In this document: positions 1 through 64,000 of the stretch, one piece after another
Position numbering within the stretch: position 1 is the first letter of the stretch
Layout: each line of letters starts with the position of its first letter
Assembly: GCF_001592045.1 (NCBI RefSeq)
Contig: NZ_BCWB01000038.1
Span: 62,001 to 126,000 of the forward strand
Direction: 5' to 3'
DNA: 64,000 nucleotides
Source of the DNA: Thermobifida fusca NBRC 14071 = JCM 3263
GTDB lineage: Bacteria > Actinomycetota > Actinomycetes > Streptosporangiales > Streptosporangiaceae
Notes under the pieces: generated by a model
Databases searched by the model: none
Seen by the model: the letters and a program-made list of their open reading frames with translations, nothing else
What the model was told of the DNA's origin: nothing
Position numbers and translations under genes: made by a program

Positions 1-1315
1 GCACCATGACGGCTGCGGCGAGCAGCACGGTGATCCGCAGGCGGCGCAGTCCGCCGGGCAGCAGGTCGTAGGAGATCGCCCCGGAGATGACGAGCAGCAA
101 GCCCACCGAGGTGGCGAGGAACGCGGCGAACGCGCCCACCGACAGGAGGGTGGTCATGAGGGTGCCTACCCAGTCGTCGGAGACGCGGGACGGGAGGGCG
201 ACGACTACGGTGTCGGTGACTCCGGACAGGTAGAGCTCGGGCACGAGTACGCGGCCGAGCGCCCCGTAGATGCCGGGGAACAGGTAGAAGATGCCGAGCA
301 GTGCCACGGTGAACGCGGCGGTGCGGCGCGCGGAGCGTCCGTCAGGGCTGGTGTGGAATCGCATGAGCACGTGCGGGAGGCCCATGGTGCCGAGGGCGGT
401 GGCGGTGAGCACGGCGAGGGTGGCGAGCAGCGGGTGCCCGTAGTCGCTCAGGTTGAGCAGGGGCCGGTGCCATTGTTCGCCGCCGGGGATGCCGCCGCCG
501 TTCACGGTGGGCACGGGGGTGTCTTTGGGGAAGACGAGGGTCTGGTTGGCGTCGACGCGTACTTCACCGGGGCCGAGCACGGTTTCGGTGCCGTCGGGGG
601 TGCGCACGGTGACCGGTTCGGGGAAGGTGAGGGTGGCGTCCACCTGGAATTCGACCGCGGTGTCTTTGGGGAAGTGGGTGAATTCCACGGGGTGGACGGC
701 TTCGTGGCGGACGTGGGGGCCGACGATGACGAGCAGCCACAGCGCGGGGACGATGAACAGCAGGAGCTTGACGAGGAACTGGAAGGCTTGCACGTAGGTG
801 GCGGCGCGCATGCCGCCGAGGGCGAGGGTGGCGCTGACGACGACGCCTGCGATGACGACCCCCACCCAGTAGGGCAGGTCGCTGACCACGCTGAGCACGA
901 GTCCGGCGGTGCGGAGCTGCGGCACGAGGTAGAGGGCGCCGATGACGAGCACGACGACTGCGCTGAGGCGGCGCAGGCCGGGGGAGGCGAGTCGTGCTTC
1001 GGCGAAGTCGGGCACGGTGAGCGCGCCGGAGCGGCGCATGGGTGCGGCGACGAGGATGAGCATTGCGATGTATCCGGCGGTGAATCCGACGGGATACCAC
1101 AGCGCACCCACCCCGTCGCGGACGACGAGCCCGGCGACGCCGAGGAAGGAGGCCGCGGACAGGTATTCCCCGGAGACTGCGGCGGAGTTGAGCAGCGGGG
1201 AGACGCGGCGGGACGCTACGAGGAAGTCGGAGGTGGTGCGCATGGCAGCCACCCCGTGCAGTCCGATCAGTAGCGTGACCACCATGACGGTGGCCACCGC
1301 GACGAGTGTGGCCAT
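1..1315 (-). CDS. sodium:solute (acetate-type) symporter, partial at C-terminus
   Basis: This is a large membrane transporter of the sodium:solute symporter family, probably taking up acetate or a related monocarboxylate. The frame reads from ATG at 1315 (MATLVAVATVMVV) and is still open at base 1, so the C-terminus is missing. Many hydrophobic helices are visible, together with family-like segments such as SGEYLSAASFLGVAG and LPHVLMRFHT. Between helices lies a polar insert of about 80 residues (roughly 660-440 on the plus strand), larger than in ActP. Its start codon overlaps the stop of the small upstream protein (TGATG), and a LytS/LytTR pair precedes it. Acetyl-CoA synthetase diverges from this operon, which supports acetate as substrate; that point is inferred. 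Confidence 0.82.
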   Translation of the reverse strand, partial: MATLVAVATVMVVTLLIGLHGVAAMRTTSDFLVASRRVSPLLNSAAVSGEYLSAASFLGVAGLVVRDGVGALWYPVGFTAGYIAMLILVAAPMRRSGALTVPDFAEARLASPGLRRLSAVVVLVIGALYLVPQLRTAGLVLSVVSDLPYWVGVVIAGVVVSATLALGGMRAATYVQAFQFLVKLLLFIVPALWLLVIVGPHVRHEAVHPVEFTHFPKDTAVEFQVDATLTFPEPVTVRTPDGTETVLGPGEVRVDANQTLVFPKDTPVPTVNGGGIPGGEQWHRPLLNLSDYGHPLLATLAVLTATALGTMGLPHVLMRFHTSPDGRSARRTAAFTVALLGIFYLFPGIYGALGRVLVPELYLSGVTDTVVVALPSRVSDDWVGTLMTTLLSVGAFAAFLATSVGLLLVISGAISYDLLPGGLRRLRITVLLAAAVMV

Positions 1316-1668
1316 CAGCGCCGCTCGATCCGTTCTGCTTGACGCAACTGCCAGAAGGACAGTGCGGTCAGGGCCGGGTAGGGCAGGACCGCCAGCATCA
1401 GCCAGGACACGGGGATGGTCCACGGACGGATGGTGTCGAGGGCTGGCCAGACGGCGAGGACGAGGGGCAGGCCGACGAGGGTGACGACGCCCAGGATGAG
1501 GGCGAGGAGTCCTTGGCGGCGTTGGGCGAGGTAGAGGGCGGCCGCACGTTCCGCCTCGTCGGCGTCGAGGCGGGGGACCCGCCACCGGCCGCGGGCTCTG
1601 CCGCGCAGGTGGGCGAGCCGGGTTTGCGGGCTGGTGACTGCTACGCGTTTGGGTCGGTGAGGCATCAC
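1315..1668 (-). CDS. small membrane partner of the symporter (DUF485/DUF4212-like)
   Basis: A 117-residue protein with a basic N-terminus and two membrane helices (about residues 53-73 and 84-104), ending in a charged tail. Small two-helix proteins of the DUF485 or DUF4212 type are commonly encoded directly before ActP-like and VC_2705-like symporters and are thought to be their small subunits. Here the start overlaps the response-regulator stop (ATGA) and the stop overlaps the symporter start (TGATG), so all three should be translationally coupled. The family assignment rests on topology and position; sequence identity to either DUF is not obvious by eye. Confidence 0.7.
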   Translation of the reverse strand: MMPHRPKRVAVTSPQTRLAHLRGRARGRWRVPRLDADEAERAAALYLAQRRQGLLALILGVVTLVGLPLVLAVWPALDTIRPWTIPVSWLMLAVLPYPALTALSFWQLRQAERIERR

Positions 1669-2462
1669 GCCCCCCGGGTGGGGTCGTCGAACATGCCGGT
1701 TTGGGCTGCGTGCAGTAGTTGTTCACGCAGTTCACGGGCGTGGCGGCGGCTGACGGGGACGTCGCCGAGGTCGGTGTGGGCGAGCAGGCCGCCGCTGGAG
1801 TCGCTGCGTAGTTCGCGGATGGCGCTCAACGCGACCAGGTAGCCGCGGTGGACGCGCAGGAAGCCGGAATCTGCCCAGTATTCCTCGAGCCGGGAGATCG
1901 GCATGCGCACCAGGTGGACGCCTTCCGGGGTGTGGAGGCGCACGTAGTCGCCGTTGGCTTCGACGAATCGGACGTCGCTGCGGCGCACGTACCGGGTGCG
2001 GCCTGCGGTTTCGACGGGGAGGACCGCCATCGCGTCGGGGCGGCGCACCCGGTGCGGGGTGACGGGGGCGGTGCCGGCGGACAGCATGCGGACGACTTTG
2101 GTCAACGCCATGGCGAGCCGTTCGGCGCGGACGGGTTTGAGCAGGTAGTCGACGGCGCCGATGCCGTAGGCGGTGACAGCGTGTTCTTCGTGTGCGGTGA
2201 CGAACACGATGACGGGAGGGTCGCTGAGTTTGGACAGGAGGTTGGCGAGTTCGACCCCGTCGAGTCCCGGCATGGAGATGTCCAGGAAGACCGCGTCGAA
2301 CCGGTCCGCTTGGATGTTGCGGAGTGCGCTGATCGGGTCGTCGGCGGCGACCACCTCACCGACCTCGGGTGCCGCGCGGAGCAGGCGGCACAGTTCGGTC
2401 AGTGCTAGGGGAACGTCGTCGACCGCAAGTACGCGTAGGCCGCGGGGGGAAGGCAGCATCAC
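1665..2462 (-). CDS. LytTR-family response regulator
   Basis: A 265-residue response regulator. An N-terminal receiver domain (about residues 9-125) has the acidic pair Asp15-Asp16, the phospho-acceptor Asp61 in FLDISMPG, Thr in VFVTAHEE and Lys in YLLKPV. A LytTR DNA-binding domain (about 150-255) follows, with RFVEANGDYVRLH and LRVHRGYLVAL. Proteins of this type bind direct repeats upstream of transport genes. It overlaps the kinase gene by four bases and the small membrane protein by four bases, so the kinase, regulator, small subunit and symporter form one operon. It probably senses and controls monocarboxylate uptake, in the manner of the BtsSR and YpdAB systems of enterobacteria. Confidence 0.9.
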   Translation of the reverse strand: MMLPSPRGLRVLAVDDVPLALTELCRLLRAAPEVGEVVAADDPISALRNIQADRFDAVFLDISMPGLDGVELANLLSKLSDPPVIVFVTAHEEHAVTAYGIGAVDYLLKPVRAERLAMALTKVVRMLSAGTAPVTPHRVRRPDAMAVLPVETAGRTRYVRRSDVRFVEANGDYVRLHTPEGVHLVRMPISRLEEYWADSGFLRVHRGYLVALSAIRELRSDSSGGLLAHTDLGDVPVSRRHARELREQLLHAAQTGMFDDPTRGA

Positions 2463-3550
2463 GGCATCACTCCTGGCTGGAATCGGGGGACGCGGACAAT
2501 CACGCGGGTGCCTGCGTCCACTGCGGTCTCTACGACAAGCCCGTACCAGGGACCGTAGACGTGACGGAGTCGACGGTCTACGTTGGCGAGTCCTACGCTG
2601 TCGGATCCGCCCCGGCCCGCGAGGATTTCCCGGGCGCGTTCAGGGTCCATGCCTACGCCGTCGTCTTCGATGCTGATGACGCAGTCGTTCCCTTCGGCTT
2701 CCCCGGTGACTTGGATGAGTCCGGCGCCGGCCCGGGGTTCGATGCCGTGGCGTACGGCGTTTTCGACGAGCGGCTGCAGGACCAGGTAGGGGATGGCCAC
2801 GCCGAGGACTTCGGGGGCGACGCGGACTTGGACGCGCAGCCGGTCGCCGAGGACGGCTCGTTGCAGGGCCAGGTAGGTCTCGATGGCGTGGAATTCGTCG
2901 GAGACGGTGGTGTAGTCGCCGCGTCGGGCCAGGCTGTAGCGGGTGTAGTCGGCGAAGTCGAGCATGAGTTCGCTGGCCTGGTCCGGGTCGGATCGCATGA
3001 GGGAGGCGATCACGGTGAGCGCGTTGTAGACGAAGTGCGGGGAGATTTCGGCGCGGAGGGCGCGGAGTTCCGCTTGTTCGGCGCGGTCCGCGGAGGCTTC
3101 GAGGCGGCCGCGTTCCACGGCGTCGGCGACCCAGGAGGCGGCTTCGCGGAGGGCGGAGCGGCGGATGGGGCCTGCGACGACGAGGACGCCGGCGACGCCG
3201 TCGCCAGCGTAGATGGGGGTGGCGGTGAGGGGCGGGAGGTCTTTCGCGGTTTCGCCGCGCAGCACGTGGTCGACGAGGGTGGCGACCGCGTCGGAGTCGG
3301 GGGAGTGTCCTGACCACACGAGGTTTCCGGACAGGTCGGCGAGGCCGAGGCCGGGGGTGTTGAGGAGCCGCCGTAGGCGCCGTGCGGCGCGTCGCGCCCC
3401 GGGGCCGGAAAGCCCGTCTTTCAGGTCGTTCATGATGGCGCGGGCGACGCGCAGCGTGGGGAGGAGATCGTGGCGTGGGCGGGGCCGCCATAGCCTGGAT
3501 GGTTTGCGGCGAGGCGGTGTATCGGTCGGGTGGTGGGACGGCCTCAACAT
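2459..3550 (-). CDS. LytS-type sensor histidine kinase
   Basis: A 363-residue kinase of the His_kinase/LytS class. A GAF-like N-terminal region (about residues 60-150) precedes the phospho-acceptor segment AEISPHFVYNAL (His172). The ATPase domain carries LVENAVRHG (N box) and EDDGVGMD (G box). No membrane helices are evident, so it looks cytoplasmic and may read an intracellular metabolite, unlike the membrane-bound LytS and BtsS. The start at 3550 has no good ribosome site, and Met40 (3433) is an alternative. It is the first gene of the symporter operon and diverges from acetyl-CoA synthetase. Confidence 0.88.
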   Translation of the reverse strand: MLRPSHHPTDTPPRRKPSRLWRPRPRHDLLPTLRVARAIMNDLKDGLSGPGARRAARRLRRLLNTPGLGLADLSGNLVWSGHSPDSDAVATLVDHVLRGETAKDLPPLTATPIYAGDGVAGVLVVAGPIRRSALREAASWVADAVERGRLEASADRAEQAELRALRAEISPHFVYNALTVIASLMRSDPDQASELMLDFADYTRYSLARRGDYTTVSDEFHAIETYLALQRAVLGDRLRVQVRVAPEVLGVAIPYLVLQPLVENAVRHGIEPRAGAGLIQVTGEAEGNDCVISIEDDGVGMDPERAREILAGRGGSDSVGLANVDRRLRHVYGPWYGLVVETAVDAGTRVIVRVPRFQPGVMP

Positions 3551-3765
3551 GGATGGGACTGACCACTCCCGTGAGGTTGGATACGTGAAGGTAAATACTA
3601 GTTTGTGACCTGCCGCACGTGGAGCCCTCAGCGACCGTTCGTCTCATTTCCGAGGCATTCCGTCGCGAGAAGCCGACACTTCGCCGCTTTAACGGTTTCC
3701 TATGGCACAGCTCACGTTCTACGGTTGGGTGGCAGTAGCGGGAATCACACCTGTCAGGAGTTGAC

Positions 3766-5736
<1,971 letters not shown>

Positions 5737-5753
5737 TCTGCACTGACTGTTCT

Positions 5754-5790
5754 CGTGGGGCGTGCCGAGCAGGGGCCGGCGCGCCCCACG
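5754..5790 (+). terminator. terminator-like hairpin after acs
   Basis: CGTGGGGCG (5754-5762) pairs perfectly with CGCCCCACG (5782-5790), and the stem continues inward for five more pairs including one G.U. It starts 17 bases after the acs stop. There is no long U-tract, as is common in actinobacteria. Confidence 0.7.
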
Positions 5791-5991
5791 ACTTGTCTCT
5801 GCTTTTTGCCGCGGAGCGCAGCAGAGGCGGGGCGCGACCGGTGCTGTGGTCCAGGGTGTGGCTTGTCCTGTCCGTGGGCGGGGGCTGTCTGTCCTCCGGG
5901 CTTTGGCCTGCCGGGGTTTCAGGGAGAGGTCAGGGAGAGACCAGGGAATTTCCCCATGGGATAACAGGCTTGGGGCGGGCAGTCTGAAGAT

Positions 5992-6252
5992 ATGAGCGAG
6001 TACACGACGAAGAAGACCCTGCGACGGAGTAAGAGCAACCGGATACTCACCGGCGTGTGCGGCGGTATCGGTGAGTTCCTCAACGTGGACGCCAACCTCA
6101 TCCGGCTGGCTTTCGCTGTTTTCACCCTGCTGGGCGGCAGCGGCGTGTTGCTGTACCTCATCGCCTGGCTGGTGATCCCGGAGGAGGACGCGGGCGCTTC
6201 CGTGCTGGAGCACATCATCCGCACGTTCCAGGGCAAGGAATCCAAGCTGTGA
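5992..6252 (+). CDS. PspC-domain membrane protein
   Basis: An 86-residue protein that is essentially one PspC domain. A basic N-terminus (KKTLRRSKSNR) leads into the family signature GVCGGIGEFLNVDANLIRL and a hydrophobic helix (about residues 40-62) ending in LIAWLVIPEE. PspC proteins sit in the inner membrane and in other bacteria help sense envelope stress; in actinobacteria short forms are often solitary, as here. No PspA or regulator gene is adjacent. The gene is convergent with the MFS exporter. Confidence 0.85.
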   Translation: MSEYTTKKTLRRSKSNRILTGVCGGIGEFLNVDANLIRLAFAVFTLLGGSGVLLYLIAWLVIPEEDAGASVLEHIIRTFQGKESKL

Positions 6253-6285
6253 AGTGGACGCTACGCGCACTGTCCGGGCGGGCCG

Positions 6286-6332
6286 CTCCGCTGCCCCGGG
6301 ATTTCTTCTCCCGGAAGGGGGAGGCAGCGGAG
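6286..6332. terminator. bidirectional terminator hairpin
   Basis: CTCCGCTGCC (6286-6295) pairs with GGCAGCGGAG (6323-6332), and an inner stem CCGGGA/TCCCGG (6296-6301, 6309-6314) stacks inside. It lies between the convergent PspC-like and MFS genes. Confidence 0.65.
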
Positions 6333-6405
6333 ACGGCCTCGGACCGGCGGTCGGAACGGGATGTGCGGGACACGCGCGCGGAGCGCCCGCAGGAACGCCG
6401 GTGAG

Positions 6406-7764
6406 CTAGTCGGCGCCGTGCATCATGTCCACGGCGCCGGCAGACAGTCGGGACCAGGGGAAGGCCAGCGCGACTGCGCCGAGTGTGCCGATCAGTCCGG
6501 CGAGGGTGACGACGAGGTGGGTTCCGACGTGTTCCACGAGGAAGCTCGCCACTGCGATGCCGATGCCTTGGGCTACTTGGAGGCCGGCGGCGACGAGCCC
6601 GAACGCCACCCCGCGTCCGGTGGAGGGCGCACACAGCACGAATGTGGCGTTCGCCACGAACTGGTAGGAAGCCGCCATCCCGGAGACGACGAGAAGCAGC
6701 ACCATCGCCCACAGCGGTGGTTTGAGGATCCACACGGTCAACGGGAGCGAGGCGAGGATCGCTAGGAGCCCCAGCAGGTGGGTGCGCAGCGGCGGGGGGA
6801 CGAGCCGGGTGAGCGGGAAACCGCCGATGATCGCGCCGATCGCCGGGGACGCCATGATCATTCCCGCGGTTGCGGGGCCGCCCCCGATTTCTGCGGCCAT
6901 GGGGGTGGCCACGCCGTAGGGGACGATGTAGCAGCCGGCAAGCCAGGCGAGGAGCGCCAGGGTGCGCAGCCTCGGGTCGGTGAAGACCAGACGGGGGCCT
7001 TGCCGGGTGATCTGCCAGAGGGTGGGGCGTTCCGCGTCCTGGGATTCGGGTGCGGGCCGCGGCCGCACGCCGAGCGTGACGATGGTCGCGGACAGCAGGA
7101 AGGTGAGCCCGTTGCAGAACACGGTGGGGCGCACGTCGAGCAGGGAGATGACGAGCCCGCCCACGGCAAGCCCGACCAGGGAGCCTACCTGGGATGTGAT
7201 GTTGATGAGGGTGGATCCGGCGACGAAACGCTCCCCTTGGGTGATCTGCGTGAGGAGCGCAGCGCGGGCCGCGCCGAAGGGGATGGTCGGCATCACCGAG
7301 CAGAACAGCAGCAGCCAGATGACGGGGAGCGGCAGCCCGGGAATGCTCATGGCGATGACCAGGACGGCGCGCACGACGTCGCTGACGATCATGACGCGAC
7401 GGCGGGGGAACAGATCGGCGAGCCCGGACAGGAGGGGGCCTGCCACGAGCGGCGGCAGGAAGGTCAACGCCAGGGTGAGCCCGGTGACCAGGGCGGAGTC
7501 GGTGCGCTGGTAGACGAGGACGGCGACCGCGATGTTCAGCAGGTAGTTGCTGGTCATGGAGAGGGCGTGGGAGAGCCACAGGGCGCGGAATTCGCCGTTG
7601 CGGAGCACGTCGCGGTAGCCGCTGCGCCAGTCGGTGCGGGGAGGTTCTGGGGCCGCGGGGGGATCGGCGTGGGTGGGCGTGTCAATGGTGGGCAACTGTT
7701 CGTGGCGCCCGTCGCTCTGTCGTGGAATGCCGTGGCTGAAGCCGCCTGACCGCGGATTGTGCAC
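6406..7764 (-). CDS. MFS transporter
   Basis: A 452-residue major facilitator with about 12 hydrophobic helices and the loop 2-3 signature region GLADLFPRRRVMI. The N-terminal 45 residues are polar and proline-rich. The overall layout resembles MFS proteins of the enterobactin-exporter/MdfA-like MFS_3 class, which expel drugs or siderophores, but no substrate can be read from sequence. The start used is a GTG at 7764 with a weak ribosome site, and later starts in the polar leader are possible. The gene stands alone, with no regulator next to it. Confidence 0.82.
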   Translation of the reverse strand: MHNPRSGGFSHGIPRQSDGRHEQLPTIDTPTHADPPAAPEPPRTDWRSGYRDVLRNGEFRALWLSHALSMTSNYLLNIAVAVLVYQRTDSALVTGLTLALTFLPPLVAGPLLSGLADLFPRRRVMIVSDVVRAVLVIAMSIPGLPLPVIWLLLFCSVMPTIPFGAARAALLTQITQGERFVAGSTLINITSQVGSLVGLAVGGLVISLLDVRPTVFCNGLTFLLSATIVTLGVRPRPAPESQDAERPTLWQITRQGPRLVFTDPRLRTLALLAWLAGCYIVPYGVATPMAAEIGGGPATAGMIMASPAIGAIIGGFPLTRLVPPPLRTHLLGLLAILASLPLTVWILKPPLWAMVLLLVVSGMAASYQFVANATFVLCAPSTGRGVAFGLVAAGLQVAQGIGIAVASFLVEHVGTHLVVTLAGLIGTLGAVALAFPWSRLSAGAVDMMHGAD

Positions 7765-7926
7765 TCTTGATTGCCCCCACGTTCAATCACTTTGCGTCGT
7801 TGCCTGTTGACATAGCGTCTCTAGAGGGGGCGAGATTGGCAAGCGGTTTGGGGGAATCGCCGGTTCTTGTTTGCGGGCGTCCGCTGCCGGGGTAGGGAGC
7901 GTGCGGCGGGGCAGTCCAGTGCCAGG

Positions 7927-8271
7927 TCAGGTCCAGCCGAGTTCGTGGAGGCGCTCGTCGTCGATTCCGAAGTGGTGGGCGATTTCGTGGATCACGGTGA
8001 TGCGGACTTCTTCGACGACGTCTTCTTCGGTTTCGCAGATCGCGAGGATTTCCCGCCAGTAGATGAAGATCTGGTCTGGCAGCACTCCGCCGTAGCTGTC
8101 GCCCCGTTCGGTGAGCGGCACTCCTTCGTACAGGCCAAGCAGCCCGGGTTCCGGGGGGTCTTCGGCCAGGGTGATGACCACGTTGTCCATGTACGCGGTC
8201 AGTTCGGGTGGAATGGAGTCGAGGGCGTCGGCGACGAGCTCTTCGAAGCGGCGGCGGGAGGTTTCGATCAC
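7927..8271 (-). CDS. zincin-like metallopeptidase family protein
   Basis: A 114-residue protein of the Zincin_1 (PF06262) type. The signature is VIHEIAHHFGIDDERLHELGW near the C-terminus: HExxH supplies two zinc ligands and the catalytic Glu, and the following Asp/Glu/His cluster could supply the third ligand. Upstream are family-like stretches LGLYEGVPLTERG and LPDQIFIYWREI. The start was placed at GTG 8271 (GTG-ATC-GAA, giving MIETSRRRFEELV) because the reading frame further upstream is antisense to the next gene. These small proteins are widespread in actinobacteria and their substrates are unknown. Confidence 0.85.
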   Translation of the reverse strand: MIETSRRRFEELVADALDSIPPELTAYMDNVVITLAEDPPEPGLLGLYEGVPLTERGDSYGGVLPDQIFIYWREILAICETEEDVVEEVRITVIHEIAHHFGIDDERLHELGWT

Positions 8272-8340
8272 GTCTCGTATTGTGCGCCACGAGGGTAAGG
8301 GGAGCGAAAGAGCCCGGGGCAGCGACGTCCGGGAGCACTG

Positions 8341-9954
8341 GTGACCTGGGGAGGCGACGCTGTGGAGTGGCGAGCGGTCCTGGCCCGGATAGGGCTGGCC
8401 TTCCATCCGCGGACGTGGCGCAGGGCTGCGGGGTGGCTGCGGCACCGCCACGCGGTCCGTGTGTGGCGCGTCGGGGCGGTGGTGGCCGCAGGGATCGCCG
8501 GGGGATGGGCCGGGCTGGCAGTGGGCGGTCAGGTGCTGACTCCGATCGGCCCTGCCGACGTCGTCTTGGCGGTGGGCCCGTCGTGGCGCGGGGAGACTGT
8601 GATCAATATCGCCCCGTTGGGCAAGCTGGCGTTCGACACGCATGCTGCGCCGCTGCGGTTTGAGGCGACGATCGCGGAGATCCGGTTGACCGCGGCCGAG
8701 GAGATGGTGCAGAACCCGGAGTCGATCCACCGGCTCGGCGCGAGCATTGTCGCGGACGTGAAGCAGGGCGCGGTCATGTTGGCGTGGCGGGCCGTGCTGG
8801 CCTCGGTGGGTACGGCGGCCCTGGTGTGCCTGCTGCTGTTCCGTAGTTGGGTGCGGGCCCTGGTGGGCGCGCTCACCGCCTTGGTGATGCTCGCCACCGC
8901 TGGCGGTGTGACGTATTTCACTTTCAATCCGGGGGCGATTGCGGAGCCCCGCTACACCGGTCTGCTCGCCGGCGCCCCCCAGGTGGTGGGCAGCGTGGAG
9001 GACGTGATCAACCACTTCTCCGAATACCAGGCGCAGTTGGCTGGCCTGGTGGGCAACGTCTCCCAGCTGTACCAGGTCACTTCGACCCTGCCCGTCTACG
9101 AGGAGGACGCCGCTACGATCCGGGTGCTGCACGTGTCGGACCTGCACCTCAACCCGGCCGCGTGGGAGGTCATCAACTCGCTGGTGGAACAGTTCCAGGT
9201 GGCCGTGGTGGTGGACTCCGGGGACATCAGCGACCGGGGCAGCGCCGCCGAGGACGTGTTCATGGACCAGATCGCGGACCTGGACGTGCCCTACGTGTGG
9301 GTGCGCGGCAACCACGATTCGATGGGCACCCAGCGCGCGGTCGCCGCCCAGCCCAACGCGATCGTGCTCGACGACGACATTGTCGAAGTGGCAGGGCTGC
9401 GGTTCTACGGGGCGGGAGACCCCCGGTTCACCGCAGACAAGGCGTTGGACAATCCCACGGACGCAGAGGTCGCCGCGATCGGCGCCCGTCAGGCGCGCAG
9501 TATTGCGGACGCGGATCCTCCGGTGGACGTGGCGGTGCTGCACGACCCGCTGCAAGGGGAGGCGTTCAGCGGGGTGGTGCCGCTCGTACTGTGCGGGCAC
9601 GGCCATGAACGCTGGACCGAGATACGGGAGAGCGGGACCCGGATTTTCGCGCAGGGGTCCACGGGCGGCGCCGGGCTGCGTGGGCTGGAGCACGACGAGC
9701 CCACCCCGTACCAGGCGTCGGTGCTGTATTTCGACGCGGAGACCAAGCGGTTGCAGGCGTGGGACGACATCACGCTGGGCGGGCTGGGACTGACGTCGGT
9801 GCAGATCGAACGGCACATCGAAAGCGACCCAGACCGGGAGATCACCCCGGTGGAGACGGTTGCGCCGTCGCTGGACACGACCCCGCCTACGCTTCTCCCG
9901 CCGGAATCGCCTAACCTAGAGTTGTCTCCTCCCGCTTCCGCGGTACCACGGTGA
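8341..9954 (+). CDS. membrane-anchored metallophosphoesterase
   Basis: A 537-residue protein with an N-terminal membrane helix (about residues 42-62), an extracytoplasmic stretch of some 80 residues, two more helices (about 140-190), and then a calcineurin-like phosphoesterase domain. Metal-binding motifs are in order: HVSDLHLN, DSGDISDRG, RGNHDS, LHDP and CGHGHE. The last 60 residues are proline-rich and probably disordered. The GTG start has a GGGAG site 8 bases upstream. Proteins of this layout are common next to the Glu-Asp-Phe tRNA cluster of actinobacteria. The substrate is unknown; a phosphodiester or phosphomonoester is expected. Confidence 0.87.
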   Translation: MTWGGDAVEWRAVLARIGLAFHPRTWRRAAGWLRHRHAVRVWRVGAVVAAGIAGGWAGLAVGGQVLTPIGPADVVLAVGPSWRGETVINIAPLGKLAFDTHAAPLRFEATIAEIRLTAAEEMVQNPESIHRLGASIVADVKQGAVMLAWRAVLASVGTAALVCLLLFRSWVRALVGALTALVMLATAGGVTYFTFNPGAIAEPRYTGLLAGAPQVVGSVEDVINHFSEYQAQLAGLVGNVSQLYQVTSTLPVYEEDAATIRVLHVSDLHLNPAAWEVINSLVEQFQVAVVVDSGDISDRGSAAEDVFMDQIADLDVPYVWVRGNHDSMGTQRAVAAQPNAIVLDDDIVEVAGLRFYGAGDPRFTADKALDNPTDAEVAAIGARQARSIADADPPVDVAVLHDPLQGEAFSGVVPLVLCGHGHERWTEIRESGTRIFAQGSTGGAGLRGLEHDEPTPYQASVLYFDAETKRLQAWDDITLGGLGLTSVQIERHIESDPDREITPVETVAPSLDTTPPTLLPPESPNLELSPPASAVPR

Positions 9955-9971
9955 CGTGTTGGGGAAACACT

Positions 9972-10001
9972 TTGGCACTTGGTCCCAATGTCCCCTATGC
10001 T
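9972..10001 (+). promoter_or_regulatory. candidate promoter of the tRNA cluster
   Basis: TTGGCA (9972-9977) and TATGCT (9996-10001) are 18 bases apart and about 55 bases upstream of tRNA-Glu. They resemble an actinobacterial housekeeping sigma promoter. Confidence 0.5.
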
Positions 10002-10054
10002 TAAGCCGTCCCCGACGGAAGGACGGGGGAAATGACGACTCGGTCGTCGTCGAG

Positions 10055-10127
10055 GCCCCCATCGTCTAGTGGCCTAGGACGCCGCCCTTTCAAGGCGGTA
10101 ACGCGGGTTCGAATCCCGTTGGGGGTA
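10055..10127 (+). tRNA. tRNA-Glu (TTC)
   Basis: A 73-base cloverleaf. The acceptor arm GCCCCCA pairs with TGGGGGT (G1.U72 wobble, usual for this tRNA). The anticodon arm is CCGCC-CTTTCAA-GGCGG with anticodon TTC at 10089-10091, and the T-loop is GTTCGAATC. CCA is not encoded. It is the first of three tRNAs. Confidence 0.96.
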
Positions 10128-10247
10128 CTGGTGGTCTGAAACACTGCCAGAGTCTGGCAGAATAAAGACCGCGCGGAGGACGCGACGAACCTGATAGAAT
10201 CAGGTAAGAAGCGGACAAAGCAAAAACAAAAAATAATTAAATATCGG

Positions 10248-10322
10248 GGTCCTGTGGAGCAGTTTGGAGTGCTCGCCACCCTGTCAAGGTGGAGGCCGCG
10301 GGTTCAAATCCCGTCAGGACCG
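10248..10322 (+). tRNA. tRNA-Asp (GTC)
   Basis: A 75-base cloverleaf. The acceptor arm GGTCCTG pairs with CAGGACC, with discriminator G. The anticodon arm is CCACC-CTGTCAA-GGTGG with anticodon GTC at 10283-10285. CCA is not encoded. It is preceded by an unusually A-rich tract (10216-10244). Confidence 0.96.
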
Positions 10323-10350
10323 CTCACTTCGCAGTACAGTATGTGGCTGG

Positions 10351-10423
10351 GGCCAGGTAGCTCAGTTGGCAGAGCGTCCGCCTGAAAAGTGGAAGGTCGG
10401 CGGTTCGATTCCGCCCCTGGCCA
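10351..10423 (+). tRNA. tRNA-Phe (GAA)
   Basis: A 73-base cloverleaf. The acceptor arm GGCCAGG pairs with CCTGGCC, with discriminator A. The anticodon loop CTGAAAA carries GAA at 10384-10386, and the T-loop is GTTCGATTC. CCA is not encoded. Confidence 0.96.
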
Positions 10424-10437
10424 CTCACTGCATCGGA

Positions 10438-10469
10438 GAAAAGCCCGGAACTTTTGTCCCGGGCTTTTT
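10438..10469 (+). terminator. rho-independent terminator of the tRNA cluster
   Basis: AGCCCGGAAC (10442-10451) pairs with GTCCCGGGCT (10456-10465) with one G.U pair and a TTTT loop. It is followed by a T-run and preceded by matching A residues. Confidence 0.92.
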
Positions 10470-10702
10470 GGTAGTTGTGCCACCGTATTTTTCTTTTGGC
10501 GGTTTTTAGCGGACGCGCCGTCGGCTTCACCACGACGGTAGAAATCCGGTTCTGCTCTGCCACGGCAGGTTTCAGCGGACACGGTGCGACAGGATTCCGT
10601 GAAGGGCTGACAGAGCCGTGCCGCCGTCCATCCCCAGGGCGGCACGAAGCGCGCCGCAGGGCGGCAGGAAATTCTCCGACTGGGGACTCTCTCGACGCCG
10701 CC

Positions 10703-10906
10703 CTAGCGGGTGCGCTTGGTGGCCCTCCAGCCGAGCAGCGCCCCCACGAGAGCGCCGACAGCGAATCCGAGGAGGATGCTGAGGACGACACCCATCGCGG
10801 AGCCGCCGCTGAAGAGAAGTCCGAGCGACAGCACGCAGGCCGCGCCGGCAGCGACCCCCAGGATCACGGCAAGGGTCTGTGTGTTTTTGAGTTTCTGGTT
10901 GACCAT
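10703..10906 (-). CDS. small glycine-rich two-helix membrane protein (copy 1)
   Basis: A 67-residue protein starting MVNQKLKNTQTL at ATG 10906, with GGAGG seven bases upstream on its strand; the longer frame upstream lacks such a site. Two hydrophobic helices (about residues 10-32 and 38-58) are rich in Gly, Ala and Ser at small-residue spacing (VLGFAVGALVGALLGWRA), typical of glycine-zipper packing. It ends in a basic tail (RATKRTR). Two similar proteins follow in the same orientation. The function is unknown; a role in membrane integrity or a phage- or stress-related function is possible but not supported by motifs. Confidence 0.7.
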   Translation of the reverse strand: MVNQKLKNTQTLAVILGVAAGAACVLSLGLLFSGGSAMGVVLSILLGFAVGALVGALLGWRATKRTR

Positions 10907-11260
10907 GGTTGGCCTCCGCGGAGAAAGGATTCTCTGCTTTGACGGAGACGGTGGGCCACTGGTTCTTGCTGTGCAGCCCGAATCTCCGCAAACCGCGGGG
11001 CGACAAGGCCGCGCTCGGCGGCCGGAAGCCACGACGAGGGCAGGGCACGAGGCCCCGGCGCGCTCTTTCCTCGCTGAGAGGGCGGCTTACCCGCCTAGGG
11101 AAAGGCGTCGCGTGGGGAAGGCAGGGCCTCCGCCGCAGGGAACAGGAGACGGGGTGCGCCCGAGGGGAAGGTGCGACCAGGGCGCACCGGGAGGACACGC
11201 GCGGGTCGCTGCGACGCTGGGATGGGGGTCCTGCACGGGTGACGTGGTGGGGAACGTCAA

Positions 11261-11470
11261 TCAGTCTTGACGGGTCCGCTTGGCGTCTCTCCGGTCGAGG
11301 AGGAGCCCCACAATGAAGCCGATGAGGCATCCGAGAGGAATCGTGATGAGGGTTCCTGCTCCGAAGTAGTCGCCGAGGAACAGCAGCCCGACAGGAAGAC
11401 TGAAAGCGCCGCCGATCGCAGCCCCTAAGCCCAGGCCTAGAGCCCATTTGTTGCGGGTTTTCTCAGCCAT
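11261..11470 (-). CDS. small glycine-rich two-helix membrane protein (copy 2)
   Basis: A 69-residue protein starting MAEKTRNKWALG. Helix 1 (about residues 10-32) contains LGLGLGAAIGGAFSLPVGLLF and helix 2 (about 38-60) LITIPLGCLIGFIVGLLLD. The basic tail RRDAKRTRQD closely resembles the tail of copy 1 (RATKRTR). The glycine-zipper spacing is clear. The start has GGAGG-like sequence (GTGGAGGCTCGTC) upstream on its strand. The function is unknown. The 354 bases between copies 1 and 2 hold no convincing gene; I see only GC-rich sequence with short imperfect palindromes. Confidence 0.7.
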   Translation of the reverse strand: MAEKTRNKWALGLGLGAAIGGAFSLPVGLLFLGDYFGAGTLITIPLGCLIGFIVGLLLDRRDAKRTRQD

Positions 11471-11730
11471 GACGAGCCTCCACGGGTTCTGACCGTTTCT
11501 TGCACCGTGGTTTATTGCCGTGAGAAGCGGCGCACAACCGGTTCCTTCCCTTCGTTCTTGCCGACATGAACATCAGCAAAGGACCGGACCAGAACCCTCA
11601 GGGCAGGAACCGCGCCAAGGGCGGGCGTGGAGGCTTCCCCGCGCTCGCCTGCCGGGAGTGACATGGGGCACGAGGCATCGAACCGCGGGAGGCACGCGCA
11701 GCCCCGGTTTCCCCGGTGAACGAGCGGGTC

Positions 11731-11916
11731 TCACGTGTCGGTGCGGCGTCTGCCGTACAGCAGGCCGACAAGGAGCCCGGCCGCGGAGCCGACGACGAAG
11801 CCGATACCGATACCCAGCGGGATCGCATCGAACACCAAGCCGACCACGCTGCCGAGCGCAATCCCCATACCGGCTCCGATGCCTAGGCCGAGTGGAATCG
11901 ATTGTCGCAACTCCAT
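11731..11916 (-). CDS. small glycine-rich two-helix membrane protein (copy 3)
   Basis: A 61-residue protein starting MELRQSIPLGLGIG at ATG 11916, with GGGAGG about nine bases upstream on its strand. The two helices (about residues 7-28 and 32-54) carry repeated GxGxGxxxG spacing, and the tail is GRRRTDT. It shares its plan with the two genes downstream: a short polar N-terminus, two Gly/Ala/Ile helices and a basic tail. The function is unknown. All three may have arisen by duplication. Confidence 0.65.
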   Translation of the reverse strand: MELRQSIPLGLGIGAGMGIALGSVVGLVFDAIPLGIGIGFVVGSAAGLLVGLLYGRRRTDT

Positions 11917-12192
11917 CGTGTTTCTCCCTCCCGCAGCCCCTCCCCCTACCCCTCCGATGCCCGGGTATCGCGGAGAGTTCAGGCTCAACCGCGGAAAGCG
12001 GTGGAGAGGGATGTCACGTCTCTCAGGAAGGCGAGTGTCACCCGGTGGTGGCGGTCTGGACGTGGCGCAGGCGGGCTGCCGGACCTCGGCACCACCGGGG
12101 CGAGGCCCTCCGCCGCCAGAGCCGGGGCAGGCGAGGAGCGCCGCCTCACCCGCCTCGACCAGGTCTTTTCGGATGAGCCCTCCCATAGTGGA

Positions 12193-12209
12193 ATACCCCT
12201 GGGGGGTAT
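12193..12209. promoter_or_regulatory. CsoR-type copper operator
   Basis: ATACCCCTGGGGGGTAT is a near-perfect GC-core palindrome of the kind bound by CsoR copper sensors. It overlaps a likely -10 hexamer TATATT (12207-12212) upstream of copA, so apo-CsoR would block transcription and Cu(I) would release it. No csoR gene is in this window. Confidence 0.8.
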
Positions 12210-12255
12210 ATTGGTTGAGGGTAAGGGAGTGTCGGCAACATCGGAGAAACCGGCC

Positions 12256-12393
12256 ATGAGCGTGGTGCGCAGACTCGGAATCTACGGTTTGGTGCTCGTC
12301 GCCGTATTCGGGATCGCCTACGGGGTGGGCACGCTCACCCACGCGAACGCGGCGGAAAGCACGCCCGTGGCCGTGCAAGAGCAGGGGGACTGA
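12256..12393 (+). CDS. 45-residue membrane peptide preceding copA
   Basis: A small protein starting [19 protein letters not shown], with one hydrophobic helix (about residues 8-27) and a short acidic C-terminus. Its stop overlaps the copA start (TGATG), so it is translationally coupled. In many actinobacteria the gene before copA encodes a longer membrane protein beginning with the same kind of helix; this one appears reduced to the helix, but that comparison is from memory. It has no Cys or His metal ligands apart from one His in the helix-flanking THANA. Confidence 0.6.
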
Positions 12394-14651
12394 TGGGTGA
12401 GGAAGCCACACGGCGCCGCGACGCCGAACGGGTTGAACTCCTCATCGGCGGCATGACCTGCGCGTCGTGCGCCAACCGAGTGGAACGCAAACTCAACAAG
12501 CTCGCCGGGGTGCGGGCCAGCGTCAACTACGCCACTGAGAAAGCGTCAGTGGAGTTCGACAGCGGCGTCACCATCGACGACCTGATCACCACGGTCGAGA
12601 AAGCAGGCTACACGGCGGCCCTCCCTGCCCCGCCCCGCGCCGCCCAGGACACGGAAGACCAGGCCGCTGACCCGGTGGCAGCGCTGCGCACACGGCTGCT
12701 GGTCAGCGCGGTGCTGTCGATTCCGGTCATCGCCATGGCGATGATCCCGGCCCTGCAGTTCACCTACTGGCAGTGGGCGTCCCTCGTCCTGGCCGTTCCG
12801 GTGGTGGTGTGGGGTGCGCTGCCCTTCCACATCGCCGCGGTCAAAAACCTGAGGCTGGGGGAGGCCACCATGGACACGCTGGTGTCCATGGGCACGCTGG
12901 CGGCTTTCGCCTGGTCGCTGTATGCGCTGTTCTTCGGGGAAGCGGGCATGCCCGGCATGACGCACCCGTTCGAGTTCACCATCAGCCGCACCGACGGTTC
13001 TGCCGCCATCTACTTGGAGGTCGCGGCCGGGGTCACCACGTTCATCCTCGCCGGACGCTACTTCGAAGCTCGGGCTAAGCGGCGGGCCGGGGCCGCGCTG
13101 CGCGCCCTCCTGGAATTGGGCGCGAAAGAGGTCACGGTGGTGCGCGGCGGCCGGGAGACGCGGATCCCCGTGGAGCAGCTCGCCGTCGGTGACCGGTTCG
13201 TGGTGCGTCCCGGGGAGAAGATCGCCACGGACGGGGTTGTGGAGGAGGGCGCCTCCGCCGTGGACGCGAGCATGCTCACCGGTGAGTCCGTGCCCGTCGA
13301 AGTCGGGGTCGGCGACGCGGTGGTCGGCGCCACGGTCAACGTCGGCGGCCGGCTCGTGGTGCGCGCAACCCGCGTGGGCGCGGACACCCAGCTCGCGCAG
13401 ATGGCGAAGCTGGCGGAGGAGGCGCAGAGCGGCAAGGCCGAGGTGCAGCGGCTCGCCGACCGGATTTCCGGGGTGTTCGTGCCCGTGGTGATCGCGCTCG
13501 CGGTGGCCACGCTCGGGTTCTGGCTGGGGGCGGGCGGCCCGGTGGAGGCCGCGTTTACCGCTGCTGTCGCGGTGCTCATCATCGCCTGCCCGTGCGCGCT
13601 GGGCTTGGCCACTCCCACGGCGCTCCTGGTGGGCACGGGCCGTGGAGCCCAGCTCGGCATCCTCATCAAAGGCCCTGAAGTGTTGGAGAACACGCGCCGC
13701 GTGGACACGGTGGTGCTCGACAAGACCGGCACGGTCACCATGGGCACGATGGCGCTCGTCGACGTGGCCGCTGCCGACGGGGAGGACGCCGACGAGGTGC
13801 TGCGGCTAGCCGGGGCTGTGGAGCACGCCTCCGAGCACCCTATTGCGCGGGCGATCGCCCGGAGCGCCGCCGACCGGGTCGGGAATGTGCCGCCGGTGAC
13901 TGATTTCGCTGCCACCGCAGGGCTGGGGGTGCGGGGGGTAGTGGACGGCCGCACGGTCCTCGTGGGGAAGGCCGCCCTGCTCGCCCAGGAAGGCGTGGCC
14001 GTGCCGGAGGCGGTGGCGCGGAAGGCCGCACAGGCGGAAGCCGCAGGCCACACCGCGGTCCTGGCCGCCTGGGACGGGAAGGCTCGCGGGGTGCTTGTCG
14101 TCGCCGACACGGTGAAGCCCACGAGCGCCGAGGCCGTGGCCCAGTTGCGGCAGCTGGGGCTCACCCCGATTCTGCTCACCGGCGACAACGCGGCCGTGGC
14201 CCGCACGGTCGCCGAACAGGTCGGTATTGACGAGGTCATCGCCGAAGTGCTGCCCGCCGACAAGGTGGACGTGGTCAAACGGCTGCAGGACGAAGGCCGC
14301 GTGGTGGCGATGGTCGGTGACGGGGTGAACGATGCGGCCGCACTCGCCCAAGCCGATTTGGGGCTGGCGATGGGCACTGGCACGGATGCGGCGATCGAGG
14401 CCGCGGACCTCACCCTGGTCCGCGGGGATCTGCGGGTCGCCGCGGACGCGATCCGGCTGTCCCGCCGCACCCTGGCCACGATCAAAGGCAACCTGTTCTG
14501 GGCGTTCGCCTACAACGTGGCGGCGCTGCCGCTGGCCGCTGCCGGGCTGCTCAACCCGATGATTGCGGGCGCGGCCATGGCGTTCTCCAGCGTCTTCGTG
14601 GTCAGCAACAGTCTGCGGCTGCGGGGCTTCCGCCCCCATGCCGCGCCGTGA
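12393..14651 (+). CDS. copA: copper-translocating P1B-type ATPase
   Basis: A 752-residue Cu(I) exporter of the cytoplasmic membrane. An N-terminal HMA domain has GMTCASC (Cys23, Cys26). The membrane part carries the transport motif CPCALG. The actuator motif LTGESVPV, the phosphorylation site DKTGTVT, a HP dipeptide ([10 protein letters not shown]), the TGDN hinge and [10 protein letters not shown] are all intact. Full family length. It is coupled to the 45-residue peptide and lies behind a CsoR-type operator, so it should be induced by copper. Confidence 0.97.
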
Positions 14652-14672
14652 GCGCGCCACACGCTGCCGTCT

Positions 14673-14702
14673 GGGCGGTGCGGGCTGCTGCCCGCGCCGC
14701 CC
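14673..14702. terminator. bidirectional terminator hairpin after copA
   Basis: A 12-bp stem with one G.U pair (14673-14684 with 14691-14702) and a CTGCTG loop, between the convergent copA and kinase genes. Confidence 0.65.
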
Positions 14703-14746
14703 AACTGCTGTTGGGGGCCGTGTGCCCGCCCTCGTCCCGCCCCGGG

Positions 14747-15379
14747 TCAGGGCGTGGCGGTATGGCTGGTGATCCACTCTTGCACGGCGTGAGCGGTCTC
14801 CTCCACCGAGGCGTCGGTGGTGTCGAGCAGGGTCATCGGCGGGGTCATGGTCGCCGCGTTCTCCCGGATCCACGCCGCGTATTCCAGCATTTCCGCGATC
14901 CGCGGCTCGTCCCATTCCCGCCACGCCGGGCGGGCCCGCAGCCGGGCAGCGAGCACTTCGGGATCGCACATGAGGGACAGGTAGTGGATTTCGGAGAACA
15001 GGGCACGCTCCGGCAGCGGTTCGAACTCCGGGGGCACGACCGTGCCGCACAGCACGACGGGGCGGCCGTTCTGGTGGATCATGGCGGCCATACGCAGCCA
15101 CGTGGACCGGAACAGCCGGTGGTGGTGGGACGGGTCGCGGAGCCCGTCCACCCACAGCACGTCCTGTTCCACCACCACGTAGCGGTCGGACAGCCGTTCG
15201 GTGAGCAGCCGCCCCACCGTGGATTTTCCTGTGCCACTGGGCCCAGTCACCGCGAACAGGGGGAGGCGTCGGAACGGCCGCCGGTGCCCGCACTCGACAC
15301 AGTGGAGCACCGGCGGGTCTGCTTCCACGACGGGAGTGTCCGTGTACGCGTCGCAGCGCGCACAGATGAGGAGGTTCAC
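14747..15379 (-). CDS. zinc-ribbon/P-loop kinase-like protein
   Basis: A 210-residue protein. Residues 1-35 form a zinc ribbon (CxxC...CxxC: CARC and CVEC). They are followed by a P-loop domain with Walker A GPSGTGKST and a broad resemblance to nucleoside/nucleotide or gluconate kinases (WREWDEPRIAEMLEYAAWI near the lid region). It most likely phosphorylates a small molecule, but the substrate cannot be read. It starts nine bases after the zf-TFIIB-like gene and should be cotranscribed with it. Confidence 0.75.
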   Translation of the reverse strand: MNLLICARCDAYTDTPVVEADPPVLHCVECGHRRPFRRLPLFAVTGPSGTGKSTVGRLLTERLSDRYVVVEQDVLWVDGLRDPSHHHRLFRSTWLRMAAMIHQNGRPVVLCGTVVPPEFEPLPERALFSEIHYLSLMCDPEVLAARLRARPAWREWDEPRIAEMLEYAAWIRENAATMTPPMTLLDTTDASVEETAHAVQEWITSHTATP

Positions 15380-15388
15380 GGCTGCGGC

Positions 15389-15727
15389 CTAGTCGAACAA
15401 CTCCTCGAGGAAGCTTTTCCGGCGACGCTTGTAGCCATAGGGGCGTGGGGAGTCGGCGTAGTACGGTCGGGGAGAGTCGGGATAGTAGGGGCGCGGCGAG
15501 TCCGCATAGCCGTAGGAGTCTGGTCGGGCGTGGTACATGGGTGGTGGCGGTGCCCCGTGCGGTGGAGGCGGCGGGGGCGGGGCCGCGTAGTGACGCTGCT
15601 CAGCCGCCACGATTTGCTCCAACTCTCCGGCGTCGAGGAAGATGCCTCTGCACCGTTCACACTGGTCGATGTGGACACCCATACGGTCGAAGGTGCGCAT
15701 ACGGCCTTGGCACTTAGGACAAATCAC
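15389..15727 (-). CDS. zf-TFIIB domain protein with Tyr/Pro-rich tail
   Basis: A 112-residue protein. Residues 1-45 are a zf-TFIIB-type zinc finger: MICPKCQGRM, CERCRGIFLDAGELEQI. The next part is a proline tract and a tail built from near-repeats of ADSPRPYY (about residues 75-100), ending in a basic stretch KRRRKSFLEELFD. This architecture is widespread among small bacterial proteins of unknown function. It is the first gene of a two-gene operon with the P-loop kinase-like protein and diverges from the Ser/Thr kinase. Confidence 0.8.
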   Translation of the reverse strand: MICPKCQGRMRTFDRMGVHIDQCERCRGIFLDAGELEQIVAAEQRHYAAPPPPPPPHGAPPPPMYHARPDSYGYADSPRPYYPDSPRPYYADSPRPYGYKRRRKSFLEELFD

Positions 15728-15972
15728 AGTGCCATCGTATTCGGGGAAGGGTTGCCAGTGTCCCTAGCCGACGAGACACGCGCGGGCCGCCATTGGCCGT
15801 GTCGTTTTTCTCCCTAAAAGACCGCAGGTCATTCCGGGTTTCCGAAGGATTTGGACAGACAAGGCGACAGTCCCGCCTGTGGAAGGGGTTCACAAAGGGC
15901 TGAGCCTTCTAAAATTCCGGTTGGGGCGCCGCACCGGTAGGCCGCGCCAGCATCAGACCGAGGAAGCCGCCG

Positions 15973-17661
15973 ATGAGCAATGATTCCCCCCAACTCCCCG
16001 ATTTCCTCCTCGCTGGTCGGTATCGGCTGCACAGACTCATCGGCGCAGGAGGGATGGGACGTGTCTGGGAGGGTGTCGACGAACTCCTTGATCGGCCGGT
16101 AGCCATCAAGGAGTTGACGATCAATGAGCATCTGCCGCCGCAGGAGATCGAGATTCTGCGGGCCCGGATGCTGCGGGAGGCGCGTAGCGCCGCTCAGCTC
16201 AGCCACCCGTCGATCATCACCGTGTTCGACGTGGTGGAAAAGGACGGTTTTCCGTGGATTGTGATGGAGCTCGTCCACGGCAAGTCCTTGAGCGAGATCA
16301 TCAAACAGGAGGGGGCGATCAGCCCGGAGCGGGCCGCTAATCTCGGGCTTCAGGTGGCTGCGGCGCTGTCTGTGGCGCACCAGCGCGGGATCGTGCACCG
16401 CGACATCAAACCGGGGAACGTGCTTGTGGCCCGGGGGGACCGGGCGGTGCTCACCGACTTCGGTATCGCCTATTTGGAGGGCAGCAGCCGGCTGACTCGG
16501 ACGGGGAGCCTGCTGGGGTCGCCCAGTTATCTCGCGCCGGAGCAGGCGCGGGGCGAGCCTGCGAGCCCGGCAGCGGACATGTGGGCGCTGGGCACCACGT
16601 TGTATGCGGCGCTGCACGGGGCCCCGCCGTTCCAGCGCGCCACGCCGATGGCCACGCTCACCGCGGTGGTGGTGGACGAGGTGCCTCCGCCGGTGAAGGC
16701 GGGGCCGTTGCGGCCGCTGCTGGAACAGTTGCTCAACAAGGACCCGCAGAAGCGTCCCACGGTGCACGAGGTCGTGGAGGAGCTGCAGCGGGTGGTGATG
16801 AGCTTCCCGCCGCAGAGCAGTTCCGCGTCGTCCACGGGGACGCACACGCTGCAGGAGGAGGCCAGCCCGGCCCCTGCCGAGGTGAGCGTGGCGAAGCCGG
16901 CTGCGGACACGAGTGCGCTGCCGCTGTCCTCGCCTGCGGAGCCGGGGAAGCGGAACAGCACGCTGGCGACCGTCGGCCTGGTGGCGTTGGCGCTGTGCGT
17001 GGTGGTGGCGGTGATCACCGCCGTGGTGCTGTTCGTCCCTGCGGGCGGGAACAGTCGGGCGGACGGGGAGCAGCCGGCCGCGGAAACCTCGCAGAGCAGC
17101 GAGGAGACGGGGCAGGCGGAAGAGCCGGAGCCCACAACCTCCGCGGAGGCCGCCGAGCAGGGCGTCGGAGAAGACGACGAGGACAGCGAGGAGGAAGCGG
17201 AGGACGACGACTATTCGGGGCCTCCGCTGGTCCGGCACGAGGATCCCACTGGGTTCTCGTTGGACGTGCCGGAAGGATGGTCGGTGGACCGGCGGGGAAG
17301 CAGCGTGTTCTTCCGCAACCCCGAGGGCGGCTATCTGCAGGTGGACCAGACGGATTCGCCGAATCCCGACGCGAAAAAAGACTGGGAGGCCCAAGAGCGG
17401 GGCGCGGCTGGACGCTTTTCGAACTACTCCCTGATTGACATCAGATATTCCGACCACCCGTCGATGGAGCGTTATGTGACGGCGTCGGATTGGGAGTTCA
17501 CCTTCACGATCAACGGCCAGCGGATGCACGCGGTGAACCGGGGATTCCACACCGAGAAGAAGGGGTATGCGCTGTTCTTGGTGTATCCGGCGGACGGCTG
17601 GGAGGAGACGGGGGCGCCGCTGCTGGACCGGATGTCGGAGAGTTTCGAGCCTGCCGCGTAG
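15973..17661 (+). CDS. membrane Ser/Thr protein kinase (PknB-like)
   Basis: A 562-residue Hanks-type kinase. The kinase domain (about residues 12-275) has GAGGMGRVWEG, the catalytic Lys in VAIKEL, HRDIKPGNVL, the DFG segment DFGIAYLEG and the activation loop up to APEQA. A low-complexity linker precedes one membrane helix (about 330-355). Outside is a Ser/Glu/Asp-rich spacer and then a domain of about 140 residues (LVRHEDPTGFSLDVPEGW...) rather than PASTA repeats. That domain resembles lipoprotein-like sensor modules, so the ligand is unknown. It is a single gene followed by a hairpin. Confidence 0.93.
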   Translation: MSNDSPQLPDFLLAGRYRLHRLIGAGGMGRVWEGVDELLDRPVAIKELTINEHLPPQEIEILRARMLREARSAAQLSHPSIITVFDVVEKDGFPWIVMELVHGKSLSEIIKQEGAISPERAANLGLQVAAALSVAHQRGIVHRDIKPGNVLVARGDRAVLTDFGIAYLEGSSRLTRTGSLLGSPSYLAPEQARGEPASPAADMWALGTTLYAALHGAPPFQRATPMATLTAVVVDEVPPPVKAGPLRPLLEQLLNKDPQKRPTVHEVVEELQRVVMSFPPQSSSASSTGTHTLQEEASPAPAEVSVAKPAADTSALPLSSPAEPGKRNSTLATVGLVALALCVVVAVITAVVLFVPAGGNSRADGEQPAAETSQSSEETGQAEEPEPTTSAEAAEQGVGEDDEDSEEEAEDDDYSGPPLVRHEDPTGFSLDVPEGWSVDRRGSSVFFRNPEGGYLQVDQTDSPNPDAKKDWEAQERGAAGRFSNYSLIDIRYSDHPSMERYVTASDWEFTFTINGQRMHAVNRGFHTEKKGYALFLVYPADGWEETGAPLLDRMSESFEPAA

Positions 17662-17674
17662 TCGGGGAGTGGAG

Positions 17675-17693
17675 ACACCCGTGAGACGGGTGT
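17675..17693 (+). terminator. hairpin after the Ser/Thr kinase
   Basis: ACACCCGT (17675-17682) pairs with ACGGGTGT (17686-17693) around GAG, 14 bases after the stop. Confidence 0.65.
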
Positions 17694-17734
17694 GAGAAAT
17701 GTCCCCAGGCGGGGAAAGAAGAGGAAAAGAAGTG

Positions 17735-17942
17735 GGGGTCGGGGCGCCCGCACGCACCCCGACCCCAGGTGGCTCAAGTCTCCAGGCGAGCTCTCTTCAG
17801 GTGGCGAAGAGCCAGGGCGCCCGCACGCACCCCAACCCTTCCAGGGCTGGCTCAAGCCTTGGAGACGAGCCCTTCGGTGGTAGAGACCCAGGCGCCCGCA
17901 CGCACCTCGGTCTCTCTGGGAGTGGCTCGAGTGGGGTGAGCC
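17735..17942. repeat. three tandem structured repeats of about 74 bp
   Basis: The 16-base core GGCGCCCGCACGCACC recurs at 17743, 17816 and 17891 (spacing 73 and 75). Around each core the flanks form a stem: 17735-17744/17757-17766 (10 bp), 17809-17815/17847-17853 (7 bp) and 17882-17888/17909-17915 (7 bp). The stem sequences differ but pairing is kept. Each core is followed 28-33 bases later by GGCTC, which can pair with GAGC(C) at 17788-17791, 17867-17871 and 17938-17942. No coding potential is evident. The function is unknown. Confidence 0.8.
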
Positions 17943-17963
17943 ATCATCCAGTGAGGATCCGGT

Positions 17964-18092
17964 GACCGGTTCGGCCCTCCCGGGTAGGGCCGCCGGTCTG
18001 GGGGCTCACAGATCTCTTGCCGGGGGGAGGAACGGTGGCCACCCTGAGGATGGGAGGAGTGGAGGAAGGCAGCCACCGCCCAACAAGGGATC
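17964..18092. other. further structured non-coding sequence
   Basis: A two-level hairpin (GACCGG/CCGGTC at 17964-17969/17993-17998, enclosing GGCCCT/AGGGCC at 17973-17978/17986-17991) is followed by a long-range stem GATCTCTTG (18011-18019) with CAAGGGATC (18084-18092, one G.U). The latter encloses the palindrome GGTGGCCACC (18034-18043). I see no gene here. It may be a leader or a termination region; no known riboswitch was recognised. Confidence 0.5.
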
Positions 18093-18106
18093 TTCTCCTG
18101 ACCTTT

Positions 18107-18120
18107 TGGGAGCGCTCCCA
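18107..18120. promoter_or_regulatory. CelR operator (cellulase regulator box)
   Basis: TGGGAGCGCTCCCA is a perfect 14-bp palindrome identical to the site bound by the LacI-family cellulase regulator CelR of Thermobifida fusca (known from published work on cellulase promoters). A TATTAT hexamer lies at 18134-18139 downstream. No cellulase or glycosidase gene follows in this window. Confidence 0.85.
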
Positions 18121-18400
18121 AGCGGTCGATACCTATTATTTGTGGCACTCTTCATAGATGTCAATGGGTTCGGGGCAGGAAAGTTCATTCGTCTCGTTCT
18201 GGGGCTAAGAACAGGAAAAACGCTAATTGGACGTTCGCTGATGAAGATCTAAAAACCGGAAAAACTTCGCACTGTCGGTGGTGGTGTCCACGCCAGGAAA
18301 CCCGCCCCGGCGCCACCCGGCTAAAAAACCATCCCGCGCCTCCCCGCGATGACGGCCCCCGGCCCCGCTGACCACGCCACGGCGGGGTAGACGTGGACCC
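18121..18400. other. gene-free stretch after the CelR box
   Basis: About 280 bases, partly AT-rich (18180-18270), between the operator and the oxidoreductase. The only small frame starting after the TATTAT hexamer is 16 codons long (ATG 18157, MSMGSGQESS...), with no clear ribosome site. I see no remnant of a recognisable protein. Confidence 0.4.
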
Positions 18401-21250
18401 ATGACCACCGTCGCATCCCACGAACACACCCCGCTCGCCCGGACCCTCGCCGTAGCCATCCGCGGCGACGTCGACTTCTCCCCCCTCGCCCGGGCGCTCT
18501 ACTCCGCTGACGCCTCCATCTACCGCCGCATCCCCCTCGGCGTCGTCTACCCCCGCCACACCGACGACATCGCCGCCACCGTCGAAATCTGCCGGGAAGC
18601 CGGAGTCGGCATCACCATGCGCGGCGGCGGCACCTCCTGCGGGGGACAAGCCCTCGGAACCGGCGTGGTCGTGGACACCTCCCGCTACTTCAACCGCATC
18701 CTCAGCGTGGACCCGGAAGCCCGCCGCGCCGTCGTCGAACCCGGGGTCGTCCTCGACACACTGCGCACCGCCGTCGCCCAGCACGGGCTCACCTTCGGCC
18801 CTGACCCCTCCACCCACAACCGGTGCACCCTCGGCGGCATGATCGGCAACAACGCCTGCGGCTCCCATTCAGTCGCCTGGGGCACCACCGCCGACAACAT
18901 CACCGCCCTGCACGTGGTCACCGCGGACGGCCGCCACCGCACCGTCACCGCCACCCAGATCACCACCCCCGACGGGCTGCCCGACCACGCCCTCATGGAC
19001 GGCTTGGACGCGGTCGCCGCTCACGCCCTCGCCCCCATCCGCACCGAACTCGGCCGCTACCGCAGACAAGTCTCCGGATACCCCCTGCAGCACCTGCTTC
19101 CGGAACGCCGCGACTACGCCAAAAGCCTCGTCGGCACCGAAGGCGGCTGCGCCATCACCACCTCAGCCACCCTCACCCTCGTGCCCGCCCCCAAAGCACG
19201 CGTCCTGCTCCTCGTTGGCTGCGCCGACCGCTACGCCGCCGCGGAAATCGCCCACGAATTCCTCGCCTACCGTCCGCTCACCGTGGAAGGCATGGACACC
19301 GAACTGCTCGGCCCGCGGGTAGCCGACCTGCCCGAAGGCGGCGCGTGGCTGTACGTGGAATTCGGTGGAGACACACCCGCCGAAGCCGAAGCCGCAGCCC
19401 GCCGCGCGGAACGCGCCTTCGCCGCCCACGTCCGCTCCACCCTCGTCGTCACCGACCCCGCGGACCGGGTCCGGCTGTGGCGGATCCGCGAAGACGCCGC
19501 TGGACTCGCCACCCGCCCGCCCAGCGGCGACGAAGCCTGGCCCGGCTGGGAGGACGCCTCCGTGCCCGCGGAAAACCTCGCCGCCTACCTCCGCGACTTC
19601 GACGCGCTCTGCCGCGACGAAGGACTGTCCGGCCCCGTCTACGGCCACTTTGGCGAAGGATGCCTGCACGTGCGGCTCAACGCCGACCTGACCAGCCCGG
19701 AAGGCGTGGCCCGCTACCGCCGGTTCGTTGAAGCCGCCTGCGACATCGTGGTCCGGCACGGCGGCGTGCCGTCTGGGGAGCACGGCGACGGGCAAGCCCG
19801 CTCCGAACTGCTCTCCCGCGTCTACTCGCCCGCCCTACTCAACGCGTTCGCCGACACCAAACACGTGTGGGACCCGCACAACCTGCTCAACCCGGGCGCG
19901 GTCGTGCGGCCCCGCCCGCTCGACGCCGACGTGCGGCCGCTCGCCATGGCCGCCCCGGTCCGCCCCGTCCTGCGGCTCGCCGAGGACCGCGACGACTTTG
20001 CGCGCGCCGTGCGCCGCTGCGTGGGCGTAGGCAAGTGCCGCGCCCACGCCGGGGCGATGTGCCCCAGCTACCAGGTGACCCGCGAGGAAAAAGACTCCAC
20101 CCGCGGCCGGGCCCGCGTCCTCGGCGAGATGCTCGCCGGGGAAGTGGTCACCGCCGGCTGGCGGTCCCCCGAAGTGCGCGAAGCCCTCGAACTGTGCCTG
20201 TCCTGCAAGGCGTGCGCTCGAGAATGCCCGGTCGGAGTGGACGTAGCCGCCTACAAGTCGGAGTTCCTCTACCACCACTACCGGCACCGGATCCGGCCGC
20301 GCGCCCACTACACGCTGGGCTGGCTGCCCGTGTGGCTGAAACCCGCCGGCGTGATGCCGGGCCTGGTCAACACGGTGGCCCGCTCCCCGCTCGCCGGGCT
20401 CCTCAAACGCGTCGCGGGAATCGACCGGAGACGCGATCTGCCCGTGTTCGCCACCCGCCGCCAACGTCGCGCCTCCGCCGCGGATCGGACCCCGCTGCGC
20501 CGCGGGTTCACCACAGACCAGCCGCGCGCCGTGCTGTGGACCGACAGTTTCACCCTCGCGTTCTTCCCGCAGGTGCTCGCGGACGGCCGCGCCGTGCTGC
20601 GGGACGCGGGCTGGGAAGTCGTGGACAGCCCGGCCCGGCTGTGCTGCGGGTTGACGTGGACGTCGACCGGACAACTCGGGGTGGCGCGGAGAGTAGCGGA
20701 GCGCACGGTGCGCGCCCTGCTGCCCGCGGTGCGCGCGGGCGCGGTCATCGTGGGCCTGGAACCCAGTTGCACCGAACAGTTGCGCCGCGAACTGCCGCGC
20801 CTGCTCGGTACCGACGAGGCCGCTGAAGTCGCTGGCGCGGTCCGCACGCTCGCCCAGGCGCTCACCGAGTTCACCCCCGACTGGGAGCCGCCCCGCATCA
20901 CCAGCCGGGTGATCGCTCAAGTGCACTGCCACCAGCACGCCGGATCCGGCTGGCACGCGGAACGAGCCCTGCTGGAACGGGCCGGAGCCACAGTGGAGGT
21001 GCCGCAGAACTCGTGTTGCGGCCTGGCCGGTGATTTCGGGTTCGTGGACGGCCACTACGAAGTGTCGCTGGCATGCGCGGAACAAGGACTGCTGCCCGCG
21101 GTGCGCGCCGCAGGAGCCGGGGACACGGTTCTCACCGAAGGGTTCAGCTGCCGACTGCAAGTCACCCAAGCCCACCCGGAGGCCCGGCCCGTCCACCTGG
21201 CGACCCTGCTCCGTAACGGCCGCGGCAGCCAAGCCACGGCCGGGCAGTGA
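18401..21250 (+). CDS. FAD-linked oxidase fused to an Fe-S/CCG domain protein
   Basis: A 949-residue flavo-iron-sulfur dehydrogenase of the D-lactate/glycolate dehydrogenase class (YdiJ-like fusion). The N-terminal half is a FAD_binding_4 domain (RGGGTSCGGQALG, NNACGSHS) plus a GlcD-type C-domain (GHFGEGCLHVRL, SGEHGDGQARSELL). Then come two 4Fe-4S clusters (CVGVGKCR...CPSY and CLSCKACARECPVG). CCG domains (PARLCCGLTW, NSCCGLAGDFGF) complete the heterodisulfide-reductase-like part. It oxidises a 2-hydroxy acid, probably at the membrane face. It is transcribed alone, and its leader contains the orphan CelR site 281 bases upstream. Confidence 0.9.
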   Translation: MTTVASHEHTPLARTLAVAIRGDVDFSPLARALYSADASIYRRIPLGVVYPRHTDDIAATVEICREAGVGITMRGGGTSCGGQALGTGVVVDTSRYFNRILSVDPEARRAVVEPGVVLDTLRTAVAQHGLTFGPDPSTHNRCTLGGMIGNNACGSHSVAWGTTADNITALHVVTADGRHRTVTATQITTPDGLPDHALMDGLDAVAAHALAPIRTELGRYRRQVSGYPLQHLLPERRDYAKSLVGTEGGCAITTSATLTLVPAPKARVLLLVGCADRYAAAEIAHEFLAYRPLTVEGMDTELLGPRVADLPEGGAWLYVEFGGDTPAEAEAAARRAERAFAAHVRSTLVVTDPADRVRLWRIREDAAGLATRPPSGDEAWPGWEDASVPAENLAAYLRDFDALCRDEGLSGPVYGHFGEGCLHVRLNADLTSPEGVARYRRFVEAACDIVVRHGGVPSGEHGDGQARSELLSRVYSPALLNAFADTKHVWDPHNLLNPGAVVRPRPLDADVRPLAMAAPVRPVLRLAEDRDDFARAVRRCVGVGKCRAHAGAMCPSYQVTREEKDSTRGRARVLGEMLAGEVVTAGWRSPEVREALELCLSCKACARECPVGVDVAAYKSEFLYHHYRHRIRPRAHYTLGWLPVWLKPAGVMPGLVNTVARSPLAGLLKRVAGIDRRRDLPVFATRRQRRASAADRTPLRRGFTTDQPRAVLWTDSFTLAFFPQVLADGRAVLRDAGWEVVDSPARLCCGLTWTSTGQLGVARRVAERTVRALLPAVRAGAVIVGLEPSCTEQLRRELPRLLGTDEAAEVAGAVRTLAQALTEFTPDWEPPRITSRVIAQVHCHQHAGSGWHAERALLERAGATVEVPQNSCCGLAGDFGFVDGHYEVSLACAEQGLLPAVRAAGAGDTVLTEGFSCRLQVTQAHPEARPVHLATLLRNGRGSQATAGQ

Positions 21251-21341
21251 CCTGTCGGTGTTCCGGCTTCAGCGGAACACCGCTGCCCGGGCCAGGTCCA
21301 TGGAATGCTCCCCCAGCCTGGAACCAGGGCGGGGAAACGCA

Positions 21342-21372
21342 GCGGCCCGCCGGGGATGCCCCGGCGGGCCGC
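21342..21372. terminator. bidirectional terminator hairpin
   Basis: A perfect 14-bp stem (21342-21355 with 21359-21372) with loop ATG, between the convergent oxidoreductase and STAND genes. Confidence 0.85.
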
Positions 21373-21454
21373 CCCAACCTTTAACTACCTGCCAGTAACT
21401 CGTCACTGGACTGACCAGGGCGTGTCACGCACCAGGGTGTGCCGCAGTGGATTG

Positions 21455-24178
21455 CTATTTCTGGCTCTGGCGGCGCAGTTGGCGCGCCCGCACGAACGCT
21501 TTCAGCGCCTTGATGATGCGCCCGGATCCCAACAGAGTCAGCCCCATCCCGGCCCATGCTTCCGCTTCACCCTTGGTGTCTCCGATCTGCTGGAACAGTT
21601 CTTGGGCGCGGGTGACAGCCTTGAGGGCTTCTTCAGGCCGATTCGCTTGGCCGAGCGCTGCGGCAAGACCACTCCAGGCCTGCGCTTCACTCTGGATGTC
21701 CCCGGCCTGCTGGAACAGTTCTTGGGCGCGGGTGAAAGCCTCGGCAGCGTCCTCACCCCGACCCGCACCAATCAGCGCTGTGCCGAGGCCAGCACACGCT
21801 TCCGCTTCACCACGGGCGTCCGTGGTTTGGCGGAACAGCGTGCGGGCGCGAGTGAGCGTGTCGACGGCTTCCGTAAACTCACCTGAAGCAAGCTGGGACA
21901 TGCCAAGGGCAGCCAGCTCCGGTGCTCCAAGGGCGGCGCCTTCTTCCTGCCCTAGCAAGTCACGGACATGGTCGGCGGCCTTGACGGCTTCTTCCGTCTG
22001 TCCTGTTTTCCGCAGTGCCTCCGCGAGGCCAGCCCATGCCTGTGCTTCGCCTTGGGTGTCCTCGGTGCGCTGGAACAGCTCTCGAGCGTGGGTGAAAGCG
22101 TCGATAGCCTCCTTCGGCCGGTTCGCTTGGTTGAGCGCTGTGCCGAGGAGCACCCATGTCTGTGCCTCGGCGTGTGCGTCCCCGGTGCGCTGAAACAGCT
22201 CTTGGGCGCGGGTGAGCGACTTGATGGCGTGCTCAAACCGGCTCATACCGAGCAGGGTGAGGCCACGGCAGGACAATACTTGCGCTTCCCCGTAAGGGTC
22301 TGCGGTCTGCTCGAGCAGAGCATGGGCGCGGTCTAAAGCGTCGAGGGCTTCCTTAAAGCGGCCCATACTCTGGAGCGCGAGACCGACACCGGTGAGCGCC
22401 GGCACCCCGCTGCGAGGATCTGTGATACGCCCCAGCAGGTTGGAGGCGTTCGTGAACGCCTCAAGAGCGTCGTCGAGCTGACGCGCTTGCTGCCGTGCTC
22501 CACCAAGCCCGGTCAACGCTTCCACTTCGCCAAGGGTGTTCCCGGTTTGGCGGAACAGGTCGCGGGCACGAGTGAACGCTGCGCCGCCCTCCTCGGGGCG
22601 GCGCATGCCTACCAAGGCAAGGCCGAGAGCGAGCCATGCCTGCGCTTCTGCGTTCGGGTTGTCGGTGGCGTGCGCAACAGCTTGAGCAGAGCGGGAAACC
22701 TGTTCCAACTCCCCGAAACGACGCCTGAGGTCCAGGTACTTGGTCAAGAGCAGGGGGAGAAGAACCGCTGCGTCGGTGTGGTCGAGGGTGGGGGCAGCGA
22801 GCGCGGCAGCTACCAGAGTGGCCTGCTCGTTGTCCAGCCAGGCCAGCGCCTCCTCCCGGCGGGCGAACCGGTTGGAAACCTCTTGACTGGGTGGGGCTTT
22901 CAAATGGGTGTCCGCAGCGTGAGCCGTGGTCACGTAGTAGTCCAACAGTCGGGTAAGAGCCTGGTCGCGGTCGGCAGGCGGTTGGGGGTGGCTGGCAGCG
23001 TAGTCGATGAGCAGGTCATGCGCTCCCCACCGGTCCTCGCTGGCGTGTTGGAGCAGGTGCACGGCCACCAGTTCTTCAAGCACTTCTTCCACGGCGTCTT
23101 CGTCAAGGCCGGTGAGTACCGCGGCGGCGGACGTGGAAATAGTCGGGCCTGGGCTGGAAGCCGTAAGAAGGAAAACTCGTGCTTCGTCGTCGGTCAGTTG
23201 TGCGAGGGAGGTGTCGAAGACCGCTCGGAGAATCCGTGTTTGACTCGCGTCTCGGCTGAGGTCGTGGATCTTGTCCACTCGCGAGGCCGCTTTTTTGAGC
23301 CGTTGCACCAGGCGGGCAGGGGTGAGTTGGGGAGTACGAGCGAGTTGTGCGGCAACGATCTCCAACGCCAACGGCAGATAGCCGCACACCTCAGCTAGTT
23401 GCCGCAAGCCCTCAGTGTCGCGGGTGCGCGCATCGTCTTCCTTGAGGATGCTGGCCACCAGTTCCACGGCCGCATCGGCGGTGAGAACGTCCAGGTCAAT
23501 GTGGTGGGCACCGGTCAAAGAGTGCAGGCTGCTGCGGCTCGTGGCTACCAGCCGGTGATTGCCGGGACCGGGAAGCAGGGGGCGCACCTGCTCGGCGCTC
23601 TGAGCGTTATCTACCACCACCAGCACCGGTCGGCCGCGCGGGTCGTTGCGGGACAGTTCCGTCAGAGCTGACCGGTAGAACGCGGCGCGCTCCTCAAGCT
23701 CCGCGGGGATCTCCTCGGGGGCGATACCCATTTGGCGCAGCAGCACGTCTAAGGCTGCGCCTGCGGACAGGGGTACGGCGCCGGGGGTGTAGCCGCGTAG
23801 GTCCACGAACAGTTCCGCGCAGAACCATTCACGCTGGTGGGCTATCCGTCCTGCGGAGGCGACCAGAGCGGTTTTACCCACTCCTCCCATGCCCGCCAGC
23901 GCGGACACCACGACGCTTGAGGACGTTTCGTCCTCCTCCTGGTGAGAAGCGGTGGGGTCAAGCCAGCTCAGCAGAGTGTCCACTTCGTGCTGGCGGCCTA
24001 CCAGGGCCGGGGGAGGGGCGGGGAGGGAGAACTTCGCGGTGGGGCGGGACCGATGGAGATAAAAGTGAAAATTGTTCTCTTTTGTGATCTGTTGGCCAAT
24101 AACGTTGTTGCCAGCCTGGGCCTTTATAATTTTGATATGGGCTGGGGTAGAGTTCGGTGTGGACCCGGTGTCGCTCAC
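21455..24178 (-). CDS. STAND NTPase: NB-ARC plus TPR array with an N-terminal AGxxVIGxQ motif
   Basis: A 907-residue NLR-like signalling ATPase. Residues 15-40 form a short Asn/Gln-rich motif, IIKAQAGNNVIGQQIT followed by NNFHFYL. The NB-ARC ATPase has Walker A GMGGVGKTAL (Lys102), Walker B VLVVVD (Asp190), sensor ATSRS and the GYLPLAL motif. After a winged-helix-like region (about 330-400), roughly ten TPR repeats of about 40 residues run from about 480 to the end (consensus AEAWxGLGxAL...AFTRAQELFQQTGD). Its ATG overlaps the stop of the upstream membrane protein, which carries a similar AGxxVIGxQxT motif at its C-terminus. The pair probably acts as sensor (TPR), switch (NB-ARC) and membrane effector; that role is inferred. 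Confidence 0.88.
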   Translation of the reverse strand: MSDTGSTPNSTPAHIKIIKAQAGNNVIGQQITKENNFHFYLHRSRPTAKFSLPAPPPALVGRQHEVDTLLSWLDPTASHQEEDETSSSVVVSALAGMGGVGKTALVASAGRIAHQREWFCAELFVDLRGYTPGAVPLSAGAALDVLLRQMGIAPEEIPAELEERAAFYRSALTELSRNDPRGRPVLVVVDNAQSAEQVRPLLPGPGNHRLVATSRSSLHSLTGAHHIDLDVLTADAAVELVASILKEDDARTRDTEGLRQLAEVCGYLPLALEIVAAQLARTPQLTPARLVQRLKKAASRVDKIHDLSRDASQTRILRAVFDTSLAQLTDDEARVFLLTASSPGPTISTSAAAVLTGLDEDAVEEVLEELVAVHLLQHASEDRWGAHDLLIDYAASHPQPPADRDQALTRLLDYYVTTAHAADTHLKAPPSQEVSNRFARREEALAWLDNEQATLVAAALAAPTLDHTDAAVLLPLLLTKYLDLRRRFGELEQVSRSAQAVAHATDNPNAEAQAWLALGLALVGMRRPEEGGAAFTRARDLFRQTGNTLGEVEALTGLGGARQQARQLDDALEAFTNASNLLGRITDPRSGVPALTGVGLALQSMGRFKEALDALDRAHALLEQTADPYGEAQVLSCRGLTLLGMSRFEHAIKSLTRAQELFQRTGDAHAEAQTWVLLGTALNQANRPKEAIDAFTHARELFQRTEDTQGEAQAWAGLAEALRKTGQTEEAVKAADHVRDLLGQEEGAALGAPELAALGMSQLASGEFTEAVDTLTRARTLFRQTTDARGEAEACAGLGTALIGAGRGEDAAEAFTRAQELFQQAGDIQSEAQAWSGLAAALGQANRPEEALKAVTRAQELFQQIGDTKGEAEAWAGMGLTLLGSGRIIKALKAFVRARQLRRQSQK

Positions 24179-24576
24179 TTGCGCTCCTTCCGGGACTGAG
24201 TGGTCTGCTTTCCGATGACGTCCTTTCCGGCCTCGATGCCGCGCATGTGGATGTAGTCTCCGCCCGGGGAGGTGTCGGGACCGGTTTTGCCTTTCACGGA
24301 GCGCCCGGCTTTCACGCTTACGAACTTGATGACATCGCCGTTCCCGCTTTTCTTGCCTTTCCCCTCAGGGGAAGCAGGAGGAGGCCACAAAGCCACCACC
24401 AGGCCTGCTACTGCCACCACGAAAGAGGCGATAGCAGAGAATTGGCTGAGCTCGTTGAGCCCGCCTAGGCCAGGCACGAAACGGGCAAGCGCCCACAGTC
24501 CGGCCAGTATCACCGCAACAACAACAAGGATTGTCACCCAAAGCCATTTGCGCTTCATACGGAGATGGTTCCCCAT
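24175..24576 (-). CDS. two-helix membrane protein with STAND-associated C-terminal motif
   Basis: A 133-residue protein. It has two membrane helices (about residues 11-33 and 45-65), a Lys-rich linker, and a C-terminal tail with two copies of a small motif: VSVKAGRSVKGKTG (86-99) and RGIEAGKDVIGKQTT (112-126). The second aligns with IIKAQAGNNVIGQQIT of the STAND protein (A-G-x-x-V-I-G-x-Q-x-T). It overlaps the STAND gene by four bases and precedes it. By analogy with bacterial NLR systems in which a short amyloid-like motif links receptor and effector, it may be the membrane-damaging effector. No other domain is recognised. Met7 is an alternative start. Confidence 0.7.
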   Translation of the reverse strand: MGNHLRMKRKWLWVTILVVVAVILAGLWALARFVPGLGGLNELSQFSAIASFVVAVAGLVVALWPPPASPEGKGKKSGNGDVIKFVSVKAGRSVKGKTGPDTSPGGDYIHMRGIEAGKDVIGKQTTQSRKERK

Positions 24577-24945
24577 CCTCAGCTGACTATGGACATGTCG
24601 CCGTAGTTTTTGTGCGCAACTGATACACGGTCGAAATCAGCAGACGAGCACAGTTTGACCCCGCTGTCTTCTACGCAAGGAAAAGGTGGATCAACGGCCG
24701 GCAGGGACCCGGCTTCAGGTGCGACCGGAATAGCGGGGCGGCTATCGGCCACTATTCGCAGTACTGGTCTCACCGAAGGTTCCGGCGCGGCCGCACGCCA
24801 CCCAGACCCGCCTAAGGCCAATCCCGTCCACGTGGCGCCCCTGTTCTCTAAGCGTCGCAGTTGCGCACAGCCACAGGCGGACAAGGACCTGCTCTGTCGT
24901 GCACCGCGCGAGGAACCAGAACCGAAGCCGTGAGGCACAAGAAAA
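24577..24945. other. upstream region of the STAND operon, no gene seen
   Basis: About 370 bases with no convincing gene on either strand; the frames present lack ribosome sites and recognisable proteins. It must contain the promoter of the leftward STAND operon, but I could not fix the hexamers. Confidence 0.4.
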
Positions 24946-24971
24946 GGCGGGGATCCAGAAAAATCCCCGCC
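24946..24971 (-). terminator. rho-independent terminator reading leftward
   Basis: GGCGGGGAT (24946-24954) pairs with ATCCCCGCC (24963-24971). On the minus strand the stem is followed by TTTTC, so it stops leftward transcripts. It lies between the STAND operon and the rightward monooxygenase. Confidence 0.75.
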
Positions 24972-24995
24972 ACTGCCAATGTACGACACACCCCA

Positions 24996-25013
24996 GGGCT
25001 TGCGGCAAGACCC
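24996..25013. promoter_or_regulatory. probable rifamycin-associated element (RAE)
   Basis: GGGCTTGCGGCAAGACCC is an inverted repeat (GGGCTTGC/GCAAGACCC with one mismatch) 60 bases before the monooxygenase start. It matches, as I recall it, the RAE motif that lies upstream of rifampicin-inducible resistance genes such as rox, rgt and helR in actinomycetes. Confidence 0.75.
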
Positions 25014-25058
25014 CGGGTATGCCGCAGAATCGCTGGCCTGGACTGGGACACGCGTTGA

Positions 25059-26501
<1,443 letters not shown>

Positions 26502-26582
26502 TCCGGAGTGCCGGACGGCCCCGCAGCAAAGCAGTCCTCCAATGCCACGGCAACCGGTTGTCGCGGCAGAGCCAAGGCCGCG

Positions 26583-26608
26583 CCGGGGACCTGCCGTTCT
26601 TCCCCCGG
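26583..26608. terminator. possible terminator between rox and the accessory genes
   Basis: CCGGGG (26583-26588) pairs with CCCCGG (26603-26608) between the convergent genes. It is short and not decisive. Confidence 0.35.
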
Positions 26609-26630
26609 TCGGCGGCTGCCGGAAGGGGGG

Positions 26631-27182
26631 TCAGAGTTCAGGACCGCGGTCTTTGCTGCGGTGTGGGGTGTCAAGGTTGCGGCGCGGGGCAGGAGCCTGG
26701 GACCGGCCGTGTGCGCGTGTCCCAGGCGGGACCATCCCTTGCTGAGCCTGCCGTACCGCTTCGAATGCTTTGGCAATCGTTGGGTTCTGTATTTCGAGCC
26801 CTGCTTCGTTGTCGAGGGTGAGGGACTGTCCTGCGCCTTTGCGCTGATAGACGGGCTGTCCGGTTTTGCGGCTGCTGATAGTGAGCGTCCCGTCGGGAAG
26901 GGCTTCAATGGTGTTTCCCTTGGTCACCGCCAGGATTCTGCCGTCGGCGGTGTATTCCGTGAAGTCTTCCCTGGGCGGGTACATACGGCCGTCGAACTTC
27001 AGGCCGGGGTTGGGGTTTTTGGGGACGCCGCTGTATTCGTCTTCGACTTCTTCCAGGACGGTGTTGAGGCGGTCGAAAGCTTCCTGAGCGGTGGTGGGCG
27101 GCGGCATTTGGTCGAGACGCTGGTAGACCAGGGCGAGGCGTTCTTTGAGGGAAAGAGGGCTAGGGGTGTCTTGTTCCGGCAT
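26631..27182 (-). CDS. unknown protein with a tail shared with the zeta-toxin gene
   Basis: A 183-residue protein I do not recognise. An N-terminal helical part (LKERLALVYQRLDQMPPPTT) precedes a compact beta-rich middle (FDGRMYPPREDF, DGRILAVTKGNTIEALPDGT, SRKTGQPVYQR). The C-terminus AVRQAQQGMVPP followed by a basic, Pro-rich stretch ending HRSKDRGPEL resembles the tail of the zeta-like toxin at 28401 (AVKRAQQGVAPP ... REKDPGLER). It lies 24 bases after the 90-residue gene and is probably cotranscribed with it. The AAAGAGA ribosome site is plausible. It may belong to the mobile accessory island. Confidence 0.6.
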   Translation of the reverse strand: MPEQDTPSPLSLKERLALVYQRLDQMPPPTTAQEAFDRLNTVLEEVEDEYSGVPKNPNPGLKFDGRMYPPREDFTEYTADGRILAVTKGNTIEALPDGTLTISSRKTGQPVYQRKGAGQSLTLDNEAGLEIQNPTIAKAFEAVRQAQQGMVPPGTRAHGRSQAPAPRRNLDTPHRSKDRGPEL

Positions 27183-27206
27183 ATGCGGTCTCTTTCCTGG
27201 AGTGGA

Positions 27207-27479
27207 TTAAGGGGCGAGGAGGGCGTTGCGGGCGATATCGAGCGCTGTGGAGAAGGAGTCGGTGACGGTGTCGTGTCCGGCCATAGCGGTGGCCTCGTCA
27301 GGGTCGATGGACACACCCCACTCGCCGCTAGGGGTGCCGTCGATGACTGCGGTACGGCCCTGGGCACGCAGGGTGATGGAGACGGCGCCGGAGCTGAAGG
27401 TGTGGACTTGGCGGTCGATGGCAGGGCCAAAAACAGCGGTGATGGAAGCGTGGATGTCGTGGGGGGTTGGCACGGCCAT
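27207..27479 (-). CDS. unknown 90-residue protein
   Basis: Begins MAVPTPHDIHASITAVFG with GAGGAGAAAGCC upstream on its strand as a ribosome site. The sequence alternates beta-like strands (AVSITLRAQGRTAVIDG) with a C-terminal helix (DSFSTALDIARNALL). It has no cysteines, membrane helices or known motifs. It is the first gene of a leftward pair with the 183-residue protein. Small alpha/beta proteins of this kind in accessory islands are sometimes immunity or antitoxin proteins, but nothing here shows that. Confidence 0.6.
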   Translation of the reverse strand: MAVPTPHDIHASITAVFGPAIDRQVHTFSSGAVSITLRAQGRTAVIDGTPSGEWGVSIDPDEATAMAGHDTVTDSFSTALDIARNALLAP

Positions 27480-28007
27480 GGCTTTCTCCTCAGACGGTGG
27501 TTAAGTGACGTGAATATCGACTTGATGACCAGTCAGGATCGGTAAGGACATGGTGTTCAGGGGAGCGGGGCGGATGGGACGAACTTCCGTTGGTGTGAAA
27601 ACCGGACCGGATGATACCGGTGTGGCGGTTAGGGGCGTCGAGTAGATTTCGAAGACCGTTCCATTCCCGAGCGCGGCGGCATAGTGCCGGGCTCTCGGCT
27701 GTGCGATTCCCCTTGAAAACGCAGTCCTAGGTGCTGTATCAGGCGTGGCATTCCTCCATACGGTCGCTGTCGATCACCACAGGAGTGCACCGCCCAGGGG
27801 GTGGTGTCGCCCTACGGACCCGTTCGGGGCCGATGGTGGGCCGGAGCACCAACGTGCCTATCGTTGCTAGTTCTTTTGGAGCGTCGGCCGGTAGGGGTAT
27901 GGCCGGAACCGGTCAACTTTGACGTCCAGTTTTGTGGCGTTATTTCTGTTTTGTAGTGATATCTGGGCGAGTGTGTGGGTAGGGTGGCGTCGATACGATC
28001 CTTTTCC
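27480..28007. other. gene-free stretch between divergent accessory genes
   Basis: About 530 bases without a convincing gene, less GC-rich than its surroundings near 27920-27960. It contains the inverted repeat ACCGG-N6-CCGGT (27606-27621). It should hold the promoters for the leftward unknown pair and the rightward toxin-antitoxin pair. Confidence 0.4.
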
Positions 28008-28027
28008 GCACATGTTCGAAAGTGTGC
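28008..28027. promoter_or_regulatory. candidate operator of the toxin-antitoxin pair
   Basis: GCACA-TG-TTCGAA-AG-TGTGC is a 20-bp palindrome broken only at two positions on each side of the TTCGAA core. It lies 78 bases upstream of the antitoxin-like gene, a natural place for autoregulation. Confidence 0.45.
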
Positions 28028-28104
28028 TGGAGAGGCATGCGGGACTGGCGCCACTCGTTGAACGGCGCACCCTCATGCCGAGGCTGGAAGAAAAGGAGTA
28101 GAAC

Positions 28105-28389
28105 ATGGACCACACATGGAAGGGCAGAAGCGACAAAGAAGTCCTCTACGACGAAGACACTTCTGACGAAGTGATCCGAGATGTCCTTGACCATACTTCT
28201 GCAAGGCTGAGTGCAGCCCTGGCGCGCAAAGCGGAAAAGATCGAAGACCCCAAGGCCAGGGAGGAAATTAAAGAGCGCTCAATAGAAGTGTGGCAGATTC
28301 AAAACAATCTTGGTCTGAGTCGAGAGCAGATGGTCGAGAAAATTCTGAGGATGCGCGAAGAGCTGGACGAGATTAAGAACGAAGGCTGA
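28105..28389 (+). CDS. probable antitoxin of the zeta-like toxin
   Basis: A 94-residue, highly charged, all-helical protein (DEVIRDVLDHTSARLSAALARKAEKI, REEIKERSIEVWQ, LDEIKNEG). It is preceded by a strong AAGGAG site and followed 11 bases later by the zeta-like toxin gene, the usual order in epsilon/zeta systems. Size and helical content fit an epsilon-type neutralising antitoxin, though the sequence is not recognisably epsilon. The gene is clearly less GC-rich than the surrounding DNA, which suggests transfer. Confidence 0.65.
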   Translation: MDHTWKGRSDKEVLYDEDTSDEVIRDVLDHTSARLSAALARKAEKIEDPKAREEIKERSIEVWQIQNNLGLSREQMVEKILRMREELDEIKNEG

Positions 28390-28400
28390 GAGCCTGGGGA

Positions 28401-29633
28401 ATGGCTAACGAATTCGACGTCTCTCCGGAAGAACTTCAAAGAATATTTGACGAATTAATACAGCCCCGGCTGTTCAGGAACGCAAAGCCCTATCCGCGGG
28501 GTGAGCGCCCGGTCCTGGTCCAGTTGGGCGGCCAGCTAGCAGCGGGAAAATCGCACGCTCTCAACGATATTGTCGTCCGGCACGGCGGGCGCATAGTCCA
28601 GCTCAGCCCTGACCAGCTGCGCACGTTCCATCCCCGCTATGAGGAGATCATGCGGGACCGCCCCCACGAGATGGTCCCCTTGACCTCGCAGGCCATGTAC
28701 GTCTGGTCCGACATGGTTCGCCAATACGCCCACCAGCACGGGTACGGCATCGTCGTCGAGGGCACCTTCCGTTCTCCCGAATACCTGGTGCAATACGCTC
28801 AGGAAGCGGCTCAACCGGTCCCGGGTGTCCACGACGGCTTCCTTAACGAGATCGTCGTTGTCGCCACTCCCCGCGAGCAGAGCGCCTTGGACATGGTCGG
28901 CCGCTACCTTGCCGATCCCCCGGGAGAGGGCCGGTGGGCTGACATTGGCGGCCATGACGCCACATTCGACCAACTGCCCTTGTCGGTCGAGATATTGGAA
29001 AACACCCCGCAGATAGACCGGGTGATCGTCACCGACAGGGCAGGAACGATCCACTACGACAACAGCCGCGGACCTGACGGGGCGTGGCAGCAGCCGGCAC
29101 GTGCCGCGGAAGCCCTACGCGAAGCGCGCAGCGAAGGAAAAATCCCCTTTAACGCTGAACAAGCGCAGAAATGGCTGAACGCCTACTGGAAGAACTCCGC
29201 TGATCTCATCGCTCGAGAGGAGCTGAACCCCACCACAGCCCCGACGATGCTCGCCCTGCACCAGCATGCGGACCGCGTCGCCCACGTCGCCTATGCGGAT
29301 GATCCTGAGCGGATGGCGCAGCACGAAACGTGGCAGAAAGTGCAGAAGATCGTTTTCCAGGCTGGGGAGCGCGGCGTTCCCAACACGCAGCTTCCGCGCC
29401 ATCCAGAAGAGTTCATGAACGCCAGCAAGGAGGAGAAGACACGTTTCTATGCGCTGGTAGCGGGGGCGCTAAAAGAAACCTCGCAGGACCTGCCCAAAGA
29501 CGCTGTGGAAGCAGTGAAACGAGCACAGCAAGGGGTAGCGCCGCCCATGAGGGGCACGTCGACTTCCCCGTCCCCTCAGGCTGCTGCGGACAAGCGTCAA
29601 GGACGTGAAAAAGACCCCGGTCTTGAGCGGTAG
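28401..29633 (+). CDS. zeta-toxin family kinase
   Basis: A 410-residue protein of the zeta/PezT family, whose members phosphorylate UDP-N-acetylglucosamine or related sugar nucleotides. The Walker A motif GGQLAAGKSHA (Lys50, Ser51) matches the family's GGxxGxGKS. It is followed by LSPDQLRTFHP (the Asp that acts as base in this family) and EGTFRSPEYLVQYAQE. The C-terminal 200 residues go beyond the catalytic core and end in a tail (AVKRAQQGVAPP...REKDPGLER) shared with the protein at 26631. It is paired with the small charged protein upstream. Confidence 0.85.
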   Translation: MANEFDVSPEELQRIFDELIQPRLFRNAKPYPRGERPVLVQLGGQLAAGKSHALNDIVVRHGGRIVQLSPDQLRTFHPRYEEIMRDRPHEMVPLTSQAMYVWSDMVRQYAHQHGYGIVVEGTFRSPEYLVQYAQEAAQPVPGVHDGFLNEIVVVATPREQSALDMVGRYLADPPGEGRWADIGGHDATFDQLPLSVEILENTPQIDRVIVTDRAGTIHYDNSRGPDGAWQQPARAAEALREARSEGKIPFNAEQAQKWLNAYWKNSADLIAREELNPTTAPTMLALHQHADRVAHVAYADDPERMAQHETWQKVQKIVFQAGERGVPNTQLPRHPEEFMNASKEEKTRFYALVAGALKETSQDLPKDAVEAVKRAQQGVAPPMRGTSTSPSPQAAADKRQGREKDPGLER

Positions 29634-29796
29634 CGTCCCCCGGTCCGGCCCTTAACCGTCACCACGCCGCTGCGGGAAACATCGACGAAGGCGTTCCCAC
29701 CTCATCAGGAGCCAGAACGAGAAGCCGCAACCGGTTGCAGTAACACGCGAGGGTGCGCCGCCTCTATGCCTGGGGCAGCCCACCCTCGTGTCAGGA

Positions 29797-30525
29797 TCAG
29801 CGTGTTATCGCTCGAGGTTTGTCCAACTGGCGGCTCAGGACACGGCTGCGGGACGTGCTCGAGGAAAGAACACGACGCCGGTCCCGGACAGCGGCCTGCG
29901 GTGGCCTGGCGTTCATCCGGTGCACCCGCATGTGGACTTTGATGAGCTCAGAGGAGACACCGCTTTCGCGCATCCGCTGTTCCATCAGCACGCGGCGCTC
30001 CGCAGAGTCCCAAGGAGGAAGGGCTGCCTCGCCTTTTTCCCCGGCGGTGGGCTCCGGCACCAGCGGCCCTGCTCCATCGAAGTCGTATTCGGCGCTGGCG
30101 TGAGCCGACCGGTCCTCGCGCGGGGCCTCGTATACGGGAGCCTCGTGAACCTGTTCGGAGGAGATGACGCTCATCTCGTAGCGTTCCAACGTTCTGCGGT
30201 AGACCACGTCAATACGCGCGGCTTCCGTCTCGTGTTCCCGCCAGGCGGTCACGACCTCGTGGACTTCCGCGATCTCCACGACAGTGGCCTGCCTCCACCA
30301 CTGCGGGTTGTCCACTACGGCGAGCTTCTCCCGGGCCTTGTCCCACACCGCCTGGTAGCGGGCTTGGGCCGCAGCACGGCGTGCAGCTTCCTCCCGCTCC
30401 CGTTCAGCGATCTCACGGATCTTCCCGATGACACTGGCCCACTGGCGTCCGAGCTGTTCCGCTACGTGGAGCGCTTCGCGCAGGTTCTCATAGAGCGCTT
30501 CCTCAATGCCGTCAGACTCGTTCAT
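29797..30525 (-). CDS. coiled-coil protein of an actinobacterial mobile element
   Basis: A 242-residue protein. The N-terminal two thirds are a charged coiled coil (VIGKIREIAEREREEAARRAAAQARYQAVWDKAREKL, shown in part). The centre is acidic and disordered (VYEAPREDRSAH), and there is a small C-terminal helical module (WDSAERRVLMEQRMRESGVSSELIK in part) with a basic tail. I do not know a function. Its start overlaps the stop of the DUF4913 gene (four bases), so it belongs to the same unit. Such pairs occur in actinobacterial integrative elements. Confidence 0.6.
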   Translation of the reverse strand: MNESDGIEEALYENLREALHVAEQLGRQWASVIGKIREIAEREREEAARRAAAQARYQAVWDKAREKLAVVDNPQWWRQATVVEIAEVHEVVTAWREHETEAARIDVVYRRTLERYEMSVISSEQVHEAPVYEAPREDRSAHASAEYDFDGAGPLVPEPTAGEKGEAALPPWDSAERRVLMEQRMRESGVSSELIKVHMRVHRMNARPPQAAVRDRRRVLSSSTSRSRVLSRQLDKPRAITR

Positions 30526-30866
30526 TTAGCCTCCAGGTCAGCGCCCCTCGCGGACGTCAGGGAACAGTCCCGGCGGGGCGGGGTGTAGGGCAGGGGAGCA
30601 CCGGGTTTGTTCTCGTCTTCGCTGCGTCCGAACGGTCCGTCGGGAGGAAACAGGATGTTCATGTGGTAGTCAGCGTGGTCGCGCCACCAGGTGCTCATTC
30701 CCAAGGCGCCGTCCAACCGGAGGTGCTCCCAGGCCCGCCACAGGGCATCCAAACGAGACACGGCCTCTGCCGAGCGCCACCATTCAGCAGACCAGCGGCG
30801 AGAGCTGCGGGGACCAACTTTGCGCTGGTACATGGGCAGAATGACCTCGCGCACGAACTCGTCCAC
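30522..30866 (-). CDS. DUF4913 protein, start unclear
   Basis: The visible part is a DUF4913 domain: REVILPMYQRKV, WSAEWWRSAEAVSRLDALWRAWEHLRL and MSTWWRDHADYHMNIL. This domain is found mainly in actinobacterial conjugative or integrative elements and phages; its role is unknown. The only start in reach is GTG 30866, but the same frame stays open upstream to about 31018 and encodes the usual family lead-in (AELFYGS) without any ATG, GTG or TTG. The 5' end may therefore have been lost at the junction with the terminator of the next gene. Confidence 0.65.
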   Translation of the reverse strand: MDEFVREVILPMYQRKVGPRSSRRWSAEWWRSAEAVSRLDALWRAWEHLRLDGALGMSTWWRDHADYHMNILFPPDGPFGRSEDENKPGAPLPYTPPRRDCSLTSARGADLEAK

Positions 30867-30957
30867 CGAGCCGTAGAACAGTTCGGCGTGGTCTTCCCCC
30901 TCGGCTTCTTCTGTAGAGAGAGCCGCCCCACCATCCGGCCCTGTCCTAAGAACCCGC

Positions 30958-30991
30958 GGTGGTCCTGCCCCGCGCCCGGGACAGGACCACC
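30958..30991 (-). terminator. terminator of the flotillin-ATPase operon
   Basis: GGTGGTCCTG (30958-30967) pairs perfectly with CAGGACCACC (30982-30991), 22 bases after the stop of the giant ATPase gene. Confidence 0.75.
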
Positions 30992-31013
30992 AGTGCTTCC
31001 CCTCGCTGTGCGG

Positions 31014-34000
31014 TCACTCCGACGACAACCGTTGCGCGGCGCGGTCGATGGCCTGCTCTACCGCACCCACCCGGTCGGCGAGCAGTCCCACCGCGCCCAC
31101 CGCCCGGTTGATGGGGGAATCCTCGGCACCGCCCAAGGCTTGGGCGCGTTGGAACGCCGCCTTCACCTCGGCCCACCGCGCCCGCTGCTCCTCCGTCATG
31201 CGGCCGCGCAGCTCAGCCAGCTTCAACAAGTTCGCTTCCGCGCCCGAGGCGAGCGCCTGCGCCTCACCCCGATAGTGGTCGTCGATGAGCGCCTCCACCT
31301 CGGCGTCGTTCATTACCGGAACGATTCGTTCCGCAATCGCGTTCATGTTCCGGTACGAGCCTTGAAGCAGGAACGGCGGCTCGGTGCGTGCCGCATCCGA
31401 CTGGGCGGCCGAAGCGATATAAGCCCGGTTCACCGCCAACACCACCTCCTGCACCCGCAGCAAGGTGCGCAGCACCGACAGGATCTGCTCCAACTCCACC
31501 TTCGAATAAGGGTGGGACAACTGGTCGGGGCGGACACCTTCCTCGCCGCGAGCCAGCCGCACCAGCAAGCGCACATCCCCGCGGTCCCGCGTCGACAGCG
31601 GGGCCAGCACCGGGTTCGACGTCAACGCGTTCTCCACGTAGCTCAACGCGAACACGTCATCCCGGCCGCTGAGCACGTCTCCCAGATTCCACACGTCAGC
31701 GCGGTTCGCGAGCATGTCCGGGACCCGGAACCGTTTCCCGTCCTCCGTGTACGGGTTGCCGGCCATGCACACGGCGAAGCGTTTGCCGCGCAGGTCATAA
31801 GTGCGGGTGCGGCCCTGCCATACACCCTCCATGCGCCGCTGGCCGTCGCACAGCGACACGAACTTCTGCAACAGCTCCGGGGACGTGTGCTGGATGTCGT
31901 CCACATACAGCAGCACGTTGGTGCCCGCCTCCAACGCGAACGAGATCTTCTCCACCTCTTGGCGGGCCGTGGCGTTCGGCGCCTCAGCCGGGTCCAGCGA
32001 CGTGACCGCGTGCCCCAAGGACGGGCCGTTCACCTTCACAAACAGCAGACCCAACCGGTCGGCCACGTACTCCATGAGCGTGGTCTTGCCGTAGCCGGGC
32101 GGGGAGATCAGCAACAGCAGCCCCATCTGGTCGGTGCGTTTGCCGGAGCCCGCCGCCCCCAACTGCTTCGCGAGGTTGTCGCCGATCAACGGCAGGTACA
32201 CCTCGTCCACCAGCTGGTTGCGGACAAACGAGCTGAGCACGCGAGGCTGGTATTCGCTCAACCGCAGCCGGGCACGTTCCGCGGCAACCAGTTCGTTGCG
32301 ACGGCGCAGATAGGCGCGGTAGGCGGGCACGCGTTCCGTGCGGAAGCGGCGCAACCGGTCCAGGAACTCGTCCAACCGCACCTCCAGGCGGCGTTCCTGG
32401 ATCCGCGGGTGCACGCCCAGCAAGCCGTCCACTGCTGCGGTGAGCGCCCCCTCCGCTGGGTAGCGGGGAAGAGTGTCGGCGAGCAGCAGCGCGACCGCTT
32501 CAGGAAGGTCGGCGGTGTCCACGTCCTCCCGGGTTGCGGCGAACGCGGACAGCCACGCGTGCACCACGCGGAAGCGGGCCGCCACCTTCGAACCGAGGGC
32601 AGCAAGCTCTGCCGTGAAGTCCTGGTCTGGGCCGAGCGCGTCACGGAACCGGTCCACCAGCGACCGCGCCCCCGGGCTGGTCACAAACCCCTCCGGGCTG
32701 GCAGCGAGTTCTTCCACCAGGTAGCCGCCCGCGCCCGCAGCCCAGTCGCGGTAGGCGTCCAATCCCGTGGTGGTGAGGAACACGGTGACCTGTTCTTCAA
32801 GTTCTGCGGCGAGCTCGGCGAGCGCGTCCGCGGTACCCGAGCCGAACAAGGACCGGGCCCGCACCAGGGACCGGGCTCGCGCCGCCCACTCCTGCCGGTC
32901 CGGGGCCGCGGTGCCGTACGCCCACCACACTTGGGCTGCGGCCCGGCACCGGCCCGGATAGCGCAGCAGGCCCGCCCGGTCCACGAGGCGCACCAGCACG
33001 GCCAGGATCGCGGCAGCATCGTGGTCGTGGACGCCGCGCTCATACCCTTCGTCATAGCGGGACTCTGCTTCCCGGCGGACCACGGCGAGCAGCGCGTCCC
33101 GATCCTCCGCGGCCTTCCGCAGCGCGGACAGGGACAGGCCGTTCCGTCCGGCCTCGGCTGCGGCGAGCAGTTCTGCCGCTAAATATTCGGCCCGGTACAC
33201 GTCCGGGGATTCCGACACTAAAGGCTGGTCCCAGAACGGGCGGGTCTTCTCAAAGTCCGGGTCGGTCACCCAGGACCGGTAGTCGGTGCCGGTGATGACG
33301 TAGGCCATGCGCCCCTCGTGGGGCACCATGGTCAATTCCAGCGGCTGGGTGTTGACAGCGAACCGGTGGCGGCCCAACTGGATGGTGGTGCCGTCGTCGG
33401 CGAACAGGTCCTGCCGGTCCCGCAGCGCCCGTCCCGCCTCCTGCCGGGCCGCTGCGACCTGGCCGTCAACCTCTTCAGCGCGCACCTGGTCGCCGAGTTC
33501 CCGCAGCTCCTCGGCCAGGGAGCGGAGTTTGGCGACCATGGGGTCGGAAGTGAAGAACGTGGTGACCTCGTCCAGCGAGCCGAACGTGGCGGCGCGGCGT
33601 CGCACACTCGCCAGGATGCGTTCCGCGGACTCCACCAGCCGGTCGGCGCGGCGCATCCGCTCATCCACTAAGGCTTGTTTGCGGGCGTGCAACGCCTCGT
33701 AGATGTCGTCGCGTTTCGTTTCCAGTTGGGCGAGGAAGTCGCTGAACTCCGCGAACCGCGACGTTAAACCGTCCACCCGCAGCAGCAGCCGTCCCAACTG
33801 CTCGTCGCAGGCCTCCGGCGTGTCGGCGGCGGCGAGCGCACCGGCCACCGACTGTTCCAGCAGCGCGAATTCGGCGGCGAACTCGGCTTTCCGCTCCGCG
33901 GACAGCAGTTCGCGGCGGCGCGCGTCCACGATTGCGCGGGCCCGGTTGATCGTGGCCAGCACTTCCGCGGCCTGTTCCAGGATGCGGGTGCGCACCGTCG

Positions 34001-35972
34001 CGTCGGCGGCCTCCAACGAGCCGACCACTTCGGTGACGGTTTCCAACCCGTCGGTCTGCTCGGCGAGCCTGCGCTGTACTGGTTCAGCGTCCGCGACCGT
34101 GGCGATCGTCTCCGCCTCGGCGGCCAGGGCGGCGACCGCGGAATGGTAGTCGGCGAACGCGTCCGCGCCGCTGAGGAACTCCACGGCGCGGCGTCCCGCA
34201 TCCGCGGTCGCTGACTCGAGTGTGTCGATGAGCGCGTCCAAGCGTGCAGTGTCCACGTAGCGGAGGTCACGCAGGGTTTCTGCGCGGCCGCGGGCCCGGC
34301 GCATCTCCGCGAGGCTGCGCACCCACTCGTCCGCGGAAGTCGGCACCTCGGCGCGGATCAGGCGCACGAGCGCGGTGATGTCCGCTTCCGTCTCGTCGAG
34401 AGCACGCCTGGCCTGCGCGGTGAGCTCCTGGACTTTCGCGAACTCGTCCACCACCTGTTCGGCGGTGGCCCGCACCTGGGTGAGCGGCTCCGCCAGGTTC
34501 TCCAACTCCGGGTCGGACAGCCAGTAGTGCTGGTCGAGGATGCGCGTGCACGCGGCGATCAGCCCGTCGAACACCGGCCCGGACGGGGCCATCTCCCGCA
34601 CCATGCGGGTCACCGCCAAAGCGTCGGAGATCCCGCGCACCAGGTCGGCGTTGCCGACCCGTTCCAACGGCCCGGTTCCCGTGGGTTGGCGGGCCGCGTA
34701 CGTGTCGGACTGGAACGGGGTCCGCCACACCTGCAAGGGGTGCACCCGGGTGGGTTCGTCGTCCAAGGCGCGGAACACCACCATGGTGCCGTCGTCGAAG
34801 ACCGCGTGCCCGTGGCAGGAGATCGGGGTGGCGACCTCTTTGCGGATCGTGTTGTAGGGCAGCAGCAGGCTGCGGCCCTCGGCGCGGGAGTGGAAGACGT
34901 AGAGGACGTCTTCGCCGTTGGGGGAGCGGACCAGGGAGAGGAACTCCAGGCCGGACACGTCGGTGTCGAACGTTTTGACGGCTCCGGTGGCCAGGTAGTA
35001 GCCGCCGGGGAAGATGATCCCCTGGTCGTCGGGGAGCCGCTGGCAGGCCTGCCCGATCCCGTCGAGGCGGACCACAGTTTTGGTGCGCGTGTTGAACACC
35101 AGGTGCCGGTGCTCGGTCTCCTTGTACGGGAGGATGCGCAGCAGGAGGAGAGATCCGATGCGGGCGTAGGAGACGTCGGCGTCGGCGAGGCTCTGCAACC
35201 GTTCCGCGACCGGTTCGCTGTAGATGCCGTCCCGGGTCTCCGTGTCGTTGTCGACCTTGACGGTCAGGGTGCCGCCGACTGTTGACACGAACACTTCGCC
35301 GTCGACGGAAATATGCGGGTGGCGGCCGAGCACGTGGTCGTCGCGGGTGGTTTGCACCCAGGTGACGTCCTGCTGCGGCGGGAGAACATGGTCCCGTTCC
35401 CCCTTGTTGTCCACGTAGGTGACAGAGCCGTCGGCCCCGATCCGCCAGCGCAGCACCCGGACGTCGGAGACCGTGGGACCGGTTTGGAACACGGCGAGCA
35501 GCAGGCCTTCCACGCGCCGCAACTGCAGGAGCCGCGTGTTTCGGAAGTACCGGTACATTTCCGCAAAATCGCGGCGGAATCGGGTGTCGTCTACGAGGCC
35601 CGGCAGGTCGCCGGGCGCTGCCGTGACGAGGGAAGGCGTGCCGTCACCGGACGAGAAGCGGTGCAGGGAGAACACGTCGGAGACGCGGGTCTCCGACCCT
35701 AGTCCGCGGGCCGGGTTGGCGCCAAACAGCAGGAAAGAGCCGAGGGGGACGATGTCCCGCGGCACGCAGGCGGCGGCGGTGTGGATGCGTTCGGTGCCGA
35801 GCAGCGCCAGCTCGGCACCCCCGAAAACTTTCAGCCGGGCAGCGTTGAGAGTTTCGGCGCGGCGCGCCAGCTCCTCGGCCTGCTCGCCCAGCCGGGCTCG
35901 GAGCACCTCGTAGGTGCCCATGTCGAGCCCGGCACGGGTGTCGTCGGAAGCGGGTGTGACAAGGTCAGTCAC
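31014..35972 (-). CDS. giant flotillin-associated AAA+ ATPase (DUF3686-type)
   Basis: A 1652-residue protein. The first 450 residues contain the DUF3686-like beta-rich region (GSFLLFGANPARGLG, DVFSLHRF, FPGGYYLATG). Long coiled-coil segments run from about 490 to 900. A AAA+ module lies near the C-terminus: Walker A SPPGYGKTTLMEYVADRLG, Walker B LLYVDDIQH, and FAVCMAGNPYTEDGKRF. Relatives are annotated as DNA repair ATPases, but there is no direct evidence for that role. It is the last gene of an operon after a flotillin (seven-base gap) and an NfeD-like protein, so it probably works at flotillin-rich membrane patches. Confidence 0.85.
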   Translation of the reverse strand: MTDLVTPASDDTRAGLDMGTYEVLRARLGEQAEELARRAETLNAARLKVFGGAELALLGTERIHTAAACVPRDIVPLGSFLLFGANPARGLGSETRVSDVFSLHRFSSGDGTPSLVTAAPGDLPGLVDDTRFRRDFAEMYRYFRNTRLLQLRRVEGLLLAVFQTGPTVSDVRVLRWRIGADGSVTYVDNKGERDHVLPPQQDVTWVQTTRDDHVLGRHPHISVDGEVFVSTVGGTLTVKVDNDTETRDGIYSEPVAERLQSLADADVSYARIGSLLLLRILPYKETEHRHLVFNTRTKTVVRLDGIGQACQRLPDDQGIIFPGGYYLATGAVKTFDTDVSGLEFLSLVRSPNGEDVLYVFHSRAEGRSLLLPYNTIRKEVATPISCHGHAVFDDGTMVVFRALDDEPTRVHPLQVWRTPFQSDTYAARQPTGTGPLERVGNADLVRGISDALAVTRMVREMAPSGPVFDGLIAACTRILDQHYWLSDPELENLAEPLTQVRATAEQVVDEFAKVQELTAQARRALDETEADITALVRLIRAEVPTSADEWVRSLAEMRRARGRAETLRDLRYVDTARLDALIDTLESATADAGRRAVEFLSGADAFADYHSAVAALAAEAETIATVADAEPVQRRLAEQTDGLETVTEVVGSLEAADATVRTRILEQAAEVLATINRARAIVDARRRELLSAERKAEFAAEFALLEQSVAGALAAADTPEACDEQLGRLLLRVDGLTSRFAEFSDFLAQLETKRDDIYEALHARKQALVDERMRRADRLVESAERILASVRRRAATFGSLDEVTTFFTSDPMVAKLRSLAEELRELGDQVRAEEVDGQVAAARQEAGRALRDRQDLFADDGTTIQLGRHRFAVNTQPLELTMVPHEGRMAYVITGTDYRSWVTDPDFEKTRPFWDQPLVSESPDVYRAEYLAAELLAAAEAGRNGLSLSALRKAAEDRDALLAVVRREAESRYDEGYERGVHDHDAAAILAVLVRLVDRAGLLRYPGRCRAAAQVWWAYGTAAPDRQEWAARARSLVRARSLFGSGTADALAELAAELEEQVTVFLTTTGLDAYRDWAAGAGGYLVEELAASPEGFVTSPGARSLVDRFRDALGPDQDFTAELAALGSKVAARFRVVHAWLSAFAATREDVDTADLPEAVALLLADTLPRYPAEGALTAAVDGLLGVHPRIQERRLEVRLDEFLDRLRRFRTERVPAYRAYLRRRNELVAAERARLRLSEYQPRVLSSFVRNQLVDEVYLPLIGDNLAKQLGAAGSGKRTDQMGLLLLISPPGYGKTTLMEYVADRLGLLFVKVNGPSLGHAVTSLDPAEAPNATARQEVEKISFALEAGTNVLLYVDDIQHTSPELLQKFVSLCDGQRRMEGVWQGRTRTYDLRGKRFAVCMAGNPYTEDGKRFRVPDMLANRADVWNLGDVLSGRDDVFALSYVENALTSNPVLAPLSTRDRGDVRLLVRLARGEEGVRPDQLSHPYSKVELEQILSVLRTLLRVQEVVLAVNRAYIASAAQSDAARTEPPFLLQGSYRNMNAIAERIVPVMNDAEVEALIDDHYRGEAQALASGAEANLLKLAELRGRMTEEQRARWAEVKAAFQRAQALGGAEDSPINRAVGAVGLLADRVGAVEQAIDRAAQRLSSE

Positions 35973-35979
35973 GAAACCC

Positions 35980-38226
35980 TCACTTCTCCGGTACAGGGCT
36001 GGTGAGGTCGGCGAGCGGCAGGTCAGCCACCCCCAGTTTCCGGGCGGACTCCAGCAGGGCGGACAGTTGCTTCGCCTGCGGACCGCCCGCGTTGATCAGC
36101 GTGAGGAGCAGTGCCGACAAGGACAGGTTCTTCACGTCCTCCGAACCGATCCCGCTCAACACGCGGGTCAGATCGGCGGGCAGGTCCCGGGAGCCGTCCA
36201 GCCACGGACCGGCCAGGGTGCGCGCGGTCGCTGAATGGTCCATGAAGCTGTCCACGGCCTTGCCTGCGCTGACCGCGTTGATGACCCGGTCGAAGAACGC
36301 GCCGTCGCCGCCGACAATGTCGATGTCGGCGTTCTCCAAGCCCTTGCCGAGCACCGTGGCCTGGGCTTCGGCAATCTGCCGCTGCGCGTCGATCCCGGCG
36401 AGCCGGACTTCCTTCTCGGCTTCCAGCCGCAGGCGGTACTCCTCGTGTTCCCGGGTTGCTTCGTTGAGCGCGGCCATCGCTTCGGCCTTGTCGTGGATCC
36501 CTTCGGCTTCCGCCTTGAGCTTCTCACGGACCCCTTCGGCATCGGCCTTGAGCTTCTCCCGGGCCCCTTCGGCCGCGGCGAGGGCTTTCTGGCGGTCGGC
36601 AGTGGCCTCGGCCTGGCCGATCTGTTCGATCTTTTCGGCGTGGGCCAGGGCTTTCTGGCGGTCCGCAGTGGCCTCGGCTTGGGCGACCTTTTCGATTTCT
36701 TCGGCGCGAGCGAGGGCTTTCTGCCGGTCGGCAGCGGCTTCGGCCTGGGCGATCCGCTCGATCTCTTCGGCCCGGGCCAGCGCCTTTTCGCGGGCCACCG
36801 CAGCCTCGGCCCGGCCCAGCTTCTCCAACGCTTCGGCTTCGCGCTCGCTCACCTGCACCTGGGCCAACCCTTCGGCCGCGGCCTGAGCCTGGGTGCCTTC
36901 CGCCAGGCGGATCGTGGCGTCAGCCTCCAGCTCCGCGGTCCGCTGGCGGGCCTCTGCGAGAGTGAGCTGCTTGCGCGCCGTGTGCTCAGCGGCTTGCGCC
37001 GCGGCCTCCGCGGCCTTGATGTCCTTGACGAGCTTCTCCTGGGCCTCGCTCTCAGCGAGAATGACCGCGGTCTGCCGGTGGCGCTCCGCCTCCTCAACCG
37101 CGCGCAGCCGCTTGATGCTCTCCTCTTGTTCGGCGACGGTCCTCTCTACGGCGACGCGTTCGCGGACGACTTCGGCGATCTGGCGCCGTTCGACTTCCAG
37201 CTCCTTGTCCTTGGCGTAGCGGGACAGTTCGGTTTCGCGTTCCCGGGCAATGACTTCCAGGAGCCGGTCCTTTTCGATGCGTTCCGTTTCGATAGCGAGG
37301 ACCCGTTCGCGGTTCTTCGCGGCGACCGCGATCTCCCGCTCCCGGTTTTCCCGCTGGACACCGAGCTCCTGTTCGGTGCGGATCCGCGCCATCTCGGCGC
37401 GCAGCAACTCCTCGGCCCGCACGATCTCGGTTTCGGCTTCGGCCTGGGCGCGCATCGTCTCGATTTCGCGCTTCTGCCTGGTCTCAGCCTCCGTGCGGCG
37501 GCGTCCCAGTTCGAGGATGGCTTCGCGCGCCTCGACGTTCTGGCGCTCGATTTCCTTCTCCTCGTTGCGGCGGTGCTCGTTGGTGCGGATGTTCTGCTCG
37601 GTGGTCAGCTCGGTGATCTTGCGGATGCCTTGTGCGTCGAGGATGTTGTGGGGATCGAGCTGGGACAGGGGAGTCTGCTCCAGGTGGTCGATCGCCACAT
37701 CCTCGAGGATGTAGCCGTTGAGGTCGGTGCCGATCACGCTGATGATCCGGTCACGGAACTCGGCGCGCTTGGTGTAGAGGTCCTCGAAGTCCAAGTGCTT
37801 GCCCACGGTCTTCAAGGCCTCGGAGAACTTGGCGTTGAACAGTTCCTGCAGCGTGGCCTGGTCGCTGGCGCGTTCCGCGCCGATCGCTTGGGCGACCTTG
37901 ATGACGTCTTCGACGGTCTTGTTGACCCGCACGAAGAACGTGATGCGGATATCAGCGCGGATGTTGTCCCGGCAGATCAGGCCGTCTTTCCCCATGCGGG
38001 AGATCTCGATGGTCTTCACCGAGATGTCCATCACCTCGGCTTTGTGCAGCACGGGGAGCACGATGGCGCCGGTGAAGGTGACGTCGACCTTGCGGACCTT
38101 GGAGATGATCAGGGCCTTGCCCTGTTCCACTTTGCGGAACAGGCGGCTGACGATGATGACCAGTCCGAGGAGGACGAGGAGGAGGACAGCGATCAGTACA
38201 CCGGCCCCCGTGGCAATAGTGTCCAT
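35980..38226 (-). CDS. flotillin (SPFH/YqiK-like)
   Basis: A 748-residue flotillin. An N-terminal membrane anchor (about residues 8-28) is followed by the SPFH domain (VRKVDVTFTGAIVLPVL, DNIRADIRITFFVRVNK, DLYTKRAEFRDRI) and a very long Glu/Ala/Arg coiled coil (about 210-590) with near-repeats of AEEIEKVAQAEATADRQKALA. The C-terminal region resembles the flotillin tail. It should form large membrane cages or microdomains. The neighbours are an NfeD-like protein upstream and the giant AAA+ ATPase downstream, matching the yqiJ-yqiK arrangement with an added ATPase. Confidence 0.92.
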   Translation of the reverse strand: MDTIATGAGVLIAVLLLVLLGLVIIVSRLFRKVEQGKALIISKVRKVDVTFTGAIVLPVLHKAEVMDISVKTIEISRMGKDGLICRDNIRADIRITFFVRVNKTVEDVIKVAQAIGAERASDQATLQELFNAKFSEALKTVGKHLDFEDLYTKRAEFRDRIISVIGTDLNGYILEDVAIDHLEQTPLSQLDPHNILDAQGIRKITELTTEQNIRTNEHRRNEEKEIERQNVEAREAILELGRRRTEAETRQKREIETMRAQAEAETEIVRAEELLRAEMARIRTEQELGVQRENREREIAVAAKNRERVLAIETERIEKDRLLEVIARERETELSRYAKDKELEVERRQIAEVVRERVAVERTVAEQEESIKRLRAVEEAERHRQTAVILAESEAQEKLVKDIKAAEAAAQAAEHTARKQLTLAEARQRTAELEADATIRLAEGTQAQAAAEGLAQVQVSEREAEALEKLGRAEAAVAREKALARAEEIERIAQAEAAADRQKALARAEEIEKVAQAEATADRQKALAHAEKIEQIGQAEATADRQKALAAAEGAREKLKADAEGVREKLKAEAEGIHDKAEAMAALNEATREHEEYRLRLEAEKEVRLAGIDAQRQIAEAQATVLGKGLENADIDIVGGDGAFFDRVINAVSAGKAVDSFMDHSATARTLAGPWLDGSRDLPADLTRVLSGIGSEDVKNLSLSALLLTLINAGGPQAKQLSALLESARKLGVADLPLADLTSPVPEK

Positions 38227-38280
38227 GGGTGGTGGTCCCTCACAGCTCGTGGTTGGTGGGTGGGCGATGGTGTGGGGGAG

Positions 38281-38922
38281 TTAGGAGCGGTGCGGGTCGA
38301 GTTCTGCGTGGTAGGCGGTGACCCAGAAGAAGGAGCCTTCCGGGTCGTAGTCGACGATCAGGGCGGTGCTGCCTGCGGTGAGGGATTCCTCACCGGTCTG
38401 CCGTACTTGGATGAGCGCGGTGGATCCGTCAGCGGCGGTGACTTCGGCTTGGCCGAAGTCCCGGTCGACGCGGCCGGTGCGGACGACGCAGACCCGGCCG
38501 ATGAAGTCGTGGCGGGAGGGTTCCTTGTGGTCGGGGAGGAAGCGGCGTACTGCTAGGGCGAGGGCGCTGGTCACGGCCCACGCGCAGACGAGGGCGATGG
38601 CGAGGAGGAGGATCCCCAGCGCGATCGTGAGGGGATCGGACAGGTCGAAGCGGTCGAGGAGGACGGTCCCGCTCAGCGAGACGAACCATGCGACGGCGAT
38701 CATGGTGGAGAGCGACACGGTGACCGGGACTCCGTGCAGGCCGAGGGCGGACATGGCTGCGGTGAGGCCGCCGAGTTCGGTGGTGCCGTCGACGTCAGGG
38801 TCGAGCGTGTCGACCCCGAGGGCGCCGATGATGACGAGACACCAGTAGCAGGCGACCACGACCAAGGCGAAGCTGAACAGCGCGGTAGGGAAGGCGAGGG
38901 CGGCCGTCACGAAGTCGCTCAC
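38281..38922 (-). CDS. NfeD/YqiJ-like membrane protein
   Basis: A 213-residue protein with about three membrane helices (roughly residues 12-32, 62-85 and 95-125) and a C-terminal OB-like beta domain (FIGRVCVVRTGRVDRDFGQAEVT, TAGSTALIVDYDPEGSFFWV) of the NfeD/YqiJ class. Such proteins are the standard partners of flotillins and are thought to help place or stabilise them in the membrane. It is the first gene of the three-gene operon, 54 bases before the flotillin. Confidence 0.85.
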   Translation of the reverse strand: MSDFVTAALAFPTALFSFALVVVACYWCLVIIGALGVDTLDPDVDGTTELGGLTAAMSALGLHGVPVTVSLSTMIAVAWFVSLSGTVLLDRFDLSDPLTIALGILLLAIALVCAWAVTSALALAVRRFLPDHKEPSRHDFIGRVCVVRTGRVDRDFGQAEVTAADGSTALIQVRQTGEESLTAGSTALIVDYDPEGSFFWVTAYHAELDPHRS

Positions 38923-39283
38923 TGCTCTGCCGCACCCCTCTCTACGTTTTTGTCTCTCTGGGGCCCGGTTGGTCCGACGCGGTGCACTGCGGTGCCGTCT
39001 GTGTACGGGCAGTGGCGCGGTTCCCCAGCCGGTTCACCGTCCGGTCCAGTCGGAAGTCCGGACCGGACGGATTGCGCGCCCGCGATCGCCACCACGGTGC
39101 TGTGCGGTGGCGGTCTTGTGTCTGGTGGGACGCCGCGCGAGGAGGGTTAGGTTCCGAAGTTCGGCAAAAAAATTCTGCAGCCGGGGGCGCTCCCGTCCCG
39201 GCGGTCCGGGCCGCAGAGCGGTGGGAACTGCGGTGATCAGCGATTTTCCCCGGGGCGGTAGGGAGAAAACGCGCATATCTGAC
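38923..39283. other. divergent promoter region with an inverted repeat
   Basis: About 360 bases without a gene between the flotillin operon and the exporter. GTCCGGTCC (39038-39046) and GGACCGGAC (39059-39067) form a perfect 9-bp inverted repeat that could be an operator or a hairpin. A run of seven A residues lies near 39168. Confidence 0.45.
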
Positions 39284-39318
39284 TAGGATGATCTTTGGGG
39301 TGAACAACCGTTCACCCC
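39284..39318 (+). promoter_or_regulatory. promoter and TetR-type operator of the MFS exporter
   Basis: TAGGAT (39284-39289) fits a -10 element. Just after it lies GGGGTGAAC-AACC-GTTCACCCC (39297-39318), a perfect 9-bp inverted repeat placed at the expected transcription start. The TetR gene following the exporter is the obvious candidate to bind it. Confidence 0.75.
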
Positions 39319-39352
39319 GGTTGTCCTCTCCACCGAGGCCGAAGGGAGCCCC

Positions 39353-40810
39353 GTGACCGACGCTTCCGCCAATCCCCCACGCCACCCCCGCCTCCTCCTC
39401 GTCGCCATGGCCTTCGCCGGCGTGGTCACCGCGGTCATGCAAACCCTCGCCGTCCCGCTGCTGCCCACCCTCATCACCGCGTTCAACACCACTCACGAAG
39501 CCGTGAGCTGGGTCGTCACCGCCTCCCTCATCGCCGGCGCAGTCTCCACCCCGGTCCTCGGCCGCCTCGGCGACATGTACGGCAGACGCGAAGTCATGCT
39601 GGGCGCGCTCCTCAGCCTCGTCGCAGGCTCCCTGCTCGCCGCGCTCAGCACCCACATCCCGCTCCTCATCGTGGGGCGGACCCTCCAAGGCATCGCGCTC
39701 GCCGTCGTCCCCTTAGGGATCGGTATCCTCCGCGACGTGCTCCCCCCGGAACGGGTCGCCTCCTCATCCGGGCTGATGAGCACCACCATGGGCGTGGGCG
39801 CAGCCGTCGGCGTCCCACTGACCTCGCTGATCGCCCGCTACGCCGACTGGCATGCCGTGTTCTGGATGAGCGGCGGATTCGGGCTCGTCGCCCTCCTCCT
39901 CGTGCTCGCATTCGTGCCCCGCACCCGCACCCGGCTCGGCGGACGCTTCGACGCCGTGGGCACCCTCGGCCTCACCGTCGTCCTCGTCTGCTTCCTCGTC
40001 GCCGTCTCCCGCGGCAGCGAATGGGGGTGGACCTCCCCGCTCGTGCTCGGCCTCTTCGCCGCGGCCCTCCTCGTCGGCGTCGGCTGGGCCTACTACGAGA
40101 CGCGCATCCCCTCACCCGTCGTGGAACTCCGCAGCATGGCCAACCGCGGCGTCCTGTTGAGCAACCTCGCCACCCTGCTCGTCGGGTTCTCCTTCTTCGT
40201 CAACTCCCTCGTCACCTCCCAGCTCGTGCAAGAACCCCCGGAAACCGGCTACGGGCTGGGATACTCCGTGATCGTGGGAGGCCTGTGCATGCTCCCCGCC
40301 TCGCTGACCATGCTGCTGTTCGCGCCGATCGCAGCCCGCATCGCCGCCGTCCGCGGCCCCAAAACCACGGTCATGTTCGGCCTCGTCCTCATGGCCGTCG
40401 GCTACCTGCTGCGGCTGTTCACCAGCGAGCACCTCGTCACCATCATCGTGGGAGCCACGATCGTGGGCCTCGGCACCGCCTTCCCCTACTCCACGCTGCC
40501 CGCCCTGCTCATGCAGCACGTGCCCCGGGAACAGACCGGTGCCGCCAACGGCGTCAACGTCCTCATGCGCGCCGTGGGACAAGCGGTGTGCAGCGCCGTC
40601 GTCGCCGCGGTCTTCGGCAGCATGACCATGGAAACCACCGGCGGCACCGCACCCACCTTCGAGGCCTACCTCACCACTTTCTTCCTCGCGGCCTGCTTCG
40701 CGGTGGCGGCCCTCGTGGTCACGCTTCCCGTCCGCGAACGCCGTTCCGGTATACAGAAGAACCCCCAACCGTCCGCACCAGGAGCCACGGGTGAACCACA
40801 GTCACGGTGA
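39353..40810 (+). CDS. MFS multidrug exporter (EmrB/QacA type)
   Basis: A 485-residue drug:proton antiporter with about 14 predicted helices. The family features are motif C-like segments, GRLGDMYGRREVMLGALL (motif A) near residue 65 and TVMQTLAVPLLPTLI in helix 1 (the DHA2 region). The GTG start at 39353 follows AGGGAGCC. It overlaps the TetR gene by 20 bases and lies behind a TetR-like operator, so export of a toxic compound under substrate-induced control is expected. The compound is unknown. Confidence 0.9.
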   Translation: MTDASANPPRHPRLLLVAMAFAGVVTAVMQTLAVPLLPTLITAFNTTHEAVSWVVTASLIAGAVSTPVLGRLGDMYGRREVMLGALLSLVAGSLLAALSTHIPLLIVGRTLQGIALAVVPLGIGILRDVLPPERVASSSGLMSTTMGVGAAVGVPLTSLIARYADWHAVFWMSGGFGLVALLLVLAFVPRTRTRLGGRFDAVGTLGLTVVLVCFLVAVSRGSEWGWTSPLVLGLFAAALLVGVGWAYYETRIPSPVVELRSMANRGVLLSNLATLLVGFSFFVNSLVTSQLVQEPPETGYGLGYSVIVGGLCMLPASLTMLLFAPIAARIAAVRGPKTTVMFGLVLMAVGYLLRLFTSEHLVTIIVGATIVGLGTAFPYSTLPALLMQHVPREQTGAANGVNVLMRAVGQAVCSAVVAAVFGSMTMETTGGTAPTFEAYLTTFFLAACFAVAALVVTLPVRERRSGIQKNPQPSAPGATGEPQSR

Positions 40811-41354
40811 GCGCACCGCAGAATCCAGCCGGCCAGCGATCCTGCTGGCCGCGCGACGCGCCTTCGCGCTCCACCCCTACGCCGACGTCACAATCCGCTC
40901 CATCGCCGCCGACGCGGGAGTCAGCGCCGCCCTCGTCATCAAACATTTCGGCACCAAAGAGCAACTGCTGCGCGCCTCAGCGGACTTCACGAAAGCCGTG
41001 GAACTCCTCCTGGACGCCCCCCTCGACCGGCTCGGCGAACACATGGTCCGCACCCTCATCTCCCTGCGGGAACGCAACGGCGCCGACCCGCTGCTGCGCG
41101 TCGTGTTCTCCACCTCCGCCCAAGACGAGCGGGCCGTCGTGCGGGAATACTTCACCACCCAGGTCACCGAGGCGATGGCGGACCGCCTCACCGGCCCCGA
41201 TGCCCGGCTGCGCGCCGAACTGGTGATCGCCCACCTGCTCGGCCTGGGCGCCACCCTCAACATCCACTACCGGGCCACCGGCCGCACCCCCGACACCGAG
41301 CGGATCGTGGCCCTGTACGCCCCGGGGATCCAGCAGCTCATCACCGGACCATGA
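40791..41354 (+). CDS. TetR-family regulator
   Basis: A 187-residue repressor. The N-terminal helix-turn-helix (about residues 15-60) contains ILLAARRAFALHPYADVTIRSIAADAGVSAALVIKHFGTKEQLL, a typical TetR_N domain (cited in parts here). The C-terminal part resembles the actinobacterial TetR class with a ligand pocket of unknown specificity. It overlaps the end of the exporter gene and probably represses that operon through the 39297-39318 inverted repeat. Confidence 0.9.
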   Translation: MNHSHGERTAESSRPAILLAARRAFALHPYADVTIRSIAADAGVSAALVIKHFGTKEQLLRASADFTKAVELLLDAPLDRLGEHMVRTLISLRERNGADPLLRVVFSTSAQDERAVVREYFTTQVTEAMADRLTGPDARLRAELVIAHLLGLGATLNIHYRATGRTPDTERIVALYAPGIQQLITGP

Positions 41355-41358
41355 GGGA

Positions 41359-41391
41359 TCCCGCCCCGCGGGGGCGGTCCGCAGGGCGGGA
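41359..41391. terminator. bidirectional terminator hairpin
   Basis: TCCCGCCC (41359-41366) pairs with GGGCGGGA (41384-41391) between the convergent TetR and HAD genes. Confidence 0.6.
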
Positions 41392-41403
41392 CCCGTCCGA
41401 CAC

Positions 41404-42126
41404 TCACACCGTCACAGAGGCGAGGTCAGCAAGCCGGATCTCCGGAATCCGCAATGCGGCTGCCTCGGCTGCATGCTCGGGCGTGCCATACCCCCACCTG
41501 GCCCACAGCGACCGCGCCCCCGTGGCGGCAACCCGGCGCACATTGGTGAGGTTGTCGTCGATGAAAACCGCCGCGGAGGGAGGAATCCCGGCCTGCTCGC
41601 ACAGCTCCCGGACCGCCCCGGCCTTGTCGCTGCACTCGCCCACCACCGCGGCGACCGTGTGCCCCAGGCCGTGGAAGTCCAGGATCGCCCGAACCGAAAG
41701 GGTGTCCTTGGCGGTGACGATCGCCGTGCGGCCCGCATGGCGGACCAGCAGTTCGGCGATCCCCGGATACAGGGTGTGCATGCCCAGCCAGAACTGGGCG
41801 TCCCGCTCCCGCAGCAGGTCGCGTGCTGCCGAAGCGCGCCGCACGAAGGTGGCCACCTCGTCCGCGGGGATCGACGCGAACAGCGCGTCGAACTCCGCCT
41901 GGCTGCGGACCGTGGACGCGCCGGGCAGGTGCGCCACCATGAAGTGGTCAAGGAGCCGCGCATAGTCCCGCACGTGGCGGAACACGGAGCGGAACTCCGG
42001 GGGAAGCCGTTTCAAGCTCGCCTGCCCCGTCGCCTCCGGTTCGTTGCCTGGCTTGCCCAACCAGGTGACGAGGGCGCACTCGTCGAGCGCGTCGCAGACG
42101 ACGCCGTCGAAGTCGAGAATCAGCAC
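41404..42126 (-). CDS. HAD-superfamily hydrolase
   Basis: A 240-residue phosphatase-like protein. HAD motif I is LDFDGVVCD, motif II is AIVTAKD, the Lys of motif III is in CSDKAGAV, and motif IV is FIDDN. The GTG start at 42126 was preferred to ATG 42159 because AGGAAGGAG lies five bases before it; the longer form would add 11 residues. It probably dephosphorylates a small metabolite. It is the last gene of a cupin/DJ-1/HAD unit, 70 bases after the DJ-1 gene. Confidence 0.85.
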   Translation of the reverse strand: MLILDFDGVVCDALDECALVTWLGKPGNEPEATGQASLKRLPPEFRSVFRHVRDYARLLDHFMVAHLPGASTVRSQAEFDALFASIPADEVATFVRRASAARDLLRERDAQFWLGMHTLYPGIAELLVRHAGRTAIVTAKDTLSVRAILDFHGLGHTVAAVVGECSDKAGAVRELCEQAGIPPSAAVFIDDNLTNVRRVAATGARSLWARWGYGTPEHAAEAAALRIPEIRLADLASVTV

Positions 42127-42196
42127 GGCGCTCTCCTTCCTGCTCCCGTGCTCGGACATGAGGAGAGGGGCGGCGGCACCGCCGCCCCCAGCCCGG

Positions 42197-42736
42197 TCAC
42201 TGGTCGAGCTTCTCCACGGTTTCGAAGACCGCGCGCATGAACGCGCCCACGTAGGCGTAGTAGGAGCAGGTGATGATGTTTCCGTCGACGATGACGTCGC
42301 TGTCCACCACCTCGGCGCCCGCGTTGATCACGTCGTCCCGCAGCCCGATGTAGGCGCAGGCCCGACGGCCCTTGAGCACACCCGCGCTGACCATGATCCA
42401 CGGCCCGTGGCACAGGCCCGCGACGACCTTGCCCGCGTCAGCCATCGCGGCGACGAACGCCAGCACCTGCTGGTCCTGGCGGACCCGGTCGGGAGCCTCG
42501 TGCCCGCCGGTGAGGATCACCGCGTCGTAGTTGTTGACGTCCAGGTCGGAGAAGGAGATGAGCGGGGCCGCGGTCTTGTCCATAGGGAGCGGGACCCCGT
42601 ACTTGCCGGTGACGGGCGCGGCCTCCTTGGTAGCGACGTCGACGTGCCAGCCCTCTTCGAGCAGGCGGTAGTAGGTGTAGACCACGTCGTGGTCCTGGAA
42701 TCCGGGGCCGGTGATGATCACTGCGCTGCGGGACAT
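42197..42736 (-). CDS. DJ-1/PfpI-family protein
   Basis: A 179-residue class I glutamine-amidotransferase-like protein. The nucleophile elbow is AGLCHGPW (Cys followed by His), with the supporting Glu in TGGHEAPD. The start at ATG 42736 has AGGAG upstream on its strand; the longer upstream frame lacks support. PfpI-like proteins act as proteases, deglycases or hydratases, and the reaction cannot be chosen here. It lies 28 bases after the cupin gene and before the HAD gene, in one operon. Confidence 0.88.
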   Translation of the reverse strand: MSRSAVIITGPGFQDHDVVYTYYRLLEEGWHVDVATKEAAPVTGKYGVPLPMDKTAAPLISFSDLDVNNYDAVILTGGHEAPDRVRQDQQVLAFVAAMADAGKVVAGLCHGPWIMVSAGVLKGRRACAYIGLRDDVINAGAEVVDSDVIVDGNIITCSYYAYVGAFMRAVFETVEKLDQ

Positions 42737-42764
42737 TCCTGTTCTCCTCTCGTGTGGCTTCCGG

Positions 42765-43532
42765 TCAGTTCGCCCTGCTGACGCACAGGTAGTTCTTGTC
42801 CGGTTCCGGACGGCTGTTTTCGGAAGAATTGGCCAGGATTCGGATATCGGAGTAGACGACGCCTGAGACGCAGAGGGGAATGTAGAAAATGTCTTCTGGG
42901 CGGCGCCGGTAGAAGACATCCATTCCGGTTCTGATTTCGAAATGGAATTTCCCGTCGGGAGATCCGGAGCGGACTTTTGCGTTGGGGAGGCGACGGGTCG
43001 GTTTCAGAGGAAACTTCTCCTCCACCAACGACGTCGATTCATACGATTTCCCGGCCCGGTTGTAGTCGTCGCGCAACCGCATCAGGTCGTATTTGTTCCT
43101 CGGAACCTCGACCTCGATGAGTTCCAGCGCTTCCGACCCGGTGTTCCGGGTGGAGTGGAACGCCCCCGGGGCGATGCGCACAATGCTCCCAGGCTTCACC
43201 GGGAACTCCCGCTCGAGCCCTGCAGTGACCCCTTCGCCCGACAAGCACAGCAGGTAGGTGAGCTTGCGCGGGTGCGCGTGGGTCGACGTGCTGTGGGATA
43301 CGTCGATGTGCAGCGACCACAGGTCGAAGAAGTCGTCGACGTAGGCGCGGTACTCGTACCCCCACGGTTTGGGGATGATCTCGTTCAAGTGCGAATCGTC
43401 GTCGAACTGCTCATTGAGTGCGCGCGCCCCGCCGCGGGTCAGCCTTTTCAATTCGGCAATATCGGCCGGGCCCGCGTCGATGTGCAGCGACGTTGCGGAC
43501 CGGTTTTCTTCGAGAATTGGTACAGCAGACAA
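42765..43532 (-). CDS. cupin-domain protein
   Basis: A 255-residue protein with a cupin barrel in its centre: KPWGYEYRAY, then HIDVSHSTSTHAHPRKLTYLLCLSGE and PGSIVRIAPGAFHSTRN. The histidines of these segments would bind a metal. The WGYE motif resembles phosphomannose-isomerase-like cupins. A C-terminal extension of about 90 residues (VYSDIRILANSSE) is not recognised. The TTG start at 43532 was chosen because GGAGG lies nine bases before it. It is the first gene of the cupin/DJ-1/HAD operon; the pathway is unknown. Confidence 0.75.
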   Translation of the reverse strand: MSAVPILEENRSATSLHIDAGPADIAELKRLTRGGARALNEQFDDDSHLNEIIPKPWGYEYRAYVDDFFDLWSLHIDVSHSTSTHAHPRKLTYLLCLSGEGVTAGLEREFPVKPGSIVRIAPGAFHSTRNTGSEALELIEVEVPRNKYDLMRLRDDYNRAGKSYESTSLVEEKFPLKPTRRLPNAKVRSGSPDGKFHFEIRTGMDVFYRRRPEDIFYIPLCVSGVVYSDIRILANSSENSRPEPDKNYLCVSRAN

Positions 43533-43842
43533 AGGCCCATTTCCTCCGGGTGTGAGACGGGCGTTCTGGCGGGCGTTTTCGCCAGCCGTGTGCAATCTTG
43601 GGGCGCGTCCTCCGGGTGAGGCAAAGGTTTTTCTCCGACTTTGTCATTTTCTGTTCTGGGAGTGTGATCCTCGTCCTATTGCACGGGGAAGGGAAGGCTT
43701 TCCATATGCCATTAACGAGGGGCTATTAATATGCCTATCCGCCCCCCTTGAGATATCTATTGGCACGGCGGGGGAGCGGGTGCTTATCGTCTGGTGGGCG
43801 TAGGACCGCGGAAGTCCGTTGAGGACGAGGAAAGGGAAAGAG

Positions 43843-44526
43843 ATGCCGAACCTTCCGAAGCGTGTGCTGCTCGCGCTCACCAGCCACGGCAGCCTCGGCG
43901 ACACCGGAAAGCCCACCGGCTACTACGTTCCGGAAGCCGCGCACCCCTGGGAGGTCTTCCGCAAGGCGGGCTACGAAGTCTCCTTCGTCTCCGTCAAGGG
44001 CGGGCAGCCCCCGGCGACCGGATACAACGCCGAAGACGAGGTCCAGAGGGAGTTCCTCGAGGACCCCGAGGTGAAGAAGGCGCTGGCCGACACGCCGACC
44101 GCCGACTCCCTCAACCCGGCCGACTACGCGGCGGTGTACTTCGTCGGCGGCCACGGCACCATGTGGGACTTCCCCGACGCGGCCGACCTGGCTGCTCTGG
44201 CTCGGGACATCTACGAGGCCGGCGGCGTCGTCGCGGCGGTGTGCCACGGCCCGGCCGGTCTCGTCAACCTCAAACTGTCGGACGGCCGCTACCTGGTCGA
44301 GGGCAAGGAGTTCGCCTCCTTCACCAATGAGGAGGAGGACGCGGTCAACCTGTCGGGTGTGGTGCCGTTCCTGCTCCAGAGCAAGCTGGAGGAGCGCGGC
44401 GGCATCCACGTGAAGAAGCCGAAGTTCGAATCGTGCGTTGTGGTCAGCGAGCGCCTGGTCACCGGGCAGAACCCGGCTTCGGCCTCCGGTGTGGCCGAGG
44501 AGACCGTCAAGCTGCTGGCTGACTGA
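43843..44526 (+). CDS. DJ-1/PfpI type I glutamine amidotransferase-like (Hsp31 class)
   Basis: A 227-residue protein (MPNLPKRVLLALTSHG...) of the Hsp31/YhbO class. The nucleophile Cys is in AAVCHGPAGLVN, and the paired acid and His segments are GYYVPEAAHPWEVF and FVGGHGTMWDFPD. Such proteins are chaperones or deglycases acting on glyoxal-modified targets. The ATG 43843 has AAAGGGAAAGAG upstream. It diverges from the cupin operon and shares its AT-rich promoter region. Confidence 0.9.
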   Translation: MPNLPKRVLLALTSHGSLGDTGKPTGYYVPEAAHPWEVFRKAGYEVSFVSVKGGQPPATGYNAEDEVQREFLEDPEVKKALADTPTADSLNPADYAAVYFVGGHGTMWDFPDAADLAALARDIYEAGGVVAAVCHGPAGLVNLKLSDGRYLVEGKEFASFTNEEEDAVNLSGVVPFLLQSKLEERGGIHVKKPKFESCVVVSERLVTGQNPASASGVAEETVKLLAD

Positions 44527-44532
44527 CGAGCA

Positions 44533-44563
44533 GGCGGGTGGCGCTGAGGGGACGCCACCCGCC
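44533..44563. terminator. bidirectional terminator hairpin
   Basis: GGCGGGTGGCG (44533-44543) pairs perfectly with CGCCACCCGCC (44553-44563) between convergent genes. Confidence 0.85.
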
Positions 44564-44577
44564 CGGAACCACCCTTC

Positions 44578-45471
44578 TCACCAGCTCCTGGCTTCGGTCA
44601 GGAGCTTTTGATGTACGAGCGCAATGCGCTGCTGGGCGAGCGACCCTGCCCGGACCACCAGGTAGATGGTGTTGATCGGGGAGAGCTCGGGCTGGTGCAG
44701 GACGGTCAGCTCGCCCTGTTCCAGAGCATTGGCGGCAAGGTAGCGGGGGAGGACTGTGATTCCCGCCCCGGCAACAACAGTCGCCAAGACGCCGCGCAGG
44801 TCCGGCACGACGACCGCTGCCCGCATGGGCGGGCGGCGTCCGAACACGGTCAGCCAGTAGCGGCGGATGATCGGCAGCTCCTCGGCGTAGGCGACGACGG
44901 GCACGCTGTCCAGTGCTTTTCCGGCATCCGCCGCGACGTCGGCAGGGAGCCGGTCCTTCCAGTCGGGGTGGGCGACGAGCAGGAACTCCTCGTCCATCAG
45001 GGGGGTGCTGGAGATACCGCGGCGTCGAGGCGGGGCAGTCGACACGACGAGGTCGTGGCGGCCCGCGAGCAGCCCGTCGAGGAGTTCGTCCGGCATGCCG
45101 GTCACCGTCCGCAACTGAAGCCCTTCCGCCACCAGCTCGGCGAGAGCAGGGAGGACGCGCACGGTAAGCAGTTCGGTAGGGCCGCCGATATGCAGGGGCT
45201 GTTCGAAGGGGACCCGCTGGAGCACTTCGGTTTCGATCACTGCTTCCAGCGCGTCCAGGTGCGGGGCCAGGCGCCGGGCAAGCTGGTCGGCGGGACCGGT
45301 AGGCCGGACCCCGTCGGGTCTGCGGATGAAGAGCTGCCGGCCGAGTTCCTTCTCAAGGGTGCGGATCTGCGCGGTCACTGTCGGCTGGGACATCCCCAGG
45401 TGGGAGGCTGCCCTGGTGAGTGACCCCGCTCGGTGGACGGCCAAGAACGTTCTGAGGAGCTCGAGGTTCAC
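44578..45471 (-). CDS. LysR-family regulator
   Basis: A 297-residue LysR-type regulator. The N-terminal helix-turn-helix domain reads MNLELLRTFLAVHRAGSLT, ASHLGMSQPTVTAQIRTLE and LGRQLFIR, and a substrate-binding domain follows from about residue 90. It is convergent with the second DJ-1-like gene. Its 5' side faces an AT-rich region and the IS701-like gene, so its target could be itself or that gene. The ligand is unknown. Confidence 0.93.
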   Translation of the reverse strand: MNLELLRTFLAVHRAGSLTRAASHLGMSQPTVTAQIRTLEKELGRQLFIRRPDGVRPTGPADQLARRLAPHLDALEAVIETEVLQRVPFEQPLHIGGPTELLTVRVLPALAELVAEGLQLRTVTGMPDELLDGLLAGRHDLVVSTAPPRRRGISSTPLMDEEFLLVAHPDWKDRLPADVAADAGKALDSVPVVAYAEELPIIRRYWLTVFGRRPPMRAAVVVPDLRGVLATVVAGAGITVLPRYLAANALEQGELTVLHQPELSPINTIYLVVRAGSLAQQRIALVHQKLLTEARSW

Positions 45472-45811
45472 GTTTCCTCCGTGGCCGGATCCGGCCTTTT
45501 ATTTTTCTATTTCAGGGAACCGTTCGGAAGGCCAGTGCGTCGTTTTATGAACGTAGTCGAGAGCGGGGGATATTTGTGCAGGTAGAAATTTGGTTGTGAA
45601 ATATCACGGTCGCCTTTCAGGCCTTCTTGCTCCGGGTCTATCGACGGCGACTACGCAGGGTGATTGTCTATATATAACACTATATTTGCGATTTGTCGAC
45701 TTTTGCTGTGTAATGAACAGTGTTCCGCTGGCGATGGCGTATACCGCAGTGCGGTGAGGAGTGGGGGAGAAGCGGAACCTGCCACGGAAATAAACGCTGG
45801 CCTGCTGTGAT
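45472..45811. other. AT-rich intergenic region
   Basis: About 340 bases without a gene between the LysR and IS701-like genes. It is far richer in A and T than the rest (for example around 45670-45720, with TATATATAACACTATATT), consistent with promoters or with transferred DNA. No inverted-repeat IS end was found here. Confidence 0.45.
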
Positions 45812-45822
45812 AAGGAGGGGGT

Positions 45823-46992
45823 TTGAACGGCAGCAGCCAGAGAGCAGCAAGAGTCCGTCATCCATCCGACAAGCTGGTAGAACACGTCTGCGAAACGGCC
45901 TTCTCCCCGTTCCGGAGAAGACGGCAGCGTGAATGGGGGGAAGTGTATGTCAAAGGCCTTCTCACTACTGCGGGAAGGAAATCCATGCGCAGTATCGCCA
46001 GCAGTGCGGGGATGTCTTCCGCAGAGCAGAATCTGCACCATTTCATTACCAATTCGACGTGGGACTGGAAAGAGGTAAGAAGAGAACTCGCCCGGTACGC
46101 GGATAATGCGGTAGCACCCGTCGCATGGGTCGTCGACCCGCTCGTCATCCAGAAGGCAGGCGAACATTCCGTCGGAGTCCGGAGGACATTCGTCCCCGGA
46201 TTGGGAAAAACCGTGCAACGCCAATATGTCCTCGGGGTCTGGATCGCTTCCGAGAAAGCAAGCGTGCCCGTGGAATGGCATATGGTCCTGCCCGACAAGT
46301 GGACCAGCAGCGAATCCCGCCGCAAAGTCGGCACACCCGGCAAAGCCTGCCCGTCGCGCAGCGACTGCCTGCGGGAAGCGATCGAAGAACTCTCCCGGTG
46401 GGGGCTGCGGCAGCGTCCCGTGGTCATGGACGCCCGGGAAGTCGACCCGCTGCCGCTCATCGGGAAACTCGCCGCCAGCTCCGTCCCCTTCCTGCTGCGC
46501 ATCAGGGAAGACACCCGGCTCGCCGACCTCGAATCCGGACGGTTGATGGCCGCCGCGCAGCTCGCTGAACTGCACAAGGGGGCGAGCCGGCCACTGCTCC
46601 CCGCCGGATCCGGTGCCCCCAGGACCCCGGTGTGCGGGCTGGGCCTGCGTGTCGGGGCCGCCGGACCCGTGCGCACCGGACCGCTCCTCATGGCGGCGCA
46701 GTGGACCGCCGACCCCCGGGCAGCCACGATGATCTGGCTGACCAACATGGTTGACACGCCCATCCCCATGCTCCTGGGACTCGGCAGGGCCCTCCACTGG
46801 GTCCGCGCTGACAGGGAAACGTGCAGCCGGGTCGGCATGCGCGACTTCGAAGGACGTTCCTTCCCCGGATGGCACCGCCACATGACCCTGGTCTCTGTGG
46901 CGCACACCATCGCCGTGCTCACCCGTACCGGGCAGCAGCGCCAGCAGTGGACCCGGCGCACGGAGGCCCGCCTCGGGCAACTGGTGCACTAA
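45823..46992 (+). CDS. IS701-like DDE transposase, possibly domesticated
   Basis: A 389-residue protein of the IS701/DDE_5 type. N-terminal helical segments (EWGEVYVKGLLT, EQNLHHFITNSTWDWKEVRRELARY in part) lead to a DDE core: Asp105 in VVDPLVI, Asp203 in VVMDAREVD and a likely Glu343 in RDFEGRSFPGWHRH. The start is TTG 45823 with a strong AAGGAGG site four bases away. I found no terminal inverted repeats or target-site duplication, and the frame is intact, so it may be a retained host gene rather than a mobile IS. Similar solitary genes are frequent in Streptomyces. Confidence 0.75.
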   Translation: MNGSSQRAARVRHPSDKLVEHVCETAFSPFRRRRQREWGEVYVKGLLTTAGRKSMRSIASSAGMSSAEQNLHHFITNSTWDWKEVRRELARYADNAVAPVAWVVDPLVIQKAGEHSVGVRRTFVPGLGKTVQRQYVLGVWIASEKASVPVEWHMVLPDKWTSSESRRKVGTPGKACPSRSDCLREAIEELSRWGLRQRPVVMDAREVDPLPLIGKLAASSVPFLLRIREDTRLADLESGRLMAAAQLAELHKGASRPLLPAGSGAPRTPVCGLGLRVGAAGPVRTGPLLMAAQWTADPRAATMIWLTNMVDTPIPMLLGLGRALHWVRADRETCSRVGMRDFEGRSFPGWHRHMTLVSVAHTIAVLTRTGQQRQQWTRRTEARLGQLVH

Positions 46993-47212
46993 ACGCGGCT
47001 GCCCAAGCCGGACAGGACGACACCAGCGGGACCGGGGACGCGCAGGTCAACGCCTGACCGCGGACCCGGACCCGTTACCCCCGCCCTTCGACCCGCCGCC
47101 CTGCACCCGGCCACCCGTGCAGCGGGGAGACCTTGCCTCCAGGGCAAGATCACTCTGTCCAAAGTGCGAGACGCCTGGACGGGATGCTGAGACAGCGGTT
47201 AACCTCGTGAGC
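46993..47212. other. metYX upstream region
   Basis: About 220 bases before the leader peptide. The hairpin CTTGCC-N5-GGCAAG (47134-47150) is visible. No SAM riboswitch consensus was recognised. Confidence 0.4.
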
Positions 47213-47296
47213 ATGGTTGAGCTGGTCTCGCGCCGACACATCGACTACGCCCGTGTGAGCAGCATGCTCTGTCGCGGCATGCGCTGCATGTTCTGA
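47213..47296 (+). CDS. Met/Cys-rich leader peptide of metYX
   Basis: A 27-codon frame (ATG 47213, TGA 47294). It contains RRHIDYARVSSMLC followed by a stretch with further Met and Cys codons (three Met and two Cys in the last ten residues). The RRHxD...RV.S..C pattern matches, as I recall, the short leader frames that mediate cysteine-responsive attenuation in mycobacteria and other actinobacteria, where a Cys run near the end stalls ribosomes. It ends 145 bases before metY, and hairpins at 47378-47391 and 47398-47422 lie between. Confidence 0.65.
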   Translation: MVELVSRRHIDYARVSSMLCRGMRCMF

Positions 47297-47377
47297 TCAA
47301 CCGACGCTCTTCTCCCGCACTGCGTCTGCCATACCGGCGTGCTGCCAACCATTCCACCCTTCCCACCGACCGATCCT

Positions 47378-47422
47378 GGCTGGGGTCAGCCGTTTCCAGT
47401 GCCTGTTTCCCGTTGTGGCACT
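47378..47422 (+). promoter_or_regulatory. hairpins between the leader peptide and metY
   Basis: GGCTG-GGGT-CAGCC (47378-47391) and AGTGCC-N13-GGCACT (47398-47422) lie just before the metY ribosome site (AGGAG near 47433). They are candidate attenuator or sequestering structures. Confidence 0.45.
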
Positions 47423-47441
47423 GCGTCCTGACAGGAGCATC

Positions 47442-48773
47442 ATGACCGCTGAAGACACCACGCCTGAATCCACCGCGGCCGACAAGTGGTCGTTCGAAAC
47501 CAAGCAGATCCACGCCGGAGCGGCCCCCGATCCGGCCACCAACGCACGGGCCACCCCCATCTACCAGACCACGTCGTACGTCTTCCGGGACACGCAGCAC
47601 GGGGCCGACCTGTTCTCGCTCGCAGAGCCGGGCAACATCTACACGCGGATCATGAACCCCACCCAGGACGTGCTGGAAAAGCGGGTCGCGGCTCTGGAAG
47701 GCGGGGTCGCCGCGGTCGCGTTCGCGTCCGGGTCAGCTGCCATCACCGCTGCCGTCCTCAACCTGGCGGGTGCGGGTGACCACATCGTGTCCAGCCCGTC
47801 CCTGTACGGCGGCACCTACAACCTGTTCCGCTACACCCTGCCCAAGCTCGGCATCGAGGTCACCTTCATCAAAGACCAGGACGACCTCGACGAGTGGCGT
47901 GCCGCGGCCCGCGACAACACCAAGCTGTTCTTCGCGGAAACCCTGCCCAACCCGGCGAACAACGTGCTCGACGTGCGCGCGGTGGCGGACGTCGCCCACG
48001 AGGTCGGTGTGCCGCTCATGGTCGACAACACCGTGCCCACCCCCTACCTGCAGCGGCCCATCGACCACGGCGCGGACATCGTGGTGCACTCGGCCACCAA
48101 GTTCCTCGGCGGCCACGGCACCACGATCGCGGGCATCGTGGTGGACGCCGGCACCTTCGACTTCGGCGCCCACGGCGACCGGTTCCCCGGCTTCGTCGAA
48201 CCCGACCCCAGCTACCATGGCCTGAAGTACTGGGAGGCGCTGGGACCGGGTGCCTACGCTGCCAAGCTGCGGGTGCAACTGCTCCGCGACACGGGCGCGG
48301 CCATCTCGCCGTTCAACAGCTTCCTGATCCTCCAGGGGATCGAAACGCTGTCGCTGCGCATGGAACGGCACGTCGCCAACGCCCAGGCGCTCGCCGAGTG
48401 GCTGGAATCCCGCGACGAGGTGGCGAAGGTCTACTACCCGGGCCTGCCTTCCAGCCCCTACTACGAGGCTGCAAAGAAGTACCTGCCCAAGGGGGCGGGT
48501 GCGATCGTCTCCTTTGAGCTGCACGGCGGTATCGAGGCCGGACGCGCCTTCGTGGACGGCACCGAACTGTTCAGCCAGCTCGTCAACATCGGTGACGTGC
48601 GCAGCCTCATCGTCCACCCGGCCAGCACCACGCACAGCCAGCTCACCCCCGAAGAGCAGCTCGCCAGCGGGGTCACTCCCGGCCTCGTGCGGCTGTCCGT
48701 GGGCTTGGAACACGTTGACGACCTTCGCGCAGACTTGGAGGCCGGGCTGCGCGCAGCCAAGGCATACCAGTGA
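47442..48773 (+). CDS. metY: O-acetylhomoserine aminocarboxypropyltransferase/sulfhydrylase
   Basis: A 443-residue PLP enzyme making homocysteine from O-acetylhomoserine and sulfide. It shows the MetY family features: [40 protein letters not shown], the PLP lysine in [11 protein letters not shown] (Lys220) and VRLSVGLEH near the end. ATG 47442 has AGGAG upstream, whereas the longer GTG frame at 47415 does not. It overlaps metX (GTGA). A Met/Cys-rich leader peptide upstream suggests translational attenuation in response to sulfur amino acids. Confidence 0.96.
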
Positions 48774-49909
48774 GTCACGACACCACCCCTCCCCTTCCCG
48801 CGACCGGCGCGTGGCGGGAAGGGGACCCTCCGGGCGACCGGCGCTGGGTCGAACTGTCCGAACCTCTGCAGCTGGAGACCGGGGGTGAACTTCCCGGGGT
48901 CCGCCTGGCCTACGAGACGTGGGGCAGTCTCAACGAGGACCGCTCCAACGCGGTCCTCGTGCTGCACGCCCTCACCGGCGACAGCCACGTCGTAGGCCCG
49001 GAAGGCCCCGGGCACCCCAGCCCAGGCTGGTGGGAAGGCATCATCGGCCCCGGGCTGGCACTCGACACCGACCGGTACTTCGTGGTCGCCCCCAACGTGC
49101 TGGGCGGCTGCCAAGGCAGCACCGGGCCGTCGTCGACCGCGCCCGACGGCAGGCCGTGGGGGTCCCGGTTCCCGAGGATCACCATCCGCGACACGGTGCG
49201 CGCCGAGTTCGCCCTGCTGCGCGAATTCGGCATCCACTCGTGGGCCGCGGTCCTCGGCGGGTCCATGGGCGGGATGCGTGCCCTCGAATGGGCGGCCACC
49301 TACCCGGAGCGGGTGCGTCGCCTCCTGCTGCTGGCCAGCCCTGCGGCCAGCTCCGCACAGCAGATCGCCTGGGCCGCCCCCCAGTTGCACGCCATCCGGT
49401 CTGATCCGTACTGGCACGGTGGCGACTACTACGACCGTCCCGGTCCGGGACCGGTCACCGGCATGGGAATCGCCCGCCGTATCGCGCACATCACCTACCG
49501 GGGTGCCACCGAGTTCGACGAACGGTTCGGCCGCAACCCCCAAGACGGGGAAGACCCGATGGCCGGGGGCCGGTTCGCTGTCGAGTCGTACCTGGACCAC
49601 CACGCGGTCAAACTCGCCCGCCGGTTCGACGCGGGCAGCTACGTCGTGCTCACCCAAGCCATGAACACCCACGACGTGGGTCGGGGCCGCGGCGGGGTGG
49701 CGCAGGCGCTGCGCCGGGTCACCGCCCGCACCATGGTGGCCGGGGTGAGCAGCGACTTCCTGTACCCCCTCGCCCAGCAGCAGGAGCTCGCCGACGGTAT
49801 TCCCGGGGCCGACGAAGTCCGCGTCATCGAATCAGCCTCGGGCCACGACGGGTTCCTCACCGAGATCGACCAAGTGTCGGTCCTCATCAAAGAACTGCTG
49901 GCGCAGTAA
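48770..49909 (+). CDS. metX: homoserine O-acetyltransferase
   Basis: A 379-residue alpha/beta-hydrolase-fold enzyme that acetylates homoserine for MetY. Full length. The oxyanion region is HALTGDSHV, the nucleophile elbow GGSMGGMRALEW (Ser165), and the Asp and His parts are DFLYPLAQQQ and SASGHDGFL. Its GTG start overlaps the metY stop, so the pair is cotranslated. A hairpin follows. Confidence 0.97.
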   Translation: MSHDTTPPLPATGAWREGDPPGDRRWVELSEPLQLETGGELPGVRLAYETWGSLNEDRSNAVLVLHALTGDSHVVGPEGPGHPSPGWWEGIIGPGLALDTDRYFVVAPNVLGGCQGSTGPSSTAPDGRPWGSRFPRITIRDTVRAEFALLREFGIHSWAAVLGGSMGGMRALEWAATYPERVRRLLLLASPAASSAQQIAWAAPQLHAIRSDPYWHGGDYYDRPGPGPVTGMGIARRIAHITYRGATEFDERFGRNPQDGEDPMAGGRFAVESYLDHHAVKLARRFDAGSYVVLTQAMNTHDVGRGRGGVAQALRRVTARTMVAGVSSDFLYPLAQQQELADGIPGADEVRVIESASGHDGFLTEIDQVSVLIKELLAQ

Positions 49910-49918
49910 GCGGCTCGG

Positions 49919-49966
49919 CCGTGCCGCCGTACCCGGACCACAAGCAGACGGGGAAAGGCGGCACGG
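49919..49966. terminator. bidirectional terminator hairpin
   Basis: CCGTGCCGCC (49919-49928) pairs perfectly with GGCGGCACGG (49957-49966), exactly between the convergent metX and P-type ATPase-like genes. Confidence 0.8.
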
Positions 49967-52558
49967 TCACCCTGGGGCCTGGGACGGCCGGACCACCTTG
50001 TGGATCGTGTCCGCGGCCAGCAGCGCAGGCACCACGCACACCACCCCCGGCCAGACGAAGCCGGGCGGCACCGTGCTCCCCAGCCATCCGGCCAGCGGGG
50101 GTGCGGTGAAGAACAGCCACAGCAGGAGAAGCTGTGCGCCGAGCCCGCGGGGCAGCGGGTCGCTGCGCCACGGCACCGCATCAAACGGCCGGGTCTCACT
50201 GCGGCACGCCAAAGCAGCCGCGACCTGACCCAGCACGATGGTGGCGAACGCCGCCCCGGAAGCCTGGGCGAGCAGCAGCGGCGCAGGCGACTGCCCCCAC
50301 TGCCAGCCGTTGACCCACAGCACCACGCCAAACGTGAACAGTGCCGTGACCGCCTCCACCGGGCCCAGCACGCCGCCCACCCGGACAGCGAGCCGCCGGT
50401 CCACCAAGAACTCCCCGTCCGGCGGTGGATCACGCAGGGCACGCCACCCGCGCGGCCCCACCCCCAACGCCAGAGCGGGAAGCAGGTCCACGCCCACCCC
50501 GATCGCGAGCACCTGGCCGAGCGTCAACGCGGGCGGCACCGCGCCCCCGGTCACCGCCCAGACCAGGAAAGGGGTAGCCATCGCCACCACCCCCGTCAAC
50601 CGGTAGGTGAGGGCCCGGCGCAGCGTGACGCGGATCGCGCGGCCCGCACCCAGCGCGGCCGCCACCGTGGCGATGCCGCTGTCGAGCAGCACAAGGTCGG
50701 CGGAGTCCCGCGCCGTGTCCGCCCCCGCATACCCCGGGGCTATGCCCACGTCGGCGCGGCGCAGCGCCGCATCGTCGGCGGCCCCGCCCGCCGTGGTCGC
50801 CACCGTGTACCCGCGGTGCTGGAGAGCGACTGTCACCCGCCGCCGGTCCTCGGGCGTGACCCGGCTGACGACAGCCCCGTCGCTGTCCAACAGCTCCCCG
50901 ATCTCCCGCAGGTCGTCAGGAAGCTCCGCGCCGTGGAGGACCGGGGCGCCCGGCCTAGCCAGCCCGGTGGCGCGGGCCACGGCCAGCGCGGTGCGCGGAT
51001 CCTCCCCGGTCACCAGCGCCAGCCGGATGCCTAACCTGCGGCAGCGGGTCACCGCGGTGCGCGCGTCCGACCGCGGCGGGTCCGCCAACCCGATCAGCCC
51101 CAGCAGGGTGAGGTCGCGTTCCGCGTCCTCGGCCTGCTCCGGCGGGGCGGCAAGGTCGCGGCGCGCGACCGCCAGCACGCGCAGCCCGCGGTCCGCCATC
51201 GCAGCGGAAGCGTCCGCGGCGCCCGCCACAGCCCGGCAGCGCGGCAGCACCGCGTCGGGAGCGCCTTTGACGTGCACGGATCCTTTCGCGAACGCGGAAG
51301 CCCGCCTGCGGTGGGGGTCGAAAGGATAGCGGCGCTCCACCGCGGCGAGCGAAACATCCACCCCGGCCCGGGCAGCCAGCACGTGACAGGCCGCTTCAAC
51401 CGGATCCCCCACGGGCCGCCACTGGCCGTCAGTGAAGAAGTAGCCGTCACTGGAGCACAAGGCCGCGCTCAACGCCAGGTCGTGGGCGGCAGCCACCGCG
51501 GCCGCGTCCCCCACCAGCGCGCCCTCCGGGGCATAACCGGTACCGGTGACCTGCACGGTGCCTTCCGGAGTCCACACTTCCACGGCCACAGGCTCGCCCC
51601 GGGTGAGGACCCCGGCCGCGGGAATGCACAGGAACGTGACCGTGCCCAACTGCTGCACAGCCGCGGAATGCCGGACGAGGGCGTGCGCGTCAGCCATCCG
51701 CTGCGCCGCCCACGCCAGACACAAGTGGACGATGGACCGCAGTCCCAGCGGTACCAGCGCCACTGCCAGGCCGACCGCGGGCAGAAACCCTTCCGCGGGC
51801 GGAACTCCCACCAGCAGGGTGAGCAGGAACACGACGAGAGCGGTCCCGGTGGCGGCTGCCGCGGCGGCCGCCGTCAGGTCGCGCAGGTTCTCCACCAGCG
51901 GCCCGGACGGGCGGCGGGCGTGCCGCAGCAGCGGAGAGTCCTGGCCGAGCCGCGTCCACATGCCGGTGGTGACCACTACCCCTTCGGCTTCCCCCGCGGC
52001 CACGTGCGTGCCGGCGAACACGGTGGTGCCTTCGTCGCAGCGCAGCATTTCCCGCATCCCGGTCACCCCGACCTCCACCACTACGAAGTCGTGGACTTCC
52101 GTAAGGCGGATGTCCGCGGGCACCCGGTCGCCGGCGCGCAGCAGCACCACATCGTTGACGACGAGCTCGTCAGCGTTGACTCGGGCCTGCCGTCCGTCAC
52201 GGATGACGCGCACGGCGGCGGGCGCGCGGCGGCGAAGCCGCTGCCCGATCCGGTCGGACCAGTAGTCCAACACGAAACCGACCAGGCCGCTCACCACGAT
52301 CACGGTGACCACAGCCCAGGCCGCTTCCGGCAGGCCGCCGATGAAGGCAAGCGCCGCGGCAGCCCACAGCAGCAGCGCGAAAGAGTGGGTGAACGAGCTC
52401 GCCAACAGCAGGAAAGGCAGGGTGCGCTGCGGCGGAGGCACGAGGTTGCGGCCGTCGTGGCCGAGCCGCCGGGCAGCGTCGGGGCCGGTGAGGCCGCTGC
52501 GGACGGGAACCGGCCGCCCTTGCAGGGGGTCAGCCTGCGGCTCGCGTGTCATCACCAT
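49967..52558 (-). CDS. catalytically dead P-type ATPase homologue
   Basis: An 863-residue protein with the full P-type (P2-like) plan: cation-ATPase N-domain (SGLTGPDAARRLGHDGRNLVPP in part), about ten membrane helices and actuator, P and N domains. The catalytic motifs are all changed. TGES is TGMR (166-169), DKTGTLT is PAAGVLT with Pro313 in place of the phosphorylated Asp, TGD reads TGE, and GDGVND reads GGAADD. The PEGL motif of the transport helix is also missing. The frame is intact and the fold seems kept, so it looks like a selected pseudoenzyme, perhaps a regulator or scaffold, rather than a decaying pseudogene. Confidence 0.85.
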   Translation of the reverse strand: MVMTREPQADPLQGRPVPVRSGLTGPDAARRLGHDGRNLVPPPQRTLPFLLLASSFTHSFALLLWAAAALAFIGGLPEAAWAVVTVIVVSGLVGFVLDYWSDRIGQRLRRRAPAAVRVIRDGRQARVNADELVVNDVVLLRAGDRVPADIRLTEVHDFVVVEVGVTGMREMLRCDEGTTVFAGTHVAAGEAEGVVVTTGMWTRLGQDSPLLRHARRPSGPLVENLRDLTAAAAAAATGTALVVFLLTLLVGVPPAEGFLPAVGLAVALVPLGLRSIVHLCLAWAAQRMADAHALVRHSAAVQQLGTVTFLCIPAAGVLTRGEPVAVEVWTPEGTVQVTGTGYAPEGALVGDAAAVAAAHDLALSAALCSSDGYFFTDGQWRPVGDPVEAACHVLAARAGVDVSLAAVERRYPFDPHRRRASAFAKGSVHVKGAPDAVLPRCRAVAGAADASAAMADRGLRVLAVARRDLAAPPEQAEDAERDLTLLGLIGLADPPRSDARTAVTRCRRLGIRLALVTGEDPRTALAVARATGLARPGAPVLHGAELPDDLREIGELLDSDGAVVSRVTPEDRRRVTVALQHRGYTVATTAGGAADDAALRRADVGIAPGYAGADTARDSADLVLLDSGIATVAAALGAGRAIRVTLRRALTYRLTGVVAMATPFLVWAVTGGAVPPALTLGQVLAIGVGVDLLPALALGVGPRGWRALRDPPPDGEFLVDRRLAVRVGGVLGPVEAVTALFTFGVVLWVNGWQWGQSPAPLLLAQASGAAFATIVLGQVAAALACRSETRPFDAVPWRSDPLPRGLGAQLLLLWLFFTAPPLAGWLGSTVPPGFVWPGVVCVVPALLAADTIHKVVRPSQAPG

Positions 52559-52778
52559 CGCGGTGCCTGCCCGCCGGGCCGCCGAGTCGGGGACCGTGTC
52601 CCAGCAGTGTCATCCCAGACCTCCCTGCCGACCACACTCCAGGGTGCTGCCCGCGGTGGGCCGCGGGAGGGTCCTACTACCCGGATCAACGGCAGCTATC
52701 CGGTTTTCTCCGCCCGTGCCGGGCAGGAAAAGCGTCGGACGCGCCGGTGCACCGGCAAGGAGAAGGGGGTGCGCACCT

Positions 52779-52858
52779 GCTGCCGCGGGAACCGCTCAGC
52801 CCACCCGCGGCAGGCCCAGGCCAGCGGACACCGCCCTGCCGGGGCCGCTGGCCTGGGA
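52779..52858 (-). terminator. double hairpin downstream of the cyclophilin gene
   Basis: A perfect 13-bp stem (52816-52828 with 52846-52858) starts six bases after the cyclophilin stop on its strand. A second 9-bp stem (52779-52787 with 52806-52814) follows. The rest of 52559-52863 holds no gene. Confidence 0.7.
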
Positions 52859-52863
52859 GAAGA

Positions 52864-53484
52864 TCACTCGTTGTCGCGGTGGATGGTCACCGACTCCAAG
52901 ACCACGTCCTCGGTGGGACGGTCGTTGGCATCCGTCGGCACTTGGGAGATCGCCACGGCCACTTCGAGGCTCTCCTCGTCAGCGACCTCGCCGAAAATGG
53001 TGTGCATGCCGTCCAGCCACGGGGTCGGCACCGTGGTGATGAAGAACTGGGACCCGTTCGTGTTCGGGCCCGAGTTGGCCATGGCGAGCTTGCCGGGCTC
53101 GTCGAAGATCAGATCAGGGTGGATCTCGTCGTCGAAGGTGTAGCCGGGGCCGCCGCGGCCGGTGCCTTCCGGGTCGCCGCCTTGGATCATGAAGTCCTTG
53201 ATGACCCGGTGGAAGATCGTGCCGTCGTAGAACCGGTCGTCCCCGGTCGTCGGGTTCGTGGCTTTGTCGCCCTCCGCCAGTCCCACAAAGTTCGCGACAG
53301 TCTCTGGGGCTTTGTCCGGGAACAGCACCACTTCGATGTCGCCGAGGCTGGTGTGCAGGGTCGCCCCCGTCACATCGGAAGCCGAATCCGTGCCAGAGTC
53401 AGAGTCGGACTGGCAGGCCGTGGCGGTTGCCAGCAGCACGCTGCTCAACACCAGTGCGGTCACGGTCGGGGTGAAACGCTTCAT
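52864..53484 (-). CDS. cyclophilin-type peptidyl-prolyl isomerase lipoprotein
   Basis: A 206-residue secreted protein. The signal peptide ends in the lipobox ATAC (Cys24), followed by a Ser/Asp-rich linker and a cyclophilin domain (about residues 45-206). Catalytic-site segments are IFHRVIKDFMIQGGD (Arg and Gln of the active site), MANSGPNTNGSQFFIT and LDGMHTIFGEV. It should sit on the outer face of the membrane and assist folding of exported proteins. ATG 53484 was chosen for the clear signal peptide. Confidence 0.95.
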   Translation of the reverse strand: MKRFTPTVTALVLSSVLLATATACQSDSDSGTDSASDVTGATLHTSLGDIEVVLFPDKAPETVANFVGLAEGDKATNPTTGDDRFYDGTIFHRVIKDFMIQGGDPEGTGRGGPGYTFDDEIHPDLIFDEPGKLAMANSGPNTNGSQFFITTVPTPWLDGMHTIFGEVADEESLEVAVAISQVPTDANDRPTEDVVLESVTIHRDNE

Positions 53485-53669
53485 CGCGGCTGTGTCTCCG
53501 GGTGGGTAGGGTGGCTTGGAGGCACAGCGTAGCGGTACCGATGCACCGTGTGTGAACAAGGGCATCACAGGTACACATCGGACACCACGGGCCGACCCGG
53601 ACCAGGCCGGTGTGCGGCACGTGCGCGGGGCACGTCCAGGCCCGGGCTGGCCCGCGCAGCCGCAGCAGG

Positions 53670-54761
53670 TCACCCTCCGTTCATCCGGATCACGGCGATA
53701 ACCGCGGCGACCACGATGAGCGCTACCAGGACCGCGAATGCGATCTTGACCGCGCTGTATGGGCGGTCGCCTTGGACTTCCCCCGTGCAGCCGTTGATCA
53801 GCACCTGCCAGCTTTTGCCGTTGTACAGGTAGGAGCCGCTCCACACGGGGAGCAGTACCAGCTTGCCCGCCACGTTCGAATACTGGGTGTTCACCCAGTC
53901 GAGGCGCTGCTCGTCGCCGCCGATATCCCGCCGGCAGTCCTGCTCGATGACCTTGCGCATCTTGCCTTTCGCGATCTCCAGGCCCTGCTCGGGTTCCACG
54001 CTGTAGCGGACCGTGTGGTGGCCGGCCAGGAACTCTGCGGCATACGGGCGGGCCTGGGCGAGCGGCCACGGATCCAACGCGTCGAGGCGTTTCACCGGGA
54101 CGCGGTCGGTGGCCACGACCAGCACGTCGTCGAATCTGCGGGACACGGTTCCCGACGCTGGATACCAGGCGGTGCGCCGTTCCCGGCGGCGGCCTTCGCT
54201 GTCGGTCACCGTCACGTAGTAGTACTCGCCGCGCCGCCCCCGGTAGGCGGTGACCGTGTCCGCGTCGAACGTCCAATGCGGCAGGTAGGTGCTCTTCATC
54301 GTCTCCGCGTCCGCCACTTTTTTCAGCCCGTTGGGGGCGAACCAGCGGCTCTGCGTCCACTTGCGGAGCGCTTCCCGCGCCTGGGAGCGGTCCACCGTGA
54401 AAGGCACCACTGCTTCGGGGACGATCTGCGGATCCTCACTGGTGTCCACGACGAGCGGCGCGGAACAGAACTGGCAGTGGGAGGAGAGCGCATCGGACAG
54501 GGTGTGCGCCCCGCACCGGGAGCAGACGAGATGGTGGGGCGCCAGTTCAGCCGCGCGTTTGCGGGGCATGGCCACCAACTGCTCAAACGGGTACTCCTGC
54601 ACGGGACGGGCCGGGGCGGTGATCTGCTGGGAGAAACCGCAGTAGGGGCAGACCAGGGTGAGCGTGCCGGGTGCGAACTCCAGGTGGGCGCCACACCCCG
54701 AGCAGGGCTGCGAGATCGGGGATGGCGAAGCAGGCGGCATAGGGGGCGGTGGTTGGGACAT
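53670..54761 (-). CDS. double zinc-ribbon membrane protein (YdjG-like)
   Basis: A 363-residue protein. The N-terminus has two zinc ribbons (CSGCGAHLEF...CPYCGF and CSRCGAHT...CQFCSAP), followed by a large beta-rich middle (TYLPHWTFDADTVTAYRG, WVNTQYSNVAGKLVLLPVW) and one C-terminal membrane helix (about 338-358). It resembles TFIIB-type zinc-ribbon proteins like YdjG of Bacillus, which are encoded with SPFH protein YdjI. Here the YdjI-like gene lies just upstream on the same strand, about 87 bases away, and may be cotranscribed. Confidence 0.8.
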   Translation of the reverse strand: MSQPPPPMPPASPSPISQPCSGCGAHLEFAPGTLTLVCPYCGFSQQITAPARPVQEYPFEQLVAMPRKRAAELAPHHLVCSRCGAHTLSDALSSHCQFCSAPLVVDTSEDPQIVPEAVVPFTVDRSQAREALRKWTQSRWFAPNGLKKVADAETMKSTYLPHWTFDADTVTAYRGRRGEYYYVTVTDSEGRRRERRTAWYPASGTVSRRFDDVLVVATDRVPVKRLDALDPWPLAQARPYAAEFLAGHHTVRYSVEPEQGLEIAKGKMRKVIEQDCRRDIGGDEQRLDWVNTQYSNVAGKLVLLPVWSGSYLYNGKSWQVLINGCTGEVQGDRPYSAVKIAFAVLVALIVVAAVIAVIRMNGG

Positions 54762-54848
54762 GGGAGAGCCTCACGGCAGTCAAACAGCGAAACAGCGAAG
54801 GTGAGGACGGGGCAAGGCCTCACCAGGGTGAAGTCCAGGCACGCCGCG

Positions 54849-55955
54849 CTACTGGGGCGGCAGCGGGGGAGGACCCTGCGGGGTGAAGAACGGGGCGAGT
54901 TCCGGAACCTGGCGGGCCGGGGTCCACTGCGCCATCCCGTTCTTCCACACGAGTGTGTCCGGGGTGAGGGTCCCGTTCGCGACGTGGCTGTGCAGGGCGG
55001 CCGTGGGGAACGGGCCTTGCTGCTGGCCGTTGACGGCGAGATACCACTGCTCCTGCGGCAGCGGGGGAGGCCCGGCCGGGGCCGCGGACTGCTGGGCGCC
55101 CGGCTGGAATGCGGCAGCCATCTGCTGGCCCATCGCCATTCCCATACCGATGCCCATGCCGCTGCCCATGGCGCCGTCCGGATTGTCCGCGGCGCGCTCC
55201 ATCGCGGTAGCGGCCTGGAACTTGGTGTACTGGTCGAGGTTGCCCACGATCCCCATCTGGGCGCGCTTGTCGAGCGCGGCCTCCACCTCGGGCGGCAGGG
55301 AAATGTTCTCGATGATGAACCGGGGGATGGCCACCCCGATCGACGCGAATTCCGCGCTGAGCGCCTGGGCGAGCCGGTCTCCGAGCGCCTGCTGGTTCGC
55401 CGCCATGTCGAGCACCGACATCCCGGAGTTGGCGAGCGCAGGGGCGAGGTGGCTGACGATCCGCTGCCGCAAGTGTTCCGCGACTTCCTCGGTACGGAAC
55501 TGCGGGTCGGTGCCCACCAGTTCCTGGAGGAGCAGCGGGGGGTCGACGACGCGGAGCGCGAACCCGCCGAACGCGCGCAGCCGCACCATGCCGAACTCGG
55601 GGTCGCGGACGATGATCGGGTTCTGGGTGCCCCACTTCAAGTCAGTGAACTGCCGCGTATTGAAGAAGTACACCTCGGCTTTGAACGGCGAGTTGAAGCC
55701 GTACTTCCACCCTTGGAGCGTGCTGAGCACGGGCAGGTTCTGCGTGGTGAGGGTGTAGGTGCCAGGGGCGAACACGTCCGCGATCCGCCCCTCGTTGACG
55801 AAGACAGCGAGCTGTCCTTCCCGGACGATGAGCTTGGCGCCCATCTTGATTTCGTTGTCGTGGCGGGGGAAACGCCAGGCGATCGTGTCGCGGCTGTCAT
55901 CGAGCCACTCGATGATGTCGATGAACTCGCCGCGGATCATGTCGAACAGGCCCAC
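54849..55955 (-). CDS. YdjI-like SPFH protein with C-terminal GYF_2 domain
   Basis: A 368-residue protein starting MGLFDMIRGEF at GTG 55955, which has GGAAGGA seven bases upstream; the first GTG (55970) has none. The SPFH/virion-core-like domain (about residues 30-245) includes EIKMGAKLIVREGQLAVFV and QNPIIVRDPEFGMVRLRAFG. A Gly/Met-rich spacer (MGSGMGIGMGMAMGQQ) leads to a GYF_2-type module (EQWYLAVNGQQQGPFP, TLVWKNGMAQW). The related Bacillus protein interacts with membrane stress proteins. It is followed by the zinc-ribbon gene. Confidence 0.85.
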   Translation of the reverse strand: MGLFDMIRGEFIDIIEWLDDSRDTIAWRFPRHDNEIKMGAKLIVREGQLAVFVNEGRIADVFAPGTYTLTTQNLPVLSTLQGWKYGFNSPFKAEVYFFNTRQFTDLKWGTQNPIIVRDPEFGMVRLRAFGGFALRVVDPPLLLQELVGTDPQFRTEEVAEHLRQRIVSHLAPALANSGMSVLDMAANQQALGDRLAQALSAEFASIGVAIPRFIIENISLPPEVEAALDKRAQMGIVGNLDQYTKFQAATAMERAADNPDGAMGSGMGIGMGMAMGQQMAAAFQPGAQQSAAPAGPPPLPQEQWYLAVNGQQQGPFPTAALHSHVANGTLTPDTLVWKNGMAQWTPARQVPELAPFFTPQGPPPLPPQ

Positions 55956-56166
55956 GCTGCGTCCTTCCACGTAGAGGGCTCAATCCGGCTGGTCCGGCAA
56001 CGGTACCAACCAGGGTTTTCACCGTTCTTAGGCGCTGTCAACGCGATAACGGTGCCATTGCGTTCCGTGACCGTACCCTGGCAGCGCGGGGTAGCGCAGC
56101 GGTGGGAAGGTACATATCGGCAGAAAGACACAGGCGCCGCGGTGGACCGCGGTGGACGGCGCGCAG

Positions 56167-56195
56167 GTTGCGTCCGCATCGAGTGCGGACGCAAC
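56167..56195 (+). promoter_or_regulatory. perfect hairpin abutting the ribosome site of the PLD gene
   Basis: GTTGCGTCCGCA (56167-56178) pairs with TGCGGACGCAAC (56184-56195) around TCGAG. The next base begins AGGAG, the likely ribosome site, with the start at 56209. It may be an operator or an RNA control element. Confidence 0.6.
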
Positions 56196-56208
56196 AGGAG
56201 AGGAACGA

Positions 56209-57447
56209 GTGGTGCGGCGAAAAACGGTGGTGACCGTTCTGCGGCGGATTCTCCTCGGTGTGCTCACCGCCCAACTGGCGGTGGCTGCCGTGCTTGTCGC
56301 CATCGACACCTGGCGCAAACGGGTCCGCCCGTACCGCGCAGTGTTCCCCCGCACCAAACCCCTCACCGTGTCGGTGGGCGAGACCGAGGTCACTATCTAC
56401 ACCTACGGGGAGGACCTCTACCGGGACATGCTGGCGGCGATCCGGTCCGCGCAGCACCGCATCCTGTTCGAGTCCTACATCCTCAAAGGGGACCGGGTCG
56501 GCGCCGAGTTCAAACAGGCGCTTATCGACGCGGCCGCACGGGGCGTGGAGGTTTTCGTCATCTACGACGGGTTCGCCAACCTGGTGGTGCCCCGGCGGTT
56601 CTTCGATTTCCCGCCGACGGTGAACGTCATCCGCTATCCCGCGTTCCGTCCCGGGGTGCTCCTGCTCGACGTGCGCAAGTCGGGGCGCGACCACCGCAAG
56701 ATCCTCACCGTGGACAGCCGGGTGGGTTTCATCGGCGGATACAACGTGGGGGAGCTGTACGCCACCGAGTGGCGGGACACCCACCTGCGCCTGGTCGGCC
56801 CGGCCGTGTGGGAGTTGGAGAACGCCTTCTCCGATTTTTGGAACGCCAACCGGAAGGACAGCCAGCCGCAGTTGGCGGACGTCGGCACCGACCATTGGAA
56901 TCCGCGGATCCGCGCCCACCGCAACGTGCCGGAGGTGCTCATCTACCCGGTGCGGGCCATGTACTTGGAGGCCATCGACCGGGCCAAGGAGCGGATTCTC
57001 ATCACCCAGGCGTATTTCATCCCCGACCGGGAGATCCTGGGGGCGCTCATTGCCGCGGCCCGCCGCGGGGTGGAAGTGAACATCCTGGTGCCGGAACGCT
57101 CCAACCACGTCATCGCGGACTGGCTGTCGCGCGGCTGTTATACCCCGCTGCTGAAAGGCGGGGTCCGGTTGTGGCTGTACCGGGATGCCATGATGCACGC
57201 CAAGACCGCCACGATCGACGGCCGGTGGAGCACGGTCGGTACCGCGAACGTCGACCGGTTGAGTCTCACCGGCAACTACGAGATCAACGTGGAGATCATC
57301 GACGACAAGGTTGCAGCCGGTTTGGAGCAGGTGTTCGCCAACGACCTCACCAACGCGCGTCTGCTCACCTTGGAGGAGTGGCAGCGGCGCCCGCTGCTCG
57401 CCAAGGCCGCCGAGGCGCTCCTGGCGCCGTGGCGGCCCCTCCTCTAG
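56209..57447 (+). CDS. phospholipase D-type cardiolipin synthase-like protein
   Basis: A 412-residue protein with one N-terminal membrane helix (about residues 10-30) and two PLD half-domains. The first HKD motif is HRKILTVDSRVGFIGG and the second HAKTATIDGRWSTVGTANVD. The pair fits bacterial cardiolipin synthases of the ClsB/ClsC kind. GTG 56209 was chosen because AGGAG sits eight bases upstream; the frame could extend to 56152. A perfect 12-bp hairpin directly precedes the ribosome site. Confidence 0.9.
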   Translation: MVRRKTVVTVLRRILLGVLTAQLAVAAVLVAIDTWRKRVRPYRAVFPRTKPLTVSVGETEVTIYTYGEDLYRDMLAAIRSAQHRILFESYILKGDRVGAEFKQALIDAAARGVEVFVIYDGFANLVVPRRFFDFPPTVNVIRYPAFRPGVLLLDVRKSGRDHRKILTVDSRVGFIGGYNVGELYATEWRDTHLRLVGPAVWELENAFSDFWNANRKDSQPQLADVGTDHWNPRIRAHRNVPEVLIYPVRAMYLEAIDRAKERILITQAYFIPDREILGALIAAARRGVEVNILVPERSNHVIADWLSRGCYTPLLKGGVRLWLYRDAMMHAKTATIDGRWSTVGTANVDRLSLTGNYEINVEIIDDKVAAGLEQVFANDLTNARLLTLEEWQRRPLLAKAAEALLAPWRPLL

Positions 57448-57518
57448 TCCGCAACTCGCCCGTGTGCCAGGCACGGCATGGTTCCAGAACCCGCCTCACC
57501 AGGGAGATCTGCTAGCGT

Positions 57519-57552
57519 GTGACCAAAAGTACTAAAACGGTCATAAGGTCAC
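57519..57552. promoter_or_regulatory. candidate TetR operator
   Basis: GTGACC (57519-57524) and GGTCAC (57547-57552) are inverted, with an additional GGTCA at 57539-57543 opposing TGACC. They lie immediately before the TetR start at 57557. Confidence 0.4.
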
Positions 57553-57556
57553 GGGG

Positions 57557-58225
57557 ATGGGAACGGAACGCGCAACACGCATCCTGGACGCGGCAGCTGA
57601 ACTGATCGCCCGCTACGGCTACGCCAAAACCAGCGTCAGCGACATCGCGCAGCGGGCAGGAATCGCGAAAGGCGCCATATACCAGGAGTTCCCCAGCAAA
57701 GAAGCGGTCGTTGCCGCGCTCGTGGAACGCCAAGTCCACCAGTTGACCGCAACCGTCGCCCGCGCCGTGCGCGACGACCCTGACGGGGCGCGGCTTTCCG
57801 TGATCTACCGGCACGCGCTCCGCGCCCTCGCCGCGGACCCGCTGATGCGCGCGTTCTACACCGCCGACAGCCAGATCCTCGGCGACATCGTGCGGCGGCG
57901 CGGCCCCGAACGCTACGGCCCCCGCCAGCGCCTGGTCGTGGACTTCGTCTCCCGGATGCAAGACGCCGGACTCATCCGAACCGACCTGGACGCGGCCGCA
58001 GTCGCCCACGTGCTCGGCATCATCTCCCTCGGCCTCATCACCATCGAATCGACGGTCGGCTCTGCTGTCTCCCCGCCCCTCGAGAAAACCCTGGACGCGC
58101 TCAGCACCCTCCTCGCGGAAGGGTTCGAAGCCGGACCGGACGCCGACCGCGCCGCCGGGCAGCGCGCCTTCGACACCTTCCTCGCCGACCTGGCCGCCAC
58201 CGCACGTCCGGGCACCCCGCAGTGA
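57557..58225 (+). CDS. TetR-family regulator
   Basis: A 222-residue repressor. The TetR_N helix-turn-helix (about residues 8-55) reads ILDAAAELIARYGYAKTSV, DIAQRAGIAKGAIYQEFPSKEAVV (given in parts). The C-terminal domain is TetR-like with no recognisable ligand. Its stop region overlaps the start of the alpha/beta hydrolase gene (four bases), so it probably controls that gene and itself. Confidence 0.92.
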   Translation: MGTERATRILDAAAELIARYGYAKTSVSDIAQRAGIAKGAIYQEFPSKEAVVAALVERQVHQLTATVARAVRDDPDGARLSVIYRHALRALAADPLMRAFYTADSQILGDIVRRRGPERYGPRQRLVVDFVSRMQDAGLIRTDLDAAAVAHVLGIISLGLITIESTVGSAVSPPLEKTLDALSTLLAEGFEAGPDADRAAGQRAFDTFLADLAATARPGTPQ

Positions 58226-59133
58226 CCGCCGAGCGGGAAAGGAGGACACCCGTGCCCTTCGACGCCGCCACCGCCCACACCCTCCACACCGACCACGGCC
58301 CCCTCCACTACTACCGGGCCGGCACCTCCGGGCCCGCCGTGGTGCTGCTCCACGGGGCCATGCTCGACACCGCCCCGCTCACCTGGGGGCGCACCCTCGC
58401 CGCGCTCCGCGACACCTGCCGGCTGTTCGCCCCCGACCTGCCCCGCCACGGCGGCAGCCGACCCTGGCATGGGCCCACCGACCAGGAAGGACTGGAAGCA
58501 GTCCTCGCCACCCTGCTCGACCACTGGGAGCTGCCGCGCGCCACCGTGGTCGGCCTCTCCCTGGGTGGGGCCATCGCCGCGGGTTTCGCCGCCCGCCACC
58601 CGGAGCGGGTCGACCGGCTCGTACTCATCGCCCCCGGCGGGATGGAAGGCCGCCGGGTCGCCCAAGGCACCACCTACCTGTTGCTGCGCGCCCCGCTCCT
58701 GCTGCGGCTCACCACGGCACTGTTCGCCCGCGCACCGAGGCTGCTCCGCGCCACCCTGGCCGCGTCCCTAGTCGACGGCGCCCGCAATCCAGACTTCGCG
58801 GAGATCACCGCGCTCGCTGAGGCGGAGGCTCGGGCCACACACGCGGCGGGGGAACTCATCCTGGACGACTGGCAGATCCACTCCTACGGGTGGCGGCGCA
58901 TGCGCACCGACTTGCGCCCGCTGCTGCCCGGCATCACCGCCCCCACCCTGGTGGTGCGAGGCGACAAGGACACCCTGGTCTCCCTCGCCACCGTGCAAGA
59001 AGTCGCCCAGCGTATTCCTCGGGCGGAACTCGTGCAGGTCGCTGAGGCCGGGCACCTGCTGCCCCGCGACCGTCCCGACGAGTTCCACGCCCTTCTCCGC
59101 GGCTTCCTCCAGAAGGGCCACGCGCACACCTAG
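58222..59133 (+). CDS. alpha/beta hydrolase
   Basis: A 303-residue hydrolase. The HG motif is VVLLHGAMLD, the nucleophile elbow GLSLGGAIAAG (Ser), the acid probably lies in VRGDKDTLV, and the His in EAGHLLP. The overall layout resembles lipases and epoxide- or ester-hydrolysing enzymes. It is translationally coupled to the TetR regulator, which suggests detoxification of a compound sensed by the regulator. It is convergent with the glucose dehydrogenase gene, only five bases away. Confidence 0.9.
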   Translation: MTAERERRTPVPFDAATAHTLHTDHGPLHYYRAGTSGPAVVLLHGAMLDTAPLTWGRTLAALRDTCRLFAPDLPRHGGSRPWHGPTDQEGLEAVLATLLDHWELPRATVVGLSLGGAIAAGFAARHPERVDRLVLIAPGGMEGRRVAQGTTYLLLRAPLLLRLTTALFARAPRLLRATLAASLVDGARNPDFAEITALAEAEARATHAAGELILDDWQIHSYGWRRMRTDLRPLLPGITAPTLVVRGDKDTLVSLATVQEVAQRIPRAELVQVAEAGHLLPRDRPDEFHALLRGFLQKGHAHT

Positions 59134-59138
59134 CAGGC

Positions 59139-60188
59139 TCACAGGTCGATGACGACCTTCACCTCGTCCCCGGTGCTGTCGTGGAACGCCTCTGTGGCGC
59201 GCGCCAACGGCAGGCGCCGCGTGATCATCCGGGCCAGCCAGGAGAGGTCCGCCCACGACAGGGCGCGCGCAGCCAGCTCGTAGTGGTGCAGGTTGGCGTT
59301 GACCGAGCCGAAGAACGCGTGGTTGCCGAGCACGATCGTGCGGTTGAGCGCCCCCGCGTCCACCGGGATCGATGCCCCCTCGGACGACAGTCCAACCAGG
59401 CAGACGATGCCGAAAACTGCGGTGGTGGTGAGCGCGTCCACGACGAGCCGGGGCACCCCTGTGGTTTCGATGAGCACATCCGGTTTGACCGTGGCAGCAA
59501 CAGCCGCGAGATCACCGGTGTGGTAGGCCGCGTCCAGCCCGGCCACCAGCTCCGGCTTCACCCCGTGCGCCACCTGGTCGAAGACGTGCACGTCAAGGCC
59601 GCGCTGCATGCCCAGCAGGGCGGCCAGCAGGCCGATAGGTCCGGCACCGGTGACCAGCAGGCGCTGCGGGACGAACCACGAACGCTCCCCGATCTGCTCG
59701 ATCTGCTCCCACGCTTTCGCGACCACCGAGGCGGGCTCCAGCAGGACGCCGACCTCCTCCAGGGACGGGTCGAGCCGGACCGCGTACTCGGCTTCCACCG
59801 TCCATTGTTCCGATCCGTAGCCGTGCCGTTTCTTGATGCCGCGCTCGGTGAACTGGCCGTTGCGGCACGAGTCGAAGTAGCCGTGGGCGCACGCCCCGCA
59901 GGGGACCGGGTCCGGGCGGCGGACCACGCCGACCACCAGGTCTCCGGGGGTGAAACCGCTGTCCGGCGGGGCTTCCCGCACACGTCCCAGCGACTCGTGC
60001 CCCAGCACGAGGCGGTCCGTGCCAGCGGGGGCTGAGCCGTAGACGCCGTGGACGATCTCGTGGTCGGTGCCGCAGATCCCCAGCGCGATCCCGTCGACGA
60101 GTAGTTCCCCCGCACCAGCGACCGGATCGGCGAGGTCCCGGACCTCCAGCGATCCGGGCTGGGTGGGCACCACAGTCAAAGCACGCAT
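59139..60188 (-). CDS. glucose 1-dehydrogenase-like zinc alcohol dehydrogenase
   Basis: A 349-residue medium-chain dehydrogenase of the archaeal-type glucose dehydrogenase class. The catalytic zinc region is GICGTDHEIVHG with GHESLGRV, the lobe CGACAHGYFDSCRNGQF supplies further metal and structural positions, KRHGYGSEQW follows, and the NAD(P) motif is VTGAGPIGLLAAL. The C-terminal GlcDH_C-like part is complete. It would oxidise glucose or a related sugar to the lactone. It begins nine bases after the FUSC gene, so the two are likely cotranscribed. Confidence 0.88.
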   Translation of the reverse strand: MRALTVVPTQPGSLEVRDLADPVAGAGELLVDGIALGICGTDHEIVHGVYGSAPAGTDRLVLGHESLGRVREAPPDSGFTPGDLVVGVVRRPDPVPCGACAHGYFDSCRNGQFTERGIKKRHGYGSEQWTVEAEYAVRLDPSLEEVGVLLEPASVVAKAWEQIEQIGERSWFVPQRLLVTGAGPIGLLAALLGMQRGLDVHVFDQVAHGVKPELVAGLDAAYHTGDLAAVAATVKPDVLIETTGVPRLVVDALTTTAVFGIVCLVGLSSEGASIPVDAGALNRTIVLGNHAFFGSVNANLHHYELAARALSWADLSWLARMITRRLPLARATEAFHDSTGDEVKVVIDL

Positions 60189-60197
60189 GCGTCTTCC

Positions 60198-61493
60198 TCA
60201 CTGGATGTTGCGCTGCTGGTGGTCCCTGCGTTCGGCTTCTCTGCGTTCCGCTTCCTCTTCCTGCCGGTCTTCTTCCCGGGAGACGAATTCAGCGAGCCGG
60301 GCGCGCCACTTCTGCACCCTTTCCTGCACGGGGACTTGCGGCCGCCACGACACCCACGGCAGCCACGGCACCGCGGTGTGCCGGGTGACCCGGGGCCGGT
60401 CGATGTCTTCTTCGAGCACGCCGCGGACTTCCTGCGGGTCGATACCGGCGAACAGCATGATGTCGGTGGCGACGAGCATCACGGCCAGGTGGGTGGAGAC
60501 GGTCAGCGGGTCGTCGTCGGTGGGGCGGCCACCGAACGGGCGCGCAGCTTCCAACGCCCGGTCGACCGCGCGCTGGCGGGTGGCTTGATTGTTGAGGTCC
60601 TTGGCGAGCATGTCGAGGGCTTCCGCGATCTCCCGCACCATGGGGGCGAAGCGCTGCCGTTCCTCGGTGCTCATCGCCGCCGTGGTGCGCGCCAAGGTCA
60701 GGCAGCTTTCCCCCAGGTAGATGAGCCGGTCGACGTGCTCGTCTTCGCGGGTGATCGGTTCCAGGTCGCCTAATCGGATGCTGGAGCTGCGCACGGTGCG
60801 CCGACTGCTCTCCCGGGTCTGGGTGAGGTTGGCGATCGGCTGGCTCAGCCCGCCGAGTCGATCGACGGTCTCTTCAGTGGAAGAGTCGTCGTCGCGGGCT
60901 AACGCGCGTCCGGTGTCGTCGAGCATCCGCGCCATTTCCGCGAGCGCGTTGGCTTCTGCGCGGCGCAGGATGGCGACCACCCGCACGGGGAACAGGAGTT
61001 GGCTGATGATGAGCGCGACTCCTGCGCCGATCAGCGCGTCGGCGAGCCGGTGCAGGCTCGCTTCTTCAGCGAACGTCACGATCAGCATGGCGCTGACCGC
61101 GGCTTGGCCGATGACCAGGCGGGCGAAGTTGACGACGATGGCGAGCGCCATGGCTAGGCCGATGGCAAAGGCTAGTGCCCGGTAGCCGGTGCCGAGCAGG
61201 GCGATGGTCAGTTCGCCGACCAGGATGCCGATGACGACGCCGAGCAGGAGGCGGACGGCGTTGGCGCCCCGTTCGCTGGCGGAGGCGTTGAGCGCGATGA
61301 CTGCGGCGATGGGGGCGAAGAACGGCATGCGGGTGGCGGTGAGGTTTTTGGCGAGCAGCCACGCCACAGTTCCCGCGACCACGGCGTGCACGATCGGCCA
61401 GAAGTTTTCAGTCAGGCGGTCCCGGACAGCGGGGAGTTCGGACGTCAGCCACCGCTGTCCGGCGTGCATCAGGGCATTGACGAGCCGCCGCAT
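60198..61493 (-). CDS. FUSC-family membrane transporter
   Basis: A 431-residue protein. About six hydrophobic helices lie in the first 170 residues (AWLLAKNLTATRMPFFAPIAAVIAL in part; ANAVRLLLGVVIGILVGELT), followed by a long cytoplasmic helical part. This is the FUSC/aromatic acid exporter (ArAE_1) layout, involved in efflux of aromatic acids. The C-terminus is a charged coil (FVSREEDRQEEEAERREAERR). It precedes the glucose dehydrogenase gene by nine bases. Confidence 0.85.
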   Translation of the reverse strand: MRRLVNALMHAGQRWLTSELPAVRDRLTENFWPIVHAVVAGTVAWLLAKNLTATRMPFFAPIAAVIALNASASERGANAVRLLLGVVIGILVGELTIALLGTGYRALAFAIGLAMALAIVVNFARLVIGQAAVSAMLIVTFAEEASLHRLADALIGAGVALIISQLLFPVRVVAILRRAEANALAEMARMLDDTGRALARDDDSSTEETVDRLGGLSQPIANLTQTRESSRRTVRSSSIRLGDLEPITREDEHVDRLIYLGESCLTLARTTAAMSTEERQRFAPMVREIAEALDMLAKDLNNQATRQRAVDRALEAARPFGGRPTDDDPLTVSTHLAVMLVATDIMLFAGIDPQEVRGVLEEDIDRPRVTRHTAVPWLPWVSWRPQVPVQERVQKWRARLAEFVSREEDRQEEEAERREAERRDHQQRNIQ

Positions 61494-61774
61494 GCCGCCG
61501 TCACCCCGGTGTGGCTGGGGAGCGGCCGCCGTAGAGGTGTGTGGGAACGGTCATGCGCCTTTCGGTACCCGGAACTTCGCGAGGAATGTACTTATTTGCG
61601 GTTTTTTCGGACGGGGTGGACGGAATCCGGGAGGGCGCGCGATCGGAGCAGCCGTCTGCGGTGGCCGCAACAGGCCAACTCTGGGTCATGCGGAGTTGTT
61701 CTTCTGGTCAAGGGAACGCCTTAGCGCAGGGGCGGCGTTCTGCAGCGGACGGGCGAGCACAGAGGGGCAGCGGG

Positions 61775-62749
61775 ATGGCGGGCAGTGTGGTACGCAATGG
61801 ACTCTCCCTGGCCGTGGGGGTGTGGGGTGCGGCGGAGCTGGTCCCAGGGGTGTCGCTGGGAGAACGTCCCCTGGTGGCGACGGCGGTCTTCACGGCGGTG
61901 GTCGGGGTCTTCGTTCTGGTCCCCATCGGCGTGATCCGCGCCTATATCCGGGCCCGAGCGTTGCGGGAGACTGCCGCGCCGGGGATGTGGGCGGGCACAA
62001 GGGACGCCTTCACCATGGTGCTGCCCGCTACGGGTTCGCCTGCGGACCTGGTCACTACGGCGGTTGCCCAGGCTGAACTCCGTGCCCAGCAGGAGAATGC
62101 GCTCCGCGTAGCCCTGTCAAGAGAGCTCTTCGAGCTGGCGCGCTGGCGGTACGCGATCTTCACGGCGGTCCTCGTCGTGCCGGTGCTCGCGGTCGGCTTT
62201 CCCGTCAGCCTGTGGCTAGGGGGATGGCTGTCCGAGGCGTGGGCGGGGGCCCGCCTGGGCACCGGTCTGGGGACCCCCGTACTGGCTGTCGCGGTCGGAT
62301 ACCTCGTCTACCGGCTGTGCAGTGACGTGCTGTCCCGGGTGGCCTCGTTCTCCTGGAAGCCGCTCGGCCACCTGCTGTTGAGCCGGGCTTTCTTCCTGGG
62401 CGGGCTTGGCGCCGCGGTGGCCCTGCTGGACGGGGTGGAGATGGAGTTCTCCTCGGTGGGGCAGGGGGTGCTGGCGCTTGCCGTGATCGCCCACACCTCG
62501 ATGACGTTCCGGCTGAAGGGGGAGCGCGGGCTGCAGGCGATCGCCGCACAGATGCTCTTCACGCTCGGGTGGCTTGGGGTTTGGGCCGGCTGCGGGGGCT
62601 GGCTGGCGGCTGCTGTGCGGTTCGCTGACGGGGTGTCATTCCTGGCCGCGTGCCTGATGGTGCTGGTAGCAATGGTGCCGGTGCACCTGCTCCGCAGTGG
62701 TGAGCGGTCGTCGCTCCCGCCGTGGAACCCCTGGGATTCGTGGCGGTAG
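61775..62749 (+). CDS. multi-helix membrane protein of unknown function
   Basis: A 324-residue protein starting MAGSVVRNGLSLAVG, with AGGGG upstream; the frame extending to 61541 lacks a ribosome site. It has about seven or eight hydrophobic helices. A cytoplasmic segment of about 60 residues after helix 2 carries charged residues (RAYIRARALRETA, AELRAQQENALRVALSRELFELARWR in part). The last 20 residues are Ser/Pro/Trp-rich (PPWNPWDSWR). I recognise no family. Confidence 0.6.
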   Translation: MAGSVVRNGLSLAVGVWGAAELVPGVSLGERPLVATAVFTAVVGVFVLVPIGVIRAYIRARALRETAAPGMWAGTRDAFTMVLPATGSPADLVTTAVAQAELRAQQENALRVALSRELFELARWRYAIFTAVLVVPVLAVGFPVSLWLGGWLSEAWAGARLGTGLGTPVLAVAVGYLVYRLCSDVLSRVASFSWKPLGHLLLSRAFFLGGLGAAVALLDGVEMEFSSVGQGVLALAVIAHTSMTFRLKGERGLQAIAAQMLFTLGWLGVWAGCGGWLAAAVRFADGVSFLAACLMVLVAMVPVHLLRSGERSSLPPWNPWDSWR

Positions 62750-62836
62750 AGGGGGTGCTGCGCCTCTCCAGGGGCAGCGCAGGAGAGCGTGTCCCGGGGA
62801 AAAAGCGAGTCGCTTGAGACGGAAAAAGTTGGATGA

Positions 62837-62866
62837 CCTACTATTTAGTTGGTAGTCCTACTATTT
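62837..62866. promoter_or_regulatory. direct repeats upstream of icmF
   Basis: CCTACTATTT occurs at 62837-62846 and again at 62857-62866, exactly 20 bases apart (two helical turns), with GGTAG (62851-62855) in inverted orientation between. This is a candidate operator and promoter site for icmF. Confidence 0.5.
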
Positions 62867-62891
62867 CGCTTCTCGCTCCGGGAGGTCCCAG

Positions 62892-64000
62892 ATGAGCGAC
62901 AAGGCCACGCCAGGGGCACTACACCGTCCGACCCACCCCGTGCGGTTCGTCACCGCGTCCAGCCTGTTCGACGGGCACGACGCGGCGATCAACATCATGC
63001 GCCGCATCCTGCAATCGCAGGGAGCCGAAGTCATCCACCTGGGACACAACCGGTCGGTGCGTGAGGTCGTAGACGCCGCCCTCGAAGAAGACGTCCAAGG
63101 AATCGCGGTCAGCTCCTACCAGGGCGGACACGTCGAATACTTCAAATACCTGGTCGAACTGCTCCGAGAACAGCACGCCGACCACATCAAGGTGTACGGC
63201 GGTGGGGGAGGCGTCATCGTCCCCCAGGAGATCGCCCGGCTCCGCGAATCCGGGGTGACCATCTTCTCCCCCGAAGACGGCCAGCGCCTCGGCCTCGCCG
63301 GGATGATCAACACCCTCATCCGCGAATGCGACTACGACCTGTGGGAGCACCGCCGGGCCGACCTGGAAGCCGTCGTCGCCGGAGACCGGCTCGCCCTCGC
63401 CCGCGCCATCACCGGAGCGGAACTCGGCCGCCTCACCGACGAAGAGCGGTCCTGGCTGCGCTCAGCTGCCTCCGCCCCGCCGGTCCTCGGCATCACCGGC
63501 ACAGGCGGCTCCGGGAAGTCCTCCCTCACCGACGAGCTGGTGCGCCGCTTCCGCTTCGACCAGCAGAACAAACTGCGGATTGCGGTGATCGCGATCGACC
63601 CCACGCGCCGCCGCGGCGGCGGGGCGCTGCTCGGCGACCGCATCCGCATGAACTCCATCGACAGCGACCACATCTTCTACCGCTCCCTGGCCACCCGAGG
63701 CAGCCGCGAGCTCCCCGAACACATCGACGACATCCTCACCGTCGTCAAAGCCGCCGGATTCGACCTGATCATCGTGGAAACCCCGGGCATCGGGCAGGGC
63801 GACGCGGCGATCGTGCCGTACTCGGACGTGTCCCTGTACGTGATGACCCCCGAGTTCGGCGCCGCCTCCCAGCTCGAAAAAATCGACATGCTCGACTTCG
63901 CCGACGTGGTGGCGATCAACAAGTTCGAGCGGCGCGGCGCCCACGACGCCCTGCGCGACGTGCGCCGCCAGTTGATCCGCAACCGGGAAGCGTTCGGCAT
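62892..64000 (+). CDS. icmF: fused isobutyryl-CoA mutase IcmF, partial
   Basis: The first 369 residues of IcmF, which fuses both mutase subunits with their G-protein chaperone and interconverts isobutyryl-CoA and butyryl-CoA. The B12-binding domain is first: LFDGHDAAINIMRRIL (DxH type), SSYQGGHVEYF and YGGGGGVI. The MeaB-like GTPase follows: Walker A GTGGSGKSSL, ETPGIGQGD and the base-recognition motif NKFERRG. The frame is open at the window end, so the mutase domain is missing. ATG 62892 follows GGGAGG. No related gene is seen upstream. Confidence 0.93.
   Translation, partial: MSDKATPGALHRPTHPVRFVTASSLFDGHDAAINIMRRILQSQGAEVIHLGHNRSVREVVDAALEEDVQGIAVSSYQGGHVEYFKYLVELLREQHADHIKVYGGGGGVIVPQEIARLRESGVTIFSPEDGQRLGLAGMINTLIRECDYDLWEHRRADLEAVVAGDRLALARAITGAELGRLTDEERSWLRSAASAPPVLGITGTGGSGKSSLTDELVRRFRFDQQNKLRIAVIAIDPTRRRGGGALLGDRIRMNSIDSDHIFYRSLATRGSRELPEHIDDILTVVKAAGFDLIIVETPGIGQGDAAIVPYSDVSLYVMTPEFGAASQLEKIDMLDFADVVAINKFERRGAHDALRDVRRQLIRNREAFG

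Follow-up and report, generated by a model that had tools for sequence, protein, structure and literature searches.

The cysteine leaders of M. smegmatis are described as leaderless and as attenuating translation of the downstream gene (PMC9031893, available portion); translation attenuation is also named for them, and a general start-occlusion scheme given, in the accessible part of PMC13236596. Candidate cys leaders of actinobacteria were put forward by Seliverstov et al. 2005 (PMC1262725, excerpt), and in S. lividans the metL leader precedes metNIQ (PMC8079986, excerpt). Titles and the beginnings of abstracts, a scope that leaves most subscription papers outside, yielded no metY leader peptide and no rule of UGU codon use. 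Here we analyzed a leader upstream of metYX in Thermobifida fusca NBRC 14071 (genome size 3.64 Mb), within a window of 64,000 nucleotides, by which we mean the whole stretch of DNA examined.

The leader frame and its start

47213..47296, + strand: leader ORF of 27 codons plus stop, MVELVSRRHIDYARVSSMLCRGMRCMF; kept at metY and matched by two NCBIfam leader models below their cut-offs
47287..47295, + strand: 9-nt insertion relative to three congeners, adding Cys25, Met26 and Phe27 (L001 compared with L006, L007 and L200)
47442..48773, + strand: metY, bifunctional O-acetylhomoserine/O-acetylserine sulfhydrylase (NF005872, 831 bits, cut-off 703)
48770..49909, + strand: metX, homoserine O-acetyltransferase (NF047917, 585.6 bits, cut-off 475)

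The frame opens with the ATG at 47213 and closes with the stop at 47294-47296. Direct reading confirmed the description in a first-pass annotation of this DNA: 27 codons, the last ten of which include three Met (18, 23 and 26) and two Cys (20 and 25). That annotation had also inferred that ribosome progress through such codons sets metYX expression; two of the five codons lie in a species-level insertion. The other three Thermobifida leaders end in CRGML, CPGMR and CRGMR; nine extra bases give that of the window its ending, CRGMRCMF. The end ATGCGCTGA (Met-Arg-stop) recurs in L296, L298, L014, L015 and L200, and leaders with this end precede PAPS reductase-type and metY genes of unrelated genomes; the recurrence could be either chance or RNA pairing. 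An IS701-family transposase gene lies at 45823-46992 (NF033540, E 5e-79), its end about 220 nt 5' of the leader start.

The peptide resembles two described families, NF042936 (leader_Ms4527A; residues 2-21, 25.8 bits, curated cut-off 45) and NF042934 (cis_reg_atten; residues 4-20, 20.7 bits, or 20 in the genome search, curated cut-off 27), but is a member of neither by their own rule. None of 150 genomes of the order passed the NF042936 cut-off.

47176..47181, + strand: -35-like hexamer TGGACG, 18 nt 5' of the -10 (direct reading)
47200..47205, + strand: -10-like box TAACCT, ending 7 nt 5' of the leader ATG

Most near relatives showed TGGACG or TGGTC at equal distance. A TAnnnT box preceded an in-frame ATG or GTG by 5-8 nt at 31 of 36 metY leaders (2.4 expected by shuffling) and in 36 of 89 control leaders (3.0 expected by shuffling); its position just 5' of the start at the 31 metY leaders suggests a leaderless uORF. 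In S. lividans, 17% of transcripts are leaderless, with TAnnnT as the -10 (PMC8079986, excerpt). The promoter spacing fits a leaderless start, which is probably how the uORF of the window begins. A stricter sigma-70 scan at the leader found no promoter. Two copies of the motif GAGAC, offset by 21 nt, flank the -35 (47168-47172 and 47189-47193). Between the -35 and the -10 lies the second copy, TGCTGAGAC, most of which is shared by Thermobifida, Actinorugispora and L039; the repeat is a possible operator for some regulator.

Conservation of the leader and its cysteine codon

MetY was searched for in 345 genomes of the order, and 38 genomes, from 10 of 70 genera, were positive at E <= 1e-180. 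The first-pass annotation had placed a leader of the RRHxD...RVxS-Cys kind ahead of metYX and had named absence of the frame from relatives as a finding that would speak against it. This part of its reading was borne out: by uniform reading of the upstream DNA, a leader of the RRHxD..RVxS..C type stood before metY in 20 of the 38 genomes, and a similar frame occupied the same place in the three other MetY-carrying Thermobifida genomes and in several other genera. One genome (G582) had a leader copy that had lost the core Cys, and the contigs of two (G632 and G174) were too short to judge. No leader of this type was found upstream of metY in 15 of the 38, comprising G032 and 14 genomes of genus g46, a genus that also includes genomes with a metY leader. 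Thirteen leaders and one decayed copy were read among the best 80 of 204 metY loci. In the class outside the order, MetY was present in 196 of 394 genomes, and the leader was found at six of the 35 metY loci read from them. The metY leader set comprised 36 leaders from 17 genera; L221 lies 410 nt upstream of its metY and may not belong to that gene. Near-group leaders share the core peptide MxLVSRRHVDYxRVxSMxC, and residues of the metY leaders are kept while their codons vary. Judged from these comparisons, the leader is real and conserved, a variant specific to metY within a known class of leader peptides.

A chance open reading frame without function could be argued from the 15 genomes of the order that have metY without the leader and from decayed copies in some Nocardiopsis (L106, L203), but it is refuted by peptide-level conservation across genera together with the promoter pattern, and we give it practically no credence. 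In L106 and L203 the promoter and frame are kept and the core Cys is lost (VVGVPWRP); beside the 14 leader-negative g46 genomes, these leaders read as a natural loss series. Nocardiopsis quinghaiensis has metY on two contigs (L076, L078), with an identical leader at both.

Control leaders were taken from an NF042936 search of 150 genomes of the order (133 matching) and an NF042934 search of 246 genomes of the class (188 matching). The 100 loci picked (30 + 30 + 40) were not a random draw, the first 60 being the best-scoring and the other 40 chosen for spread; removal of three metY leaders and the unparsed L118 and L260 left 95. Among the controls, 24 families are represented. Five downstream proteins were assigned by Pfam: a rhodanese, a nitrite/sulfite reductase, a PAPS reductase, CbiX and a 2OG oxygenase, the last at a locus from the A1 profile search, outside the 95 controls. 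By these assignments, the same kind of leader precedes sulfur genes, namely the first four. The genome of the window has four further leaders (L324, L325, L327 and L328), of which L328 is upstream of a nitrite/sulfite reductase (Pfam) and L324 falls into the rhodanese cluster. Leaders carrying T-M-x-C or S-M-x-C (L149, L150, L151, L167, L169, L170 and L172) precede a putative isopenicillin-N-synthase-like 2OG oxygenase, identified by Pfam for L169 and by reading for the other six; this gene is not known to belong to sulfur metabolism.

47270..47272, + strand: core Cys20 codon UGU, the proposed control codon (from the UGU tally across leaders)

The core Cys, 13 residues downstream of the motif's first Arg, is present in 169 leaders and encoded by UGU in 168 of them (150 of 151 when each sequence is counted once). 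Because the leader searches were run at the protein level, no codon was favoured. UGU was found at this position in 34/34 metY leaders with a core Cys (two further metY leaders have Trp there), 95/95 controls, 4/4 other leaders of the window's genome, 13/13 same-genome controls, and 22 of 23 A1-search leaders, the exception, L173, having UGC. At the other Cys codons of 73 unique control leaders with three or fewer Cys, UGC occurred 71 times and UGU seven times (Fisher 2e-35), and the background share of UGU in downstream frames was 0.17. Poly-Cys leaders of f6 genomes often use UGU outside the core position as well. On these tallies, the near-invariant element of the leader is one Cys codon (UGU), not the Met codons. 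One tRNA-Cys (GCA) decodes both UGU and UGC. In the Streptomyces metL leaders (L235-L252), the first Cys of ARC is UGU in 18/18.

Methionine codons and the spacer

For the comparison of Met in leader tails, two long-tailed controls were dropped, leaving 93 with 73 unique tails. The 23 non-metY A1-search loci were kept out; as the A1 profile itself contains Met, its 22 Met-bearing tails are no evidence either way. Of the unique tails, 19 of 31 from metY leaders and 10 of 73 from controls contained Met (Fisher P=2e-6); it was present in none of 17 non-metY leaders, four from the window's genome and 13 from nine further genomes. One of the nine, G174, has metY, with upstream sequence too short to reveal a leader there. 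Some Met was seen in 12 of the 17 metY genera, 10 of which had it in every leader read, and five had none. The Streptomyces metY leaders carry no Met in the tail, which reads TTTGCHAAS or TTTGCPAGS. An SMLC tail stands before a putative nitrite/sulfite reductase in f21 genomes and an SMGC tail before a 2OG oxygenase (Pfam) in genus g87. Mixed Met/Cys tails precede metY in two f40 genomes (SQMCMPCDAFVRMPGCP and SQMCRMPGMRRCDRP). Met codons as a general sensor were rejected on the five genera without tail Met and the S-M-x-C tails before non-methionine genes. The first-pass proposal of combined Met and Cys sensing survives in part: Met is enriched in metY leaders, but its role as a sensor was not supported, and methionine sensing by the leader is a possibility.

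47297..47429, + strand: C-rich, G-poor spacer (54 C, 30 G, 16 A, 33 T), a possible Rho-loading stretch
47378..47391, + strand: hairpin 1 of the first-pass annotation, 5-bp stem, present as a string
47397..47423, + strand: hairpin 2 of the first-pass annotation, 7-bp stem, present as a string

Both hairpins reported earlier exist as strings in the window, but neither string was found in the four nearest relatives tested, and RNA from the leader to metY had no folding advantage over shuffled sequence (z +1.33; stability equalled or exceeded by 183 of 200 shuffles). Conserved hairpins were rejected on both grounds. No terminator-like site was found between the leader and metY, and with no intrinsic terminator and unconserved hairpins a classical transcription attenuator was also rejected. 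Searched at E up to 5, Rfam returned as its sole match an 18.3-bit microRNA on the opposite strand, far below its gathering score; at gathering scores, 20 metY loci of relatives returned nothing. A SAM or other riboswitch was rejected on these results, which agree with the earlier statement that no SAM riboswitch was seen in the region.

Pairing with the metY start and a proposed mechanism

In the mycobacterial cysteine attenuator, part of the leader is complementary enough to the downstream gene's ribosome-binding site to pair with it. Two segments of the window are relevant here.

47264..47273, + strand: AUGCUCUGUC, Met18-Leu19-Cys20 plus one base, complementing the metY Shine-Dalgarno region with one bulge
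47430..47441, + strand: metY ribosome-binding region GACAGGAGCATC (direct reading)

The first of these complements GACAG(G)AGCAU of the metY start, with one bulge. As the start of metY we took the ATG with the best match to AGGAGG, a simple rule. With AGCAUGCUCUGUC as probe, nine distinct SMLC-type metY starts (the Thermobifida/Nocardiopsis group) gave -11.1 kcal/mol vs -8.3 kcal/mol for 83 other distinct starts (P=0.0027); SMLC-type starts compared with 23 Nocardiopsis starts without a leader gave P=0.047, and 7 of 300 shuffled probes matched the performance of AGCAUGCUCUGUC. Start sequences differ (GACAGGAGCA, GACAGAGG, AGGAGAGCAT), yet the fit is kept, L039 excepted (-5.3 kcal/mol). Over 30 loci (the 36 metY leaders minus L107 and L220, which had no metY start by the rule, with duplicates merged), matched leader/start pairs outbound permuted pairs (P=0.004); relatives are not independent, so that the P values overstate. 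The leader-start helix was present in an alignment fold of five genomes, and since its columns are mostly invariant, covariation is nearly absent.

In the window's own RNA ensemble the leader-to-start pairing probability was 0.00, and modelled stalling at Cys20 left the openness of the window's metY start unchanged. Leader-start pairing exceeded one half in only 5 of the 30 loci, the metY start was no special partner of the leader (mean rank 0.52 over 30 loci), and in some loci, such as L014, L013, L129, L215, L216 and L219, pairing was worse than with shuffled leaders. Start occlusion as a rule for all metY leaders was rejected on the mean rank and kept for the near group only, in which it is plausible. 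The Met-Leu-Cys codons may be kept as an RNA pairing with the metY ribosome-binding site.

At the level of sequence, the family resemblance, the position, the leaderless promoter pattern, the near-invariant UGU and the near-group complementarity are established, and of the signals considered, cysteine read at a single UGU codon has the best support. We propose that the leader ties metYX to cysteine supply through a stall at Cys20 that would free the metY start. This would be mycobacterial cysteine attenuation adapted to metY, and we consider the proposal evenly balanced between right and wrong. The ribosome would start at the 5' end of the transcript and synthesize the conserved RRHIDYARVSS peptide. 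A shortage of charged tRNA-Cys would then stall it with the UGU of Cys20 in the A site; this codon, decoded through G-U wobble, would be the slow one, and the conserved peptide, lodged in the exit tunnel, may aid the stall. The stalled ribosome would cover the Met-Leu-Cys codons, leaving the metY Shine-Dalgarno unpaired and metY translated. With ample cysteine, the ribosome would reach the stop and leave, and AUGCUCUGUC would then bind GACAG(G)AGCAU and turn metY off. Stalling, its signal, help from the peptide, start occlusion and the direction of the response are the parts that we infer. Against the Cys20 model, the leader has one core Cys codon and no Cys run, and 15 of the 38 metY genomes of the order have no such leader; cysteine sensing by itself does not account for the excess of Met at metY.

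The earlier view, in which the leader reads methionine and cysteine supply through Met18, Met23, Met26 and both Cys codons to set metYX, draws on the enrichment of Met (19/31 vs 10/73 unique tails, 0/17 in controls of the same-genome type), on the mixed tails before metY in two f40 genomes, and on metL, a Met/Cys leader published as preceding metNIQ in S. lividans (PMC8079986, excerpt), homologues of which were present in 19 of 20 Streptomyces genomes searched. We nevertheless consider it unlikely: five of 17 metY genera, Streptomyces included, have no tail Met, SMxC tails precede non-methionine genes, Cys25 and Met26 lie within the species-level insertion, and the Met codons can be explained as pairing sequence. 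Less doubtful, though still the weaker expectation, is that the Cys-sensing ribosome governs Rho loading on the C-rich spacer, instead of or besides start occlusion. Rho has been suggested for mycobacterial cys leaders (PMC1262725, excerpt), and an intrinsic terminator was not found. The C-skew was 0.26 in 27 leader-metY spacers vs -0.02 in 66 metY upstream regions without a leader, two sets that come mostly from different genera. C-richness 3' of stop codons is common in such genomes and was counted against this output; because the spacer is C-rich, Rho stays a candidate.

It is also conceivable, but improbable, that UGU is fixed as an RNA signal (a structure, processing site or protein site) rather than as a slow sensor codon. 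UGU and UGC differ in nucleotide, not in amino acid; the base 3' of UGU is never G in 87 unique control leaders; and AGC encodes the offset-10 Ser of 42/47 controls and 27/29 metY leaders, against a background of 0.24. However, peptide residues are kept while codons vary, the bases flanking UGU vary, and no partner was found that explains UGU family-wide.

Returning to cysteine sensing at Cys20, a wider form of this proposal can be offered tentatively, with less confidence than we place in the model for metYX itself. The whole actinobacterial family may be a nascent-chain-assisted single-codon sensor, in which the RRxxD..RVxS chain would make the ribosome hypersensitive at one wobble-read UGU, 13 residues past the first Arg; codons of the metY leader would double as antisense to the metY start, with a methionine check in some lineages. 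If cysteine sensing at Cys20 is right, metYX, the direct-sulfhydrylation step of methionine synthesis, would be wired to cysteine supply by the peptide code also found ahead of genes for sulfite, PAPS and sulfurtransferase functions. That UGU hardly varies bears on whether wobble or the nascent chain makes one codon a sensor, a general question for leader peptides.

Comparison with described leaders

The cys leaders of Seliverstov et al. are likewise short ORFs with Cys codons and no terminator, but stand before cys genes; for a genome set that includes T. fusca, the excerpt of that paper reports no conserved RNA structures upstream of methionine operons (PMC1262725). The metL leader of S. lividans is leaderless, as the leader of the window probably is, and likewise has a Met/Cys-rich end, no clear terminator and a methionine-related target (PMC8079986, excerpt). 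It ends in ARCMCRRMCAF, and the leader of the window ends in LCRGMRCMF. In contrast to the latter, metL as given in the excerpt has no RRHxD..RV motif and precedes import genes, not metYX (PMC8079986).

The mycobacterial polycysteine short ORFs (Canestrari et al. 2020, as related in the available parts of PMC9031893 and PMC13236596) are leaderless uORFs, as the leader of the window probably is, with sulfur genes next; their Cys codons likewise lie near the end, and attenuation is said to affect translation. They carry a Cys run, whereas the leader of the window has one core Cys plus Met codons; its Cys20 and Cys25 are separate, not the consecutive run of the mycobacterial attenuator. The poly-Cys leaders of f6 genomes share the RRxVD..RV motif with the metY leader. 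Unlike the mycobacterial polycysteine ORFs, the leader of the window precedes metYX, and its proposed partner is the metY start.
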